Shown in pieces: positions 1-62,500 of a stretch of DNA of 62,500 nt (positions within the stretch are counted from its first letter, which is position 1; each line of letters starts with the position of its first letter). The notes beneath the pieces are model-generated. The model had not been told where the DNA came from, did not search any database, and saw nothing but the letters and a program-made list of their open reading frames with translations. The DNA is from Rhizobium gallicum bv. gallicum R602sp (lineage in GTDB: Bacteria > Pseudomonadota > Alphaproteobacteria > Rhizobiales > Rhizobiaceae): positions 1 to 62,500 of the forward strand of contig NZ_CP006877.1 in the NCBI RefSeq assembly GCF_000816845.1, in the 5' to 3' direction. The position numbers and the translations under genes were made by a program.

Positions 1-72
1 TAGCCAGACCGGCGGAGGGGAGAGAGTTTCGCCGTCGAGAACTCTCATGACTTTCCGGCGTGTTTCGCTCAA
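1..72 (-). CDS. hemE: Uroporphyrinogen decarboxylase, N-terminal fragment (cut by window start)
   Basis: Only the first 24 codons are inside the window, read leftwards from a TTG start at 70-72. They translate to a peptide containing VLDGETLSPPPVWL, which matches the conserved HemE N-terminus just before its MRQAGRYLPEYR motif (family knowledge). HemE decarboxylates uroporphyrinogen III to coproporphyrinogen III in haem synthesis. An AGGGA ribosome-binding sequence lies about 8-9 nt before the TTG; an in-frame ATG at 46-48 is the alternative start. Its position, diverging from the PPDK regulator across a non-coding gap, is the arrangement around the alphaproteobacterial origin. The identification rests on a short peptide plus context. 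Confidence 0.72.
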   Translation of the reverse strand, partial: MSETRRKVMRVLDGETLSPPPVWL

Positions 73-475
73 GCGCTTCGTCCCTATAAAAATCTAAAGA
101 TATTTAAAAAGGTTTCTATTTCTTAGAGTCGGTGTCTATCAAGGATTAAAATCCATCCACTGGTGATGCCGAATGTCAGGCGCATCAAAGATATCAGGAC
201 AACGTGGAGAGCCATCCATCGGGGTTTCTTGGAGAAGCTCGAATCTAAAAGTGATTCCAAAAACTTGTCTCGAAGGCTGAGGCATTTCTTTCTGTGGATA
301 TCGTGTGTACTCTAGATGAGCTCTCCAGCGCGGATCACAAATCCACAGGCCGCGCGCCAATACCCTCCAGAAAATCCGAAATGTGGATAAGGGGTCATGT
401 TTTCCCTTGCCTCAAGCCATGCCGGTCCCTTAGCTCTTTCCCATCCAGTCTTTTCAACAGGCAGCAGAAAATAGC
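73..475. other. oriC: Probable chromosomal replication origin (oriC) between hemE and the PPDK regulator
   Basis: A 403-nt non-coding gap lies between divergent hemE and the PPDK regulator. It holds a perfect DnaA box TGTGGATAA at 382-390, a one-mismatch box TGTGGATAT at 293-301 and a weaker AAATCCACA at 339-347. An AT-rich stretch at about 85-123, rich in A and T runs, could be the unwinding element. Three GANTC (CcrM methylation) sites sit at 126-130, 241-245 and 253-257. In Caulobacter, and as reported for Sinorhizobium, the origin lies beside hemE (established knowledge). Short open frames in this stretch show no recognisable protein. I saw no full TTAA-N7-TTAA CtrA site, only half sites. 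Confidence 0.8.
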
Positions 476-1297
476 GTGGAGAACCGCACGAACTTCTTCC
501 ATCTGCATCTGATTTCTGACTCGACCGGTGAGACTCTGATCTCAGCCGGCCGCGCTGCATCGGCCCAGTTCAAATCTGCCCAAGCGGTCGAACACGTCTA
601 TCCGTTGATCCGCAACCGCAAGCAGCTGCTTGCAGTTCTCGATGCGATCGACAACGAGCCAGGCATTGTTCTTTACACGGTCGTCGACCGGGAACTCGCT
701 GCGCTGATCGATGAGAGGTGTGTCGAGATGGGCGTTGCCTCAGTCAATGTGCTTGAGCCTGTGATGGCCGCTTTCCAGCTCTATCTCGGGGCTCCGCTGC
801 GGCGTCGTGTCGGCGCTCAACATGTTATGAATGCCGGCTATTTCGCACGCATCGAGGCGCTCAACTTCACCATGGATCACGACGACGGGCAAATGCCCGA
901 GGACTACAACGATGCCGACGTCGTCATCATCGGTATCAGTCGTACGTCCAAAACGCCGACGAGCATCTATCTCGCCAATCGCGGCATCAAGACAGCGAAC
1001 ATTCCGATCGTCTATGATGTTCCTTTGCCGGAAGCGCTTTTCACTGCAACGAGGCCGTTGATCGTCTGCCTCATAGCAACGACGGATCGGATATCGCAAG
1101 TGCGTGAGAACCGGGTGCTGGGTGCGACGCCCGGCTTCGATCGTGGCCTGTATACGGATCGAGCCGCGATCTCCGAAGAACTGAAATATGCCCGCTCGCT
1201 TTGTGCGCGGCATAATTGGCCGTTGATCGATGTGACCCGTCGCTCCATCGAAGAGACAGCGGCCGCGATCGTTGCCCTGCGCCCCAAGCTGCGCTAA
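476..1297 (+). CDS. ppsR: Pyruvate, phosphate dikinase regulatory protein (PPSR / DUF299 family)
   Basis: A bifunctional ADP-dependent kinase / Pi-dependent pyrophosphorylase that switches pyruvate-phosphate dikinase off and on by threonine phosphorylation (family knowledge). The 273-residue length is normal. The nucleotide-binding motif [11 protein letters not shown] is at about residues 153-163, and the N-terminus reads [13 protein letters not shown], typical of the family. The start is a GTG at 476, chosen because the family begins at this residue; the ribosome-binding site is weak. It is the first gene rightwards of the probable origin and corresponds to the RP001-like gene flanking the Caulobacter origin. 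maf follows after a short gap. Confidence 0.9.
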
Positions 1298-1331
1298 GCG
1301 CTGACATTGTGAACCACGAGCTATGAGACGC

Positions 1332-1931
1332 ATGACATCGAAACTGATTCTCGCTTCGTCCAGTCCATTCCGGAGGATGCTGCTTAAAAATGCCGGCCTG
1401 GAGTTTGAAGCGCATGCGGCAAAGATAGATGAGCGCGCAATCGAAGCACCCCTCGAACGAGAGGGCGCATCTCCAGATAGAGTTGCTTTGGTGCTTGCGA
1501 GGGCTAAAGCAGACGAGGTGAGCGCCCGGTTTCCGGACGCGCTCATCATTGGCTCGGACCAGACCATGTCGCTTGGCGATCGTGTGTTTCACAAGCCGCA
1601 CGACATGGCTGACGCCGCCAATCATCTGAGATCACTCTCGGGACAAACACATCGCCTGAACAGTGCGATCGCCATCATCCGGAATGGTGCACTTTTATGG
1701 GAGCATGTGTCACACGCGTCGCTGACGATGCGCGTTCTGTCGGCGGATTTCATATCGCGCCATCTCGCACGCGTCGGCAACACGGCGCTTGGCAGCGTTG
1801 GCGCCTATCAGCTGGAGGGCGAGGGAATTCAACTTTTCAGCAAGATCGACGGCGACTACTTCACGATCCTTGGCCTGCCGATGCTGCCGCTGCTCGCGAA
1901 ACTAAGGGGATTGGGTGCGATTGATGGATGA
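1332..1931 (+). CDS. maf: Maf family nucleoside triphosphate pyrophosphatase
   Basis: Maf proteins hydrolyse non-canonical nucleoside triphosphates to monophosphates and have been linked to septum-formation control. The N-terminal [14 protein letters not shown], the conserved [10 protein letters not shown] with the catalytic aspartate, and the later HKP segment are all present. From the ATG at 1332 the protein is 199 residues, normal for the family. An ATG nine bases upstream (1323) is possible, but the family normally begins [11 protein letters not shown], so 1332 is preferred. The gene ends by overlapping aroE by 8 nt, so the two are probably translationally coupled. Whether it is the dTTP/UTP (YhdE) or m7GTP (YceF) type is not decided. 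Confidence 0.9.
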
Positions 1932-2784
1932 TTCACGTGAAACATTCGGCCCGAATGCCTTCGTCACCGGCTTCCCCGTGCGGCACTCACGTTCGCCTTT
2001 GATCCACGGATACTGGCTGAAAAAGCTTGGGATTGCCGGAAGCTACCGCGCATACGAGGTTGCTCCCGCCGATTTTGCAGCATTCATTGGATCGCTCAAG
2101 GATCAAAGCTCGGGCTTTATCGGCGGCAATGTCACCATTCCGCACAAGGAGTTGGCCTGCCAGCTCGCGGACAGCCCGGATGAACTCTCCCAGGAACTCG
2201 GCGCATCCAATACGTTATGGCTGGAGGAAGGAAAACTCCATTCGACCAATACCGACGGTCACGGATTTACCGCCAACCTGAACGCGCGCCACCCTGGCTG
2301 GGATAAACACGAGACCGCAATAATACTCGGTGCAGGCGGCGCCAGCCGGGCGGTGATACAGGCGGTGCGCGACCGCGGCTTCAGGGAGATCCATGTCGTC
2401 AACCGGACCGCGGCTCGCGCGCAGGAACTTGCCGATCGTTTTGGAGACAAAGTCTATGCGCATCCGATGGGAGCGCTCGCGGAGGTCATGAAAGGTGCTG
2501 GTCTTTTCGTCAACACGACATCGCTCGGTATGGACGGCGAAACAGCACCGGCAATCGATTTTTCCCCGCTCGACAGTAACGCGCTCGTCACAGATATCGT
2601 CTATGTGCCGCTGAAGACACCCTTGCTGAAACAAGCCGAGGAGCAGGGTTTCGCGATCGTGGATGGACTTGGTATGCTGCTTCATCAGGCGGTGCCGGGC
2701 TTCGAGAAATGGTTCAGCAAGCGGCCGGTGGTCGATGACGAGCTTCGTGCACTCGTCGTCGCAGATATGGAAAAACACAGATGA
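1924..2784 (+). CDS. aroE: Shikimate dehydrogenase
   Basis: Catalyses NADPH-dependent reduction of 3-dehydroshikimate to shikimate in aromatic amino acid synthesis. Visible hallmarks are the shikimate-binding [11 protein letters not shown] near the N-terminus, the catalytic lysine in [15 protein letters not shown], and the dinucleotide fold [11 protein letters not shown] with the NRT cofactor motif after it. From the ATG at 1924 it has 286 residues. A GTG at 1915 could extend it by three residues, but the ATG gives the family-typical N-terminus. It overlaps maf upstream and coaE downstream (ATGA), so maf-aroE-coaE-dnaQ look like one transcript. Confidence 0.96.
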
Positions 2785-3392
2785 TCCGGATCGGTCTCAC
2801 GGGTTCCATAGGGATGGGGAAATCAACGGCGGCAAAGCTCTTTGCCGGAGCCGGTATCCCCGTCAATGATTCCGATGCTGTGGTCCACGAGCTTTATGCC
2901 GGCGAGGCAGCGCAGTTGATCGAAGCTGAGTTCCCGGGCACCGTTCGGAACGGCGTCGTCGACCGTCAGGAACTTGGGCGTCAGCTTTCGCGCCGACCAG
3001 ATGGCTTCAAAACGCTCGAAGCAATCGTTCATCCGCTGGTTCGCCAGCGCGAAACGGAATTCGTGGAACGCGAAAAAGCACGAGGATCGGAGATAATCCT
3101 GCTCGATATCCCGTTGCTTTTCGAAACTGGTGCGGAGACGCGGGTCGACATAGTCGTGGTCGTGAGCTGCGATCCACAGATTCAGCGCGATCGGGTGCTT
3201 GCGCGACCGGGCATGACCGAGGAAAAATTCAATATGATTCGCTCGCGGCAGACCCCGGACGCCGAAAAGCGGGAGCGTGCCGATTATGTCATCGACACGG
3301 GACACGCCATCGAAATTACGCGGGCGAGGGTGATTGAAATCATCGGGGTCTTGAAAGCGCGGATCGCGAAGGGAGATTTCCGGAATGCGTGA
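2781..3392 (+). CDS. coaE: Dephospho-CoA kinase
   Basis: Performs the last step of coenzyme A synthesis, phosphorylating the 3'-hydroxyl of dephospho-CoA with ATP. The P-loop [12 protein letters not shown] is at residues 5-16, followed by the substrate region [12 protein letters not shown] and LLFETG, both standard for CoaE. Length is 203 residues. The ATG at 2781 overlaps the aroE stop by 4 nt, and its own stop overlaps the dnaQ start by 8 nt, fixing both starts. Confidence 0.96.
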
Positions 3393-4098
3393 AATCATTT
3401 TCGATACGGAAACCACCGGTCTCGACAGCCGCATGGATCGCATCATCGAAATCGGCGGCGTCGAGCTTTTGAACCATTTCCCGACCGGCCGCACGATCCA
3501 TATCTATATCAATCCGGGAGATCAGAAAGTTCATCCCGATGCGCTCGCCGTTCACGGTATTACCGACGAGTTTTTGAAGGACAAGAAGCCTTTCTCCGCA
3601 GTGGTCGAAGAGATCATCGAGTTCTTCGGTGACGCAAGGTGGATCGCGCACAATGCGACCTTCGATATGGGTTTTGTGAATGCCGAACTCGCTCGCCTTG
3701 GCATACCGCCGGTCCTGCCGGAGAGGGTCGTTGATACGCTTTCTCTCGCTCGGCGCAAACATCCGATGGGACCGAATTCGCTCGATGCCCTCTGCCGCCG
3801 CTACGGTATAGACAACTCACACCGCACAAAACACGGTGCACTTCTCGACTCCGAACTGCTTGCCGAGGTCTATATAGAGATGATCGGCGGGCGTCAGACC
3901 GCTCTCGGTTTGAGCGTTTCGGCAACAAGCGGGGCAGGCGACGCCGAGATTGTTCTGGATGAGGCCGTTGACATAGGTTTGGAGCGGCCCAGGCCCCTCG
4001 CGCCGCGCCTTAGCGAAGCGGAAGCTCAGGCTCACGATGCGTTGATTGCCGCACTCGGCACCAAAGGCATCTGGGCCAGATACGATCGTCCAAATTAA
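3385..4098 (+). CDS. dnaQ: DNA polymerase III subunit epsilon (3'-5' proofreading exonuclease)
   Basis: Supplies the proofreading activity of the replicative polymerase. The three exonuclease motifs are visible: Exo I FDTETTGLDSRMDRIIEIGG at the N-terminus, Exo II HNATFDMGFVNAEL, and Exo III HRTKHGALLDSELLAEVY (DEDDh type). The length of 237 residues and the C-terminal tail are consistent with DnaQ rather than a free-standing exonuclease. It is the last gene of the maf-aroE-coaE-dnaQ run and converges with secB across a shared terminator. Confidence 0.95.
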   Translation: MREIIFDTETTGLDSRMDRIIEIGGVELLNHFPTGRTIHIYINPGDQKVHPDALAVHGITDEFLKDKKPFSAVVEEIIEFFGDARWIAHNATFDMGFVNAELARLGIPPVLPERVVDTLSLARRKHPMGPNSLDALCRRYGIDNSHRTKHGALLDSELLAEVYIEMIGGRQTALGLSVSATSGAGDAEIVLDEAVDIGLERPRPLAPRLSEAEAQAHDALIAALGTKGIWARYDRPN

Positions 4099-4101
4099 AA
4101 A

Positions 4102-4123
4102 TGCCCGGGCTTTGACCCGGGCA
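4102..4123 (-). terminator. Rho-independent terminator of secB, also between dnaQ and secB
   Basis: Perfect 8-bp stem TGCCCGGG / CCCGGGCA with a 6-nt loop. On the minus strand it is followed directly by a T run (the A run at 4097-4101), so it best serves secB, whose stop lies 27 nt upstream. It lacks a good T run in the dnaQ direction. Confidence 0.85.
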
Positions 4124-4149
4124 CGGCTGTCAAAATCACGTGCTTCGAA

Positions 4150-4626
4150 TCAATTTGTCTGCACCTTTGCGCGCGTCTGCTCTTCGGCGACGCGTTGTGC
4201 AAACATCTGTGCGAAGTCGATCGGGTCGATCATCAGCGGCGGGAAGCCGCCATTGCGCGTAACATCGGCAATGATCTGGCGGGCAAACGGGAAGAGCATG
4301 CGCGGGCATTCGATGAAGAGAACGGGCAGCATGTGTTCTTGCGGGAAGCCGGCAACGCGGAAGACGCCGCCGTAAACGAGTTCGGCATGAAAGACCGTCT
4401 TGTCGCCATCCTTGGCCTCGGCGTTGAGCGACAGCACAACATCGAAGTCCGTATCCGAAAGAGGATTGGCATTGACGTTGACGTTGATATTGATCGCCGG
4501 CGCCTTGTCGCGCGCTTGAAGTGACCGCGGCGCACCCGGATTTTCGAAGGAAAGGTCCTTCGTGTACTGAGCGAGAATGGTGAGGCTCGGGCTTGTCGTG
4601 CCGCTGCCGTTGTTTTCATCAGCCAT
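4150..4626 (-). CDS. secB: Protein-export chaperone SecB
   Basis: SecB is the tetrameric cytosolic chaperone that holds preproteins unfolded and delivers them to SecA. The acidic N-terminus, the [19 protein letters not shown] segment, the repeated [10 protein letters not shown] strand and the C-terminal region with PLMIDPIDF are typical. The ATG at 4626 is used (158 residues) because AGGA lies 8 nt ahead of it; an upstream in-frame ATG at 4647 would add seven residues without a better site. The dnaQ-secB neighbourhood is common in Rhizobiales. Confidence 0.95.
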
Positions 4627-4707
4627 TGGATTTTCCTCGAGGGGCATTGGATGTTGCCGCCATCTAACATTTCGGGAAAAGGCTTACAACCCTGGGCGAA
4701 TCGGTCT

Positions 4708-5217
4708 CTACTCCCCGAGCCGCTTGCCTGACCAGGGAGACTTGTCGTTAGGCTCGCGGCGATAATCGTCCTCGTCAAGATCAACAACTTTTGAATCCGG
4801 CTTGGATTGGTTGCTGAATCCGGACGATCGCGACGCGCTAGAGCCTCTCGCCGCCTCAACGATAACGAATCGCTTGCGGATGTAGTTCCAGGCAAGATCA
4901 CGAACGGCCGGGATGAAAAGCGCGATGGCGATAATGTCCGAAATAAATCCCGGAACGATGAGAAGCAGCGACGCGATGACGAGCATGGCTGGCCGCAGAA
5001 GCTCCCGGCCAGGTATTACGCCGTTTCTCCCCTCGCTCGACATACGCTGCAGGATGCCGATCCCCTGGCGACGAAGCAGAGCCATGCCGATCACAACGCT
5101 CAGCACGACGAGACCAAGGGTTGCCAGTAGGCCGACTGCGCGCCCGACGATTACGAAGCCCGCTATCTCCGCCAGCGGCAGCAGCAGCACAAAACCTGGT
5201 AGCATTGCAAGTCGCAT
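4708..5217 (-). CDS. fxsA: FxsA family inner-membrane protein
   Basis: FxsA is a small membrane protein known in E. coli for relieving phage T7 exclusion by the F plasmid; its general role is unknown. This 169-residue protein begins with a hydrophobic stretch (LPGFVLLLPLAEIAGFVIVG), then a second segment (LLATLGLVVLSVVIGMALL) and a third around LLRPAMLVIASLLLIVPGF. It ends in a charged, Ser-rich cytosolic tail of about 45 residues. The GRELLRPAMLVIASLLLIVP region is the family signature. It reads leftwards before secB (gap of about 80 nt) and diverges from the Tim44-like gene. Confidence 0.85.
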   Translation of the reverse strand: MRLAMLPGFVLLLPLAEIAGFVIVGRAVGLLATLGLVVLSVVIGMALLRRQGIGILQRMSSEGRNGVIPGRELLRPAMLVIASLLLIVPGFISDIIAIALFIPAVRDLAWNYIRKRFVIVEAARGSSASRSSGFSNQSKPDSKVVDLDEDDYRREPNDKSPWSGKRLGE

Positions 5218-5343
5218 CGTCTCTCCAACCGGCGCTCGCCGGGCCTCAATGGCAATCGCAAGATTGCGGCTATTTGAATCATCTGTCTATGCGGACTATA
5301 TGGGAGTACAAATCATAGATGTTAACGGTGGCTGCGGCACGAT

Positions 5344-6045
5344 ATGAGTTCAAACGACTTCATCACTTTGTTTTTCCTTGTGGCGGCGGTGCTGATTTTT
5401 TTCCAGCTCCGCAGTGTTCTGGGACGCCGCACGGGAAATGAGAAGCCGCCGCGCGATCTCTTTACGCCGCGCGATGCCGCCGGTCCTGAGCATTCCGATG
5501 CCGGCAAGGTCGTGACGCTTCCGCGCCGCGATACGCCTGCAGAGGAAGAAGGCCGCTTTGCAGTGGTCGACGCTTTTGCGGCCCCCGGTACGCCGCTCAA
5601 TGAGCCCCTGCGTGCGCTCAGTAAAGCCGACCCAGCCTTCGCACCTAAGGAATTTTTGAACGGCGCGAAGATGGCTTACGAAATGATCGTCATGGCTTAT
5701 GCCGACGGTGACAGAAAGACGTTGAAGAATCTTTTGTCCCGCGAGGTCTATGACGGTTTTGATGCGGCCATCGCAGATCGCGAGGCCAAGGGCGAGAAAG
5801 TGAAATCCACCTTTGTCGGCATCGATAAGGCGGACATCACACAGGTGGAAGTCAAAGGCAGCGAGGCACAGATTACGATCCGTATCGCCAGCCAGCTGAT
5901 CTCCGCGACCTACGACAAAGCTGACAAGCTGATAGAAGGCGATGTCGAGAACGTTGCCGAAGTCAACGATATCTGGACCTTTGCCCGCGATACGCGATCG
6001 CGCGATCCCAATTGGAAACTCGTGGCGACCGAATCGGAAACATGA
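5344..6045 (+). CDS. timA: Tim44-like domain protein (TimA type)
   Basis: A 233-residue protein with one N-terminal membrane segment (FITLFFLVAAVLIFFQLRSVL, residues about 6-26), a polar linker, and a C-terminal Tim44 domain from about residue 85. The domain starts with the FLNGAKMAYEMIVMAYADGD helix and continues through the fold related to the mitochondrial import motor subunit Tim44. Alphaproteobacterial homologues (TimA) are membrane-bound and of uncertain function. It overlaps mltA by 4 nt. The ATG at 5344 begins right before the membrane segment; no strong ribosome-binding site is seen. Confidence 0.85.
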   Translation: MSSNDFITLFFLVAAVLIFFQLRSVLGRRTGNEKPPRDLFTPRDAAGPEHSDAGKVVTLPRRDTPAEEEGRFAVVDAFAAPGTPLNEPLRALSKADPAFAPKEFLNGAKMAYEMIVMAYADGDRKTLKNLLSREVYDGFDAAIADREAKGEKVKSTFVGIDKADITQVEVKGSEAQITIRIASQLISATYDKADKLIEGDVENVAEVNDIWTFARDTRSRDPNWKLVATESET

Positions 6046-7160
6046 GTGACGATAAAGCGGGCTTCGTTCTGCAAGCTGCCGGTTTCGATGAACTCAAGGG
6101 CTGGAAGGATGATGATCCCTCCAGCCTTTTTGAAGTCATGGAAGCGTGCCGCAGCCAAGTTACCGGCACGAAACCCTACCGCACCGGATCGCTCGGCCTG
6201 AGCACCGACGATCTTTTGCCTCTGCTTAAGGCAGCCCGAAATGCGAAACCCGCATCTGCTTCGGAAGCCCGATCCTTCTTTGAGCAGAACTGTCGGCCGT
6301 TCTTTATCAAAAAACTGGACGGTGGCCGGGGTTTCGTTACCGCTTTTTACGAACCGGAAATCGCCGTTTCCGACAAGCTCGATTCTACTTATCGCTTCCC
6401 GTTCTACCGGCGACCCGATGATCTGATCGAGCTCGACAATAGCAACCGCCCCGTAGGCCTCGATTCATCCTATGCCTTTGGTCGCCTCCAGGATGGAGAG
6501 ATAAGCGCCTATCCCGACCGGCAAGCGATCGACCAAGGCTTCCTCGACGGTCGAGGCCTTGAAATCGCCTGGGCGAAATCCAAGGTCGATGTCTTCTTCG
6601 TGCATGTGCAGGGCGCGGCGCGATTGCGCTACCCGGATGGACGGAAGGCGCGTATCACATATACGGCAAAGGCCGGGCATCCTTTCTCCGCCATCGGCAA
6701 GCTGTTGGTCGACCGCGGCGAAATCGACCGTGCGAACATTTCCATGCAGTCGATTCGCGCCTGGCTCGCAGCGCATCCAGAGCAGGTCGATGATGTTCTC
6801 TGGCACAATCGGTCCTATATTTTCTTCCGCGAGGCGCCGGTTGCCGCGTCTAAAGCTGGACCAGTTGCTGCAGCGAAAGTGCCGTTGGTCGCCGGACGGT
6901 CGCTTGCCGTCGACCGCCTGATACATACCTTCGGTTTTCCCTTCTTCATCCGTTCCGAAAGCCTGACCCATCTTGATAAGGGTAGGCCGTTCCAGCGTTT
7001 GATGCTTGCCTTGGACACTGGCTCCGCGATCGTCGGTCCTGCGCGTGGCGATATTTTTACGGGTTCCGGCGATGAAGCGGGCGAATTGGCGGGTACGGTG
7101 CGCAACGACGCGGACTTTGCCATCCTCATTCCGAACGCTGCGGCTGGAAGGTTCGGCTGA
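6042..7160 (+). CDS. mltA: MltA-type lytic murein transglycosylase (3D domain)
   Basis: MltA enzymes cleave the MurNAc-GlcNAc bond of peptidoglycan, forming 1,6-anhydro ends. The central MltA domain contains GFVTAFYEPE near residue 95, and the C-terminal 3D domain carries LALDTGSAIVGPARGDIF and TGSGDEAGELAG with its conserved aspartates. Length from the ATG at 6042 is 372 residues; this start overlaps the timA stop (ATGA) and is preferred over an ATG 30 nt upstream. Odd point: neither start gives a signal peptide or lipobox, although the substrate is periplasmic. The gene is coupled to timA and smr. Confidence 0.88.
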   Translation: MSDDKAGFVLQAAGFDELKGWKDDDPSSLFEVMEACRSQVTGTKPYRTGSLGLSTDDLLPLLKAARNAKPASASEARSFFEQNCRPFFIKKLDGGRGFVTAFYEPEIAVSDKLDSTYRFPFYRRPDDLIELDNSNRPVGLDSSYAFGRLQDGEISAYPDRQAIDQGFLDGRGLEIAWAKSKVDVFFVHVQGAARLRYPDGRKARITYTAKAGHPFSAIGKLLVDRGEIDRANISMQSIRAWLAAHPEQVDDVLWHNRSYIFFREAPVAASKAGPVAAAKVPLVAGRSLAVDRLIHTFGFPFFIRSESLTHLDKGRPFQRLMLALDTGSAIVGPARGDIFTGSGDEAGELAGTVRNDADFAILIPNAAAGRFG

Positions 7161-7723
7161 TGACGCGAGACCGCAAGCTCAGCACGGACGAGCGAATTCT
7201 ATGGGGCAAGGTTGCGCGCAGTACGCGGCCGCTCGCCGGCAAGAAGGGCGAGTTGACTGAACTCGATGCCTTTCTTGTGGAAACCGAAGCCGAGGTCGCG
7301 AATGCCGTACAGAAATCATCTGCCGACACGGAAATGCAAGCTGCAGCGCTGCCCGCGGCAGCGAAGCAGCCTTCCGGCACCCACCATCCACTGGAGCGGC
7401 CCGTCAAACGCAAGATCGCCAAAGGCCGGCTGGCACTAGAGGCGCGTATCGATCTCCACGGCCTCGTGCAAAGCCAAGCCCACGTCATGCTTCTCGATTT
7501 CCTCATCCGCGCGCACGAGCGCGGCATGCGGCATGTGCTGGTGATCACCGGCAAGGGCAGTTCGATGGGGAGCGAAGGTGCGTTGAAACGGGCTGTACCG
7601 CTCTGGTTTTCGAAGCCGGAATTCCGCTATCTGATCTCGTCTTACGAAGCGGCTGCGCACCACCACGGCGGCGAGGGCGCGCTTTATATCCGGCTCTCCC
7701 GGCGGCAGGGGGACAGGTCATGA
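7160..7723 (+). CDS. Smr/MutS2 domain protein
   Basis: A 187-residue protein with a low-complexity N-terminal half and a C-terminal Smr domain from about residue 90. Domain hallmarks are IDLHGLVQSQA, VLVITGKGS and the closing GGEGALYIRLSR. Stand-alone Smr domains are predicted nucleic-acid endonucleases; the cellular target of this one is unknown. Its ATG shares one base with the mltA stop, and its own end overlaps the XRE regulator by 4 nt, so it sits in the middle of a coupled set. Confidence 0.88.
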   Translation: MTRDRKLSTDERILWGKVARSTRPLAGKKGELTELDAFLVETEAEVANAVQKSSADTEMQAAALPAAAKQPSGTHHPLERPVKRKIAKGRLALEARIDLHGLVQSQAHVMLLDFLIRAHERGMRHVLVITGKGSSMGSEGALKRAVPLWFSKPEFRYLISSYEAAAHHHGGEGALYIRLSRRQGDRS

Positions 7724-8097
7724 CGCCGTTCGGCGAAGCTGTTCGAAAGCTTCGGGCGCGCAAAGGCGTGTCGCAAAAGCAGATGGCAGCGGCGCTCAAC
7801 GTCTCGCCTGCCTATCTCTCCGCACTCGAACATGGAAAACGCGGCTTGCCGACCTTCGACCTGCTTCAGCGGATCGCCGGCTATTTCAACATCATCTGGG
7901 ATGAAGCTGAGGAACTCTTCCTGCTCGCCCGCGCATCGGACCCGCGCGTGGTGATTGATACCGCAGGTCTCCCCCCCGAATATACGGCTTTTGCCAATCG
8001 TTTGGCGGGCCGGATTCGCAACCTTGACAGTGCAGCTTTGGCCGAGCTCGCCGCTACGCTTGAAAATCTCGGCAAAGCTGACGGAAAAGCGTCATAA
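7720..8097 (+). CDS. XRE-family helix-turn-helix transcriptional regulator
   Basis: A 125-residue protein whose N-terminal 65 residues are a Cro/C1-type DNA-binding domain: GVSQKQMAAALNVSPAYLS gives the turn and recognition helix, followed by ALEHGKRGLPTFDLLQRIA. The C-terminal helical half probably dimerises. Targets are unknown; the gene ends the overlapping timA-mltA-smr-xre set and is followed by gyrB after 133 nt. The start is set by the 4-nt overlap with smr. Confidence 0.88.
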   Translation: MTPFGEAVRKLRARKGVSQKQMAAALNVSPAYLSALEHGKRGLPTFDLLQRIAGYFNIIWDEAEELFLLARASDPRVVIDTAGLPPEYTAFANRLAGRIRNLDSAALAELAATLENLGKADGKAS

Positions 8098-8110
8098 TCC
8101 CCTGCTTTAT

Positions 8111-8143
8111 GCCGGATTCCCAGGCTCTGCCATTGGGAATGGC
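8111..8143 (+). promoter_or_regulatory. Hairpin in the gyrB leader
   Basis: Inverted repeat ATTCCCA (8116-8122) / TGGGAAT (8134-8140) extended by GCC (8111-8113) / GGC (8141-8143) around a 2-nt bulge. No T run follows, so it does not look like a standard terminator. It lies 14 nt after the XRE stop and about 90 nt before the gyrB ATG and could be a leader structure or an operator. Function is inference only. Confidence 0.35.
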
Positions 8144-8170
8144 GTCCAAAAACCCTATATTCCGAAATGA

Positions 8171-10666
<2,496 letters not shown>

Positions 10667-10680
10667 TTGATTTCTTGTAC

Positions 10681-10707
10681 AAAAAGGCGCGTTCATGGCG
10701 CCTTTTT
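10681..10707. terminator. Bidirectional terminator between gyrB and the nitroreductase
   Basis: Perfect 10-bp inverted repeat AAAAAGGCGC / GCGCCTTTTT with a 7-nt loop. T runs on both strands let it end gyrB (stop 15 nt upstream) and the convergent nitroreductase gene. Confidence 0.93.
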
Positions 10708-10718
10708 CTTTCACAGAA

Positions 10719-11312
10719 TCAATTAGCAACGAATTTTCCGTTGAAGGCCACCTCCGCAAGCGGCATGCGCTGACTTGGCACTTCGCGTGCCTGGTTGCGC
10801 TCCGACAGAACGCTCTTGTCGCCAAGGCGGCCGATGGCTATTCCGGCCTCGACGCGATAGCCTTCCGGAATGGCGAAGGCTAGCCTGATTTCGTCATGTT
10901 TGATTCCGCCCATGCCATGGGCGTAGAAGCCGGAAAAGCGTGCCTGGAGGGCGAGATGCCCCCACGAGGCACCAGCGTCGAACGAATGCGTATAGCGCGG
11001 TTTGTTCTCCGAGAAAGCGCCACTAAAACTGCGTGAGACAACGAAGATCAGCGCGCAAGCATTTTTTGCCCATTCCTGGTTCGATTCCACGAGCAGGCTA
11101 AGATGCTTCTCGAAATGTTCCGTGCCCCTAAGGGCGTAGATGAAGCGCCAAGGCTGCTGGTTGCCGGAAGATGGCGCCCAATGAGCTGCGTCAAGGATCG
11201 TCAGCAATTGCTCTTCGGCTATGGTTTCGCCCGTGAAAGCACGTGGCGACCAGCGATCGAGAAACATCGCATCGATCGGATATTCGGATGTGCGGCTATT
11301 GGCTTCGGTCAT
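10719..11312 (-). CDS. Nitroreductase family FMN-dependent oxidoreductase
   Basis: A 197-residue flavoenzyme of the nitroreductase fold, which reduces nitro or other electrophilic groups with NAD(P)H. The N-terminal FLDRWSPRAFTGE and the FMN-binding WAPSSGNQQPWRFIYALRG are clear family marks, and the C-terminal AIGRLGD matches as well. The physiological substrate cannot be read from sequence. The ATG at 11312 follows GGAAACAAG and is preferred over the far upstream in-frame ATG at 11411, whose extra 33 residues resemble nothing. It converges with gyrB. Confidence 0.88.
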   Translation of the reverse strand: MTEANSRTSEYPIDAMFLDRWSPRAFTGETIAEEQLLTILDAAHWAPSSGNQQPWRFIYALRGTEHFEKHLSLLVESNQEWAKNACALIFVVSRSFSGAFSENKPRYTHSFDAGASWGHLALQARFSGFYAHGMGGIKHDEIRLAFAIPEGYRVEAGIAIGRLGDKSVLSERNQAREVPSQRMPLAEVAFNGKFVAN

Positions 11313-11546
11313 CTTGTTTCCGGATAGTGGTTGAGGGGCTGGAGCGAATGATATTGCCCGCGAACAGAACTTTGCAAGCAAACCCGTCGCCGCAGATGCT
11401 TCTCCCTTCATTCAATCCGGCGTGCCAAATTCAGTTCCGGCGAATTTTTTAACAATGCGTACCGCTTCAGCAAAAAGCCGTAATGACACGCTTAGTCGAC
11501 TGGTCCATAGGTGATGGTAGTCCGTTTTCGATGAGGAGGAGATTTT

Positions 11547-12389
11547 ATGAAGCTGATGCGCGTTGGCGAACCAGGTCGTGAAAAACCGGCGCTACTCGAT
11601 TCCGATGGCAAGATCCGCGACCTTTCGGCGCATGTTTCCGACGTCGCTGGCGAGGCGATTTCGCCGGCCGGCCTGGCAAAAATCGCAGCGCTCGACGCGA
11701 AAAGCCTTCCGGAATTGGCTCCGGGCCGCATCGGTGCCTGTGTTGCAGGCACGGGCAAATTCATCTGTATTGGCCTGAATTTCTCTGATCACGCTGCCGA
11801 AACTGGCGCAACAGTTCCGCCGGAACCGATCATTTTCATGAAGGCCACCTCCGCGATCGTCGGTCCCAACGATAACGTCGTCATCCCGCGTGGTTCCGAA
11901 AAGACTGATTGGGAGGTCGAACTCGGCGTTGTGATCGGAAAGACCGCAAAATATGTCACCGAGGCCGAAGCGCTGGACTACGTTGCCGGCTATTGCGTCT
12001 CCAATGATGTCTCGGAGCGCGCATTCCAGACGGAACGCTCCGGGCAGTGGACGAAGGGCAAATCCTGCGACACCTTTGGCCCAATTGGCCCCTGGCTCGT
12101 TACCAAGGACGAGATCGCCGATCCGCAGAATCTCGGCATGTGGCTGAAGGTCAACGGCCAGACGATGCAGAACGGCTCGTCGAGGACGATGGTCTACGGG
12201 GTCGCTTATCTGGTCTCTTATCTCAGCCAGTTCATGTCGTTGCAGCCTGGCGATGTCATTTCCACCGGTACGCCGCCGGGCGTGGGCATGGGTTTGAAAC
12301 CGCCGCGTTACCTCAAGGCTGGCGATGTCGTCGAACTCGGAATCGAAGGCCTCGGCACGCAGAAGCAGACCTTTGTCGCGGATCGCTGA
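11547..12389 (+). CDS. Fumarylacetoacetate hydrolase (FAH) family protein
   Basis: A 280-residue metal-dependent hydrolase/decarboxylase of the FAH superfamily. The catalytic domain shows IGLNFSDHAAETG, PIIFMKATSAIVGPND, the metal ligands in WEVELGVVIG, GYCVSNDVSERAFQ, KSCDTFGPIGPWL, and GDVISTGTPPGVGMG. This pattern is nearest to ureidoglycolate lyase / 2,4-diketo-3-deoxy-L-fuconate hydrolase type members, but the substrate is not resolved. A strong GAGGAGGAG ribosome-binding site precedes the ATG at 11547. It appears monocistronic, with its own terminator. Confidence 0.88.
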   Translation: MKLMRVGEPGREKPALLDSDGKIRDLSAHVSDVAGEAISPAGLAKIAALDAKSLPELAPGRIGACVAGTGKFICIGLNFSDHAAETGATVPPEPIIFMKATSAIVGPNDNVVIPRGSEKTDWEVELGVVIGKTAKYVTEAEALDYVAGYCVSNDVSERAFQTERSGQWTKGKSCDTFGPIGPWLVTKDEIADPQNLGMWLKVNGQTMQNGSSRTMVYGVAYLVSYLSQFMSLQPGDVISTGTPPGVGMGLKPPRYLKAGDVVELGIEGLGTQKQTFVADR

Positions 12390-12425
12390 AGCTGTCCGAT
12401 CCTTAATAAATGTGAGTGTATTATT

Positions 12426-12449
12426 TGCCGGGAATCACTTTTCCCGGCA
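12426..12449 (+). terminator. Rho-independent terminator after the FAH-family gene
   Basis: Perfect 9-bp stem TGCCGGGAA / TTCCCGGCA with a 6-nt loop, followed by TTTCTTTT. The FAH-family stop is 37 nt upstream. Confidence 0.9.
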
Positions 12450-12471
12450 TTTCTTTTCGCGACACGGCTGC

Positions 12472-12492
12472 ATTTGTTGCTATGCAACAAAT
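12472..12492. promoter_or_regulatory. Palindrome upstream of phaZ, candidate PhaR (AniA) operator
   Basis: Perfect 9-bp arms ATTTGTTGC and GCAACAAAT separated by TAT. The core TGC-N3-GCA followed by A/C-rich sequence resembles the PhaR recognition element described for polyhydroxyalkanoate genes in Paracoccus and Bradyrhizobium (established knowledge; exact consensus from memory). It sits about 100 nt before the phaZ start, after the FAH terminator, where a promoter is expected. The regulator assignment is inference. Confidence 0.55.
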
Positions 12493-12594
12493 AAGCCTGT
12501 TACTCTCAATTGAAGTGCCCGCAAACGATGGAAAGAAGTAGATGGTCTGCCTGACGGCGCTGTCCTTTCCGGCAAAAGAAAGGTGGCGCAACTC

Positions 12595-13866
12595 ATGTTT
12601 TATCAGCTTTATGAATTGAACCATGCAGCGATGGCGCCGTTCCGCGCTGCCGCTGATGCGATGAGGCTTGTTTATGCCAATCCGCTTAATCCTTTTTCGC
12701 AGACGCCGTTTGGCCGCACGATCGCCGCAAGTCTCGAGATGTTCGAGCGGACGACGCGCCGCTACGGCAAGCCGGAGTTCGGATTGAAGGAAACGGTCGT
12801 CGGCGACAGCAAGGTGGCAGTGCGTGAAGAGATCGTCTGGTCGCGTGCTTTCTGCAATCTTTTGCATTTTGCGCGCAACACGCCTTCCGGCCACCGTGAT
12901 CCCCGAATCTTAATCGTTGCACCGATGTCCGGTCACTATGCAACGCTGCTTCGCGGTACGGTCGAAGCGCTGCTTCCGAGCGCCGATATCTACATCACCG
13001 ACTGGGTCGATGCCCGCATGGTGCCGATGACGGAGGGAACCTTCGATTTCGATGACTATGTTGATTATGTCATCGAGATGCTGCATTTTCTCGGCCCCGA
13101 TACGCACGTCATTGCCGTATGTCAGCCCTCCGTGCCTGTGCTGGCCGCCGCCGCCGTCATGGAAGAGGCAAACGACCCGTTGTCACCGTCGTCAATGACA
13201 CTGATGGGCGGACCGATCGATACTCGCATCAATCCGACAGCGGTCAATAAACTCGCAGAAGAGAGACCGCTGACGTGGTTTGCCGAAAACGTCATCATGA
13301 ATGTGCCATGGCCACAACCAGGCTTCATGCGGCCGGTTTATCCGGGTTTCCTGCAACTCTCGGGTTTCATGTCGATGAACCTCGACCGGCACGTGGTCGC
13401 ACACAAGGAGTTCTTCATGCATCTCGTGAAGAACGACGGTGAGCCTGAAAAGCACCGCGATTTCTACGACGAGTATCTTGCCGTGATGGACCTGACCGCG
13501 GAATTCTACCTGCAAACGGTCGATCAGGTGTTCATGAAGCACTCCCTGCCGAAGGGCGAGTTGATTCATCGTGGCAAGCGCGTCGATCCGGCCGCAATCC
13601 GCAATGTCGCGCTGCTGACAGTGGAAGGCGAGAACGACGACATCTCCGGTGTGGGCCAGACGAAGGCGGCGCAGACGATCTGTGTCAACATCCCCGACGA
13701 CATGCGCATGCACTACCTTCAGCCCGACGTGGGCCACTACGGCGTCTTCAACGGATCACGCTTCCGCCGCGAGATCGCGCCGCGTATCGTCAACTTCGTC
13801 CGCGAGCACTCTCGTTCTGGAAAACTCAGCGTCAAGCGCGTCATCAGGGGCGGCAAATCCGCCTGA
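12595..13866 (+). CDS. phaZ: Intracellular polyhydroxyalkanoate depolymerase
   Basis: Breaks stored poly-3-hydroxybutyrate granules down to release 3-hydroxybutyrate. The protein is 423 residues from the ATG at 12595, giving the typical start MFYQLYELNHAAMAPFR; a GTG four codons upstream is less likely. The nucleophile box is AVCQPSVPVLAAA with cysteine near residue 176, as in PhaZ1 of Ralstonia where a cysteine replaces the usual lipase serine. Further C-terminal an aspartate (ENDDISG) and a histidine (VGHYGVFNGSRFRREI) complete the triad. A palindrome in the upstream gap may bind PhaR. Confidence 0.92.
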   Translation: MFYQLYELNHAAMAPFRAAADAMRLVYANPLNPFSQTPFGRTIAASLEMFERTTRRYGKPEFGLKETVVGDSKVAVREEIVWSRAFCNLLHFARNTPSGHRDPRILIVAPMSGHYATLLRGTVEALLPSADIYITDWVDARMVPMTEGTFDFDDYVDYVIEMLHFLGPDTHVIAVCQPSVPVLAAAAVMEEANDPLSPSSMTLMGGPIDTRINPTAVNKLAEERPLTWFAENVIMNVPWPQPGFMRPVYPGFLQLSGFMSMNLDRHVVAHKEFFMHLVKNDGEPEKHRDFYDEYLAVMDLTAEFYLQTVDQVFMKHSLPKGELIHRGKRVDPAAIRNVALLTVEGENDDISGVGQTKAAQTICVNIPDDMRMHYLQPDVGHYGVFNGSRFRREIAPRIVNFVREHSRSGKLSVKRVIRGGKSA

Positions 13867-14010
13867 GTTAGAGGATGCTGATTTAATCTTGCCTGTTCAA
13901 GGCCTTGTCCGATTTCGCGGGCAATCGTCTTGAAGGGTTGGCCAGCGGTAACCACATCGATTTTCAGCGCTCGGTATTCTGCCGGGCGCAGAAAGCGAGG
14001 ATACCGCACG

Positions 14011-14445
14011 ATGAACCAGTCAGCATTGCTTCGCCCGGATTGGACTCCGGCTACCGTTGCGTTGATGGTGCTCGGCTTCGTGGTCTTCTGGCCTCTGGGC
14101 CTGGCCATGCTTGCCTATATCATCTTCGGCGAGCGGCTTCGCGGTTTCAAGCGCGAAGCGAACAACGCGACTGACGGCTTTTTTGCCGGCTGCCGCCGTT
14201 CGCATGGCCGCTACCGCCCGCATTTTTCGACCGGCAACGTCGCCTTTGACGATTGGCGGAAGGCCGAGCTTGACCGCCTCGAGGAAGAGCGCCGTAAGCT
14301 CGATGAAATGCGCGAGGAATTCGATACCTACATGCGCGAGCTTCGTCGCGCCAAGGATCAGGACGAATTCGACCGTTTCATGCGCGACCGAAAGAATGCA
14401 AAGCGCGATGACAATGGCCCGGTTGCCGAATTTCAGACGCCTTAA
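14011..14445 (+). CDS. DUF2852 family membrane protein
   Basis: A 144-residue protein I recognise as the DUF2852 family of Rhizobiales; function unknown. One membrane segment (VALMVLGFVVFWPLGLAMLAYIIF is the hydrophobic core, given here only as its span, residues about 16-39) is followed by a basic stretch. Next comes a highly charged region from about residue 80 (repeated Glu/Arg/Lys, EEERRKLDEMREEFD) that probably forms a coiled coil. The ATG at 14011 has a GAGGA site about 8-10 nt ahead. It carries its own terminator. Confidence 0.75.
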   Translation: MNQSALLRPDWTPATVALMVLGFVVFWPLGLAMLAYIIFGERLRGFKREANNATDGFFAGCRRSHGRYRPHFSTGNVAFDDWRKAELDRLEEERRKLDEMREEFDTYMRELRRAKDQDEFDRFMRDRKNAKRDDNGPVAEFQTP

Positions 14446-14467
14446 CGTGTCAGTAGATGATCAACAG

Positions 14468-14488
14468 ACCGGCATCAGCGATGCCGGT
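14468..14488 (+). terminator. Rho-independent terminator after the DUF2852 gene
   Basis: Perfect 9-bp stem ACCGGCATC / GATGCCGGT with a 3-nt loop, followed by TTTTCTTT. It lies 22 nt after the DUF2852 stop and excludes longer 5' extensions of the next gene. Confidence 0.9.
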
Positions 14489-14533
14489 TTTTCTTTGCCC
14501 GGATTTGTTGCGAATCGTATAGAAAAAGCGCTT

Positions 14534-15298
14534 ATGTTTCCGCTCCTTTCCAAGTCGCAACGGACTGCTGCACGAAAACCTGCCCCGCCCGAAACGCGGA
14601 CGCTGGACGTCGCAGGCAGGCTGATGCCGCTCACGATCAAGCAGCATGATCGCGCAACCCGTATTACGCTGCGCATCGAGCCCGGCGGCAGAGCGCTGAA
14701 AATGACGGTTCCGAAGGGCCTTGCGCAGCGCGAGGTCAACGCCTTCCTCGACCGTCATCAGGGATGGCTGTTGACGAAACTGGCAAAGTTCTCCGTCGAC
14801 AATACCCTTCACGATGGCGGCGAGATCCTTTTGCGCGGCATCAAGCACCGGATCGAACATACCGGCAGTCTGCGCGGCCTCACCGAGGCAGTCATGGTTG
14901 GCGACCGGCATGTGCTGAAGGTCAGCGGCCTACCGGAACATCTTGGCCGCCGGATCGCAACCTTTCTTAAGAAGGAGGCGCGCTCTGACCTCGTGCGGCT
15001 CGCGCACTTCCACGCACGTTCGATCAAGGCGCCGATCAAGTCGATTTCCATGAAAGACACGCGCAGCCGTTGGGGCTCATGCTCGTCGGAGGGAAATTTG
15101 AGCTTTTCCTGGCGCGTCGTCATGGCGCCGGCCTCGGTGATCGATTATCTAGCGGCCCACGAAGTGGCGCATCTCAGAGAAATGAATCACGGCCCGCATT
15201 TCTGGGCGCTTTGCCAAAAGCTCTGCCCGCATATGGAAGATGCGAAAACCTGGCTGAAACGCTACGGAAGCCAGCTTCACGCAATCGACTTTGATTGA
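14534..15298 (+). CDS. YgjP-type metallopeptidase domain protein (M48-like, DUF45)
   Basis: A 254-residue protein with the zinc-metalloprotease signature HEVAH at residues 209-213, followed by MNHGPHFW, the arrangement of the YgjP/DUF45 (WLM-like) family. The upstream SRWGSCS motif near residue 180 is also a family mark. No signal peptide or membrane segment is seen, so it is probably cytosolic. Biological substrate unknown. The ATG at 14534 lies just after a terminator; an open frame runs far upstream in this phase but overlaps the DUF2852 gene and is not coding there. Confidence 0.82.
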   Translation: MFPLLSKSQRTAARKPAPPETRTLDVAGRLMPLTIKQHDRATRITLRIEPGGRALKMTVPKGLAQREVNAFLDRHQGWLLTKLAKFSVDNTLHDGGEILLRGIKHRIEHTGSLRGLTEAVMVGDRHVLKVSGLPEHLGRRIATFLKKEARSDLVRLAHFHARSIKAPIKSISMKDTRSRWGSCSSEGNLSFSWRVVMAPASVIDYLAAHEVAHLREMNHGPHFWALCQKLCPHMEDAKTWLKRYGSQLHAIDFD

Positions 15299-15374
15299 GC
15301 GTTTAGCCGCGGGAAATTAAGCCTTAGTCGCAAATTGGCTCGACTCTTTTGCCTTTTCGTGTCACTTCGCTGCC

Positions 15375-16043
15375 ATGAAACCCGATATCAAAATCTGCGG
15401 CCTGAAGAGCGCTGAAGCGATCGAGCGCGCGGTGTATCGCGGCGCGAACCATATCGGTTTTATCTTCTTCGAAAGAAGTCCTCGTTATATCGAGCCGGAC
15501 GTTGCCGGAAAGCTTGCCGATGCTGTCCGCGGCAAAGCCAAGATCGTCGCCGTCACCGTCGATCCGACGAATGATGAACTCGATGAAATCGTAGCGCTTT
15601 TGAAGCCGGACATGATCCAACTTCACGGCAACGAGAGCCCGGAACGCGTCTTGACGATAAAGGCCGTCTACGGTCTCGCGATCATGAAGGTATTCTCTGT
15701 TCGCAGCGCCGATGATCTGAAGCGGGTTGAGGCTTATATTGGGATAGCCGACCGGTTTCTCTTCGACGCCAAGCCGCCGAAGGGGTCCGAATTGCCGGGC
15801 GGCAACGGGGTTTCCTTCGATTGGAGCCTGCTCGGCCAGCTTGACGATAGCGTGGATTACATGCTTTCCGGTGGGCTGAACAAGGACAACATCGCCGAGG
15901 CGCTGACGATCACCAAGGCGCCGGGCATCGACGTATCCTCCGGCGTCGAAAGTGCACCCGGCGTGAAGAGCGTTGCCATGATCGATGATTTTTTCGATGC
16001 GGTCGAGAAGGCTTGCGAGCCTGAAACGGTCTCAGGGAGTTGA
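15375..16043 (+). CDS. trpF: Phosphoribosylanthranilate isomerase
   Basis: Converts N-(5'-phosphoribosyl)anthranilate to the carboxyphenylamino-deoxyribulose phosphate in tryptophan synthesis. A (beta/alpha)8 barrel of 222 residues with the catalytic cysteine in KICGLKS near the N-terminus, QLHGNESPE, and the phosphate-binding end [10 protein letters not shown] and [14 protein letters not shown]. It is the first gene of the trpF-trpB-trpA-accD-folC series, the usual rhizobial arrangement, in which trpE, trpD and trpC lie elsewhere. Confidence 0.96.
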
Positions 16044-16045
16044 GA

Positions 16046-17266
16046 GTGAACCAGACGCTAAAACCGAATTCCTTCCGTTCCGGTCCCGATGAGGATGGCC
16101 GTTTTGGCATCTATGGCGGCCGTTTCGTTGCCGAAACGCTGATGCCGCTGATCCTCGATCTACAGGAGGAATGGAACAAGGCGAAGGACGATCAGGAATT
16201 CCAGGCGGAACTGAAACATCTTGGCAGACACTACATCGGCCGTCCGAGTCCGCTTTATTTTGCTGAGCGCCTGACTGCCGAGCTTGGCGGCGCGAAGATC
16301 TATTTCAAGCGGGAAGAGCTGAACCACACGGGTTCGCACAAGATCAACAACTGCATCGGCCAGATCCTGCTTGCCAAGCGCATGGGCAAAACGCGCATCA
16401 TCGCTGAAACTGGTGCGGGCCAGCATGGGGTTGCCTCTGCAACGGTCGCCGCCCGCTTTGGCCTTCCCTGCGTCGTCTATATGGGCGCGACGGATGTCGA
16501 GCGCCAGGCGCCGAACGTTTTCCGCATGAAGCTGCTTGGCGCCGAGGTGAAGCCGGTGACAGCAGGTCACGGCACGCTGAAGGATGCGATGAACGAAGCC
16601 CTGCGCGACTGGGTCACCAATGTCGATGACACCTACTATCTGATCGGCACCGCAGCCGGGCCGCATCCCTATCCGGAAATGGTTCGCGATTTCCAGGCGG
16701 TCATCGGCGCGGAAGCCAAGGAGCAGATGATGGAGGCCGAAGGACGTCTGCCGGATCTTGTCATCGCTGCGGTTGGCGGCGGTTCGAATGCAATCGGCAT
16801 CTTCCATCCGTTCCTGGATGACGAAGGCGTAAAGATCGTCGGCGTCGAAGCCGGCGGCAAGGGTTTGCAAGGCGATGAGCACTGCGCTTCAATCACGGCC
16901 GGCTCGCCGGGTGTCCTTCACGGCAATCGCACGTATCTGCTCCAGGACGGTGATGGTCAGATCAAGGAGGGCCACTCGATTTCGGCCGGCCTCGATTATC
17001 CCGGCATCGGCCCCGAGCATTCCTATCTGAACGATATTGGCCGCGTCGAATACGTGCCGATCATGGATCACGAGGCGCTCGATGCCTTCCAGACGCTGAC
17101 CCGCCTCGAGGGTATCATTCCGGCGCTTGAGCCGTCGCATGCGCTGGCCGAAGTCATCAAGCGCGCGCCGAGAATGGGCAAGGACGAGATCATCCTGATG
17201 AACCTCTCCGGCCGCGGCGACAAGGACATCTTCACCGTCGGCAAGATTCTGGGAATGGGTGTGTAA
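16046..17266 (+). CDS. trpB: Tryptophan synthase beta chain
   Basis: PLP-dependent condensation of indole with serine. The PLP lysine lies in [13 protein letters not shown], the glycine-rich phosphate cup is [13 protein letters not shown], and [12 protein letters not shown] is present; 406 residues. A GTG start at 16046 is chosen because GGGAG lies 6 nt before it and it gives the family N-terminus (…[13 protein letters not shown]). The TTG at 16040 would overlap trpF slightly more. It is closely spaced with trpF and trpA. Confidence 0.97.
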
Positions 17267-17269
17267 GTC

Positions 17270-18109
17270 ATGACCGCACGTATGGATAAACGCTTTGCCG
17301 ATCTGAAGGCTGAAGGCCGTCCGGCGCTCGTGACCTATTTCATGGGCGGCGACCCGGACTACGAGACCTCGCTCGGCATCATGAAGGCGTTGCCGGAAGC
17401 CGGTTCTGATGTCATCGAACTCGGCATGCCGTTCTCCGATCCGATGGCCGATGGCCCGGCAATCCAGATGGCTGGCCAGCGCGCGCTAAAGGGCGGACAG
17501 ACGCTTAAGAAGACGCTGCAGCTGGCAGCCGATTTCCGTAAGGGTGACAACGCGACGCCGATCGTGATGATGGGCTATTACAATCCCATCTATATCTACG
17601 GGGTCGAGAAGTTCCTGGACGATGCGCTCGCATCAGGCATCGATGGCTTGATCGTCGTCGATCTTCCGCCGGAAATGGATGACGAGCTTTGCATTCCAGC
17701 AATCAGGAAGGGCATCAATTTCATCCGTCTGGCAACGCCGACGACCGATGACAAGCGCCTTCCGACGGTACTGAAGAACACGTCTGGCTTTGTCTACTAC
17801 GTTTCGATGAACGGCATCACCGGTTCGGTCCTGCCTGATCCATCGCTGGTCTCCGGGGCCGTGAAGCGCATCAAGCAGCATACCAATCTGCCCGTTTGCG
17901 TCGGTTTCGGCGTCAAGACTGCCGATCACGCCAAGGTCATCGGCAGCTCCGCCGATGGCGTCGTGGTTGGTACGGCCATCGTCAATCAGGTGGCGATGAG
18001 CCTGAGCAGCGACGGAAAGGCCACAGCAGATACAGTCCAGGCCGTGGCCACCCTCGTCCGTGGTCTTTCATCCGGAACGCGTTCGGCGCGCCTTGTTGCT
18101 GCCGAATAG
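17270..18109 (+). CDS. trpA: Tryptophan synthase alpha chain
   Basis: Cleaves indole-3-glycerol phosphate to indole, which is channelled to TrpB. Catalytic glutamate in [19 protein letters not shown] and aspartate in [10 protein letters not shown] are present, as is the phosphate-binding [11 protein letters not shown]. Length is 279 residues. It starts 3 nt after the trpB stop, so the two subunits are co-translated. accD follows after 39 nt. Confidence 0.97.
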
Positions 18110-18148
18110 TGTCCCCACATTGGCTGTAGTCAATCAGGAGTTTTCGAC

Positions 18149-19051
18149 TTGAACTGGATCACCAACTACGTTCGCCCGCGCATCAATTCCATGCTGGGCC
18201 GTCGTGAAGTGCCGGAGAACCTCTGGATCAAGTGCCCGGAAACGGGCGAGATGGTCTTCCACAAGGATTTGGAAGACAACAAGTGGGTCATTCCGGCCTC
18301 GGGCTATCACATGAAGATGCCGGCAAAGGCGCGCCTTGCCGACCTTTTCGACAACGGTGAATACGAGTCGCTGCCGCAGCCGAAGGTCGCGCAGGATCCG
18401 CTGAAATTCCGTGATTCCAAGAAATACACGGATCGCCTGAAAGACAGCCGCCTCAAGACAGAACAGGAAGACACGATCCTCGCTGGCGTTGGCAAGGTTC
18501 GCGGGCTGAAACTCGTCGCCGTCGTGCACGAGTTCAACTTCATGGGAGGTTCGCTCGGTATTGCTGCCGGTGAGGCGATCGTCAGAGCCTTCGAGCGTGC
18601 GATTTCCGAAAAGTGCCCGCTCGTCATGTTCCCGGCTTCCGGCGGCGCGCGCATGCAGGAAGGCATCCTTTCGCTGATGCAACTGCCGCGCACCACCGTT
18701 GCCGTTGATATGCTCAAGGAAGCTGGCCAGCCCTATGTCGTCGTTCTCACTAACCCGACCACGGGCGGCGTAACGGCTTCCTACGCTATGCTGGGTGATC
18801 TGCATTTGGCAGAGCCGGGCGCTGAAATCTGCTTCGCCGGCAAGCGCGTCATCGAGCAGACGATCCGCGAGAAGCTGCCGGAAGGTTTCCAGACCTCGGA
18901 ATACCTTCTCGAGCACGGCATGGTCGACATGGTCGTCAAACGGCACGATATTCCGGAAACGCTTGCGCGGGTCCTGAGCATCCTGACCCGCAAGCCCGCC
19001 AACTCGCTTGCGGTGAATGGCGGCACGATCGCAATCGCAGCGAGCGCCTGA
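18149..19051 (+). CDS. accD: Acetyl-CoA carboxylase carboxyltransferase subunit beta
   Basis: Transfers carboxyl from carboxybiotin to acetyl-CoA, the first step of fatty acid synthesis, together with AccA. The 300-residue length and the crotonase-like core ([53 protein letters not shown]) are normal. It begins with a TTG at 18149, preceded by CAGGAG 8 nt away. The N-terminal zinc ribbon of the E. coli protein is degenerate: of the four cysteines only C29 remains, the others being replaced by T32, I48 and S51. trpA-accD-folC linkage is common in proteobacteria. Confidence 0.95.
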
Positions 19052-19082
19052 TTGATACAAACCTGCTTGGGCGGGGTGCTGA

Positions 19083-20435
19083 ATGATACCCAGGGGCCAG
19101 ACCGCAGTGAGTGAAGCAGCGCAGGAGATCGACAAACTCATGGGATTGCATCCCAAGGGTTTCGATCTTTCGCTCGATCGCATCACCCGCCTTCTCGAAG
19201 TACTCGGCAATCCGCAGAACCGGCTGCCGCGGGTCATTCATGTCGCCGGAACAAATGGCAAGGGTTCGGTTACAGCCTTTTGCCGCGCATTGCTGGAAGC
19301 CGGTGGCTACGGCGTCCATGTCCATACCTCGCCACATCTGGTCAACTGGCATGAACGCTACCGGATCGGTCTTAAGGGCGGCCGGGGTAAGTTTGTCGAC
19401 GATTCGGTTTTTGCAGAAGCGCTTCGGCGCGTTGCTGAAGCGAATGCCGGCCAGAAAATCACGGTCTTTGAAATCTTGACGGCGGTGACTTTTCTTCTCT
19501 TTTCCGAGCACCCGGCCGATGCGGCAATCATCGAGGTGGGTCTCGGCGGACGGTTTGATGCGACAAACGTCATCTCCGATCCGGCCGTTTCGGTTATCAT
19601 GCCGATCTCGCTCGATCATCAGCCCTATCTCGGCGACCGCGTCGAACTGATCGCGGCCGAAAAGGCCGGCATCATGAAGGCCGGGCACGCCGTGGTGATC
19701 GGTCATCAGGAATATGATGCAGTCCTGGATGTCTTGATGTCGACTGCCGAGCGCTTGCATTGCCCGACCGCTGTCTTCGGCCAGGATTACATGGCGCATG
19801 AGGAATATGGCCGCCTCGTCTATCAGGACGAATTCGGTCTCGCCGATCTGCCGTTGCCGCGCCTTCCCGGCCGCCATCAATATGCCAACGCCGCAGCAGC
19901 AATCCGCGCCGTCAAGGCAGCAGGTTTTGTCGTCACCGAAGCGATGATGGAAAAGGCTATGAATTCCGTCGAATGGCCTGGTCGCCTTCAGCGGCTGACC
20001 GAGGGCCGCCTTATCGCACACGCCCCGGCCGGTGCCGAAATCTGGATCGATGGAGGCCATAATCCCGGTGCTGGCGAAGTTATCGCCGAGGCCATGGCGA
20101 ATTTCGAGGAAAAGCAGCCGCGGCCGCTCTACCTCATAACCGGCATGATCAATACCAAGGACCCGGTCGGCTATTTCAGGGCCTTCGTCGGGCTTGCGGA
20201 AAAGGTCTTCTGCGTACCGATCCGTGGCAGCGAGGCGATGATCGATCCGGTGATCCTGTCAAATTCTGCCTATGATGCCGGCCTTGTTGCAGAGCCGAAG
20301 GCCACAGTCGGTGAAGCGTTGGACGCGATCAAGGAGATCCTTGATCCGCAAGCTCCGGCGCCCAGAATCCTGATCGGCGGGTCGCTCTATCTCGTCGGCG
20401 ATGTTCTTGCTGACAACGAAACACCCCCGAAATGA
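19083..20435 (+). CDS. folC: Bifunctional folylpolyglutamate synthase / dihydrofolate synthase
   Basis: Adds glutamate to dihydropteroate and then polyglutamate tails to folates. The ATP-binding loop is HVAGTNGKGSVTAFCRALL, with VHTSPHLVNWHERYRI, FEILTAVTFLLF and the Mur-ligase-like IEVGLGGRFDATNV following. It has 450 residues, a normal length, so the gene is intact. Its last 674 nt (19762-20435) occur again, decayed, at 22831-23202, and the strong terminator expected after folC sits behind that second copy. The present 3' end is therefore part of a duplication bracketing the exporter/TetR cassette. Confidence 0.95.
   Translation: MIPRGQTAVSEAAQEIDKLMGLHPKGFDLSLDRITRLLEVLGNPQNRLPRVIHVAGTNGKGSVTAFCRALLEAGGYGVHVHTSPHLVNWHERYRIGLKGGRGKFVDDSVFAEALRRVAEANAGQKITVFEILTAVTFLLFSEHPADAAIIEVGLGGRFDATNVISDPAVSVIMPISLDHQPYLGDRVELIAAEKAGIMKAGHAVVIGHQEYDAVLDVLMSTAERLHCPTAVFGQDYMAHEEYGRLVYQDEFGLADLPLPRLPGRHQYANAAAAIRAVKAAGFVVTEAMMEKAMNSVEWPGRLQRLTEGRLIAHAPAGAEIWIDGGHNPGAGEVIAEAMANFEEKQPRPLYLITGMINTKDPVGYFRAFVGLAEKVFCVPIRGSEAMIDPVILSNSAYDAGLVAEPKATVGEALDAIKEILDPQAPAPRILIGGSLYLVGDVLADNETPPK
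19762..20435 (+). repeat. folC 3' segment duplicated downstream (intact copy)
   Basis: This segment, from within folC to its stop codon, is the intact partner of the decayed copy at 22831-23202. Homology starts at GCCCGACCGCT and ends within a few bases of the stop; sequences beyond the stop differ completely. Confidence 0.88.
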
Positions 20436-20450
20436 AACCGAAATGTGGAA

Positions 20451-20481
20451 GCATTCTGCAGACTCAATTGTCGCAGAATGC
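20451..20481 (+). terminator. Possible weak terminator after intact folC
   Basis: 9-bp inverted repeat GCATTCTGC (20451-20459) / GCAGAATGC (20473-20481) with a 13-nt loop, followed by CTATTCTTG, a poor T run. It may act as a terminator for folC or for the exporter gene converging on it. Confidence 0.45.
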
Positions 20482-20555
20482 CTATTCTTGTGACGACGTA
20501 AACCACGTCGCAAAACTATCGCTTCAATCGGGGATTTTCGCGACACCACGGATCA

Positions 20556-22022
20556 CTATTTCGGCAGGTTTCTTGGCAGCCAGAGCCACGCAATGATTCC
20601 GACGACAAGCATGAGCAACCCTCCGACTCCGACTGCGACATGCAACCCGGTAAGGAAGGCTTCTTTGGCCTGTGCGACGGTCTCAGGGGGAAGGCCTGGC
20701 CGATCCAGGGTCTCGTTGAGCGTGCCCGCTACGCCGGGACCAAGCAGGCGGAAGCTCAGGGCGGCCAGCGATCCGAGCAGAGTGATGCCGAGCGCATTTC
20801 CCAGCTCGTTGCTGGTTTCCGCGATGGATCCGGCCGCGCCGGCCCGTTCGGGCGAAACCGCCGAGACAGCGACCTCGGCCACGAGGCTGAACGACAGTCC
20901 GTAGCCGATGCCGGCGATGAGCGTTGATGCGATGAAGGCCGCGCCACCAACCTCAGTGCTTGTAAGCAGCAGTAAGATGACGCCTGCGCCTATCAGTAGA
21001 TGCGTCGCCACAAGAGCAGTCTTGCGGCCGATCCACTCCACGATGCGAGCGGTGCCTACGCATGTCGCAGTCAGCACGATGGCCCCCGGCAGCGTCAGCA
21101 GCGCCGTGGTGAAGACATCGAAGCCGAGCACCGATTGCAGATAGATCCCGGACAGGTAGCCGGCGACAGACCAGACGACGAGGGATAAAAGTCCGGTCAG
21201 GATCGCGATGGAGAAAACGCGATCTCGAAATAGGCTGAGATCGAGCAGCGGATAGTCGATGCGGGTCTGTCGGCGTAGGAACAGCACGAGGGCAAGAATG
21301 CCGATGATCCCGCCGGCGGACTGCGCCGCCGTAATACCCTCGGCTGCGGCGAACTTGAGCGACCAGGTGAACAGCAGGATGCCGGCGAACGACAGCAGGA
21401 GACTCGGCAGGTCGATCCGACCATAGGTCGTCGAGCGGACCTCGCGAAGCAGGATCGGCGCGACGATGAGGAAGGCGAGCACGACGGGGACATTAATGAG
21501 GAACACGACGCCCCACTTGAACTGCCTGAGCAACATGCCGCCGATAAGGGGACCAATGGCGAAGCCGGCTGCGAATGTCGCGGCGAAGATGCCGATGGCC
21601 CGCGCGCGCAGCCGCGGATCGGGAAACAGGGCGCTGACGATTGCCAGCCCCGACGGCAGCAATGTCGCACCGCCCAGCCCCATGAGCGCCCGTGCGGCGA
21701 TCAGCATCAATGGAGATTGCGAATAGGCCGCGCCGAGCGATCCCGCACCGAATACCACCGCGCCCACCATAATGAGCTTGAGCCGCCCATAGCGGTCACC
21801 GATATTGCCGAAGACGATCAGCAGGGAGCCGACCACGAAGCCGTAGATGTCGAGAATCCAGAGCGCCTGGTCGGCTGTCGGCGTCAGGGCGGACGTGACG
21901 TGCGGCATGGTGAGGTAGAGAATCGAGCCGTCCATTGCGACGAGCAGGACCAGCGGCAGCACGGCCATGAGGCCGAGCCATGCCTTTCTGTTCACGGAGC
22001 TTGGAAGTGCCATATCGGTCAT
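20556..22022 (-). CDS. MFS drug exporter, DHA2 (14-helix) type
   Basis: A 488-residue major facilitator of the DHA2/QacA-SmvA type, a proton-driven multidrug exporter of the inner membrane. The N-terminal helix carries LVLLVAMDGSILYLTMPHV, the loop after helix 2 shows GNIGDRYGRLKLI (motif A), and ARALMGLGGATLLPSGLAI is typical of antiporters. About 14 hydrophobic segments can be counted. The ATG at 22022 has AAGGA about 10 nt upstream; ATG at 22013 is an alternative. It diverges from a TetR gene across a palindromic operator, so drug-inducible repression is likely. It belongs to the inserted segment between folC and trxA. Confidence 0.9.
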   Translation of the reverse strand: MTDMALPSSVNRKAWLGLMAVLPLVLLVAMDGSILYLTMPHVTSALTPTADQALWILDIYGFVVGSLLIVFGNIGDRYGRLKLIMVGAVVFGAGSLGAAYSQSPLMLIAARALMGLGGATLLPSGLAIVSALFPDPRLRARAIGIFAATFAAGFAIGPLIGGMLLRQFKWGVVFLINVPVVLAFLIVAPILLREVRSTTYGRIDLPSLLLSFAGILLFTWSLKFAAAEGITAAQSAGGIIGILALVLFLRRQTRIDYPLLDLSLFRDRVFSIAILTGLLSLVVWSVAGYLSGIYLQSVLGFDVFTTALLTLPGAIVLTATCVGTARIVEWIGRKTALVATHLLIGAGVILLLLTSTEVGGAAFIASTLIAGIGYGLSFSLVAEVAVSAVSPERAGAAGSIAETSNELGNALGITLLGSLAALSFRLLGPGVAGTLNETLDRPGLPPETVAQAKEAFLTGLHVAVGVGGLLMLVVGIIAWLWLPRNLPK

Positions 22023-22113
22023 TGGGTAAATTCCTTCTGCGAACGGCGCGCGCAGGCGTGCCGCTTCGGCCGCTGACGAAAGACCAGCGGATGGTTGCGT
22101 TGGAAGGGTTGTA

Positions 22114-22150
22114 TCTATATACTTTAAGTAAGTTACATTTGGTATATAGA
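22114..22150. promoter_or_regulatory. Palindromic operator between exporter and tetR genes
   Basis: Perfect 9-bp arms TCTATATAC (22114-22122) and GTATATAGA (22142-22150), 19 nt apart, in an AT-rich stretch that must hold both divergent promoters. The right arm ends one base before the tetR ATG. This is the expected place for autorepression by the adjacent TetR protein. Confidence 0.72.
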
Positions 22151-22151
22151 G

Positions 22152-22766
22152 ATGTCAAGCACACCCGATGACACGCAGATCCCGAAGCGCGTCCGTTTGA
22201 GCCGTGACCAGCGGCTATGCCAGCTTCTCGACGTGGCGTGGCGGCTCGCGCGCGAAGAAGGCACCGATGCCCTGACGCTGCCGCGCATGGCGGACGAGGC
22301 CGGCGTTACAAAGCCCGTAATCTACAGCCATTTCGGTACCCGCAACGGCCTGTTGACGGCTCTCTATCAGGACTTCGACGCGCGCCAGACGGCGGTGATC
22401 GACGCCGCGCTCGAAGCCTGCGCGCCGATCTTGGAAAAAACCGCAAGGGTCATCGCTTCGTCCTATGTCGAATGCGTGCTGGCCCAGGGTCGCGAGATTC
22501 CCGGCGTGTTGGCCGGACTTGCGGGCTCCCCCGAACTGGAGGCCGTCAAACGCGACTATCAACTGGCGTTCATCGAGAAATGCCGAAAGGCGTTGGCGCC
22601 GTTCACGGGCCCAAAGGGCATCATGCAGTCAAGCTTCTGGGCGGTGCTCGGGGCGGCCGATTCGTTATCTCATGCCGCTGCGACGGGACAAATCACCATC
22701 GAACAAGCTCAAGACGAACTCTATGAGATCATCGTTGCAATGGTGAGCAGGAGCTTTCACACTTAA
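22152..22766 (+). CDS. TetR family transcriptional regulator
   Basis: A 204-residue repressor: helix-turn-helix in residues about 22-65 (MADEAGVTKPVIYSHFGTRN is the recognition part), then an all-helical ligand-binding domain without informative motifs. The neighbour and the shared operator imply it controls the divergent DHA2 exporter, released by a drug-like ligand. The ATG at 22152 directly abuts the palindrome and has only a weak AGAG before it, so initiation may be inefficient or leaderless. Confidence 0.88.
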   Translation: MSSTPDDTQIPKRVRLSRDQRLCQLLDVAWRLAREEGTDALTLPRMADEAGVTKPVIYSHFGTRNGLLTALYQDFDARQTAVIDAALEACAPILEKTARVIASSYVECVLAQGREIPGVLAGLAGSPELEAVKRDYQLAFIEKCRKALAPFTGPKGIMQSSFWAVLGAADSLSHAAATGQITIEQAQDELYEIIVAMVSRSFHT

Positions 22767-22830
22767 CGGGCGGCAGGCAATCGCAGGACTCAGGCAGTTT
22801 CGCTACGAAGCTACTTCGGCTCATGCAATC

Positions 22831-23202
22831 GCCCGACCGCTCTCTTCGGCCAGGATTACATGGCGCATGAAAAACATGGCCGCCTCGTCTATCAGGACGA
22901 ATTCGGTCTCGCCGATCTGAGTTGCCGCGCCTTCCCGGCCGCCATATACCGACGCCGCAGCAGCAATCCGCGCCGTCAAGCCAGCAGGTTTTGTCGTCAC
23001 CGAAGCGATGATGGAAAGGCTATGAATTCCGTCGATGGCCAGAGCTTCAGCGGGTCGCCTTGTCGCACATGTCCCGGCCGGTGCCGAAATCCGGGTCGAT
23101 GTCGGGCCCGTCGGTGAAGCGCTGGACACGATCGAGGAGGTCCTTGATCCGCAGGCTCCGGTCGGCGATGTTCTTGCTGACAACGAAATACCCCCGAAAT
23201 GA
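22831..23202 (+). pseudogene. folC (remnant): Decayed second copy of the folC 3' end
   Basis: Nearly identical blocks to 19762-20435 but only 372 nt long. It contains single-base deletions (one at the LPLP codons, one in the MEKAM codons) that break the frame, and two larger internal losses removing about 300 nt. One loss is after the codons for AEIWID, the other is before the final VGDVLADNE codons. The stop codon TGA at 23200-23202 is retained and is followed at once by a strong terminator. This arrangement suggests that this copy is the original chromosomal end of folC, now orphaned by insertion of the exporter/TetR cassette. Confidence 0.88.
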
Positions 23203-23230
23203 AAAAAGCCCGGTCAGAGCCGGGCTTTTT
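23203..23230. terminator. Bidirectional terminator of (ancestral) folC and trxA
   Basis: 11-bp inverted repeat AAAAAGCCCGG / CCGGGCTTTTT with a 6-nt loop; T runs on both strands. It ends trxA (stop 20 nt away) and follows immediately on the orphan folC stop. Confidence 0.93.
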
Positions 23231-23249
23231 CTCTCAATATGCAATGAAA

Positions 23250-23570
23250 TCACGCGGCGTTCGAAATCCAGCTCGAAAGAGCGGTCTTCGGAGCAGCGCC
23301 GACCTTGATATCGGCAACTTCACCAGCCTTGAAAATGGCAAGCGTGGGGATCGAGCGGACGCCGAACTGGGCTGCCAGTTCCGGGTTTTCATCGATATTA
23401 AGCTTAGCGACCTTAACCTTGCCTGCGAGTTCGGTTGCAATTTCCTCAAGGCTCGGAGCGATCATCTTGCACGGACCGCACCACTCAGCCCAAAAATCAA
23501 CGACGACGGGTTCTGCAGATTCCAGAACTTCCGACTGGAAGTTGTTGATATCGACTTTCACGGTAGCCAT
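23250..23570 (-). CDS. trxA: Thioredoxin
   Basis: A 106-residue cytosolic thioredoxin that reduces protein disulfides using electrons from thioredoxin reductase. The active site WCGPC spans residues 30-34 in [18 protein letters not shown], and the cis-proline is in SIPTLAIFK. It has a good ribosome-binding site (AAAGGAGC) ahead of the ATG at 23570. It lies 75 nt after addA, at the end of the long leftward run from divL. Confidence 0.97.
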
Positions 23571-23645
23571 AGGCTGCTCCTTTAGCGGAATTTACTGTTG
23601 ATCCACATGTGATGGTGCGGTGCCGAACTTTCAATGTCCGGTATT

Positions 23646-26600
23646 TCACTTTGTTTTGAGTCCTGCAAGCGCCATTTCGAGCTCCCGCCCGCTCAACGTA
23701 TAGACAGTGGCGTTCTCGGTATAGACCAGCATGCAATCGATGCGCCTGCCCGGATAGAGCGGCGCCAGGATCTCGCGGTAGATCGCAAGCTGCGCCTGAT
23801 GCGCAGAGGGAATGTCCTTTTGGGTCGCGGGCGGCACGCGATTGGTTTTATAGTCGAGAACGACGACGCGATCGTCGAATACGGCCAAGCGATCGACACG
23901 GCCGGAAACGGCATAGTGGCCCCCCTTCAAGGTGAGCGTCCCCATGATCGAGACTTCCGGCTGCGTGTGCACTGCAAAGATCGCCTGAAGGCTGTCTTCC
24001 GTCATTAGTTTCAGCACCGAATCGATCAATCTCTGCCGTTCGGTTTCGGGCCAGAAACGTGCAGCGCGGCTTGCGTAACGCGCCGCCGCGTCCGCTCTCT
24101 CGGCTGGAGCGATGTCCGGTAGAGTCTGGAGCATGCGGTGGATCAGACGCCCCTTTTCCAACGACCTGTCGGAGCGTGTTTTTTCCGCAAAGAGCGGCGA
24201 ATTGATCAACAGGTCATCCGCCTGCTCATCGATGATGGTTCCGGCGCCGGATGGGCTGAGAGGTCTCGGCAACTGCCTTTGCGGCGGGAGCGGCCGGAGA
24301 ATGCTGGAGGGCAAGGCCTCGCGCTCGTTCCAGTCTTCCAGCTTCTCTGAGCGCTCGAACGTGCGGCCCACTTGCGGCACGCGCCATTTCACGCCCTGCC
24401 ATTCACCATCCGGTCCTTCGAAGCTTGCCGGTGTAACATGTGGGTGACTGTCTGCCATCGCTGATGAAATCATCATGTGCCAAGTATCGCTGTTTGCCCT
24501 GACACCGCGATAACCGCAAACAATCAACCGGTCGGCGGCGCGTGTCATCGCTACATAGAGCAGCCGCCGGTATTCCTCTTCCGCCAATTTCTGAAGTCGT
24601 GCCGCATCGGCTTGCGTCATCGAATTGGCAAGGCCGCTGACCGGAACCCAGACAGGTATTGGAGGGGTTTCTGCATTTGTTTCGAGCAGGCGCAGTTTCG
24701 GCATGTGGGTATGCGTGAAAGCTTTGGAGCCGCCGTCGACAAGAAAAACGATCGGTGCTTCCAGCCCCTTAGAAGCGTGCACGGTCATGATCCGAACCTC
24801 GTTGCGGCCCTTGTCCTGCTCACGCTTCACTTCGGGCGCTTCGAGTTCCAGCGCTGAGATGAAGGATTGCAGGCCGGGCAAGCCCGAGCTTTCGTGATCA
24901 ATCGTGAATGTGAGGAACTCGTCCAGAATATCGCTGACCTCGGTGCCGAGACGCGCGAGAAACTGCCGCCGGCCGCCGTGAACGCCAAGCAGACGCGCGT
25001 AAAAGTCGTGAACGGAGAGGTTTCGCGATTGATGAAGAAGGAGCGTGAGCTTTTCTGTCACGGTCGCATAACGCTCGTGACCGTCGAGTGCGAATTGCTG
25101 CAGGTGAGTCCACACGCTTGCATTGTCGCTACGCAGCGCAGCGAGTGCGAAGATATCGTCTTCCGATAGGTCGAACAGCGGGCTCTTGAGCACCGCCGCC
25201 AGTGAAAGATCATCCTGCGGCAACAAGAGGAAGCGGCCAAGCGCCAGCAAGTCCTGAACAGCGATATGGCTGGTCAGCCTGAGGCGGTCTGCGCCCGCGA
25301 CCGGAATATTGTTGCGCCGTTTCAGTGCGCGGGTCAGGGCATTGACGAAGGCATCGCGCTTGCGGACGAGCACAAGGATATCACCCGCCCGAATAAGACG
25401 CTCCTTGCCCTTGTCGACGATCGTCTCATGGCCGACAAGCCGCTCGATCGTATGGGCCATCCGCCGCGCAAGAATAGCAGCTGGCGCGCTTTCGGGAGTC
25501 GCGTCAAAGGGCGCTGTCCAGTCTTCGTCCTTAACGGTGGCTTCGGGGGCGATCATCTCCCAGAGATCGACGGCACCTGGGTGACCGATGCGGCTAGATC
25601 GGTGAACGACCGGTTCTTCGACGGCGCTGAGGCCTCGCGCGTTTTCGGACGATGTGAAGATATGGTCGACCGCAGCGAGAACGTCGGATGTCGAGCGAAA
25701 GGAAAGGGGCAGGCGCACGGACGAAAACATTTGACCGCTTGCCGAGACCCGCCTCCTCGTACGTTCGCTCTCCTCGGAGAAACGTTCCGGGCGCGCGCCC
25801 TGGAAGGAATAAATCGATTGCTTCTCGTCGCCGACGGCAAACAGCGTCCGCACGACCGGCCGCGCACTTTCGCCGGAAAAGAAATCTTCCGCCAGCGACT
25901 GGATCACGCTCCATTGGATTGGGCTCGTATCCTGCGCTTCATCGACCAGAATGTGATCGATGCCCTGGTCGAGCTTATAATGAATCCAAGGCCCGACGCC
26001 GCTTTTCGTCAGCAGATCCGCGGTGCGCGTGATGAGATCTTCGAAATCCAGCTGACTGCGCTGCTTTTTCAGGTCGTCATAGTCCCGGTTCAGCCGGTCA
26101 GCGAGGATCATCGCTGCATGCGTGGCATTGAACATCCGCATGATCTTGAGGCGGTCGCGGCAGGCGACGACATGCGCGCGCGCTTCAGCGATCGCATCTG
26201 CAAGCTCAGGTGCATCGCAGAGCATGGCTTTAACGGTGAATTGCGAATCCGACTTGGGTTCGCCCTTCGCCGTCAGGAATATTTTTTCCAGCAATTCGGC
26301 GCGCTTAGTCGCATTGCGCTCGTTGGAAGCCTGCCGCAAGCCATAGGCGACTTCCTGCGCTTTCGCGCCGCCCTTTTGGGCTGTCAATGTCAGGTAAAGA
26401 TCGAACGTCAGGCCGAAGAGACCCGGCAGCGGCCAGTATCGCGAGGTGATCTGGGCCTCTGTTTCGTCGGCGGATAGTTGCAGTTCCCTGCGCAGCGTGG
26501 CCGCAATCCCGCCTCGTTGCTCGGCCGAGGAAATGAAGCGGCGAATGGCGTTACGGCTGGCGACGATCTCGCCGAGTAGTGTTTCCAACCCGGTCTCGTC

Positions 26601-27197
26601 ACCGAGATTGAGAATATAGGAGAAGGCATCGGCAAGCTCGGGATCCTGGTCGGGTGTCGTCGCGGTCAAGAGCGAGCGGCGGGCATCGGCGAGCAATGTC
26701 GCTGCGGCACGATCGTCGAGAACCGAGAAGTGTCCGGCGACATTGGCCTCCAATGGAAACTGATGCAGTAATGCCTCGCAAAAGGCATGGATGGTCTGGA
26801 TTTTCAGCCCGCCCGGCGTTTCCAGCGCCTTGGCAAAAAGCCGTCTCGCTTCGGCAAGCTTGAGCCGATCCGGCGTTTCGCCTTCGATCTGCGTAATGCG
26901 GTTTTTGAGTTCCTCGTCCGGCAGCACCGCCCACTCGGCCAAACGTGCGAAGACACGATTCGACATTTCGGATGCGGCGGCCTTGGTATAAGTGAGGCAG
27001 AGGATGGCCGAGGGCCGCGCACCGGAAAGCAGAAGGCGGATGACGCGCTGCGTCAGCACATGCGTCTTGCCGGAACCGGCATTGGCCGAAACCCAGGCTG
27101 ACCGCGACGGGTCGGAGGCAATCGACTGCTGGATCGTCGTCCAGCTGATCCACATGCCCGGATCGTCCCCTTGCGGAAGTGCGGTCGGATCACTCAT
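23646..27197 (-). CDS. addA: Double-strand break repair helicase AddA
   Basis: UvrD-family helicase-nuclease subunit of AddAB, the alphaproteobacterial counterpart of RecBCD, which resects double-strand breaks for RecA. It has the Walker A VSANAGSGKTHVLTQRVIRL, LCLTYTKAAASEM, DEAQDTSP and GDEKQSIYSFQGA helicase motifs. The C-terminal PD-(D/E)XK nuclease is visible in GRVDRLAVFDDRVVVLDYKT. From the ATG at 27197 it has 1183 residues. This start follows GGAGG and overlaps the end of addB by 8 nt, so the further upstream ATG at 27263 is rejected. Confidence 0.96.
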   Translation of the reverse strand: MSDPTALPQGDDPGMWISWTTIQQSIASDPSRSAWVSANAGSGKTHVLTQRVIRLLLSGARPSAILCLTYTKAAASEMSNRVFARLAEWAVLPDEELKNRITQIEGETPDRLKLAEARRLFAKALETPGGLKIQTIHAFCEALLHQFPLEANVAGHFSVLDDRAAATLLADARRSLLTATTPDQDPELADAFSYILNLGDETGLETLLGEIVASRNAIRRFISSAEQRGGIAATLRRELQLSADETEAQITSRYWPLPGLFGLTFDLYLTLTAQKGGAKAQEVAYGLRQASNERNATKRAELLEKIFLTAKGEPKSDSQFTVKAMLCDAPELADAIAEARAHVVACRDRLKIMRMFNATHAAMILADRLNRDYDDLKKQRSQLDFEDLITRTADLLTKSGVGPWIHYKLDQGIDHILVDEAQDTSPIQWSVIQSLAEDFFSGESARPVVRTLFAVGDEKQSIYSFQGARPERFSEESERTRRRVSASGQMFSSVRLPLSFRSTSDVLAAVDHIFTSSENARGLSAVEEPVVHRSSRIGHPGAVDLWEMIAPEATVKDEDWTAPFDATPESAPAAILARRMAHTIERLVGHETIVDKGKERLIRAGDILVLVRKRDAFVNALTRALKRRNNIPVAGADRLRLTSHIAVQDLLALGRFLLLPQDDLSLAAVLKSPLFDLSEDDIFALAALRSDNASVWTHLQQFALDGHERYATVTEKLTLLLHQSRNLSVHDFYARLLGVHGGRRQFLARLGTEVSDILDEFLTFTIDHESSGLPGLQSFISALELEAPEVKREQDKGRNEVRIMTVHASKGLEAPIVFLVDGGSKAFTHTHMPKLRLLETNAETPPIPVWVPVSGLANSMTQADAARLQKLAEEEYRRLLYVAMTRAADRLIVCGYRGVRANSDTWHMMISSAMADSHPHVTPASFEGPDGEWQGVKWRVPQVGRTFERSEKLEDWNEREALPSSILRPLPPQRQLPRPLSPSGAGTIIDEQADDLLINSPLFAEKTRSDRSLEKGRLIHRMLQTLPDIAPAERADAAARYASRAARFWPETERQRLIDSVLKLMTEDSLQAIFAVHTQPEVSIMGTLTLKGGHYAVSGRVDRLAVFDDRVVVLDYKTNRVPPATQKDIPSAHQAQLAIYREILAPLYPGRRIDCMLVYTENATVYTLSGRELEMALAGLKTK

Positions 27198-30100
27198 CGC
27201 CGCCTCCTTCTTCGTTTTCGGCCGTCGACCATTCGGAAACGCGGGCAAGGTGATCGTAATCACCGCCGAAATCGAACTGCTGCGCGGGAATTAACCGTGA
27301 AGTGAAGCCACGTTCGCCGGATTGCAGAAGAGACACGAATTTGACCAATTGATCGATCGATTCCTCTGCCAGATCGAGGGCCGATTTTGCCTTGTCGCTT
27401 CGGGTGGAAGTTTCATTGTTGACGACATCGGTGTCGAAACGGCTGCCGGGCCGAAGGCGCACATAAATGAGATCCTGCGGCGTCAGACTTCCGACGTCGC
27501 GAAAGGCGCCGGCGCGGAGCGCCGCGGCCTCGAGCGCCAACTGCGGATCGAGAAGCGCGCGCGCCTGTGCGGGCGATGGATTGTAGCCGGTCTTGTAGTC
27601 GATGATGTCGGCAGCGTTTGGCCCCGTCACATCGATGCGATCGGCAACGCCTGTCAACCGGATATTGATCGGTTCGAGTTCCACGCCGCCGCGCACTTCC
27701 GTATAAGTCTTGCGGATCGCCGGTCGGCGTTCGGCTTCCCATTCGAGGAATGCGCGCGCCACCTCCCTGAAACGCGGACGCCATACTGCATCAATGTGCG
27801 ACGGCAGGCGCTCCATGTCGAAGAGCTCCATCAGAATGGTTTCCATGGCTTGCGCGGCTTCCGGGGTACCGGCGACATGTCCTTCACGGACAAAGCGGTC
27901 GATGATCGTGTGATAGAGCGTTCCGCGTTCCGCAGCACCTGGATCGCGATTGAAGGGATCCACGGGGTCAAGCCGCAAGATGCGCCGGGCATAGATGGCA
28001 TAAGGATCGCGGCGCAGGCGGCCAACTTCGCTGAAGGAATAGGATTTCGGCTGCAATTCAAGGGGCGGTGTAGGCGAGGGGCGTTGCGCGGGTGTTTGGC
28101 TCTTGCTCTCGTCCAGCAGGCTTACCCAATGCACGAAGCGGTCGCCGCGTGCTTTCAGTTCCCTTTCGAAAGCCTCGCCGCCCAGCGCCAAGAGCCGCTG
28201 AAGCCAGCGCGAAGCGACCGTCGGCGTCGAGCCTTGCCGCAGCGAGCGCGAATAGATCAGATGCCGTGTTCCGCTCGCCATTACGAAGTCATGGGCCAGT
28301 TGACCGATGCGCCGCTCCGGCGGCTCGAGGCCGATTTCCGTCTTCATCGTGCGCGAGATGAAGGGATTGTTGGCCGTTTGGCCAGGCCAGGAGCCTTCAT
28401 TCAGTCCACCCAGGATCAGCGTGTCGACGCTTTGCAGACGCGCCTCCAACGTGCCGAAAATGAAGACTCTTGGATGGCTGAGCGCGCGTGGCTTGACCGC
28501 CTGGCCGGCCGAAAGCGCCGCCATGATATCGATCCATTGCGGTCCATCGGCTTCGATCTGGCCCTCCGTCTCGATCACCTCTGCGAGCAGGCTTGCAAGT
28601 GAATCCCCCGCTTCACCAGCCCAGAGATTGGCGAGGTTGCCGCGTTCATCGATTGCCACAGCTTCGAGTGCACGTCCGGTCCGCTCCGCCCAATCGGAAA
28701 GAGTGAAGCTGGCCGTCAGCCCACGGCCATCCGGGCGGTGCGCGACAAGCGCGGATGCCAGCGGTTCGGTCGCATTCGACATCCGCCGGGCAAGGTTTCG
28801 CGCTTGCTCCACCGCTTCCGGTGGCAGCGACCTGCGCCAATTCGGCGCGTGTCTGTCCCTTGCCTGCTCTGAAAGTTGATGCTCCAGCAAAGGCTCCAAC
28901 GCGCTGATATCAACCGCGGCAACACCGCCACGCAGGGCGAGCAGTTCGAGTGCTTGGACGGCTTGGGCGAGCGCGCCGCGTTCGAGGCCGAAGCGGGCCA
29001 GCGGATGCTTGAGCAATGCAACGATGGTGACTGGATCGCCGGGCCGGAGGGTTGCCTCGAGGAGCAATTGAAGGAGTGTTCCCTGCAGCATGGCCGCAAG
29101 TGGCGTACCTGCCGAGTCGTCGGCCAGGATGCCGAAACGGGAGAGCTCTGCCATCACGCGCCGTGCCAGATTGCGGTCCGGTGTGATAAGCGCTGTCTGG
29201 CTGTCGCCGTTTCGTCCCGGCTGCTCCAGTGCCAGCCGCAAGGCTATGGCGATCGCCGTCGCTTCTTCACGTTCGTTTGTGGCTTCGATCAGCGAGACAT
29301 CGGCAAAGGCAGCCGCCAATGCATCGTCGGGGAGTTCTTTCTTCCATTCGCCCCAATTATCCGTCGCTTCCGCTGGAGCGAGCGCACGGGAAAGAATTTC
29401 TGCGCGGCGATGCAGATCGTGTTCGGCCTCCTCGATCGCAACGACGTCGCCGCGCGTGAGGTTCAGCCGTTTGAGGAGGGACGAAAGGCCATATTGCGGG
29501 TGGCTTCGGCTGGCGGGGTTGGTCCGCCCCCCAGCGGTAATCTCTGGTGCGACCATCTGCCAATGCGCATCCGGCATGGATAGATCGAGGCCCGGAAGGA
29601 CGATCACGCCCTCGGGCAGATTGGCGACGGCAGCGATGAGGTCGGCCGTTGCCGGCATCGAGCCGGTGGACCCGGCAATAATAATCGGTCCGCCAGGTTT
29701 TGCCGTTGCGAGCCGGTGGGCTTCCGCACGCAGGATTGCATTGCGATGGCGTACCGGTGACGATTTTCCGAGTTCTGCAAGCCGTTCCGGCCAGAAAGCG
29801 ATGGCGATCTGCAGAAATTCGGCCGTCAACTGCCACCACAGAGCGTGATCTTCGGCATCGAGTTTCGAGATTTCCGACCACTCGCGATCCTCGGTCTCGA
29901 TGGAATCGATCAGTTCGGCAAGATTGCGTGCGAGCCAGATCGCGTCTGCCGGGCTCGCCGGCGCCGCCAAGGGCGAATCGGCGTGGATACGCCGCACGAT
30001 CTCTGGCAGCCTGTTGCGCCAGGCGAGGATGAGGCGGGCAAGCTCCAGCAGGCGCGCCGTATTCGAAAGCGGCTGTGCGAGATCGAGCGTTGCAGGCAGC

Positions 30101-30384
30101 GCCTCCTCGAAATAGCCGCTGTCGTCATCCGTCTCGCCGAGCGGCCGGATAACCGGCAGGATCGCCGAACGGCCGCCGAGAAGATCGACGAAATGCGAAC
30201 GCAGCACGCGGGCGGCGCGACGCGTTGGCAGGTAGATCGTTACTTTGGAGAGCGAAAGCGGATCGTCCGGATCGTGCCGGAAGAGCGGTGTCAGTCCCCC
30301 GTCGCAGAGCGTCGCGGCAAGCGTCTTCAGGAAAGGCAGACCTGCCGGGATCGTTAGGACGCGAGGCTGGTGCCGTTCGGCCAT
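27190..30384 (-). CDS. addB: Double-strand break repair protein AddB
   Basis: Second subunit of AddAB, 1064 residues. The N-terminal half is a degenerate helicase-like region (VTIYLPTRRAARVLRSHF), and the C-terminal half ends in a RecB-type nuclease with VADRIDVTGPNAADIIDYKT. It overlaps addA by 8 nt and follows murU by 3 nt, so it is co-transcribed with the upstream cell-wall genes. No other function fits this size, domain order and neighbour. Confidence 0.95.
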   Translation of the reverse strand: MAERHQPRVLTIPAGLPFLKTLAATLCDGGLTPLFRHDPDDPLSLSKVTIYLPTRRAARVLRSHFVDLLGGRSAILPVIRPLGETDDDSGYFEEALPATLDLAQPLSNTARLLELARLILAWRNRLPEIVRRIHADSPLAAPASPADAIWLARNLAELIDSIETEDREWSEISKLDAEDHALWWQLTAEFLQIAIAFWPERLAELGKSSPVRHRNAILRAEAHRLATAKPGGPIIIAGSTGSMPATADLIAAVANLPEGVIVLPGLDLSMPDAHWQMVAPEITAGGRTNPASRSHPQYGLSSLLKRLNLTRGDVVAIEEAEHDLHRRAEILSRALAPAEATDNWGEWKKELPDDALAAAFADVSLIEATNEREEATAIAIALRLALEQPGRNGDSQTALITPDRNLARRVMAELSRFGILADDSAGTPLAAMLQGTLLQLLLEATLRPGDPVTIVALLKHPLARFGLERGALAQAVQALELLALRGGVAAVDISALEPLLEHQLSEQARDRHAPNWRRSLPPEAVEQARNLARRMSNATEPLASALVAHRPDGRGLTASFTLSDWAERTGRALEAVAIDERGNLANLWAGEAGDSLASLLAEVIETEGQIEADGPQWIDIMAALSAGQAVKPRALSHPRVFIFGTLEARLQSVDTLILGGLNEGSWPGQTANNPFISRTMKTEIGLEPPERRIGQLAHDFVMASGTRHLIYSRSLRQGSTPTVASRWLQRLLALGGEAFERELKARGDRFVHWVSLLDESKSQTPAQRPSPTPPLELQPKSYSFSEVGRLRRDPYAIYARRILRLDPVDPFNRDPGAAERGTLYHTIIDRFVREGHVAGTPEAAQAMETILMELFDMERLPSHIDAVWRPRFREVARAFLEWEAERRPAIRKTYTEVRGGVELEPINIRLTGVADRIDVTGPNAADIIDYKTGYNPSPAQARALLDPQLALEAAALRAGAFRDVGSLTPQDLIYVRLRPGSRFDTDVVNNETSTRSDKAKSALDLAEESIDQLVKFVSLLQSGERGFTSRLIPAQQFDFGGDYDHLARVSEWSTAENEEGGGDE

Positions 30385-30387
30385 CCG

Positions 30388-31122
30388 TTACACAAACGTC
30401 CGGAAGCGCCGGATCGTTTCCTCCGCTTCGCCGATCGCCTCCGGCGTGCCGACCGTCAGCCAATGGCCTTCGAGCATCATGCCAAAAAGCCGTCCGCGCT
30501 CGATCGCCTTGTCGAAATAGATATTGAAATTGAACGGGTCATCGGCGGGAGCATCGTCCAGAAACGATGTGTCCATGACGATTGCACCGGCATAGACGAC
30601 GGGGTTCGGACCGCTTTCACGATAGCGGGTAAGCCTGCCATCTGGGGCGAGGTTGAAATCATTCTTGCCATTGTGGCCGGTCGTATCCGCGAGTTTGACG
30701 CAGAGCATGGCCATATCCATGCTGTTTGCTTCGAAGAATCCGGCTAATCGACGGAGGTTGCTCGGCCGGTCGGCCCGTTCACCGATCCAGAAAAGATCGG
30801 CATTGGTGACGAAAACTGTGCCGCGCTCAAGAAGCTTGAGGCCCTTTGCCAGACCGCCGCCATTGTTCATCAGTCGGTCGCGCTCGTCGGAAATGATAAT
30901 ATCAAGCGCTTCGTAAGAATTCAGATGTGCGAGCATCTGATCGGCGAGATGATGGATGTTGACGACCGCCTTCTCAACGCCTGCCTCTGCAAGCGAATCC
31001 AGTGCATAGTCGATCATCGGCTTGCCGTCGATTTTCACCAGCGGCTTCGGGATTGTATCGGTGATCGGGCGCATGCGGGTGCCAAGGCCGGCAGCCAGCA
31101 CCATGGCTTGTTTGATCGTCAT
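30388..31122 (-). CDS. murU: Nucleotidyltransferase, probable N-acetylmuramate-1-phosphate uridylyltransferase
   Basis: A 244-residue sugar-nucleotide pyrophosphorylase-like protein with the signature MVLAAGLGTRMRPITDTIPK and the acceptor KPLVKIDGKPMIDYAL. In Pseudomonas, MurU converts MurNAc-1-P and UTP to UDP-MurNAc, by-passing MurA in peptidoglycan recycling (established knowledge). Assignment here is supported by the gene immediately upstream encoding an AmgK-type kinase that makes the substrate. Mannose-1-P guanylyltransferase-like activity is the fallback reading. Confidence 0.82.
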   Translation of the reverse strand: MTIKQAMVLAAGLGTRMRPITDTIPKPLVKIDGKPMIDYALDSLAEAGVEKAVVNIHHLADQMLAHLNSYEALDIIISDERDRLMNNGGGLAKGLKLLERGTVFVTNADLFWIGERADRPSNLRRLAGFFEANSMDMAMLCVKLADTTGHNGKNDFNLAPDGRLTRYRESGPNPVVYAGAIVMDTSFLDDAPADDPFNFNIYFDKAIERGRLFGMMLEGHWLTVGTPEAIGEAEETIRRFRTFV

Positions 31123-31146
31123 CTGATCCGGAACTTATGATTCGCT

Positions 31147-32649
31147 CTAACCTATTCCAGCCCTTGCGCACCAATCGCGCAAGGGGGCAAGCGCTTCATG
31201 TTCAAGCGCCACTTGGAGATAGGAGAGCGTGCGGGGCATGTGTTTCGTATAGCCGGGCTTTCCGTCGCGCTGCAATAGCCGCACCCAGAGACCGGCAAGC
31301 TTGCAGTTACGCTGCGCCGACATGATCGCCCAGCTTTTCAGGAAGCCGGCTTCGTCAAAATTGCCCTGTGCGCTGCGAAAAGCCAAATAGTCGTCCATGA
31401 GCTGCCTGAACAGGGCTTGTTCGATGGTGACGCGCGCATCCTGCACGATGGATGCAAGATCATAGGCGGTCGGGCCAATCATGGCGTCCTGAAAATCGAT
31501 GAGGCCGATCTTCTGAATGCCTTTTTGTCCTTCGCGCCAGATGATGTTTGGGGAATGAAAGTCCCGGAGCAACAGATTTTTTTCTGCCGATGCGAGTTCA
31601 TCGATGAGCCTATCCCAGATCGCCAGATATTCCTCACGCTCGGCATCGCTGGCGGCTGTACCGCGCTTCCAGGGGAGATACCAGTCGAGAACAAGGCGCA
31701 CTTCCATCTTCATGGCGGTGCGGTCAAAATCGGGAACGTGGTGGATGTGGTTATCGGTGACGCGGATATCCTGCGGTATCTTCATCCCGTGCAAATGCGC
31801 AAGACAGGCGACACTTTGTCGGTAACGCGAGGCGATGGGCTTGCCGCCCTCATCGAGCACGCCATCGCTGCCGAGATCTTCGATCAGCAGAATGCCCTCA
31901 GCATAGTCGACCTCGTAGATCTCTGGCGTTGCGAAGCCTTTCTCGCGCAGCACATTGGCAATTGCAACGAAGGGATAGGCATTCTCGGCAATATGGGCAA
32001 CCTTCGGATAAGGCTTTCCGTCGAGTACGGCCGGTCCCTCGGGAAGCGGCGGCCAATCCATCAGTATCTTGCGGCTCTTCTGATCCGGATAGACCGCTTC
32101 GTAGGCGCGCAGCGATGCATCACCCGTCAGGAAGCGGCGTTTTGCGATCGGGTGCCCGGCTTTGGCGAGAAAAGTGCGGATTGCAAGGACGCGGCGGATT
32201 CTCTGCATCTGTGCGGGCGGTGCGCAAATCGTTGCCCGCCGGCCCCTGCCTTCATGCTCAAGTTTCATCACGATACGATCGGCGGGCAATTCGTCTTCTG
32301 CCATTTCTGGCCATTCGACAAGGCAGATACCGTTCTGAAGCGCTTCGTCGAAGCCGAGTTCCTCCAACTCCGCCCCATCAGCGAGGCGGTAGAGATCGAA
32401 ATGCGAAACCGGAAACCGCAAATCGTAGGATTGGACCAGCGTAAATGTCGGGCTCGGGACCTCAAGCCGCTCGTCATCCGCCATGGCGCGCAGAAACGCA
32501 CGGGCAAGGGATGATTTTCCGGCGCCGAGATCTCCCGAAAGTGCCAGGCAATCACCTGCCTTCAGCGCGAGCGCCAAATCTTCCCCAAGGCGGATTGTTG
32601 CCGCCTCGTCTTCCAGGAAAAGGGAGATTGTGCCGTCCTTCGTGATCAT
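31147..32649 (-). CDS. tsaE-amgK: Fusion of TsaE (tRNA t6A synthesis ATPase) and AmgK-type MurNAc/GlcNAc kinase
   Basis: A 500-residue two-domain protein. Residues about 1-150 are TsaE, the ATPase required for threonylcarbamoylation of tRNA A37: Walker A LSGDLGAGKSSLARAFL, SPTFTLVQSYD and HFDLYRL. Residues about 170-500 are an aminoglycoside-phosphotransferase fold: catalytic LLLRDFHSPNIIWREG and the metal-binding GLIDFQDAMIGP, matching AmgK, the anomeric MurNAc kinase. The start at 32649 overlaps the divL stop by 4 nt (ATGA) and removes 16 unrelated residues from the longer frame. murU follows, completing the recycling branch. Confidence 0.9.
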   Translation of the reverse strand: MITKDGTISLFLEDEAATIRLGEDLALALKAGDCLALSGDLGAGKSSLARAFLRAMADDERLEVPSPTFTLVQSYDLRFPVSHFDLYRLADGAELEELGFDEALQNGICLVEWPEMAEDELPADRIVMKLEHEGRGRRATICAPPAQMQRIRRVLAIRTFLAKAGHPIAKRRFLTGDASLRAYEAVYPDQKSRKILMDWPPLPEGPAVLDGKPYPKVAHIAENAYPFVAIANVLREKGFATPEIYEVDYAEGILLIEDLGSDGVLDEGGKPIASRYRQSVACLAHLHGMKIPQDIRVTDNHIHHVPDFDRTAMKMEVRLVLDWYLPWKRGTAASDAEREEYLAIWDRLIDELASAEKNLLLRDFHSPNIIWREGQKGIQKIGLIDFQDAMIGPTAYDLASIVQDARVTIEQALFRQLMDDYLAFRSAQGNFDEAGFLKSWAIMSAQRNCKLAGLWVRLLQRDGKPGYTKHMPRTLSYLQVALEHEALAPLRDWCARAGIG

Positions 32650-35225
32650 TCTGCTGCTGCGACGGAATGCGGCAGGTTGACCGAGGGAATCCGGCAAATA
32701 ACCTTCGTGCCTTTGCCCGGCTGGCTATCGATCGAAACCCTGCCGTTATGTAGGCTGACGAAACTGTCCACAATCGAAAGGCCAAGGCCTGCACCGCCGC
32801 GCTTGCCGCTTTTTGCGCCCGTGGCAAAACGATCGAAGACTGTCGCGATCATGTCCTGCGGAATACCGGGGCCGCGGTCGCTGACGGAGAACACGAAATC
32901 CGTGCCCTCGCGATGGCATTCGAGAGCGATTGCCGCACCTTCCGGTGAGAAATTCGCAGCATTGGAAAGCAGCTTCAATAGGATTTGTTTCAAGCGCTGG
33001 GGATCGGCGACGATCGAACCAAGATAGGCAGGCGCTGTGATCTCCAGCGTCACGCCGCTTTCCTGCAGCCGGTCGGCAATCTGCATGGAGACATCATCAA
33101 GAAGATCGTTGAGGTCGATTTCCGAATAGTTGAGCCTCATAATGCCGGCATCGACGGTGGCAAGATCGAGAATATCGTTGACCAGCGTCAGCAGCACGGA
33201 CGAGGAGGTCGAAATGTGGTCGATATATTCGGCCTGACGCTCGTTCAGCGGCCCGACACTCGGGGTGCGCAGCAGGTCGGCAAAACCGATGATATTGGTC
33301 AGTGGTGAGCGCAGCTCATAGCTGACATGCTGGACGAAATCGTTCTTCAGCTCGTCGGCCTTGCGCAGCGCCTCGTTCTTCTCGGTCAGCGCACGCTCAG
33401 CGCGGACACTGTCGGTCATGTTGACGAAAGTCAGCATCGTCTGGGCGTTTGGCAGCGGAATGACGGCGTAGTCCAGCACAAGGCCAGAGAGCAATTCCAG
33501 TGTTCCCTGACTGGAACGGCGTTCGTCATCGAAGCTGGTAATCAGCTCCCCAAAGGTTTTCCAGCCGTCCGGCCGGTCATAGGACGGTAAGCACGTTTCG
33601 CCGATCGCACGAATATGTGTTCCCGGCTTGGCGTCGGCTTCGGTAATGCCCCAGAGCATACGGAAGGCCGGGTTCGAAAGGCGAATACGGCCGTCGGCTC
33701 CGAAAACGGCGACGCCTTCGGAGAGATGGTCGATCGTTTCGCCTTGGACCTTCACCAGTGTGTTGTATCTCGTTTCGAGAGCGACCTGTTCGGTTAAATT
33801 CTCGAAAACCCAGGTTGCGCCGCCTTGCGGATGTGCAGTCGCAAAGACCCGCAGTGTCTGACCGTTCGGCAGATGCCAGAGGTCCGTTTGCGTATCGAGT
33901 GCCCGATAGACGGAAAGTGCGGTTTCTTTCCAGCTTTTCCAGTTGAGCTGATCGGGAAGCTTCTTTGCGGCGCGCAATCGCTCCAGCAACTCGGCGTTGT
34001 CGGGCTTGCTTTCGAGGAAAGCGATATCGAGTTCCCAGAGCGCGACGAAGGCCTGATTATAAAACTGCAAACGGCGCTCGCCATCGAAGATCGCTACAGG
34101 CGTCGCAAGATGGTCAAGTGTCTCGGCATGGCTTTTCAGCGTCCGCTCGAGCTCGGCGCGGACGGATGCGGCTTCAGAAACGTCGATCGCGATTCCCGCC
34201 GAACCGCTTGGCAACTTCACGTCAACGACGTCGAAAAAGGTGCGATTGCCGCGGACGACCGTCGAAATCTTGTCGTGGAAGGGTGATTCGGGCGTCGCCG
34301 CAACGCGGATGTGTTCTCGGGCGACCGTCGTCAGGAATTCCCGCCCTTCATTGATCGCGTGCTGGGGCGACGTCGCCTCGACCGCATCGCCATAGGCCTG
34401 ATTGACCCAGGTAAGGCGCCCTTCGGTATCGCGCTGCCATGCGGGCAGGTCGATCGCATCGAGCAGGTTCTGGAAGGCCGAGATCGAGGACATCAGCCGG
34501 TCGCGCTCGATCTTCAATTCGGCAAGCTCGGCGCGGAGGTTGTTGAGCGCCACGAAACGCACGAAGGCGCGGCCACCGGAAACCCGGCCTTGCGCCTCGA
34601 GGATTTCTTCGCGACTGGTTTCGACGACCATATCGAAGCTCTGTGCAACTCCACGCAGACGATCGATCGCTCTTTCGAGCTCTGTAGCGGAACGGGGTTT
34701 CAGCCAGAGGCCGAACGCCAGGAATTCGCTGTCTTGCGGCGCACCGGTTTCGGCTGGGAGCTGGCCAAGCAGTTCCGGCCGCTCATCGCCGTCCCAGACG
34801 ACGATGCGGCGATTTTTGTCGGCGATCAGCGCCTGGTATTGAGAAATGCGCTGATGCGCATCGGAAAGGGCGGAGCGGATTTCACGGCTTTCGTTTTCAA
34901 GATTACCGCGCTGACGCACGAGCCAGAGAGTTGAAAGCAGGGCTGCGGAAATGACGCCGATCACGACGGAAAAGCCGACGACCTGCGAAGATGTGAAAAG
35001 ATGTGCGGATGCTGCTGCTTCGGATTCGACCTGGGCCAGCACCGGCCGCGCCAATGCTGCGATTGCCGTTCCGCCTGCGCAAATCCTCGCGAGCCGCGTC
35101 AGTGACCCCGAGCTTTGCTTCACGGCTTTTCTGGCCGTATGTTTTTGGCCTGCCTCGTGTGAACGGATGTCAGGCCAAGCGCCCTCGTCCGCCTGTCCCG
35201 GCAGGCTGTGATTCATTTCCGACAT
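32646..35225 (-). CDS. divL: DivL-type PAS sensor kinase with tyrosine in place of the phospho-histidine
   Basis: An 859-residue protein. One membrane segment (about residues 81-101 of the ATG-start protein) is followed by a helical linker, several PAS-like domains (about 250-600) and a C-terminal kinase module. The ATP-binding boxes look intact (LKQILLKLLSNAANFSPEG, DRGPGIP, GAGLGLSIVDSF). The H-box reads VQHVSYELRSPLTNI: the residue normally His is Tyr636 (codon TAT at 33318-33320). This is the hallmark of Caulobacter DivL, which acts in the CckA-CtrA cell-cycle pathway. The ATG at 35225 is chosen over a TTG at 35249. Confidence 0.9.
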   Translation of the reverse strand: MSEMNHSLPGQADEGAWPDIRSHEAGQKHTARKAVKQSSGSLTRLARICAGGTAIAALARPVLAQVESEAAASAHLFTSSQVVGFSVVIGVISAALLSTLWLVRQRGNLENESREIRSALSDAHQRISQYQALIADKNRRIVVWDGDERPELLGQLPAETGAPQDSEFLAFGLWLKPRSATELERAIDRLRGVAQSFDMVVETSREEILEAQGRVSGGRAFVRFVALNNLRAELAELKIERDRLMSSISAFQNLLDAIDLPAWQRDTEGRLTWVNQAYGDAVEATSPQHAINEGREFLTTVAREHIRVAATPESPFHDKISTVVRGNRTFFDVVDVKLPSGSAGIAIDVSEAASVRAELERTLKSHAETLDHLATPVAIFDGERRLQFYNQAFVALWELDIAFLESKPDNAELLERLRAAKKLPDQLNWKSWKETALSVYRALDTQTDLWHLPNGQTLRVFATAHPQGGATWVFENLTEQVALETRYNTLVKVQGETIDHLSEGVAVFGADGRIRLSNPAFRMLWGITEADAKPGTHIRAIGETCLPSYDRPDGWKTFGELITSFDDERRSSQGTLELLSGLVLDYAVIPLPNAQTMLTFVNMTDSVRAERALTEKNEALRKADELKNDFVQHVSYELRSPLTNIIGFADLLRTPSVGPLNERQAEYIDHISTSSSVLLTLVNDILDLATVDAGIMRLNYSEIDLNDLLDDVSMQIADRLQESGVTLEITAPAYLGSIVADPQRLKQILLKLLSNAANFSPEGAAIALECHREGTDFVFSVSDRGPGIPQDMIATVFDRFATGAKSGKRGGAGLGLSIVDSFVSLHNGRVSIDSQPGKGTKVICRIPSVNLPHSVAAAE

Positions 35226-35369
35226 CAGCGGTATGTCTCCGTCCTTCAATGTGCCGCATCACGACAAGACATCCCATTTTCGGGCAAACCGGATACCTCC
35301 GCGCCACGAATCGAGTTCTAGAACAATACTTCGGAAGGGAATCGGCGGGAAGGTGGGACCCAAAAAATA

Positions 35370-35399
35370 GGGATGCCGCATTTGTCAATGCGGCATCCC
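35370..35399 (-). terminator. Rho-independent terminator of ahcY
   Basis: 13-bp perfect stem GGGATGCCGCATT / AATGCGGCATCCC with a 4-nt loop; on the minus strand it is followed by TATTTTTT. The ahcY stop lies 28 nt upstream. Confidence 0.93.
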
Positions 35400-35427
35400 C
35401 AAGATGTTGTGGATATTGTTGCCGAGG

Positions 35428-36828
35428 TTAATATCTGTAGTGGTCGGACTTGAAAGGACCCTTCGGCGACACGCCGATATAGGCGGCCTGTTCTTCAGAA
35501 AGCTGCGTCAGTTTCACGCCAAGCTTGTCGAGGTGCAGGCGGGCAACCTTCTCGTCGAGATGCTTCGGCAGAATATAGACCTTGTTTTCGTACTGCCCGG
35601 GCTTGGTGAAGAGCTCGATCTGCGCCAGTGTCTGGTTGGTGAAGGAGGCCGACATCACGAAGGACGGATGGCCTGTCGCGTTGCCGAGATTGAGCAGGCG
35701 GCCTTCCGAAAGAAGGATAATGCGATTGCCCTTCGGGAACTCGATCAGATCGACCTGCGGCTTCACATTCGTCCACTTGAGGTTACGGAGTGCCGCGACT
35801 TCGATTTCATTGTCGAAGTGGCCGATATTGCCGACGATCGCCATGTCCTTCATCTGACGCATATGGTCGATGCGGATGACATCCTTGTTTCCGGTCGTGG
35901 TGACGAAGATATCAGCAGACGAGACGACGTCCTCGAGCAGCACGACTTCGTAACCGTCCATCGCTGCCTGCAGCGCGCAGATCGGATCGGCTTCGGTGAC
36001 CTTGACGCGGGCGCCGGCGCCCGAAAGCGATGCCGCTGACCCCTTGCCGACGTCGCCATAGCCGCAGACGACGGCAACCTTGCCGGCCATCATGACGTCG
36101 GTGGCGCGCCGGATGCCGTCAACCAGCGATTCCTTGCAGCCATACTTGTTGTCGAATTTCGACTTGGTGACCGAGTCGTTGACGTTGATCGCCGGGAAAG
36201 GCAGCAGACCCTTCTGGCTGAGCTGGTAGAGGCGGTTGACGCCGGTGGTGGTTTCTTCCGTGACGCCCTTGATCGCATCACGCTGCTTCGTGAACCAGCC
36301 CGGTGAAGCGGCAAGACGCTTCTTGATCTGTGCGAAGAGGATCTCTTCTTCTTCGGAATGCGGGTGCGAGAGTACATCTTCGCCGGCTTCGGCACGCGCG
36401 CCGAGCAGGATGTACATGGTGGCATCGCCACCATCGTCGAGGATCATGTTGGAGAGGCCGCCATCGGCCCACTGGAAGATCTTGTCGGTGTAGACCCAGT
36501 AATCTTCGAGCGACTCGCCCTTGACGGCAAAAACCGGTACGCCCGATGCGGCGATTGCGGCAGCGGCATGGTCCTGGGTCGAAAAGATGTTGCAGGAAGC
36601 CCAACGGACTTCTGCGCCGAGCGCGGCGAGCGTTTCGATCAGAACGGCCGTCTGGATCGTCATGTGCAGCGAGCCGGTGATGCGCGCGCCCTTCAGCGGC
36701 TTTGACGGGCCGAATTCGGCGCGACAAGACATGAGGCCCGGCATTTCAGTTTCGGCGATCGAAATTTCCTTGCGGCCGAAATCCGCCAGACCGATATCGG
36801 CGACGACATAATCTCTTTCAGTGCTCAT
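35428..36828 (-). CDS. ahcY: Adenosylhomocysteinase
   Basis: NAD-dependent hydrolysis of S-adenosylhomocysteine to adenosine and homocysteine, keeping the methyl cycle running. The 466-residue protein shows [50 protein letters not shown] and the NAD fold [20 protein letters not shown] site is 6 nt before the ATG at 36828. Upstream is a perfect palindrome at 36951-36970 that may be a methionine-cycle operator. It is separated from the HPr gene by about 160 nt. Confidence 0.97.
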
Positions 36829-36950
36829 CGAGGTCTCCAGCTGAAAAGCGTCTCATAAGCGCGCAGTTGACGGCGCGATAGCTCGAACGCGTGCATTGAC
36901 GCACGGCCATGCCCGCCGTGTAGCAGGCTTCGCATGCGATGGCAATAAGG

Positions 36951-36970
36951 ATATAAAGAAGTCTTTATAT
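36951..36970. promoter_or_regulatory. Palindrome upstream of ahcY, candidate SahR-type operator
   Basis: Perfect 9-bp arms ATATAAAGA (36951-36959) and TCTTTATAT (36962-36970) with a 2-nt centre, then a further TTTATAT half. It lies about 120 nt before the ahcY ATG in an AT-rich pocket of otherwise GC-rich DNA. ArsR-type SahR repressors that sense S-adenosylhomocysteine control ahcY in many proteobacteria (established knowledge); assigning this palindrome to SahR is inference. Confidence 0.6.
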
Positions 36971-36991
36971 GTTTATATGAAGCCTGGAAGG

Positions 36992-37288
36992 CTACATTTC
37001 TTCGCCGAACTTGTCCTGAACCAATTGATCCAATGCGTTCAGCGCTTCGGCCGCCTGATTGCCGCTCGCAGAAACGAGAACTGTCGTGCCCGGACTCGCG
37101 GCAAGCATCATCAAGCCCATGATCGAGGTGCCGCCGACTGTCATTCCGTCCTTGGAGACAGTAACGGCAGCGTCGAATGTTTCGACCATTTGGACGAATT
37201 TGGCGGAGGCGCGCGCGTGAAGGCCGCGCTTGTTTACGATGAGCAGTTCCCGGGAAAACGAGGTCATGGCGGGACTTGTTTTCATCAT
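36992..37288 (-). CDS. ptsH: Phosphocarrier protein HPr (regulatory PTS)
   Basis: A 98-residue HPr. The phospho-histidine is in RGLHARASAKF (His24 of this start) and the regulatory serine in GGTSIMGLMML (Ser55), which HPr kinase can phosphorylate. Start choice is uncertain: ATG at 37288 overlaps the EIIA stop (ATGA); ATG at 37267 would give a 91-residue protein nearer the usual HPr length. With EIIA-Man and HprK beside it and no sugar-specific EIIB/EIIC, it belongs to a phosphorelay controlling metabolism rather than sugar uptake. Confidence 0.92.
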   Translation of the reverse strand: MMKTSPAMTSFSRELLIVNKRGLHARASAKFVQMVETFDAAVTVSKDGMTVGGTSIMGLMMLAASPGTTVLVSASGNQAAEALNALDQLVQDKFGEEM

Positions 37289-37686
37289 TTGCCACTCAGA
37301 ACGCGGCTGGCGACGTTGATGTATTTCCGCCCGGCCTCCGACGCTTCGACGAGCGCCTTTTCCATGTTGTTTTCGCCACGCACGCCAGCAAGTTTGATCA
37401 GCATCGGCAAGTTCATGCCGGCAATCACTTCGGTATGACCGCTGCTCATGACCGAAATAGCGAGATTGGAAGGAGTACCCCCGAACATATCGGTCAGGAT
37501 GACGACGCCGTGGCCGTCGTCCGCGCTAGAGACCGCCTGCAGGATATCCTGTCGTCTCTGATCCATATCGTCTTCGGGGCCGATGCAGACCGTCTCGATA
37601 AATTTCTGAGGACCGACGACATGCTCTACAGCATGACGAAACTCTTCAGCCAGCTTGCCATGAGTGACAAGCACAAGTCCGATCAT
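37285..37686 (-). CDS. manX: PTS EIIA component, mannose family
   Basis: A 133-residue EIIA-Man domain protein; it accepts phosphate from HPr on His9 (LVLVTHGKLAEEF). The family features VVILTDMFGGTPSNLA and AGMNLPMLIKL are present. No partner permease lies nearby, in agreement with a regulatory role; in Sinorhizobium such genes influence succinate-mediated catabolite repression (established knowledge). It overlaps the HPr gene by 4 nt. Confidence 0.93.
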   Translation of the reverse strand: MIGLVLVTHGKLAEEFRHAVEHVVGPQKFIETVCIGPEDDMDQRRQDILQAVSSADDGHGVVILTDMFGGTPSNLAISVMSSGHTEVIAGMNLPMLIKLAGVRGENNMEKALVEASEAGRKYINVASRVLSGK

Positions 37687-37838
37687 GATTCAACTGCTCC
37701 CAATGGCATATAAACGGTGGCCCCAATATCGCAACGCAGCAATCGCGTCCACCGGTGGGGGCACATCTTGGCCATCAAAAGCCGAAGTGCAAGATAAAAA
37801 TGCAGGCATATGCGGCGAATGCGCCTATGCAGCAGGCA

Positions 37839-38291
37839 TTATCGGCCGATGTCCGGTGCCATTGCCATCAAAATCGCGAGAGGTACTGGAGCGTTTGGCA
37901 GCAAGCGCAGAGCCGGCAGCGAAAAGCCTTCTGCGAATTGAGCGACGTCGTTTTCAGGCGGCAGACGATTTTCGCCCGACGTACTGCCGGGCAGCACGGC
38001 ATAATGCATCGGGGCGAGCGGAACGCTTTCGCACTTGACGATGCCGGTACCGCGCAGCTCGATCAAACCAGAGATTGCGGACGGTCGTTCAGCGATCATC
38101 TGTCCGTCGCGTTTCGACAGAAATACCTGATCGTCGGCGACCAGTGAGGCGGGCAGCCCCATCCGTTTGGCTTCCGTGATGCACGTGAATGCCAGCATGG
38201 ATTTACCCCAGCCGGAGGGGCCAACAAAGAGCAGGCCGGTCTTGTTGACGACGATCGCCGTGGCGTTGATGTTGAAAGTTGCGCCCGTCAT
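37839..38291 (-). CDS. hprK: HPr kinase/phosphorylase, short alphaproteobacterial form
   Basis: A 150-residue protein corresponding only to the C-terminal catalytic domain of the roughly 310-residue Firmicute enzyme. It has the P-loop GPSGWGKS at residues 24-31, LVADDQVFL, and the HprK signature LIELRGTGIV. It phosphorylates HPr on the regulatory serine. It overlaps the chvG stop by 4 nt, so kinase ChvG and HprK are co-translated, and the EIIA and HPr genes follow in the same direction. The short form is usual for the class. Confidence 0.92.
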   Translation of the reverse strand: MTGATFNINATAIVVNKTGLLFVGPSGWGKSMLAFTCITEAKRMGLPASLVADDQVFLSKRDGQMIAERPSAISGLIELRGTGIVKCESVPLAPMHYAVLPGSTSGENRLPPENDVAQFAEGFSLPALRLLPNAPVPLAILMAMAPDIGR

Positions 38292-40081
38292 GATGACACC
38301 GAGACTGCGGGGAGGGCCAGAATGAAGCGGGCGCCAAGCACATCTGCCCTTTCTGCATCGATGATGTTTTCGGCACGCAACGAGCCGCCATGGGCCTCTG
38401 CGATCTGACGGCTGATCGACAGGCCAAGACCGGAATTTTGCCCGAACCCTTCTGACTCGGGCCGGTCGGTATAGAAGCGCTCGAAGATGCGGTCGATATT
38501 TTCGGCCTGGATGCCCGGACCGTTGTCTTCGATATAGACAATGCAGCGCGACCGGGTGCGGAACAGCCGGACGGTGATCTTGCCGCCTTCATCCGGAACG
38601 AAGGAGCGGGCATTCTCGATGAGGTTGGTAATGATCTGACCGATACGCAGATCATGACCATTGACGACGAAGCGCGTCTTGACGCCGGGCTTGCGTTCGA
38701 TCGCGAGCTCGATCTGTACCTCTTTATTCTTGTGGCGAATCTGCCTTGAAACCTCCACCAGATCGCTGAGGAACACCTCGAGATCGACGGATCGAGCATC
38801 GACGCGGGCAAGTTCGGCATCGAGGCGCGAGGCGTCGGAGATATCGCTGATGAGACGATCGAGGCGGCGGACGTCGTGCTGGATCACATCCATCAACCGC
38901 TTCTTGGAATCGTCCGACTTGGCTAGCGGCAGCGTTTCCACGGCGCTGCGAAGCGAGGTCAGTGGGTTCTTGAGCTCGTGGCTGACATCGGCGGCAAAGC
39001 TCTCGATCGCATCGATACGGTCATAAAGTGCGGTAGTCATCTCGCGGAGCGCGATCGAAAGGTTGCCGATCTCGTCCTGGCGGGCTGAGAAATCCGGGAT
39101 TTCCTCGCGCTCCTTTGCGCCGCGCCGGACGCGGATCGCCGCAGCCGAGAGACGGCGAAGCGGATTGGCGATGGTCGAAGAAAGAACCAGCGACAACAGA
39201 ACATTGACGAGTGTCGCCACACCGAAGACGCGCATGATCGCCAAGCGTTCGGCATGAACGATGTTGTCGATGTCACCGGCTTGCGTCGAAAGCAGCAGAA
39301 CGCCGAGAACGGCACGAAAACGCTGGATCGGGACAGCTACAGAGACGATGAGTGCGCCCTTGTCGGTGGTGCGTACAACGGCGCCGCGCACTCCCGTCAA
39401 CGCATTCATCACTTCCGGATAGATCGACCCGTCGCCACCCGGCGCTTCCTTGTAGACCGGCAGATTTCCAGGCTGGAGCGCCTTGTTGAAAAGGGTTGTA
39501 AGCCATTCAGCCCAAGTCTGCTTCTCTTCCTCCACCGGCGGCAGGTCGAAGCGCAAGACCTGACCTCGCGAATAGAGATGGCGCGAATCGAGAAGCAAGT
39601 TGGCATCGGCATCAAAGATGCGGGCACGCGTCCGCGTGGGCGAAATCAACCGTCTGAGAACCGGTGCTACCTTTTCCGGATCGATCGGGAATTCAAGATC
39701 CTCATCATTCGGGACGGGCGTAATGCTCTGCCCGGCCTGCAGTTCGAGAAGCTTCTGCGGATCGATGGTGATAGAGTTCGTATCGACGGAGGCCGATGCC
39801 GAAACCGCACCGGCGATGATTTCGCCCTGCGTGAGCAAGCTCTCGACGCGGGCGTCGATCAGGCCCTCGCGAAACTGGTTGAGGTAAAGAATGCCGCCGA
39901 CAAGGACGAGCAGTGCTGCGAGATTGAAGAAGAGGATGCGGCGCGTCAGGCTCGAAAAGACCGCATTGCCGAAGATGCGGCGAATGATGGTGAAGGGATG
40001 CGACCAGCGCCTTCCCCTGACACGGCGGCCGCTCAAGCCTTCCGCATCATCCAAATCCCTTTCCTGCACCAACTGTGCCAA
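38288..40081 (-). CDS. chvG: Sensor histidine kinase ChvG (ExoS)
   Basis: A 597-residue inner-membrane kinase that senses acid and envelope conditions and phosphorylates ChvI. It has a membrane segment at about 50-67, a periplasmic domain, a second segment near 285-305, HAMP, and the H-box AADVSHELKNPLTSLRSAVE with normal histidine. ATP-binding boxes are NLIENARSF, EDNGPGIQ and GLGLSISRQI. The best start is a TTG at 40081, with AAGGG about 7 nt before it; no in-frame ATG is found upstream. In rhizobia and Agrobacterium the pair is needed for symbiosis, succinoglycan and acid response. It lies 77 nt after chvI. Confidence 0.93.
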   Translation of the reverse strand: MAQLVQERDLDDAEGLSGRRVRGRRWSHPFTIIRRIFGNAVFSSLTRRILFFNLAALLVLVGGILYLNQFREGLIDARVESLLTQGEIIAGAVSASASVDTNSITIDPQKLLELQAGQSITPVPNDEDLEFPIDPEKVAPVLRRLISPTRTRARIFDADANLLLDSRHLYSRGQVLRFDLPPVEEEKQTWAEWLTTLFNKALQPGNLPVYKEAPGGDGSIYPEVMNALTGVRGAVVRTTDKGALIVSVAVPIQRFRAVLGVLLLSTQAGDIDNIVHAERLAIMRVFGVATLVNVLLSLVLSSTIANPLRRLSAAAIRVRRGAKEREEIPDFSARQDEIGNLSIALREMTTALYDRIDAIESFAADVSHELKNPLTSLRSAVETLPLAKSDDSKKRLMDVIQHDVRRLDRLISDISDASRLDAELARVDARSVDLEVFLSDLVEVSRQIRHKNKEVQIELAIERKPGVKTRFVVNGHDLRIGQIITNLIENARSFVPDEGGKITVRLFRTRSRCIVYIEDNGPGIQAENIDRIFERFYTDRPESEGFGQNSGLGLSISRQIAEAHGGSLRAENIIDAERADVLGARFILALPAVSVSS

Positions 40082-40158
40082 CGACAGGCCCTTTCGGAGG
40101 GCGTGGCGGTCTCCCGCCTCCAGCCCTCGACAATACTCATGCGCCGCGCCGACAGGCG

Positions 40159-40890
40159 TCAGGCTGCTTCGCGGAAGCGGTACCCCACTCCGTAAAGCGT
40201 TTCAATCATATCAAAGTCGGTATCGACCATCTTGAATTTCTTGCGAAGCCGCTTGATGTGGCTGTCGATGGTACGGTCGTCGACATAGACCTGTTCGTCA
40301 TAGGCCGCGTCCATCAGCGCGTCGCGGCTTTTCACCACGCCCGGCCGTTGTGCGAGCGAGTGAAGGATCAGGAACTCGGTTACCGTCAGCGTCACCGGTT
40401 CGCTCTTCCATGTGCAGGTATGGCGTTCCTGGTCCATCACCAGCTGGCCGCGTTCGAGTGAGCGCGCGAGCTGGGCAGCGCCTGTTTTTGGCGCGGCGCC
40501 AGCGCCAGCAACCGTCGTTGTTTCCCGGCTGGAAGCCCGGCGAAGCACGGCGCGGACCCGTTCCACGAGCAGTCGCTGGGAGAATGGCTTGGTGATGAAG
40601 TCATCGGCACCCATCTTCAGGCCGAAGAGTTCGTCGATCTCCTCGTCCTTGGACGTGAGGAAAATCACCGGCATATCGGATTTCTGCCGCAACCGGCGCA
40701 AGAGCTCCATTCCATCCATGCGCGGCATCTTGATATCGAAGATAGCGAGTTGCGGAGGGCGCGCGATAAGGCCATCGAGGGCCGAGGCGCCATCCGTATA
40801 GGTTTCGACCTTGTATCCTTCGGCTTCCAGTGCGATCGACACGGAAGTCAGGATATTGCGGTCGTCGTCAACGAGCGCGATTGTCGCCAT
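40159..40890 (-). CDS. chvI: Response regulator ChvI
   Basis: An OmpR-type DNA-binding response regulator, 243 residues, partner of ChvG. The receiver has [12 protein letters not shown], phospho-acceptor Asp52 in [11 protein letters not shown], and the lysine in [10 protein letters not shown]. The winged helix ends with [18 protein letters not shown] and GVGYRF. The ATG at 40890 gives the conserved [10 protein letters not shown] start with GGAG 9 nt away; ATGs at 40899 and 40908 are possible. It diverges from pckA. Confidence 0.95.
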
Positions 40891-41232
40891 GGTGTTCATC
40901 TCCGTCATCTATGCGCATCTCCCGGAATGTCTGATGTCCCCAGGCCGGCCCAACGACCGGAGGCGCTTATGGAGGATAAAGGTGGAACAAATTGTGGCAA
41001 AGATAAAGGGCAGGCATTGCTGCAATGTGCAAATGGTGGACGCACGTGGCGCGGCGAAAACCAAACCCAAACGCATAATTCAAACGATTTAAAATACACG
41101 AAGGAAATTTAAATCGATTAATTATTTGATATCATTATATTTTCGCCATTTTGCACTATTGCTTTTTAAAATTGGTCACCGTAGTTTTGCTCTTGGTTTT
41201 AACGGCGGAAGCCTTGGACGAAAGGAAAAGCC
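40891..41232. other. chvI-pckA divergent control region
   Basis: A 342-nt gap with no gene. The chvI-proximal part is GC-rich; the pckA-proximal 150 nt are strongly AT-rich, with several TTTAAA/ATTTAAAT runs that probably hold the pckA promoter. A short perfect palindrome CATTGC-T-GCAATG lies at 41015-41027. In Agrobacterium pckA lies next to chvGI and is acid-inducible through ChvGI (established knowledge), so a ChvI site may be here, but I cannot identify it with confidence. Confidence 0.5.
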
Positions 41233-42843
41233 ATGGAGACGTTCGGAATTCACAACCCGGCGATAACGCTGGCGACGATTGGTTTGAGCGGCGCAAAAAG
41301 CGTCCGCTATAACCTCACCGCCGCCTCCCTTTATGAAGAAGCGATTCGCCGCGGTGAAGCCGAACTGACGGCCCAAGGCGCCCTTCGTGCATTGACGGGA
41401 CAACATACCGGCCGCTCGCCACGCGACAAATTCGTCGTTCGCGATGCCAATACCGACGGCGAAATCTGGTGGGACAACAACAAGCCGATGTCGCCGGAGC
41501 ATTTTGCCTTGCTGCATCAGGATATGCTGGCGCATGCCGCCGGCAAGGAGCTTTTCGCCGAGGACCTGATCGGCGGCGCCGACAAGAACTACTCGCTGCC
41601 GACGCGTGTGGTGACGGAATTTGCCTGGCACTCGCTTTTCATCCGCAATCTTCTGATCCGTCCGGAGCTTTCTGCCCTTGCATCCTTCGTGCCGAAACTG
41701 ACGATCATCGATCTGCCGAGCTTCAAGGCCGATCCGAAGCGTCACGGCTGCCGCAGCGAGACGGTTATTGCATGCGACCTGACGAACGGTCTCGTGCTGA
41801 TCGGCGGCACATCCTATGCTGGAGAGATGAAGAAATCCGTCTTCACCGTACTCAACTACCTCTTGCCGTCAAAGGGTGTCATGCCGATGCATTGCTCGGC
41901 TAATGTCGGCCCGGATGGCGATTCTGCGGTCTTCTTCGGCCTCTCCGGCACCGGCAAGACGACGCTGTCGGCTGATCCGTCGCGCACCCTGATCGGAGAC
42001 GACGAGCATGGCTGGGGCGAAAACGGCATCTTCAATTTCGAAGGCGGCTGCTACGCCAAGACAATCCGTCTTTCGGCGGAGGCGGAGCCGGAAATCTACG
42101 CGACAACGCAGCGTTTCGGCACGGTACTGGAAAACGTCGTGCTCAACGAACTGCGCGAGCCCGATTTCGACGATGGCTCGTTGACGGAAAATACGCGCTG
42201 CGCCTATCCGCTGAATTTCATTCCCAATGCCTCGAAGACGGGCCTTGCCGCGCATCCGAAAACGATCATCATGCTGACGGCGGATGCTTTCGGCGTCATG
42301 CCGCCTATCGCGCGTCTGACGCCGGATCAGGCCATGTATCACTTCCTTTCCGGCTACACCGCAAAGGTCGCCGGCACGGAAAAGGGAGTGACGGAACCAG
42401 AAGCGACGTTCTCGACCTGCTTCGGTGCGCCGTTCATGCCGCGTCATCCAACCGAATATGGCAATCTGCTGAAAGAACTCATCCATCGCCACGGTGTTGA
42501 ATGCTGGCTTGTCAATACCGGTTGGACGGGTGGTGCTTATGGTACCGGCAAGCGCATGCCGATCAAGGCCACACGTACTTTGCTGTCGGCAGCGCTCTCC
42601 GGCGAACTGGCCAAGGCAGATTTCCGCATTGATCCTAATTTCGGTTTCGCGGTGCCCGTGACTGTCGCTGGCGTCGAAAGCGGTATTCTCGATCCGCGCT
42701 CTACGTGGGCCAACGGTGCAGCCTATGATATTCAGGCAGAAAAGCTCGTCTCCATGTTCATTTCGAACTTCGCGAAGTTTGAGGCACATGTCGACGGCGG
42801 CGTGCGCGATGCGGCGCCCGGCATCAAGGCTGCGGCCGAATAG
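41233..42843 (+). CDS. pckA: Phosphoenolpyruvate carboxykinase (ATP)
   Basis: First committed step of gluconeogenesis, oxaloacetate + ATP to PEP, essential for growth on C4-dicarboxylates in rhizobia. The 536 residues include [10 protein letters not shown], the P-loop [16 protein letters not shown], the metal-binding [10 protein letters not shown] and [23 protein letters not shown] precedes the ATG at 41233. It diverges from chvI and ends at a clear terminator. Confidence 0.97.
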
Positions 42844-42869
42844 GTTCTAAAATATTGATGATTCACGTG

Positions 42870-42894
42870 AAACCCGGCCCATTCCGCCGGGTTT
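42870..42894 (+). terminator. Rho-independent terminator of pckA
   Basis: 9-bp stem AAACCCGGC / GCCGGGTTT with a 7-nt loop, followed by TTCTTT; 26 nt after the pckA stop. Confidence 0.92.
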
Positions 42895-42941
42895 TTCTTT
42901 GCGTGTTTTAAAATTCCCGCGGATATGAGATAGAAGCCCGC

Positions 42942-43376
42942 ATGGCCAGCGACGCGCTCTATATCAACGACGGGATCACCATCGCTGGATGGGAGCTGAC
43001 GGAACAATTTGTTCTGGCCGGTGGCCCCGGCGGCCAAAATGTCAACAAGGTTTCGACGGCCGTCCAGCTGTTCTTCAATATCCCCAATTCACCTTCGCTT
43101 CCCGATCGCGTCAAGACGAATGCCATCAAGCTTGCCGGCAAGCGCATGTCGAAAGAGGGCGTGCTGATGATCGAGGCAAGCCGCTTTCGCAGCCAGGATC
43201 GCAATCGCGAGGATGCGCGAGAACGCCTCAAGGAACTGATCCTTGGGGCCGCCAAGCCCCCACCGCCACCGCGCAAGAAAACGAAACCGACCAAAGGCTC
43301 GATCGAACGCCGCCTGAAGGAAAAATCCGGGCGCGCCGAAGTGAAGAAGATGCGCGGCCGTCCCGGCGGAGAATGA
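42942..43376 (+). CDS. arfB: Alternative ribosome-rescue hydrolase ArfB (YaeJ)
   Basis: A 144-residue peptidyl-tRNA hydrolase that frees ribosomes stalled at the end of mRNAs lacking a stop codon. The catalytic GGQ is at residues 30-32 within LAGGPGGQNVNKVSTAVQL. The basic C-terminal tail (KKTKPTKGSIERRLKEKSGR), which enters the empty mRNA channel, is present, distinguishing it from a release factor. alkB starts one base after its stop. Confidence 0.95.
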   Translation: MASDALYINDGITIAGWELTEQFVLAGGPGGQNVNKVSTAVQLFFNIPNSPSLPDRVKTNAIKLAGKRMSKEGVLMIEASRFRSQDRNREDARERLKELILGAAKPPPPPRKKTKPTKGSIERRLKEKSGRAEVKKMRGRPGGE

Positions 43377-43377
43377 T

Positions 43378-43989
43378 ATGACGGAGCTTTCGACCGGCGT
43401 CCGTCACTTTCCGGAATATCTGGACCGCGCCCGGCAGGAAGCGCTCGTGGAAATGATCCGCAGCATCGTCGCTGAGGCTCCGCTTTTCGTGCCCGTGATG
43501 CCGAGCACGGGCAAACCGATGTCGGTCCGGATGAGCAATTGCGGTCCACTGGGCTGGGTCACCGATAAGGAGCGCGGCTACCGCTATCAATCGACGCATC
43601 CTGTCACCGGCAGGCCGTGGCCGGCGATGCCGGACGTCTTGCTCGACATCTGGAACGGTGTTTCCGACTGCGAAAAACCGCCGCAGGCTTGCCTGATCAA
43701 TTTCTATTCGGACGACGCAAGAATGGGTCTGCATCAAGACAGGGACGAGCAGGATTTGAAGGCGCCTGTCGTTTCGATCTCCCTCGGCAACAGTTGTCTT
43801 TTCCGCATCGGCGGGCTTTCCCGCACAGACCGCACGCGGTCGGTCAAACTCGCCAGCGGCGATATCGTGGTTCTTGGGGGCGAAGGGCGTTTATGCTTTC
43901 ACGGCGTCGACCGCATCTATCCGGCAACTTCGACGCTGCTCAAGAATGGCGGGCGGATCAATCTGACGTTAAGGCGTGTGGATCCGTGA
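43378..43989 (+). CDS. alkB: AlkB-type alpha-ketoglutarate-dependent DNA repair dioxygenase
   Basis: Removes alkyl lesions from DNA/RNA bases by Fe(II)/2-oxoglutarate-dependent hydroxylation. Residues that fit the 203-residue AlkB fold are the iron ligands in MGLHQDRDEQD (His-x-Asp), the distal histidine in CFHGVDRI, and the oxoglutarate arginines in INLTLRRV. LINFYSDDARMG matches the NYY-type substrate loop. It begins one base after arfB, so the two are probably co-transcribed. It converges with coaA, 6 nt apart. Confidence 0.92.
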   Translation: MTELSTGVRHFPEYLDRARQEALVEMIRSIVAEAPLFVPVMPSTGKPMSVRMSNCGPLGWVTDKERGYRYQSTHPVTGRPWPAMPDVLLDIWNGVSDCEKPPQACLINFYSDDARMGLHQDRDEQDLKAPVVSISLGNSCLFRIGGLSRTDRTRSVKLASGDIVVLGGEGRLCFHGVDRIYPATSTLLKNGGRINLTLRRVDP

Positions 43990-43995
43990 ATCCGG

Positions 43996-44991
43996 CTAGA
44001 GCTTCCTGAGCGCGACCTGCTCGATGAGGTGGTTTTCGCCCTTGCGCAGGATCAGATCAGCCCGTGGGCGGGTCGGCAGGATGTTCTGCCGGAGATTCTT
44101 CAGGTTGATGTTGGCCCAAAGACCTTCGGCGATGGAAAGCGCTTCTTTTTCGCTGATCGAGGCATAGCGATGGAAATAGGAATTCGGATCGCGGAAGGCG
44201 GTTTCGCGCAGACGCATGAAGCGTGTGACATACCAGTTGTGGATCAGTTCTTCTTCGGCATCGATGTAGATCGAGAAATCGAAAAAGTCGGAAACCATCG
44301 GCACGATCTTGCCGTCGGCCGGAAGGTCGCGCGACTGCAGAACGTTGATGCCTTCGAAAACCAGGATGTCGGGCCGGTCGATGATCGTGTATTCGTTCGG
44401 AACGACGTCATAGACCAGATGAGAATAGACGGGCGCCTTCACATTCGGCTGTCCGGCCTTGATCGCGGAGAGAAATTTCAGGATGGCGCCTGTGTCGTAG
44501 CTTTCGGGAAAGCCCTTGCGCTGCATAAGGTTTTCCCGCTCGAGTACTGCGTTTTGATGCAGAAAGCCGTCGGTCGTGATCAGGTCGACCTTTGGACTCG
44601 ATGGCCAGCGCCGCAGCAGTTCCTTCAAGATACGCGCGGTCGTTGATTTACCGACGGCGACGGAGCCGGCGATGCCGATGACGAATGGTGTTTTCGTCAC
44701 GTCGGACAAGCTGAGGAACCGGTTGCGCTGTTCAAAGAGCAATTGCGATGATTCGACATGTGAGGAGAGCAGACGCGACAGCGAGAGGTAGATGCGCCGG
44801 ACTTCGTCGAGATCGACCGGATCGCCCATCGAGCGCAACCTCGCGACCTCCTCGGCCGTGAGCGTGAGCGGCGTGTCGGCGCGGAACTTCGCCCATTCCT
44901 CGGAAGAAAAGAAATTATACGGCGAATAGGAATTCGCCTGGAAGTGATCGAGCGTTTCTGGCGCCCCGAGAATTTGCGTCGCGATACTCAT
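43996..44991 (-). CDS. coaA: Pantothenate kinase, type I
   Basis: Rate-setting step of CoA synthesis, ATP-dependent phosphorylation of pantothenate. The P-loop [37 protein letters not shown] and [12 protein letters not shown] are hallmarks; the length of 331 residues is normal. Its ATG overlaps the hisE stop by 4 nt, so it is the last gene of the his run. Together with coaE near the left end, two steps of CoA synthesis lie in this window. Confidence 0.96.
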
Positions 44992-45311
44992 GAACTCTGC
45001 CGGCTGGCCTTTTCCTTGACGCCGGATTGAGCCGTACGCCGCTCAAGCTCCGCCATCACATCCTGCAACGGAATGCCTGCTATCTTCAATACGACCAAAA
45101 GGTGATAGAGGAGGTCGGCCGCCTCGTAGGTAAGATTGGCGCGATCCCCCGCTACAGCAGCCATGACGGCTTCAATGGCTTCTTCGCCGAGTTTCTTTGC
45201 TGCCTTCTGCTGCCCGGCGGCAACGAGCTTCGCCGTCCAGGATTCATCCGGTGAGGCCTTCGACCGCTCATCGACGATCTTTTCCAGATCGGAAAGGGAA
45301 AATCCGGTCAT
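44988..45311 (-). CDS. hisE: Phosphoribosyl-ATP diphosphatase
   Basis: Second step of histidine synthesis. This is a 107-residue MazG-like all-helical protein with [34 protein letters not shown] and [13 protein letters not shown]. The ATG at 45311 gives the family start [10 protein letters not shown]; the open frame extends far upstream into hisF in another phase and that part is not coding. HisE is separate from HisI here, as usual in Rhizobiales. Confidence 0.95.
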
Positions 45312-45325
45312 ACTGTCGCTTTCAA

Positions 45326-46114
45326 TCAGTCGAGGCGCATCGCGATGCCATGCGAAGACATATAGTGCTTCGCTTCGCCGACGGAATAGGTGCCGAAATG
45401 GAAGATGGAGGCAGCAAGCACGGCATTGGCATGACCATCCTTCACCCCTGCGACCAGATCGTCGAGATCGCCGACGCCGCCCGATGCAATGACGGGCACG
45501 CGAACGCAATCGGCGATCGCCCGGGTGAGCTCAAGATCGTAGCCGACTTTCGTGCCGTCGCGATCCATCGAGGTGACAAGCAGCTCGCCGGCGCCGCGCG
45601 CAACCATCGTCTGTGCAAATTCCACGGCATCGATGCCGGTCGCGGTGCGGCCGCCGTGAGTATAGATTTCCCAGGCGCTCAAGTTGTCCTGGCCAACAGC
45701 CTGCGTGCGCCGTCGCTTGGCGTCGATCGAAACGACGATGCATTGGTCGCCGAACTTGTCGGCAGCTTCAGCGACGAAGTCTGGATTGTTCACGGCCGCC
45801 GAATTGATCGAGACCTTGTCGGCACCGCACAGCAGCAGCTTGCGGATATCGCCGATGCTGCGCACGCCGCCGCCGACAGTCAGTGGCATGAAGCACTGTT
45901 CGGCGGTGCGGGAAACGACATCGAAGATCGTTTCGCGATTGTCCGATGAGGCCGTGATGTCGAGGAAGCACAGCTCGTCTGCGCCGGCAGCATCATAGGC
46001 TTTCGCAGCCTCGACCGGATCACCGGCATCGATCAGGTTGACGAAGTTGACGCCCTTGACGACACGGCCGTCTTTGACGTCGAGGCAAGGGATGACGCGG
46101 GCTTTCAGGGTCAT
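45326..46114 (-). CDS. hisF: Imidazole glycerol phosphate synthase, cyclase subunit
   Basis: With HisH makes imidazole glycerol phosphate and AICAR from PRFAR. A 262-residue barrel with the catalytic aspartates in [15 protein letters not shown] and [14 protein letters not shown], and phosphate-binding [10 protein letters not shown] and IASGGVGDL. The ATG at 46114 overlaps the hisA stop by 4 nt. Order hisB-DUF2628-hisH-hisA-hisF-hisE-coaA. Confidence 0.97.
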
Positions 46115-46860
46115 TGTGTGTCTTCCTTTTCCCGCGCCGCCTTGATCAGCGCCAAGGCTTCCCGAGGATCAATTCGTCCATCATACAGCGCACGGCCGGA
46201 GATGGCACCTTCCAGCTTGCGGGCGTCGGGCTGCAGCATGCGCTTCACATCCTCGATCGAAGCGAGCCCGCCCGAGGCAATCACCGGGATCGAAACGGCA
46301 TCGGCAAGCTCCAGTGTCGAGGTCCAGTTGATGCCGGTCAAAATCCCATCGCGATCGATGTCGGTGTAGATGATTGCCGCCACGCCGGCACCTTCGAATT
46401 TCCTGGCAAGTTCGACGACGCCAAGCTCGGAGGCTTCCGCCCAGCCCTCCACGGCCACCTTGCCACCCTTCGCATCGATGCCGACGGCGACGCAGCCCGG
46501 AAACTGCCTGCAGGCCTCGATGACCAGCGCCGGATCGCGAACGGCAACCGTACCGAGGATCACACGTGTCAGGCCGCGGGAGAGCCAGTTTTCGATATGC
46601 GACAGCGTTCGGATGCCGCCGCCGAGCTGCACCGGATTCTTCGTTGCCTTGAGGATCGTGTCGACGGCCGCGCCATTGACGCTTTCGCCGGTAAAGGCGC
46701 CGTTGAGGTCAACAACATGCAGCCATTCGAAGCCCTGGTCTTCGAACGTTTTCGCCTGTGATGCAGGGTCGGGGTTGTAGACCGTTGCCTGCTCCATATC
46801 GCCGAGCTTCAGGCGAACGCATTGGCCGTCCTTGAGGTCTATTGCTGGAAATAGGATCAT
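46111..46860 (-). CDS. hisA: Phosphoribosylformimino-5-aminoimidazole carboxamide ribotide isomerase
   Basis: Amadori isomerase of histidine synthesis, a 249-residue barrel related to HisF. The active-site aspartates lie in [14 protein letters not shown] and [14 protein letters not shown]; phosphate loops are LGGGIRTL and ASGGLAS. It follows hisH by 30 nt and overlaps hisF by 4 nt. Confidence 0.97.
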
Positions 46861-46890
46861 GTTGGTTCAGTCCTTGCGGTCTGCGCGAGC

Positions 46891-47541
46891 CTAAGGCTTC
46901 CAGCGCAGGAAATTGGTGATCAGGGCGAGACCGAGCTTCTGGCTCTTCTCCGGATGGAATTGCGAACCTGCCATGTTGTCGCGTCCGACGAAGGCCGTCA
47001 TCGCTCCGCCATACTCTGTCGTGGCGATGACATCGCCGGCGCTTTCGGCGGCCAGATAGTAGGAATGCACGAAATAGGCATGCAGGCCATCAGGCCCTGT
47101 CGGAATGCCTTCGAAGAGTGGATGCGGATGCCGAAGGTCGAGTGTGTTCCAGCCGATTTGCGGAATCTTGAGGTCGGGATCGTCCGGTGTCATTTCAACG
47201 ACGTCGCCAGGAATCCAGCCGAAACCTTCCGTCACCGTTTTTTCAAGGCCGCGCGACGACATCAGCTGCATACCGACGCAGATACCGAGGAATGGCCTTG
47301 TCTTCCTCTCAACCGCTTCGATCAGCGCTTCGGTCATGCCGGGAACGGCATCGAGCCCGTGGCGGCAATCGGCATAGGCACCCACACCCGGCAGCACGAC
47401 CCGATCGGCCGACGCGACATTCTCGGCCTTGTCCGTTAGATCGATGTGGGCGTCGATGCCTGCCTCGCGTGCGGCGCGTTCGAAGGCCTTCGTTGCCGAG
47501 CGCAGATTGCCCGAGCCGTAGTCGATAATTGCGACGCGCAT
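46891..47541 (-). CDS. hisH: Imidazole glycerol phosphate synthase, glutamine amidotransferase subunit
   Basis: Provides ammonia to HisF. It is a 216-residue class I amidotransferase with the nucleophile cysteine in [12 protein letters not shown] and the catalytic His/Glu in SQFHPEKSQ. The ATG at 47541 shares its last base region with the stop of the DUF2628 gene (TGATG), showing translational coupling. Confidence 0.97.
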
Positions 47542-48020
47542 CAGCGTCCTCCGTTAAACCCAAAGAGACCAAGCGAAGTCGTATTGCCATGGCGGCCGGC
47601 GGAGTGCGGATGTCGCTCCCACTCCGGCGCGGGCATGCGGTCGCCATCGGTCTCGATATTCGAAAAATAGATCTCTTCCGCGGTCGCAAGCGAATCTGCC
47701 GTAATCACGGCTTCCTCGTTCCAGCCTTTGGAAGCGAGATTTCGGATTCGCAGGTTCTGGCCCTCGAAGCCGGCTAGGATGCAAGTGCCGAGCGTGATCG
47801 CAAAGCCTGCCGGCCAGAGTCCGGGCCGATCCATTAAAACGCCGCCGAGCCCCTGAAGCAGGAATGCTGCAATCGCATAGAGCCAAAGCCGGTGTAGAAG
47901 AAGCCATAGCCAGGGAAAGAGAAAGCCGAGCAACGTGAAGCCGTCGCGGATGACGCGCGTCTTCTCATGGGTGACGTCCGTTCCGCCAGGAGCCGTCAAA
48001 ACCAGATAGCTGGAAGTCAT
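47541..48020 (-). CDS. DUF2628 family membrane protein within the his operon
   Basis: A 159-residue protein I recognise as DUF2628. Hydrophobic segments lie at about residues 28-45 ([17 protein letters not shown]) and at 48-90 ([12 protein letters not shown], then [13 protein letters not shown]), with a polar C-terminal half. Function unknown. The ATG at 48020 with GGGAG 10 nt upstream is chosen over a TTG at 48029. Its position between hisB and hisH, coupled to hisH, is typical for Rhizobiales but gives no biochemical clue. Confidence 0.8.
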
Positions 48021-48044
48021 ATCGTTCAAGCTCCCTGAAGGGGC

Positions 48045-48653
48045 TCAGACGAGCGTGCCCTTCGTCGAGGGAACACGGCCCGCCTGTCTTGGATCGATCT
48101 CTGTCGCCATGCGCAACGCGCGGGCAACGGCCTTGAAGCAGGTCTCTGCAATATGGTGGTTGTTGGCACCATAATGGTTCAGGATATGCAAGGTGATGCC
48201 GGCGTTCTGCGCAAGTGCCTGGAAGAATTCGCGGATAAGTTCAGTGTCGAAGGTGCCGATCTTTGGCGCGTTGAAGGCGACGTTCCAGACAAGGAACGGC
48301 CGGCCGGAAAGATCGACGGCGGCTTTCGTCATCGTTTCGTCCATGGCAAGGTCGATCGAAGCATAGCGCGTGATGCCACGGCGGTCGCTGAGCGCTTGTG
48401 CAATCGCCTGGCCGATCGCAATCCCGGTATCTTCGACCGTGTGGTGATCGTCCACATGCAGGTCGCCCTTCGTCTCGATCTCCATATCGATCAGGGAATG
48501 TCGCGAAAGCTGATCGAGCATGTGGTCGAAGAAGCCGATGCCCGTCGAGATCTTGGCTTTGCCGCTACCATCAAGATTGACGGAAACGGAAACCGAAGTC
48601 TCGTTGGTCTTGCGCGAAACATTGCCCATGCGGCTTGCTGCAGTCTCGGCCAT
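48045..48653 (-). CDS. hisB: Imidazoleglycerol-phosphate dehydratase
   Basis: Converts imidazole glycerol phosphate to imidazole acetol phosphate. It is a 202-residue manganese enzyme with paired metal motifs [16 protein letters not shown] and [18 protein letters not shown], and [12 protein letters not shown]. It is mono-functional, without the phosphatase domain of the enterobacterial HisB. First gene of the leftward his run, divergent from hslV. Confidence 0.97.
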
Positions 48654-48830
48654 ATGGCTGCTCCATCAGGAATGACGGCCGTTCCTTATCAGGCGTTCCC
48701 TAAAATATCCAGAAGCGCACCGGCAGAAAAACCGGCCCATTTGCAATCGGCATCGGCCAACTTACATAGGGCTCACAGGGCCGGAGAGCGGCTCGGCGTA
48801 ACGCCCGCTGATCCGGGCAAGGATGTTTTG

Positions 48831-49358
48831 ATGACAACGATTATTACAATTCGAAAGGGCGGCAAGGTGGTGATTGCCGGTGACGGCCAGGTCAGCCTCG
48901 GTCAGACCGTCATGAAGGGCAATGCGCGCAAGGTGCGCCGTATTGGTAAGGGCGAGGTCATTGCCGGCTTTGCTGGTGCGACCGCGGACGCATTTACGCT
49001 GCTCGAGCGTCTTGAAAAGAAGCTCGAGCAGTATCCGGGCCAGTTAATGCGCGCAGCCGTTGAGCTCGCCAAGGACTGGCGCACGGATAAATATCTTCGC
49101 AATCTCGAGGCCATGATGCTGGTCGCCGACAAATCGATAACACTGGCAGTCACCGGCAACGGCGATGTTCTGGAGCCCGAGCATGGCGTCACGGCGATCG
49201 GATCTGGCGGCAACTACGCATTGGCGGCGGCGCGTGCCCTGATGGATACGGACAAGTCTGCCGAGGAGGTGGCGCGCCGCGCGCTGGATATCGCAGCCGA
49301 TATCTGCGTCTATACGAACCACAACATGGTGGTGGAAACACTGGATGCTGAAAACTAA
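48831..49358 (+). CDS. hslV: ATP-dependent protease subunit HslV (ClpQ)
   Basis: Proteolytic core of the HslVU protease. The 175-residue protein starts [20 protein letters not shown]; removal of Met exposes the catalytic Thr. [17 protein letters not shown] and [17 protein letters not shown] are conserved. The reading frame is open far upstream, but the ATG at 48831 alone gives the catalytic N-terminus. It overlaps the acetyltransferase gene by 14 nt, with hslU after that. Confidence 0.97.
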
Positions 49359-49869
49359 GCCTGCCTCCCGCTACCGTTTCCGCGACGTCTGCCATGAGGA
49401 TTTCCCTCTTCTGGCGCAATGGCTTTCGGAGCCGCATGTCGCGAGATGGTGGGGCGAAGCTTCAACGGAGCTTGGTTCGATCGAAGAGGCAATGACGAGC
49501 GAAGAAACACGGCCAATGATCGTGGAACTGGACGGAAAGCCTATAGGTTATCTGCAAAGTTACGATCCTCATCTCGAGGAGGGCCATCCTTATCAGGATC
49601 AGCCGAAGGGTACGCTCGGCATCGACATCTCGATCGGTATTCCGGAACTGACGGACAAGGGCCACGGTGCTGCGATCATCCGCCAGTTTACGTCCGAGCT
49701 TTTTGCAGACGGCGCCAAGCGCATCGTGATCGATCCGGATCCTGAAAACCTTCGGGCGATCAGGGCTTACGAGAAGGCGGGCTTTCGCTACGTCGATACA
49801 AGAACTTCCATTTACGGTCCGGCCCATTTCATGGCGCTGGACGCACCCGGAGAAACGGATTTACCATGA
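49345..49869 (+). CDS. GNAT family N-acetyltransferase
   Basis: A 174-residue GNAT with an AAC(6')-like look: [18 protein letters not shown] at the N-terminus, [20 protein letters not shown] in the acetyl-CoA loop region and [16 protein letters not shown] at the C-terminus. Substrate unknown; it may act on a small molecule or a protein N-terminus, and resistance to aminoglycosides cannot be inferred. It overlaps hslV by 14 nt and hslU by 4 nt, so it is produced together with the protease. Confidence 0.88.
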
Positions 49870-51173
49870 CCACCTTTTCCCCCCGCGAGATCGTTTCCGA
49901 ACTCGACCGCTACATTATCGGTCAGCATGAGGCCAAGCGCGCCGTGGCGATTGCGCTCCGCAATCGCTGGCGCCGTCAGCAGCTTGACCCGAGCCTGCGT
50001 GACGAAGTGATGCCCAAGAATATCCTGATGATCGGCCCGACCGGCGTCGGCAAAACGGAGATTTCCCGCCGTCTTGCCAAGCTTGCCGGTGCGCCCTTTA
50101 TCAAGGTCGAGGCAACCAAGTTCACTGAGGTCGGTTATGTCGGCCGCGATGTCGAACAAATCATCCGCGACCTCGTCGAAATCGGCATCGGGCTCGCGCG
50201 CGACAAGAAGCGCGCCGAGGTCGAATCAAAGGCTCATATGAGCGCCGAGGAACGCGTCCTTGATGCCCTTGTCGGTGCGACCGCCTCTCCTGCTACCCGT
50301 GACAGCTTCCGCAAGAAGCTGCGCAATGGTGAACTCGACGACAAGGAGATCGACATCGAGGTTGCCGATACCGGCGCGGGCATGGGCGGCTTTGAAATCC
50401 CCGGCATGCCCGGTGCCAATATCGGTGTTCTCAACATCTCGGAAATGTTCGGCAAGGCGCTGGGCGGACGCACCAAGAAGGTCCGCACGACGGTGAAAGC
50501 CTCCTATACCGATCTCATCCGGGACGAGTCCGACAAGCTGATCGACAATGATATCATCCAGCGCGAAGCCGTGCGCGCGGTCGAAAATGATGGCATCGTC
50601 TTCCTCGACGAGATCGACAAGATTGCGGCGCGGGACGGCGGCATGGGGGCCGGCGTGTCGCGCGAAGGCGTGCAGCGCGATCTTCTGCCACTCGTCGAAG
50701 GAACGACCGTCTCCACGAAGTATGGACCGGTGAAGACGGACCATGTCCTCTTCATCGCCTCGGGCGCCTTCCATGTGTCGAAGCCTTCCGATCTCCTGCC
50801 GGAATTGCAGGGCCGCCTGCCGATCCGTGTCGAACTTCGACCGCTGACCAAGGAAGACTTCCGACGCATCCTGACCGAAACCGAAGCGAGCCTGATCCGG
50901 CAGTATCGCGCTCTCATGGAAACGGAGAACCTGAACCTAGAATTCACCGACGATGCGATCGATGCCCTGGCTGATGTCGCAGTCCATCTGAACTCTTCGG
51001 TCGAAAACATCGGCGCTCGCCGGCTGCAGACAGTAATGGAACGTGTACTGGACGATATTTCCTTCAACGCGCCGGATCGCGGTGGTTCGGCGATAAAGAT
51101 TGACTCGGCCTATGTGCGTGAGCACGTCGGCGATCTGGCGCAGAACACGGATCTCTCGCGCTTCATCCTGTGA
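49866..51173 (+). CDS. hslU: ATP-dependent protease ATPase subunit HslU (ClpY)
   Basis: AAA+ unfoldase that feeds substrates into HslV. The 435-residue protein has the Walker [21 protein letters not shown], pore loop [19 protein letters not shown], the variable I domain, Walker [12 protein letters not shown] and the C-terminal [10 protein letters not shown] that activates HslV. It starts 4 nt inside the acetyltransferase gene. Confidence 0.97.
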
Positions 51174-51239
51174 TATTGGCGCACCGGCTGCAACCTTTGC
51201 AGGTTCCACAGCGGATTTCGACAGTCTGAACTCTCGACA

Positions 51240-51270
51240 GCGGGCCTTTTACTTCTTAGTGAAGGCCCGC
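51240..51270 (+). terminator. Rho-independent terminator of hslU
   Basis: 9-bp stem GCGGGCCTT (51240-51248) / AAGGCCCGC (51262-51270) with a 13-nt partly pairing loop, followed by TTGTTTGT; 66 nt after the hslU stop. Confidence 0.75.
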
Positions 51271-51362
51271 TTGTTTGTGAACGCGGCTTTATTCGGCCAA
51301 GATTCTGGTCCAGTCAGCGCGCTTCGCCATGAAGACGATATAACCAGACGGAATAGCTGATC

Positions 51363-52310
51363 GTGCGACGCCTCTTGACATGCCTCCTGATCGCCATTGC
51401 GGCGCTCACATCCGTGCCAGCCTATGCCGTTGAGGTCGTGCCGCCCGGCAATCGCAACATCGAGCAGCCCGCGGTCCCGGGCGCATCCGTCCGCCGCACC
51501 AAGGGCACCAAGTCGACCTTCGACCGTAAGTACGAGAAAGTTTTCGAACTGCTCTCCACCGATCGCGAACTGATGGGCAAGATCAGGAAGACGGCCGCCG
51601 CCTACAGCATCGATCCCATCCACATCATCGGCGCCATCGTCGGCGAGCACACTTATAACGTCGATGCTTATGACCGCCTTCAGTCCTACTACGTGAAGGC
51701 CGCATCCTATGCCGGCGAGAGCTTCCGCTTTGCCTTCGAGGGCGAGGGCGTCGACACTTTCGTCGATCGTCCACAGTTTGCAGAGTGCAACGGCAAGCGT
51801 GATTCCTATCTGCTCTGGAGCTGCCGTGAGGATGTTTGGGAACGCGACTTCCGTGGGAAGGCTGTCGACGGCAAGAGCTTCCCGAACAATCGCTTCAGCG
51901 CCGTGTTCTTCCAACCGTTTTATGCCGGTCAGACCTTTGGTCTCGGCCAGGTGAACCCGCTGACGGCATTAATGCTCTCGGATCTGGTCAGCCGTGTTTC
52001 CGGCTATCCGAGACTGAACGAAAAGGACGCCGGCGCCGTTTACCGCGCCATCATGGAGCCGGATATCTCGCTCGCCTTCGTTGCGGCCTCGATCCGCGAG
52101 TCGATCGAAGATTACAAGCAGATCGCCGGCATGGATATTTCGAAGAATCCTGGTCTGACTGCGACGCTTTACAATGTCGGCAATTCGCGCCAGCGCGCTT
52201 TGGCTCTCGCCGCGAAGAACCAGGCTGCAGGTGCGCTAGTCTGGCCAGAGGAGAATTATTACGGCTGGCTGATCAACGACAAGCTGGACGAGCTTGAGGG
52301 CCTGCTCTAA
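51363..52310 (+). CDS. DUF1402 family secreted protein, possible lytic transglycosylase fold
   Basis: A 315-residue protein with a cleavable signal peptide (LLTCLLIAIAALTSVPAYA, cleavage near residue 22). Family DUF1402, function not established. The mature part has GAIVGEHTYNVDAY and later FGLGQVNPLTALML. This pairing of a glutamate with a G-L-G-Q-x-x-P motif resembles soluble lytic transglycosylases, and I infer a peptidoglycan-cleaving role. It starts with GTG at 51363, preceded by no strong ribosome-binding site. Monocistronic between hslU and the P450. Confidence 0.78.
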   Translation: MRRLLTCLLIAIAALTSVPAYAVEVVPPGNRNIEQPAVPGASVRRTKGTKSTFDRKYEKVFELLSTDRELMGKIRKTAAAYSIDPIHIIGAIVGEHTYNVDAYDRLQSYYVKAASYAGESFRFAFEGEGVDTFVDRPQFAECNGKRDSYLLWSCREDVWERDFRGKAVDGKSFPNNRFSAVFFQPFYAGQTFGLGQVNPLTALMLSDLVSRVSGYPRLNEKDAGAVYRAIMEPDISLAFVAASIRESIEDYKQIAGMDISKNPGLTATLYNVGNSRQRALALAAKNQAAGALVWPEENYYGWLINDKLDELEGLL

Positions 52311-52357
52311 CCTTCGCCTTGGCGCGAGGTTATAATCCTCCGCGAAAGGCCATTTCC

Positions 52358-53770
52358 ATGGATATGCGACCGGAACCGTTTGTTCCACCCGCACCGCTGC
52401 CGCGCTCTGTGCCGCCGTCGCCGCTGGAGATCATCCGCACGATCCTTCGCAATCCGCTGGAGCTCTGGGGCGAGCCGTCCTACACGCTTCCCTGGATCAA
52501 GACGCGCTTCTTCCACGACAGCACGATCATCGTCAACGATCCGGGTCTCATCAAACATGTGCTGGTCGACAACGTCGCGAACTACCGCATGGCGGATATC
52601 CGCCAGCTCGTATTGCGCCCGATATTGCGCGACGGATTGCTAACGGCCGAAGGGGAGGTCTGGAAGCGATCGCGCAAGGCGGTTGCTCCCGTGTTCACGC
52701 CGCGCCACGCCAAGGGTTTCGCAGGGCAAATGCTGCGGCAATCCGAGGTCTATGCGCGAAAATACGAAGCGGTCGCAGGCGAGAGCCAAGTATTCGAAAT
52801 CGCCAGCGATATGACCGAGCTCACCTTTGCGATTCTCGCCGATACGCTGTTTTCCGGTGAGATCGTCACCTCATCAGACAGCTTTGCTGAGGATGTGAAC
52901 GCGCTTTTGCACCGTATGGGCCGCGTCGATCCCATGGATCTCCTGCGAGCGCCGTCCTGGGTGCCGCGGGTGACACGCATTGGTGGCCAGAAGGTTCTCG
53001 ACAAGTTCCGCACCATCGTGCGCGAGACGATGGACGCCAGGCTCCGTCGCATGGCTGCCGATCGCGGTTCGGCCCCGGAAGATTTTCTGACTCTGCTGCT
53101 CGACCGGGCAGCAACGGGCGGCCTCACCAATGAGGAAATCGAAGACAATATTCTGACCTTCATCGGCGCGGGTCACGAAACGACGGCGCGAGCGCTCGCA
53201 TGGACGCTCTATTGCGTGGCGAACAGTCCGCATATCCGCGACGCGATGGAGGAAGAGATCGGCCGCGTTCTCGCAAGCGGCGCCGAGCCCGTCGAATGGC
53301 TCGATCTGATGCCCTTCACCCGCGCCGCCTTCGAAGAGGCCCTAAGGCTCTATCCGCCGGCGCCGTCGATCGACCGTGCGGCGATCGCCGACGACAGCTG
53401 GACAGATTCCAAGGGCGAGAAGGTCGATATTCATGCCGGCATGACGGTGCTCGTCATGCCCTGGACGCTTCACCGGCATGAACTCTATTGGGAGAAGCCG
53501 CGTTCCTATATGCCCGAGCGGTTTTTCCCGGAAAACCGCGGCAAGATCGGCCGGTTCCAGTTCCTGCCGTTCGGTGCCGGTCCGCGCGTCTGCATCGGTG
53601 CCACCTTCGCCATGCAGGAGGCGGTCATCGTGCTGGCCGTATTGATGAGCCGTTTCCGCTTCGACGTGACCGAAAAGACCAACCCCTGGCCGGTGCAAAA
53701 GTTGACGACCCAACCTCAGAACGGTCTGCCGATGCGGGTCACGGAGCGTACTGTTTCCTTATCGGCATAA
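52358..53770 (+). CDS. Cytochrome P450
   Basis: A 470-residue soluble haem monooxygenase. I-helix FIGAGHETTARALAWTL with the oxygen-activating threonine, the K-helix AAFEEALRLYPPAPS (E-x-x-R), and the haem loop FLPFGAGPRVCIGATFAMQE with the cysteine ligand are all intact. There is no N-terminal anchor. The sequence type (PERFFPENR, LPFGAGPR) is closer to the fatty-acid/terpenoid P450 classes than to camphor-type, but substrate is unknown, and no ferredoxin or reductase gene is adjacent. ATG 52358 has AAGG 9 nt before it; a TTG at 52319 is rejected. Confidence 0.93.
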   Translation: MDMRPEPFVPPAPLPRSVPPSPLEIIRTILRNPLELWGEPSYTLPWIKTRFFHDSTIIVNDPGLIKHVLVDNVANYRMADIRQLVLRPILRDGLLTAEGEVWKRSRKAVAPVFTPRHAKGFAGQMLRQSEVYARKYEAVAGESQVFEIASDMTELTFAILADTLFSGEIVTSSDSFAEDVNALLHRMGRVDPMDLLRAPSWVPRVTRIGGQKVLDKFRTIVRETMDARLRRMAADRGSAPEDFLTLLLDRAATGGLTNEEIEDNILTFIGAGHETTARALAWTLYCVANSPHIRDAMEEEIGRVLASGAEPVEWLDLMPFTRAAFEEALRLYPPAPSIDRAAIADDSWTDSKGEKVDIHAGMTVLVMPWTLHRHELYWEKPRSYMPERFFPENRGKIGRFQFLPFGAGPRVCIGATFAMQEAVIVLAVLMSRFRFDVTEKTNPWPVQKLTTQPQNGLPMRVTERTVSLSA

Positions 53771-53861
53771 ATCTTTCGAACTATTGCAGAATTGACTATG
53801 AATGAAAGCGGCGCAAATTGACAGCATGTGAAAACGCCGCCTTCCGCGGGAGGAGAATTGC

Positions 53862-56042
53862 ATGAGCTGCATCGAAAAGAACGGTCTTTCCATCGAAACT
53901 GTCCTTCATGACTTCATCGTCAACGAAGTGCTTCCAAGCCTTCCGGTTGACGCGGATGCATTTTTCGCCGGCTTGTCCGCAATCGTTCATGACCTCGCGC
54001 CGAAGAACCGCGAACTGCTTCTGAAACGCGATCACCTGCAGGCGCGTATTGACGAATGGTATCGCCAGAACGGTGCGCCGGCGGACACGGAAAGCCATCA
54101 GGCCTTTCTGCGCGAAATCGGCTACCTGCTGCCGGAAGGCTCGGATTTCCAAGTTTCGACCGACAATGTCGATCCCGAGATCGCTTCGATTGCAGGGCCT
54201 CAGCTCGTCGTTCCCGTCATGAATGCGCGTTACGCGCTGAACGCCGCAAATGCGCGCTGGGGCTCACTTTATGATGCGCTTTACGGAACGGATGCCATTC
54301 CCGAAAACGACGGAGCGGAAAAAGGCAAGGGATACAATCGGAAGCGCGGCGAAAAGGTCATCGCCTGGGTTCGCGATTTTCTGGACAGCGCCGCGCCGCT
54401 CGAGGGCGCGAGCTGGAAGGAGGCGGCTGCCTTCAAGGCCGACGGCGGAATTCTCGCGGTCACCTCGACGGACGGCGAGAAACTGGCCCTCACGGATAGT
54501 CGGCATTTCGCCGGCTATCGAGGCGATGCGGACGCGCCGACACATCTGCTCTTGAAAAACAATGGTATTCATATCGAGATTATCATCGATGGCTCGACGC
54601 CGATCGGAAAGGGCGATCCGGCGCAGATCTCCGATGTCTGGCTCGAATCTGCGATCACGACGATCATGGACTGCGAGGATTCGATTGCCGCGGTCGATGC
54701 CGAGGACAAGGTTGTCGTCTATCGCAACTGGCTGGGTCTCATGAAGGGTGACCTGCAGGAGGAGGTGAGCAAGGGCGGCGCGACTTTTGTCCGCAAGCTC
54801 AATCCCGACATCACCTATCAGGCGCCGGACGGTTCCGCCTTTGATTTGCACCGCCGCTCGCTGATGCTCGTCCGCAATGTCGGCCACCTTATGAGCAATC
54901 CGGCCATACTCGACCGCGACGGCCGGGAAGTTCCTGAAGGCATCATGGATGCCGCCATTACGGCTCTGATCGCGCTTTACGACATCGGTCCCAACGGCCT
55001 CCACAAGAACTCGCGCACCGGCTCGATGTATGTCGTCAAGCCGAAGATGCATGGGCCCGAGGAAGTGGCCTTCGCCGTCGAGATTTTCTCCCGCGTCGAA
55101 GAACTGCTCGGCATGGCGAAGAACACGATGAAGATGGGGATCATGGATGAGGAGCGCCGCACGACGGTAAATCTCAAGGAATGCATTCGTGCTGCCCGCG
55201 AGCGCGTCGTCTTCATCAATACGGGCTTCCTGGACCGTACCGGAGACGAGATCCATACTTCGATGGAAGCAGGCCCGATGATCCGCAAGGGCGATATGAA
55301 GCAGGCGGCCTGGATTTCCGCCTACGAGAACTGGAACGTCGATATCGGCCTCGAATGCGGCCTGTCCGGTCACGCGCAGATCGGTAAGGGCATGTGGGCG
55401 ATGCCTGACCTGATGGCAGCCATGCTGGAGCAGAAGATCGCTCACCCGAAGGCCGGCGCCAACACCGCCTGGGTTCCCTCGCCAACCGCAGCAACACTGC
55501 ATGCGACGCATTATCACCGGATCAAGGTGGCCGATGTTCAGCGCGGACTGAAGGATCGTGCGCGCGCCAAGCTCTCCGATATCCTTTCCGTTCCTGTCGC
55601 CACCCGGCCGAATTGGACAGCGGAAGAAATCCAGCGAGAACTCGACAATAATGCGCAGGGCATCCTCGGCTACGTCGTCCGTTGGGTCGATCAAGGTGTC
55701 GGCTGCTCAAAGGTGCCCGACATCAACAATGTCGCCCTGATGGAAGACCGCGCAACGCTTCGCATTTCCGCTCAGCACATGGCCAACTGGCTGCACCACA
55801 AGGTCGTCAGCGAAGCGCAGATCATCGAAACGATGAAGCGCATGGCCGCAGTCGTCGATCAGCAGAATGCCGGTGATCCCGCTTATATGCCGATGGCGGA
55901 GAATTTCGAGCGCTCGGTCGCCTTCCAGGCAGCCGTCGATCTTGTCTTGAAGGGCAGGGAGCAGCCGAGCGGCTACACGGAACCGGTTCTCCATCGCCGC
56001 CGTCTTGAGGTCAAAGGCAAGCAGGCTGCACAAGGCTCATGA
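53862..56042 (+). CDS. glcB: Malate synthase G
   Basis: Condenses glyoxylate with acetyl-CoA to malate. The 726 residues match the large G isoform (about 723) rather than the 530-residue A form. Visible motifs are [20 protein letters not shown] around the catalytic acid, [36 protein letters not shown] and [24 protein letters not shown] precedes the ATG at 53862. There is no isocitrate lyase gene next to it. Confidence 0.97.
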
Positions 56043-56048
56043 TCTAAC

Positions 56049-56083
56049 AAAAGGCCACCGGAAGAAATTTCCGGCGGCCTTTT
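56049..56083. terminator. Bidirectional terminator between glcB and the L,D-transpeptidase gene
   Basis: Inverted repeat AAAAGGCC (56049-56056) and CCGGAA (56058-56063) paired with TTCCGG (56069-56074) and GGCCTTTT (56076-56083), with a one-base mismatch. T runs flank both sides; it sits directly after the glcB stop and 24 nt before the convergent gene's end. Confidence 0.92.
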
Positions 56084-56106
56084 TTATACCGAATTCGCTT
56101 TTTAGC

Positions 56107-56787
56107 TTACTGGATAACGATGACCTTGGTCGCCTTGCCCGGACGGACACGGCTGTAGAGGTCGATAACGTCCTGGTTCATGAGGCGGATGCAGCCGGAC
56201 GAAGCCGCGGTGCCGATGGAGGCCCATTCGGGCGTGCCGTGAAGACGGAAAAGGGTATCCTGACCCTTTTCGTTGAAGAGATACATGGCGCGCGCGCCGA
56301 GCGGATTCGTGAGACCTGGGCCCATGCCGTCTTCGACGTATTTTGCAATGTCGGGCTTGCGGACAGCCATTTCCTTCGGCGGATGCCAGGTCGGCCATTC
56401 CTGCTTCCAGGCGACATAGGCCGTGCCGGCCCATGCGAAGCCCTGCTTGCCGACGCCGATGCCGTAGCGCATCGCCTTGCCTCCCGGAAGGACGTAGTAA
56501 AGGTGGCGTTCGCGGGTGTTGACGATGATCGTGCCCGGACGCTCGGTCGTCTCGTAGGAAACGATCTGTCGGCGGAACTCCGGCTTGACGCGCTGGATCG
56601 GGATGGCGGGTAGGGCGTATCCGGCATCAGTCCTCACGCCGTAAGCGTCATCGAAGATCTGAGCCGTCTGGACAGTCGGGCCGGCGGCCTTGTCTTCGAG
56701 GGAAGCGCGATCGGAATTGGTGGTGCAGCCGGCCAGAGCGAGGGTCGCGATCAGGCCGAACACAGGGAATGCATTGCGGATGCGCAT
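56107..56787 (-). CDS. L,D-transpeptidase lipoprotein (YkuD/ErfK family)
   Basis: A 226-residue lipoprotein: signal peptide with lipobox LALAGC (Cys21), then a YkuD domain from about residue 85. The active site is HGTP followed by ASSGCIRLMNQDVIDLY, containing the catalytic cysteine. Such enzymes link diaminopimelate residues (3-3 cross-links) or anchor proteins to peptidoglycan; Rhizobiales encode many. The gene converges on glcB and diverges from mmcB. Confidence 0.92.
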   Translation of the reverse strand: MRIRNAFPVFGLIATLALAGCTTNSDRASLEDKAAGPTVQTAQIFDDAYGVRTDAGYALPAIPIQRVKPEFRRQIVSYETTERPGTIIVNTRERHLYYVLPGGKAMRYGIGVGKQGFAWAGTAYVAWKQEWPTWHPPKEMAVRKPDIAKYVEDGMGPGLTNPLGARAMYLFNEKGQDTLFRLHGTPEWASIGTAASSGCIRLMNQDVIDLYSRVRPGKATKVIVIQ

Positions 56788-56947
56788 GAATATCTCTTAG
56801 GATTGGCAGTGAGGAAACGGTCTTGGAACCATCTTTGATTATGGTTTATTTTCGATTAACTTCGTCTTTGCAAGATGTTGCAGTGCGACGAGAGTTGCCC
56901 GCAGCGGCAAAGTAGAACCGCATGGTTTTTTTGCAACAGAGCGGGAT

Positions 56948-56962
56948 GTTCCCAAACGGTTA
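56948..56962. promoter_or_regulatory. LexA-like (SOS) box directly before mmcB
   Basis: GTTC at 56948-56951, seven bases, then GTTA at 56959-56962: one mismatch from the alphaproteobacterial LexA box GTTC-N7-GTTC. It ends 3 nt before the mmcB ATG. mmcB is a mitomycin-inducible SOS gene in Caulobacter (established knowledge); the match is partial and function is inferred. Confidence 0.42.
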
Positions 56963-56965
56963 TCC

Positions 56966-57460
56966 ATGACGATTTTGAGCGTTTACAATAACAATCCGTT
57001 AATAGATGGCCGGCAATCGGACAGAGCTATGCTTGTGCGCCGAGGGACTCAGATATTACTTCACGACATGCGTCATGCGGTTTTGCCTGAACTGCCGTTG
57101 GCGAGCGGCCGGCGCGCCGATCTGATCACCATGTCGGAAAAGGGCGAGATCTGGATTATCGAGATCAAAACCTCGATAGAGGATTTTCGCGTTGATCGCA
57201 AATGGCCCGAATACCGGCTGCATTGCGACCGGCTTTTCTTTGCGACGCACAAGGATGTGCCGCTTGATATCTTCCCGGCGGAATGCGGACTGTTCCTGTC
57301 GGACGGCTATGGCGCGCATATGATCCGCGAAGCGCCGGAGCACCGCCTGGCGCCGGCAACCCGCAAGTCGGTCATGCTGAATTTCTCCCGAGCCGCCGCG
57401 CAGAGACTTATGCTGGCCGAATGGGCGAATGGCAAGCAGCTTGCCATCGACGACATTTAA
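56966..57460 (+). CDS. mmcB: MmcB family DNA repair protein
   Basis: A 164-residue protein of the MmcB family (formerly DUF1052), a predicted PD-(D/E)XK nuclease. The core is SGRRADLITMSEKGEIWIIE followed by IKTSIEDFRVDRKWPEYR, giving the E-x-K and neighbouring acidic residues, then HCDRLFFAT. In Caulobacter it protects against mitomycin C. The ATG at 56966 is accepted from family length, although a LexA-like box abuts it and no ribosome-binding site is clear. It converges with actR, 6 nt apart. Confidence 0.87.
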   Translation: MTILSVYNNNPLIDGRQSDRAMLVRRGTQILLHDMRHAVLPELPLASGRRADLITMSEKGEIWIIEIKTSIEDFRVDRKWPEYRLHCDRLFFATHKDVPLDIFPAECGLFLSDGYGAHMIREAPEHRLAPATRKSVMLNFSRAAAQRLMLAEWANGKQLAIDDI

Positions 57461-57466
57461 CAGCGG

Positions 57467-58042
57467 CTATTTCGGAGCGCGTTTGGCGAGAATTCGCTGC
57501 AGCGTGCGGCGGTGCATGTTGAGCCGCCGCGCTGTTTCGGAGACGTTGCGCTCGCACATTTCGTAGACACGCTGGATATGTTCCCAACGAACCCGGTCGG
57601 CCGACATCGGGTTTTCTGGAAGTTCCGCCTTTTCGCCCGGCCGCTGAGTCAAGGCTGCGAACACGTCGTCCGCATCGGCAGGCTTCGCGAGGTAGTCGAC
57701 AGCTCCCAGCTTCACGGCCGTCACCGCCGTTGCGATATTGCCGTAGCCCGTCAGCACGATGATCCGCGTATCGTCCCGGCGCTGGCGGATCGCCTCGATG
57801 ACGTCGAGGCCGTTACCATCGCCGAGCCGTAGGTCGACCACCGCATATTTCGGCGGATGACTCTTCGACTTCGCAACACCTTCCGCAACCGATTCGGCCG
57901 TTTCGACCTGGAAGCCGCGTGTCTCCATGGCGCGAGCCAGGCGTCGCAGGAAGGGACCATCATCGTCAACGATCAAGAGGCTCGCATCGGCGCCGATGTC
58001 GTGTTCGCCGGCAGTAACGGTTTCGAGGCTTTGTTCGGTCAT
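57467..58042 (-). CDS. actR: Response regulator ActR (RegA/PrrA family)
   Basis: A 191-residue redox response regulator. The receiver has LLIVDDDGPFLRRLARAME, phospho-acceptor Asp70 in AVVDLRLGDGNG and the YLAKPADADDV lysine region, a short proline linker, and a Fis-type helix-turn-helix NVSETARRLNMHRRTLQRIL. In Sinorhizobium ActR/ActS control acid tolerance, CO2 fixation, nitrogen assimilation and respiration genes. A hairpin lies 13 nt before its start. It is downstream of actS on the same strand with a 72-nt gap. Confidence 0.95.
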   Translation of the reverse strand: MTEQSLETVTAGEHDIGADASLLIVDDDGPFLRRLARAMETRGFQVETAESVAEGVAKSKSHPPKYAVVDLRLGDGNGLDVIEAIRQRRDDTRIIVLTGYGNIATAVTAVKLGAVDYLAKPADADDVFAALTQRPGEKAELPENPMSADRVRWEHIQRVYEMCERNVSETARRLNMHRRTLQRILAKRAPK

Positions 58043-58055
58043 GGTCTTCGATCCT

Positions 58056-58072
58056 GGCGGTTTTCAACCGCC
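58056..58072 (-). promoter_or_regulatory. Hairpin in the actR leader between actS and actR
   Basis: Perfect 7-bp arms GGCGGTT / AACCGCC with a 3-nt loop, 13 nt before the actR ATG and just ahead of its AGGA ribosome-binding site. No T run follows in the actR direction. It could limit or set actR translation, or be a protein-binding dyad; function is inferred. Confidence 0.4.
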
Positions 58073-58114
58073 CTATATTTGCCAACTGCACATATCTTCA
58101 TTATGCCGATAAAG

Positions 58115-59425
58115 TCATTTTGTCGAATTTGCATCGATGAGCATGCGCGGCCATTCGACACGGATACGCGCTCCTTCACTTTCCGGATCGCGGTTCTCGA
58201 AAACCAGCGTCGCACCGGAACGTTCAAGCAGCGTCTTGGCGATGAAAAGTCCAAGCCCCAGCCCGCCTGCAGTATCCTCCTTCTGCCTTTTGGTGACGTA
58301 AGGCTCTCCGATACGGGTGAGAATATCCGGTGCGTAGCCGTTGCCGTCGTCCTCGATGACGATCAGCACCTTGTTGTGGTCATGTTCGACCGTGACCGTT
58401 ACCTTCTCGCGAGCATAATCGACGGCATTTTCGATGAGATTGCCAAGCCCATAGATGATCCCGGCATTGCGCTCTGTCACCGGTTCACCCTTGCGCGGGC
58501 TTTTCTCGATCAGCTCGATCTCGATCGGAAATTCGCGATAGGGCGCAATGATCTCCTCGATCATCGAAGACAGCGGCAGCCGCCGCATATGCGCATCGCC
58601 CTCTGCCGAAAGGCTCGTCAGTCGCTTCAAGATATCGCGGCAACGTTCGCTCTGGCTGCGCAGCAGTTGCACGTCCTCGCGGAACCGGTCGTCGTCCTTC
58701 AGTTCGCGCTCCATCTCCTTTGCGACGACGCTGATCGTCGCAAGCGGCGTTCCGAGCTCATGTGCGGCCGCCGCGGCCAGGCCGTCGAGTTGCGATAGGT
58801 GCTTTTCCCTCTGCAGCACGAGTTCGGTCGCGGCCAGTGCATCCGCCAGCTGGCTCGCTTCCATCGAAACGCGATAGGCATAAAAAGCTGCAAAGGCCAT
58901 GGTCGAAGCAATCGAGCACCAGACACCGAACTGCATGACGTTGTGCACATTGATCTGCGCACCGTTGAACCATGGAAGCGGGAAGGGCGAAAAGGCGAGG
59001 ATCGTGATGCAGACCATTGCAAAGACGATGAGTGCAACGCTGTAGCGGATCGGCTGGGAGGCAAAGGAAATGATGACCGGCACGCAGACGAGCGCCGCAA
59101 ACGGGTTCGCCAGACCGCCGGTGATAAACAGCAGCGCGCAGAGCTGCAACAGATCCAGCCCAAGCAGCGCGAGGGCAGCCGGCGGTTCGAGGCGATGTGT
59201 CGGCGGATACCGGATCGTCAAAAAGAAATTGACCCAGGCAAGCGCTGCAATCAGCAAGCTGCTGGTGAGCAGCGGCAACGGGAATTTCAGCCAGAAGGCA
59301 ACGATGAAAACCGTCGCCGCCTGTCCGCCGACCGCGAGCCAGCGCAAACGTACGAGCGTCTGCAGGCGCAGCCTGCGGCTGCTATGCCGGTCGTTCTGAG
59401 TTTTGTTGTTGACGTCATCGGCCAT
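58115..59425 (-). CDS. actS: Sensor histidine kinase ActS (RegB/PrrB family)
   Basis: A 436-residue redox-sensing inner-membrane kinase, partner of ActR. About six hydrophobic segments fill residues 30-185, including the ubiquinone-binding GGLANPF at 103-109. The H-box AAAHELGTPLATISVVAKEM has His222, and the redox-active cysteine is Cys262 in SQSERCRDIL, matching His225 and Cys265 of Rhodobacter RegB. ATP boxes GLGNLIENAVDY, EDDGNGY and GGLGLGLFIAKTL are intact. Confidence 0.95.
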   Translation of the reverse strand: MADDVNNKTQNDRHSSRRLRLQTLVRLRWLAVGGQAATVFIVAFWLKFPLPLLTSSLLIAALAWVNFFLTIRYPPTHRLEPPAALALLGLDLLQLCALLFITGGLANPFAALVCVPVIISFASQPIRYSVALIVFAMVCITILAFSPFPLPWFNGAQINVHNVMQFGVWCSIASTMAFAAFYAYRVSMEASQLADALAATELVLQREKHLSQLDGLAAAAAHELGTPLATISVVAKEMERELKDDDRFREDVQLLRSQSERCRDILKRLTSLSAEGDAHMRRLPLSSMIEEIIAPYREFPIEIELIEKSPRKGEPVTERNAGIIYGLGNLIENAVDYAREKVTVTVEHDHNKVLIVIEDDGNGYAPDILTRIGEPYVTKRQKEDTAGGLGLGLFIAKTLLERSGATLVFENRDPESEGARIRVEWPRMLIDANSTK

Positions 59426-59445
59426 GCTCGGCTCCTCGCCCAGGC

Positions 59446-61902
59446 TTATCTACCACGCGGCTTGGCGCGTGTCGTCGGCAAGGCTTCCTCTGGCCGCTCC
59501 GGCCAGGAATGCCGCGGGTAGCGGCCTCGCATTTCGGCACGTACGTCCTTCCAGGAACCTGCCCAGAACCCAGGCAGGTCACGCGTCGTCTGGATCGGCC
59601 GGTGCGCGGGCGAGGTCAATTCGAGAAGAAGCGGCAGCCTTCCGCCACCGATCGCCGGATGTTGCTTCAATCCGAAAAGCTCCTGCACCCGGATCGTCAG
59701 CAGCGGCTCCTCGCCGTCATACTGGATCGGATGCCGCTGGCCCGTTGGCGCTTCGAAATGCGTCGGTGCAAGCCGGTTGAGGTCACGTTGCAGTTCATGC
59801 GATACAAGCGCCATCAGCCCGCTGGCGAGCGATCCGGCGGAAATATCCGAAAGCCCGCGCGCATCGCTCTGGTAGGGCGTAAACCAGTCGTCCAGCCGTT
59901 CCAGTAACGCAACGTCGCTTAGATCCGGCCATGGCGCGCCGATTGTTCGATGCAGAAAGCCGATACGTTCGCGCAGCTGGATAGCTTCCTTGGAAAAGGG
60001 CAGGGCGTTGAGTCCCAATTGCCGTATGCCATCCGCTAGTGCTGCGGCAACAGGCTCGCCGGCTGGCCGGGGCAACGGCGTTTCGTCAAAAACGATCGCG
60101 CCGAGCCTTGTCGCGCGCCGGGCGCGGACTTGCCTGCTCGGCAGGTCGAAATAGGTCTGCTCGCCGGTCTTGATCACACCTGGTAGCTGGGTTTCGACAT
60201 CGCCGCGCGAAATCTCCGCCGCAGCGAGGATGCGTGCCTGCGTCGCGCGTCCGGTCAGATCGGCGATCACCAGCATCTGGCTGCCTGCCAGACGTTCCGT
60301 CTCCGACAATTCGGCGCCCCGGCCGTTTGCCATCACGTACCGTCCCCGCCCGCCGCGCTGCAGGGCAATCCGATCGGGAAAGGCATGTAGCAGGAGTTGT
60401 CCGGCAAGCGGTGGCGCACTTGAGGAAATCTTGTCGAGCCCACGCGCCAGCCGTCCGGCAAGGCGCCGCGAAGCATCCGCCCTTTCCCCCTTCTCCACCT
60501 TGAAGCGCCGCAAACGGTCCTCGATGTCGATGCTTGTGCCGCCGAGGCCCTGTTCCGTGAGAAGAACGGCAAGCATTGCAGCTTCTTTTGCGTGGCCGCT
60601 GTCGCCGGCCGAAACCACCATGGCTGCCAGCCGCGGCGGCAGCGCTAGGTCGCGCATCGTCTTTCCGCGCGCAGTCAAGGTTCCATCCTTGTCCAGGGCT
60701 CCGAGTTCCCGCAGCAGCGCGCGCGCTTCCTTCAGCGTCGTCGCTGGGGGCTGGTCGACGAAGGCAAGCGATGTCGGATCCTGAACGCCCCAATGGGCCA
60801 GATCGAGCACGAGACCGGAAAGATCGCTCGACAGGATCTGCGGCGGTGTGAAAGCAGGTAAGGCGGCCGTCTGCCCCGGGTGCCAGAGGCGGATCGCGAT
60901 ACCGGGTTCCGTTCTGCCTGCGCGGCCGGCGCGCTGGTCGGCAGATGCCCGCGACACCCTCACCGTCTCCAGCCGCGTGATACCTGCCGAAGCCTCGAAC
61001 ACCGGCAGCCGCTGCAGCCCGCTGTCGATTACGATGCGCACGCCGTCGATGGTGATCGACGTCTCGGCGATCGAGGTCGCAAGCACGATCTTGCGCGTGC
61101 CCTTCGCCGCCGGACGGATTGCTGCATCCTGCTCTTTCTGGCCGAGATTGCCGTAGAGAGGGGCGATCAGCGTGTCCGACCCGAACCGCCCTTCGAGCCT
61201 TTCCGCCGTTCGGGTGATTTCGGCCTGCCCAGGCAGGAAAGCGAGGATCGATCCCGTCTCGCCCGCATGGGCCTCGACGATTGCCCGTATAGCGGCGTCC
61301 TCTATACGCTCGCCACTCGGGCGATCCCGATAGCGGACGTCGATCGGAAAGCTCCGGCCCCTGCTTTCGATCACCGGCGGATGGTCGAGGAGTGCTGCGA
61401 CACGCTCGACGTCGAGCGTTGCCGACATCACCAGAAGCCGCAGATCATTACGGAGCGCCGTGCGCACGTCGAGCGCCAATGCCAGCCCGAAATCCGCATC
61501 AAGCGAACGCTCGTGAAATTCGTCGAAAATGACTGAAGAAACCCCCGAAAGTTCCGGATCATCGAGAATCATGCGCGCAAAGACGCCTTCGGTGACCACT
61601 TCGATCCGCGTCTTGCCGGAAATGCGGTTGTCGAGGCGCATGCGGTAGCCGACTGTTTCGCCCACCTGTTCGCCGAGCAGAAAGGCCATGCGGCTCGCCG
61701 CAGCCCGCGCTGCCAGCCGCCGTGGCTCCAGCAGAATGATCCTGCCGTCGTTGCGCCATGGTTGATCCAGCAGATAAAGTGGCACAAGCGTGGTCTTCCC
61801 GGCGCCGGGTGGCGCGGAAAGAACGGCTCGTCCGTTTTCGGCAAGTGCGGTTCCGATCTCGGGCAGAACGTGAGAAACCGGAAGTTCCGGCAGAACGGGC
61901 AT
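59446..61902 (-). CDS. hrpB: ATP-dependent helicase HrpB
   Basis: An 818-residue DEAH-box helicase: Walker A LSAPPGAGKTTLVPLYLL, motif II IFDEFHERSLDADFGLAL, SAT in LLVMSATLDVERVAAL, and motif VI QRAGRAGRTEPGIAIRLW. The C-terminal HrpB-specific domain follows. The family is widespread in proteobacteria but its RNA target is unsettled. It starts 5 nt after the cyclodeaminase-family stop and ends 20 nt before actS, so transcription may continue into actS/actR. Confidence 0.95.
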   Translation of the reverse strand: MPVLPELPVSHVLPEIGTALAENGRAVLSAPPGAGKTTLVPLYLLDQPWRNDGRIILLEPRRLAARAAASRMAFLLGEQVGETVGYRMRLDNRISGKTRIEVVTEGVFARMILDDPELSGVSSVIFDEFHERSLDADFGLALALDVRTALRNDLRLLVMSATLDVERVAALLDHPPVIESRGRSFPIDVRYRDRPSGERIEDAAIRAIVEAHAGETGSILAFLPGQAEITRTAERLEGRFGSDTLIAPLYGNLGQKEQDAAIRPAAKGTRKIVLATSIAETSITIDGVRIVIDSGLQRLPVFEASAGITRLETVRVSRASADQRAGRAGRTEPGIAIRLWHPGQTAALPAFTPPQILSSDLSGLVLDLAHWGVQDPTSLAFVDQPPATTLKEARALLRELGALDKDGTLTARGKTMRDLALPPRLAAMVVSAGDSGHAKEAAMLAVLLTEQGLGGTSIDIEDRLRRFKVEKGERADASRRLAGRLARGLDKISSSAPPLAGQLLLHAFPDRIALQRGGRGRYVMANGRGAELSETERLAGSQMLVIADLTGRATQARILAAAEISRGDVETQLPGVIKTGEQTYFDLPSRQVRARRATRLGAIVFDETPLPRPAGEPVAAALADGIRQLGLNALPFSKEAIQLRERIGFLHRTIGAPWPDLSDVALLERLDDWFTPYQSDARGLSDISAGSLASGLMALVSHELQRDLNRLAPTHFEAPTGQRHPIQYDGEEPLLTIRVQELFGLKQHPAIGGGRLPLLLELTSPAHRPIQTTRDLPGFWAGSWKDVRAEMRGRYPRHSWPERPEEALPTTRAKPRGR

Positions 61903-61907
61903 TGCGC

Positions 61908-62500
61908 TTATTTCCCGCCGGTAACGGTTTCATAGGCGAGAATCGCTCCGGCGAGATCCTCGAGCGCGGCGCCCACCGATTTGAAAAGCGTGATCTCGCC
62001 TTCCGCGCTGCGGCCGCCTCGTGTTCCGCAAACGAGTTCGGCAAGTTCTGCCTTGATCGCACCCTCGTTGAGCACGCCGCTTCCGAGTGGCTGAACGATA
62101 TCACCCGCTTCCTTCATCGCACCGGCTCGCGTATCGACGAAGACGGACGCACGGCGGATCGCCTCGTCGTCGGTCTCACGCATGCTAGGCTTGAAGCCGC
62201 CGACGAGATCGAGATGCGCGCCGGGCTTCAGCCATGCGCCGCAAATGAGCGGCTCGCTTGAGAGCGTGCCGCAGGAGACGATGTCGGCGGTTCGCGCCGC
62301 CGCTTCGATATCGAAGACCGCCTCAGCGGCCAGCCCAAGCTCTCGGGCTTCGGCCGCTACCTTTTCTGCGCCTGCAGGATTACGCCCCCAGATATGGATG
62401 CGCTTGATCGGGCGGATGGCCGTATGCGCCTGCAGCAGGTTGAGCGAGAGGCGACCGGTTCCGCAGACAAGCAGCTCGGCCGCATCCGGCCGCGCCAGAT
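61908..62500 (-). CDS. Ornithine cyclodeaminase / mu-crystallin family protein, C-terminal part (cut by window end)
   Basis: The frame is open from the window edge to a TAA at 61908-61910, giving 197 codons of a protein of about 310-330 residues. The visible part contains the dinucleotide fold ELLVCGTGRLSLNLLQAH, RPIKRIHIWGRN, ADIVSCGTLSSEPLICG and DLVGGFKPSMRETDDEAI, which are hallmarks of the family. Members include ornithine cyclodeaminase, alanine dehydrogenase and delta-1-pyrroline-2-carboxylate reductase; the last is as likely as the first. The start is outside the window. Confidence 0.9.
   Translation of the reverse strand, partial: LARPDAAELLVCGTGRLSLNLLQAHTAIRPIKRIHIWGRNPAGAEKVAAEARELGLAAEAVFDIEAAARTADIVSCGTLSSEPLICGAWLKPGAHLDLVGGFKPSMRETDDEAIRRASVFVDTRAGAMKEAGDIVQPLGSGVLNEGAIKAELAELVCGTRGGRSAEGEITLFKSVGAALEDLAGAILAYETVTGGK

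What the first reader, a model, noticed from the sequence alone, without database searches (positions are those of the whole stretch)
19762..23202. Exporter/TetR cassette bracketed by an intact and a decayed copy of the folC 3' end
The last 674 nt of folC recur at 22831-23202 as a 372-nt remnant with frame-breaking single-base losses and two larger deletions. The strong bidirectional terminator follows the remnant, not the working gene, so the remnant is probably the original folC end. This is the footprint expected from single-crossover (Campbell-type) integration of DNA carrying a folC 3' end plus the exporter and tetR genes: folC stays intact and the displaced end decays. No integrase or insertion sequence is present.
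Basis: partly seen in the sequence, partly recalled or inferred. Interest (0 to 1): 0.75.

Follow-up and report, generated by a model that had tools for sequence, protein, structure and literature searches.

The report
Terminator-hunting gene cassette beside folC
A drug-exporter gene and its switch sit behind an essential Rhizobium gene as the cargo of a worn-out mobile element; that element belongs to a scattered family that carries ordinary genes, shows no gene for moving itself, and mostly lands in the hairpins that end transcription.

Summary
Observation confirmed: folC's last ~680 nt recur as a decayed 372-nt remnant behind an exporter-TetR pair. Of 141 genus genomes with folC and trxA placed on one contig, 138 have 45-389 nt between them; only this genome and two sister species carry the cassette (2.5-2.9 kb), apparently gained once.

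No foreign folC donor is visible. "No insertion sequence" misses the key feature: the folC-exporter spacer is the left end of a mobile element, which in the sisters starts inside the folC terminator hairpin. Relatives form a Rhizobiaceae family: ~25-bp inverted ends, palindromic sub-ends, ordinary cargo (acetyltransferases, GST, methyltransferases, hydrolases), no transposase recognised. Of 22 complete copies, 17 show an 8-bp target duplication (>=7/8; control 4%) and 17 sit in a terminator-like hairpin (controls 11-12%).

Best reading: such an element carrying exporter-tetR entered the folC terminator; one illegitimate exchange joined its right side to folC codon ~225 of an empty copy, duplicating the folC end. 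Insertion is well supported; the duplication route, the right end and the mobilising enzyme are not.

The parts
19083..20435 (+). folC, intact (folylpolyglutamate/dihydrofolate synthase)
   Evidence: NCBIfam TIGR01499 E 1.9e-97; DNA match in 148 of 148 genus genomes
19757..20435 (+). segment of folC that is duplicated downstream (from about codon 225 to the stop; in siblings the left copy also keeps about 17 nt of the terminator)
20436..20450 (+). inner 15 nt of the element's left terminal inverted repeat (AACCGAAATGTGGAA) directly behind the folC stop; the outer TIR and the terminator 5' arm, present in G137 and G092, are missing here (27 nt)
   Evidence: comparison with G137/G092; TIR family
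20448..20544 (+). left sub-terminal palindromic part ('end A', model positions 103-199) of the element
   Evidence: nhmmer with a model built without the carriers: E 3e-17 here, 1.6e-19 in G137, 1.5e-12 in G092
20556..22022 (-). cargo: MFS drug exporter, closest to DHA2-type models
   Evidence: Pfam MFS_1 2.3e-47; NCBIfam LfrA/QepA/SmvA/DHA2 models matched below their cut-offs; dN/dS 0.14-0.15
22115..22149 (.). operator-like palindrome CTATATAC...GTAA-G-TTAC...GTATATAG in the shared promoter region
   Evidence: alignment of 10 homologous pairs, two of them nearly identical: left half CTATATACTT in 10 of 10, right half GTATATAG in 9 of 10; function inferred
22152..22766 (+). cargo: TetR-family regulator, divergent from the exporter
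   Evidence: Pfam TetR_N 1.2e-12; dN/dS 0.16-0.17
22767..22830 (+). possible relic of the element's right end ('end B'), truncated; weak
   Evidence: best local alignments beat 500 of 500 shuffles in G137 and G000, 497 of 500 in G092; not found by the carrier-free model at E<=5
22828..23202 (+). decayed duplicate of the folC 3' end (remnant)
23203..23233 (.). intact folC terminator hairpin, now between tetR and trxA
   Evidence: fold -19.2 (+) and -18.6 (-) kcal/mol
23250..23570 (-). trxA, right neighbour of folC in the empty state
   Evidence: Pfam Thioredoxin 5.5e-35

Best explanation
The exporter-tetR pair is the cargo of a decayed element with terminal inverted repeats and no recognised transposase. 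The element belongs to a Rhizobiaceae family that mostly inserts into the hairpins of intrinsic terminators with 8-bp target duplications. In a common ancestor of three sampled sister species it landed in the loop of the folC terminator (left junction ...GCCCGGTCGAAG|CCCAGCCTCTAACC). Then, or at the same time, the right side of the element was joined by one illegitimate exchange to about codon 225 of an empty folC copy (a sister chromosome or imported DNA). This left an intact folC, the element, a second folC 3' end and the intact terminator before trxA. The spare end is decaying in each species, while exporter and TetR remain under purifying selection. Shown: insertion, shared origin, left end, target, cargo conservation. 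Inferred: that the right junction arose by one illegitimate exchange, that a trans-acting transposase moved the element, and that TetR represses the exporter through the conserved palindrome.
For: Short folC-trxA gap in 138 of 141 placeable genus genomes, cassette in 3. Same right junction in all three carriers, same left junction in the two that keep it. Cassette divergence close to flank divergence (cassette 96.2/93.8/94.4%; addA 96.8/94.5/95.3%). Left end: carrier-free end-A model hits all three carriers at E 1.6e-19 to 1.5e-12 and none of the five empty relatives given. TIR pattern at <=2 mismatches: 39 sites in 25 of 148 genus genomes, reversed-letter control 0; 13 of 394 family genomes, control 0. 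22 complete elements: 8-bp duplication >=7/8, best over small shifts, in 17 of 22 versus 4.3% of 462 mismatched flank pairs treated alike; terminator-like hairpin at the rebuilt site in 17 of 22 versus 697 of 6385 random positions and 105 of 856 positions 0-80 nt past gene ends. For the G089 copy, of the 20 best-matching loci read, 18 show the uninterrupted hairpin and 2 (G089 itself and G023) the element. None of the 22 elements has a duplicated gene end within 1.5 kb, only three 20-24-nt matches, so the folC duplication looks private to this locus.
Against: No mobilising enzyme was found. The right end in the window clade is only weakly recognisable and is missed by the carrier-free model, so the element's right boundary and target duplication cannot be shown at folC. 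The outer TIR itself is a weak single hit (G137 E 4e-4, G092 0.087) and is gone from the window. G100 is empty although it nests inside the carrier clade (flank tree bootstrap 99-100), so a loss, an allele replacement or an old polymorphism must be assumed. 5 of 22 elements are not in a recognised terminator and 5 of 22 have only 6/8 matching duplications. The duplication route is inferred from structure alone.
Confidence: 0.7

Rival explanations
1. Campbell-type integration: a circular molecule carrying a folC 3' end, the exporter and tetR recombined once with chromosomal folC, leaving an intact chimeric folC and a displaced 3' end.
For: The direct-repeat layout is what a single crossover would leave. 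A plasmid-like replicon carrying a folC 3' end plus trxA exists in the genus (G163 C3, next to a transposase-like ORF). The exporter is common on plasmids (68 records).
Against: No sign that the working 3' end came from outside the clade. No plasmid backbone genes between folC and trxA. The element end inside the terminator explains the left junction without a circle. Four plasmid-borne or second-replicon copies of the exporter checked have no folC beside them (L069, L070 by sequence; L088, L090 by annotation).
Confidence: 0.2
2. The folC 3' end was first duplicated in tandem by ordinary unequal exchange, and the element later landed between the copies.
For: The left junction is an ordinary element-in-terminator junction. 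Tandem duplications are common (general knowledge).
Against: The right side lacks a TIR, a target duplication and the 3' half of the first terminator, and joins folC codon ~225 directly in all three carriers, so a coincidental deletion to that point is needed. None of the 138 genomes without the cassette has room for a tandem copy.
Confidence: 0.12
3. Aberrant transposition: the two element ends were joined to two different sites (terminator and codon 225) on sister chromosomes in one step, giving a duplication.
For: Explains duplication and insertion in one event; the left end is joined precisely.
Against: The right TIR is absent at the junction in all three carriers. None of the 22 complete elements shows such a duplication.
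Confidence: 0.12

Closest known systems
Mobile insertion cassettes (mic/MIC, e.g. MIC231, mic-qnrD)
   Same: Cargo gene(s) between inverted repeats, target duplication, no transposase gene nearby (definition in passages of PMC3913671).
   Different: 8-bp duplication (mic-qnrD 2 bp); long palindromic sub-ends; marked preference for terminator-like hairpins; many unrelated cargos; no parent insertion sequence identified. TIR sequences were not compared with ISfinder.
TIMEs (Tn3-derived miniature elements mobilising adjacent genes)
   Same: Non-autonomous, inverted ends, carry diverse modules (abstract of PMC4133298).
   Different: TIMEs have 38-bp Tn3-type ends, 5-6-bp duplications and AT-rich targets (abstract); here ~25-bp ends, 8-bp duplications and GC-rich hairpins. 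End sequences were not compared.
Group IIC introns (recalled: target terminators)
   Same: Terminator hairpins as targets (recalled).
   Different: Target duplications are present here; no reverse transcriptase among the 20 cargo proteins scanned; no Rfam match at gathering score in six loci searched.
Rhizobial intergenic repeats (RIME, Sm-repeats, AB and C palindromes)
   Same: Palindromic intergenic repeats in rhizobia (passages of PMC2573895).
   Different: Those are described as intergenic repeats of unknown function; here the repeats are ends of cargo-bearing elements. Sequence identity with RIME could not be tested.
smvR-smvA type TetR/exporter pair
   Same: Divergent TetR regulator and exporter (arrangement of smvR-smvA recalled); weak matches to PRK14995/PRK14996.
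   Different: Both scores are far below the curated cut-offs (235 of 701 and 26 of 144 bits), so not a member.

Membership tests
Mobile insertion cassette (MIC), as a class | Two terminal inverted repeats enclosing cargo | tested here: met
   22 elements with both ends recognised; TIR match >=20 of 25 on both sides in 12 of 22, 13-19 on one side in the other 10. In the window copy only part of the left end is left
Mobile insertion cassette (MIC), as a class | No transposase gene inside | tested here: met
   20 cargo ORFs from 18 loci, covering 14 of the 22 complete elements, scanned with Pfam: no transposase; 15 of 22 elements are <=1.3 kb. The remaining ORFs, including two further ones in L222, were judged by eye only
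Mobile insertion cassette (MIC), as a class | Target-site duplication | tested here: met
   17 of 22 at >=7/8 bp, control 4.3% of 462; at folC itself not testable, right side lost
Mobile insertion cassette (MIC), as a class | Mobilised in trans by an insertion sequence with the same ends | tested here: inconclusive
   By eye no transposase ORF between or beside the TIRs examined; three fetched regions were not analysed; a wider search for the parent was not run
Campbell-type integrant | Direct repeat of host gene flanking the insert | tested here: met
Campbell-type integrant | One repeat copy derives from another lineage | tested here: not met
   folC 3' part shows no consistent excess of synonymous divergence over the 5' part; 3' tree weakly resolved, no foreign placement. 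A donor from within the clade would not be seen
Integron gene cassette | attC site and integrase-mediated insertion | not tested
   Not searched; the 8-bp duplications and paired TIRs fit transposition instead
Group IIC intron | Group II intron RNA / reverse transcriptase | tested here: not met
   No Rfam match at gathering score in six loci; no RT among 20 scanned cargo proteins
SmvA/LfrA/QepA exporter equivalogs | Score above curated cut-off | tested here: not met
   293 of 825 (LfrA), 262 of 1075 (QepA), 235 of 701 (SmvA) bits

The most novel reading that the evidence does not exclude
Rhizobiaceae hold an unrecognised gene-cassette system: single genes or short operons bounded by palindromic GTCGCAAA/TTTGCGAC modules and common terminal repeats, moved by an unidentified enzyme that uses terminator hairpins as targets, so that cargo is parked behind operons without breaking them. 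The same inner modules lie between successive single genes on at least one Ti plasmid, so they may be the joints of cassette arrays analogous to integrons but built on another recombination chemistry.
Probability: 0.3. Interest if true: 0.85.

Novelty: new variant of a known kind. Interest (0 to 1): 0.68.

Why it matters
If right, a low-copy mobile family supplies soil and symbiotic bacteria with ordinary accessory genes while sparing host genes, by landing in terminators, where an insertion leaves the upstream gene whole. It gives a sequence rule for finding such cargo and poses a clear question: which enzyme recognises a terminator hairpin as a target? It also shows how a two-copy gene end that looks like plasmid integration can come from a transposon relic plus one unequal exchange.

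Tried and rejected
Foreign folC donor: not supported by dS and trees. Some comparisons are uneven in both directions (G137-G100 dS 0.062 in the 5' part and 0.133 in the 3' part; G000-G100 0.158 and 0.105), which I read as noise or local exchange. Repeat-mediated pop-out to explain empty G100: possible but not shown; G100 keeps ancestral states to the very end of the repeat, so an empty allele from a relative or an old polymorphism is as likely. Independent gains in G092 and G000/G137: rejected, shared junctions and spacer sequences. Source of the exporter pair: nearest relatives outside the clade are Paracoccus kondratievae (90% protein), Shinella granuli and Brucella grignonensis (89%); the first two are about 85% identical in DNA. 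In the 32 loci compared, homology ends within about 30 bases of the two genes or earlier, so no donor is named. Right end B: suggestive by shuffles, not confirmed. Autonomous partner: not found. Literature: searches over the open PMC library listed no description of this family; most subscription papers and ISfinder are not covered. Rfam: no match.

Dropped rows: L282 was left out of the 22 elements as the same locus as L281. Seven genomes (G095, G010, G106, G168, G021, G131, G003) were left out of the interval count because trxA was not in the printed list or lay on another contig (its tables were typed from the printed lists). Loci L316-L318 were fetched but not analysed.
Full report
OBSERVATION. 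The layout is real: folC 19083-20435, exporter 20556-22022 on the other strand, tetR 22152-22766, a decayed copy of the folC 3' end 22828-23202, a strong hairpin terminator 23203-23233, and trxA 23250-23570. The window is the first 62.5 kb of a 4.13-Mb contig in a 7.3-Mb genome of four contigs.

RELATIVES. All 148 held genomes of the genus have a folC match. trxA could be placed on the same contig in 141. There, 138 have 45-389 nt between the two genes and three have 2.5-2.9 kb: G000 (this genome), G137 and G092. The exporter protein occurs at E<=1e-100 in 5 of 148 genomes: the three carriers, a 645-kb second replicon of G065 that equals an R. bangladeshense plasmid in length and position of the match, and a partial copy in G007. 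Among plasmid records it is found in 68, 63 of them Sinorhizobium.

HISTORY. The tree of accD, trxA and addA is ((G000,G137),(G092,G100)),G075, with bootstrap 99-100 on these groupings. Carriers differ in the cassette about as much as in the flanks (cassette 96.2, 93.8, 94.4%; addA 96.8, 94.5, 95.3%), which fits vertical inheritance after one gain. G100 is nested but empty; a loss, allele replacement or old polymorphism has to be assumed. Exporter and TetR have dN/dS of 0.14-0.17, similar to addA at 0.13-0.15, so they are conserved as proteins. The remnants of G000 and G137 share a deletion of about 246 nt and six states not seen in any working copy, one of them in a poorly aligned tail; each has further damage of its own. 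The G092 remnant starts at the same breakpoint but has lost most of its length. Synonymous divergence of the working folC 3' part against G100 and G075 is above that of the 5' part in some pairs and below it in others, without a consistent excess. The 3' tree is weakly resolved (G075 joins G000/G137 with 54% support), and the tree including the remnants is unresolved. So nothing points to a donor from outside the clade, but the trees are not strong.

THE HIDDEN ELEMENT. In G137 and G092 the working folC stop is followed by the 5' arm of the folC terminator and then by CCCAGCCTCTAACCGAAATGTGGAA or close to it. The window lacks 27 nt here and keeps only the inner 15 nt of that repeat. Searching the G137 spacer in the genus gave matches at E<=0.001 in 33 of 148 genomes, 30 of them not carriers, at 70-96% identity over parts of the query; in G088 and G140 they form inverted pairs about 660 and 780 bp apart. 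These pairs enclose one gene: an acetyltransferase in G140, a small unknown protein in G088. The 23-nt repeat, at up to two mismatches, occurs at 39 places in 25 of 148 genus genomes, none for the reversed-letter control. It occurs in 13 of 394 Rhizobiaceae genomes, by my count 11 of 386 outside the genus. In an order-wide sample it occurs in 1 of 397 genomes, a Rhizobium, and so by my count in 0 of 376 outside the family.

FAMILY ANATOMY. Profile searches with the two ends (A about 200 nt, B about 120 nt, both with GTCGCAAA/TTTGCGAC palindromes) gave 23 pairs, 22 after removing one duplicate locus, 0.66-3.3 kb long. The TIR matches the consensus at 20 or more of 25 positions on both sides in 12 of 22; in the other 10 one side is weaker (13-19). 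Pfam names for 20 cargo proteins, from 14 of these 22 elements and 4 incomplete ones: acetyltransferases, GST, PCMT-type methyltransferases, glyoxalase-like, C-N hydrolase, AAA/kinase-like, alpha/beta hydrolase, esterase, transglutaminase-like, LysE, PhyH, lipocalin-like, Na/Ca exchanger; two gave no match; none is a transposase. The duplicated 8 bp, best over small shifts, match at 7 or 8 positions in 17 of 22 elements against 4.3% of 462 mismatched flank pairs treated alike. The rebuilt site is terminator-like in 17 of 22 against 697 of 6385 random positions and 105 of 856 positions 0-80 nt past gene ends. The elements are not all independent, so I give no weight to exact p-values. For the copy in G089, the left flank matches in 148 of 148 genomes; of the 20 best loci read, G089 included, 18 show the uninterrupted GGCCGGCCTTGCGCCGGC hairpin and 2 (G089, G023) the element. 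A model of end A built without the carriers finds the spacer in all three carriers (E 3e-17 in the window) and in none of five empty relatives. The right end in the carriers is uncertain: the best local alignments beat all or nearly all of 500 shuffles, but the carrier-free model misses it.

MECHANISM. The simplest account has two steps. First, an element with the exporter-tetR cargo entered the loop of the folC terminator, as its relatives do elsewhere. Second, one illegitimate exchange joined its right side to about codon 225 of an empty folC copy, giving the extra folC end and bringing the native terminator behind tetR. None of the 22 complete elements has a duplicated gene end within 1.5 kb; only three 20-24-nt matches were seen. 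So the second step looks private to this locus. A circle with a folC end would give the same map and is kept as a rival; a second-replicon folC 3' end with trxA exists in G163. The exporter and TetR share a promoter region with a palindrome, CTATATAC...GTATATAG, whose left half is conserved in 10 of 10 and right half in 9 of 10 aligned pairs. This suggests TetR control; it is inference.

KNOWN RELATIVES. By the definition used for mobile insertion cassettes (passages of PMC3913671) the family qualifies except that no partner insertion sequence was found. TIMEs (abstract of PMC4133298) are alike in kind but differ in repeat length, duplication length and target. I found no description of this family in the listings of nine searches of the open PMC library, which leaves out most subscription journals. 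That IS231-type elements or group IIC introns favour symmetric or terminator targets is recalled, not tested.

VERDICT. Observation confirmed, interpretation partly supported; the larger finding is a terminator-favouring family of gene cassettes without a recognised transposase in Rhizobiaceae, of which the folC cassette is a worn member.

Noticed in passing
L079:9428-10426 (G163, contig C3): A replicon with nodC/nodI/nodJ-like ORFs (by eye) carries 630 nt of the folC 3' end, its terminator and a trxA copy next to a transposase-like ORF (8672-9376; IS6-like by eye).
   Followed up: partly
L290 (pTi-SAKURA) 3924-4001, 6000-6084, 6314-6371, 7329-7410, 9065-9142, 9715-9793: Inner palindromic modules of the element ends lie between successive single genes (GST, VOC, hydrolase, transporter) on a Ti plasmid, like joints of a cassette array.
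   Followed up: partly
L286:10001-10083 and L287:10001-10083: The same module lies upstream of another exporter-TetR pair on Citrobacter freundii and Pseudomonas shirazica plasmids.
   Followed up: no
L284:3999-5648 and L295:5001: Two Rhizobium leguminosarum-group plasmids carry the TIR at what looks like the same locus (amidohydrolase to rraA) with different cargo, suggesting cargo exchange in place.
   Followed up: no
L293:5001-5032 (Roseibium aggregatum plasmid): A weak TIR-like match (E 3) lies between a tyrosine recombinase gene and an IS3 transposase gene; probably chance.
   Followed up: no
G016:C1:1801306-1802654: folC is split into two overlapping reading pieces (residues 1-49 and 43-450) in this genome, a frameshift or an assembly error.
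   Followed up: no
L277 and L278: In two other Rhizobiaceae genera a TIR copy lies next to a phnM-phnN-like gene pair (recognised by eye), a possible shared insertion spot.
   Followed up: no
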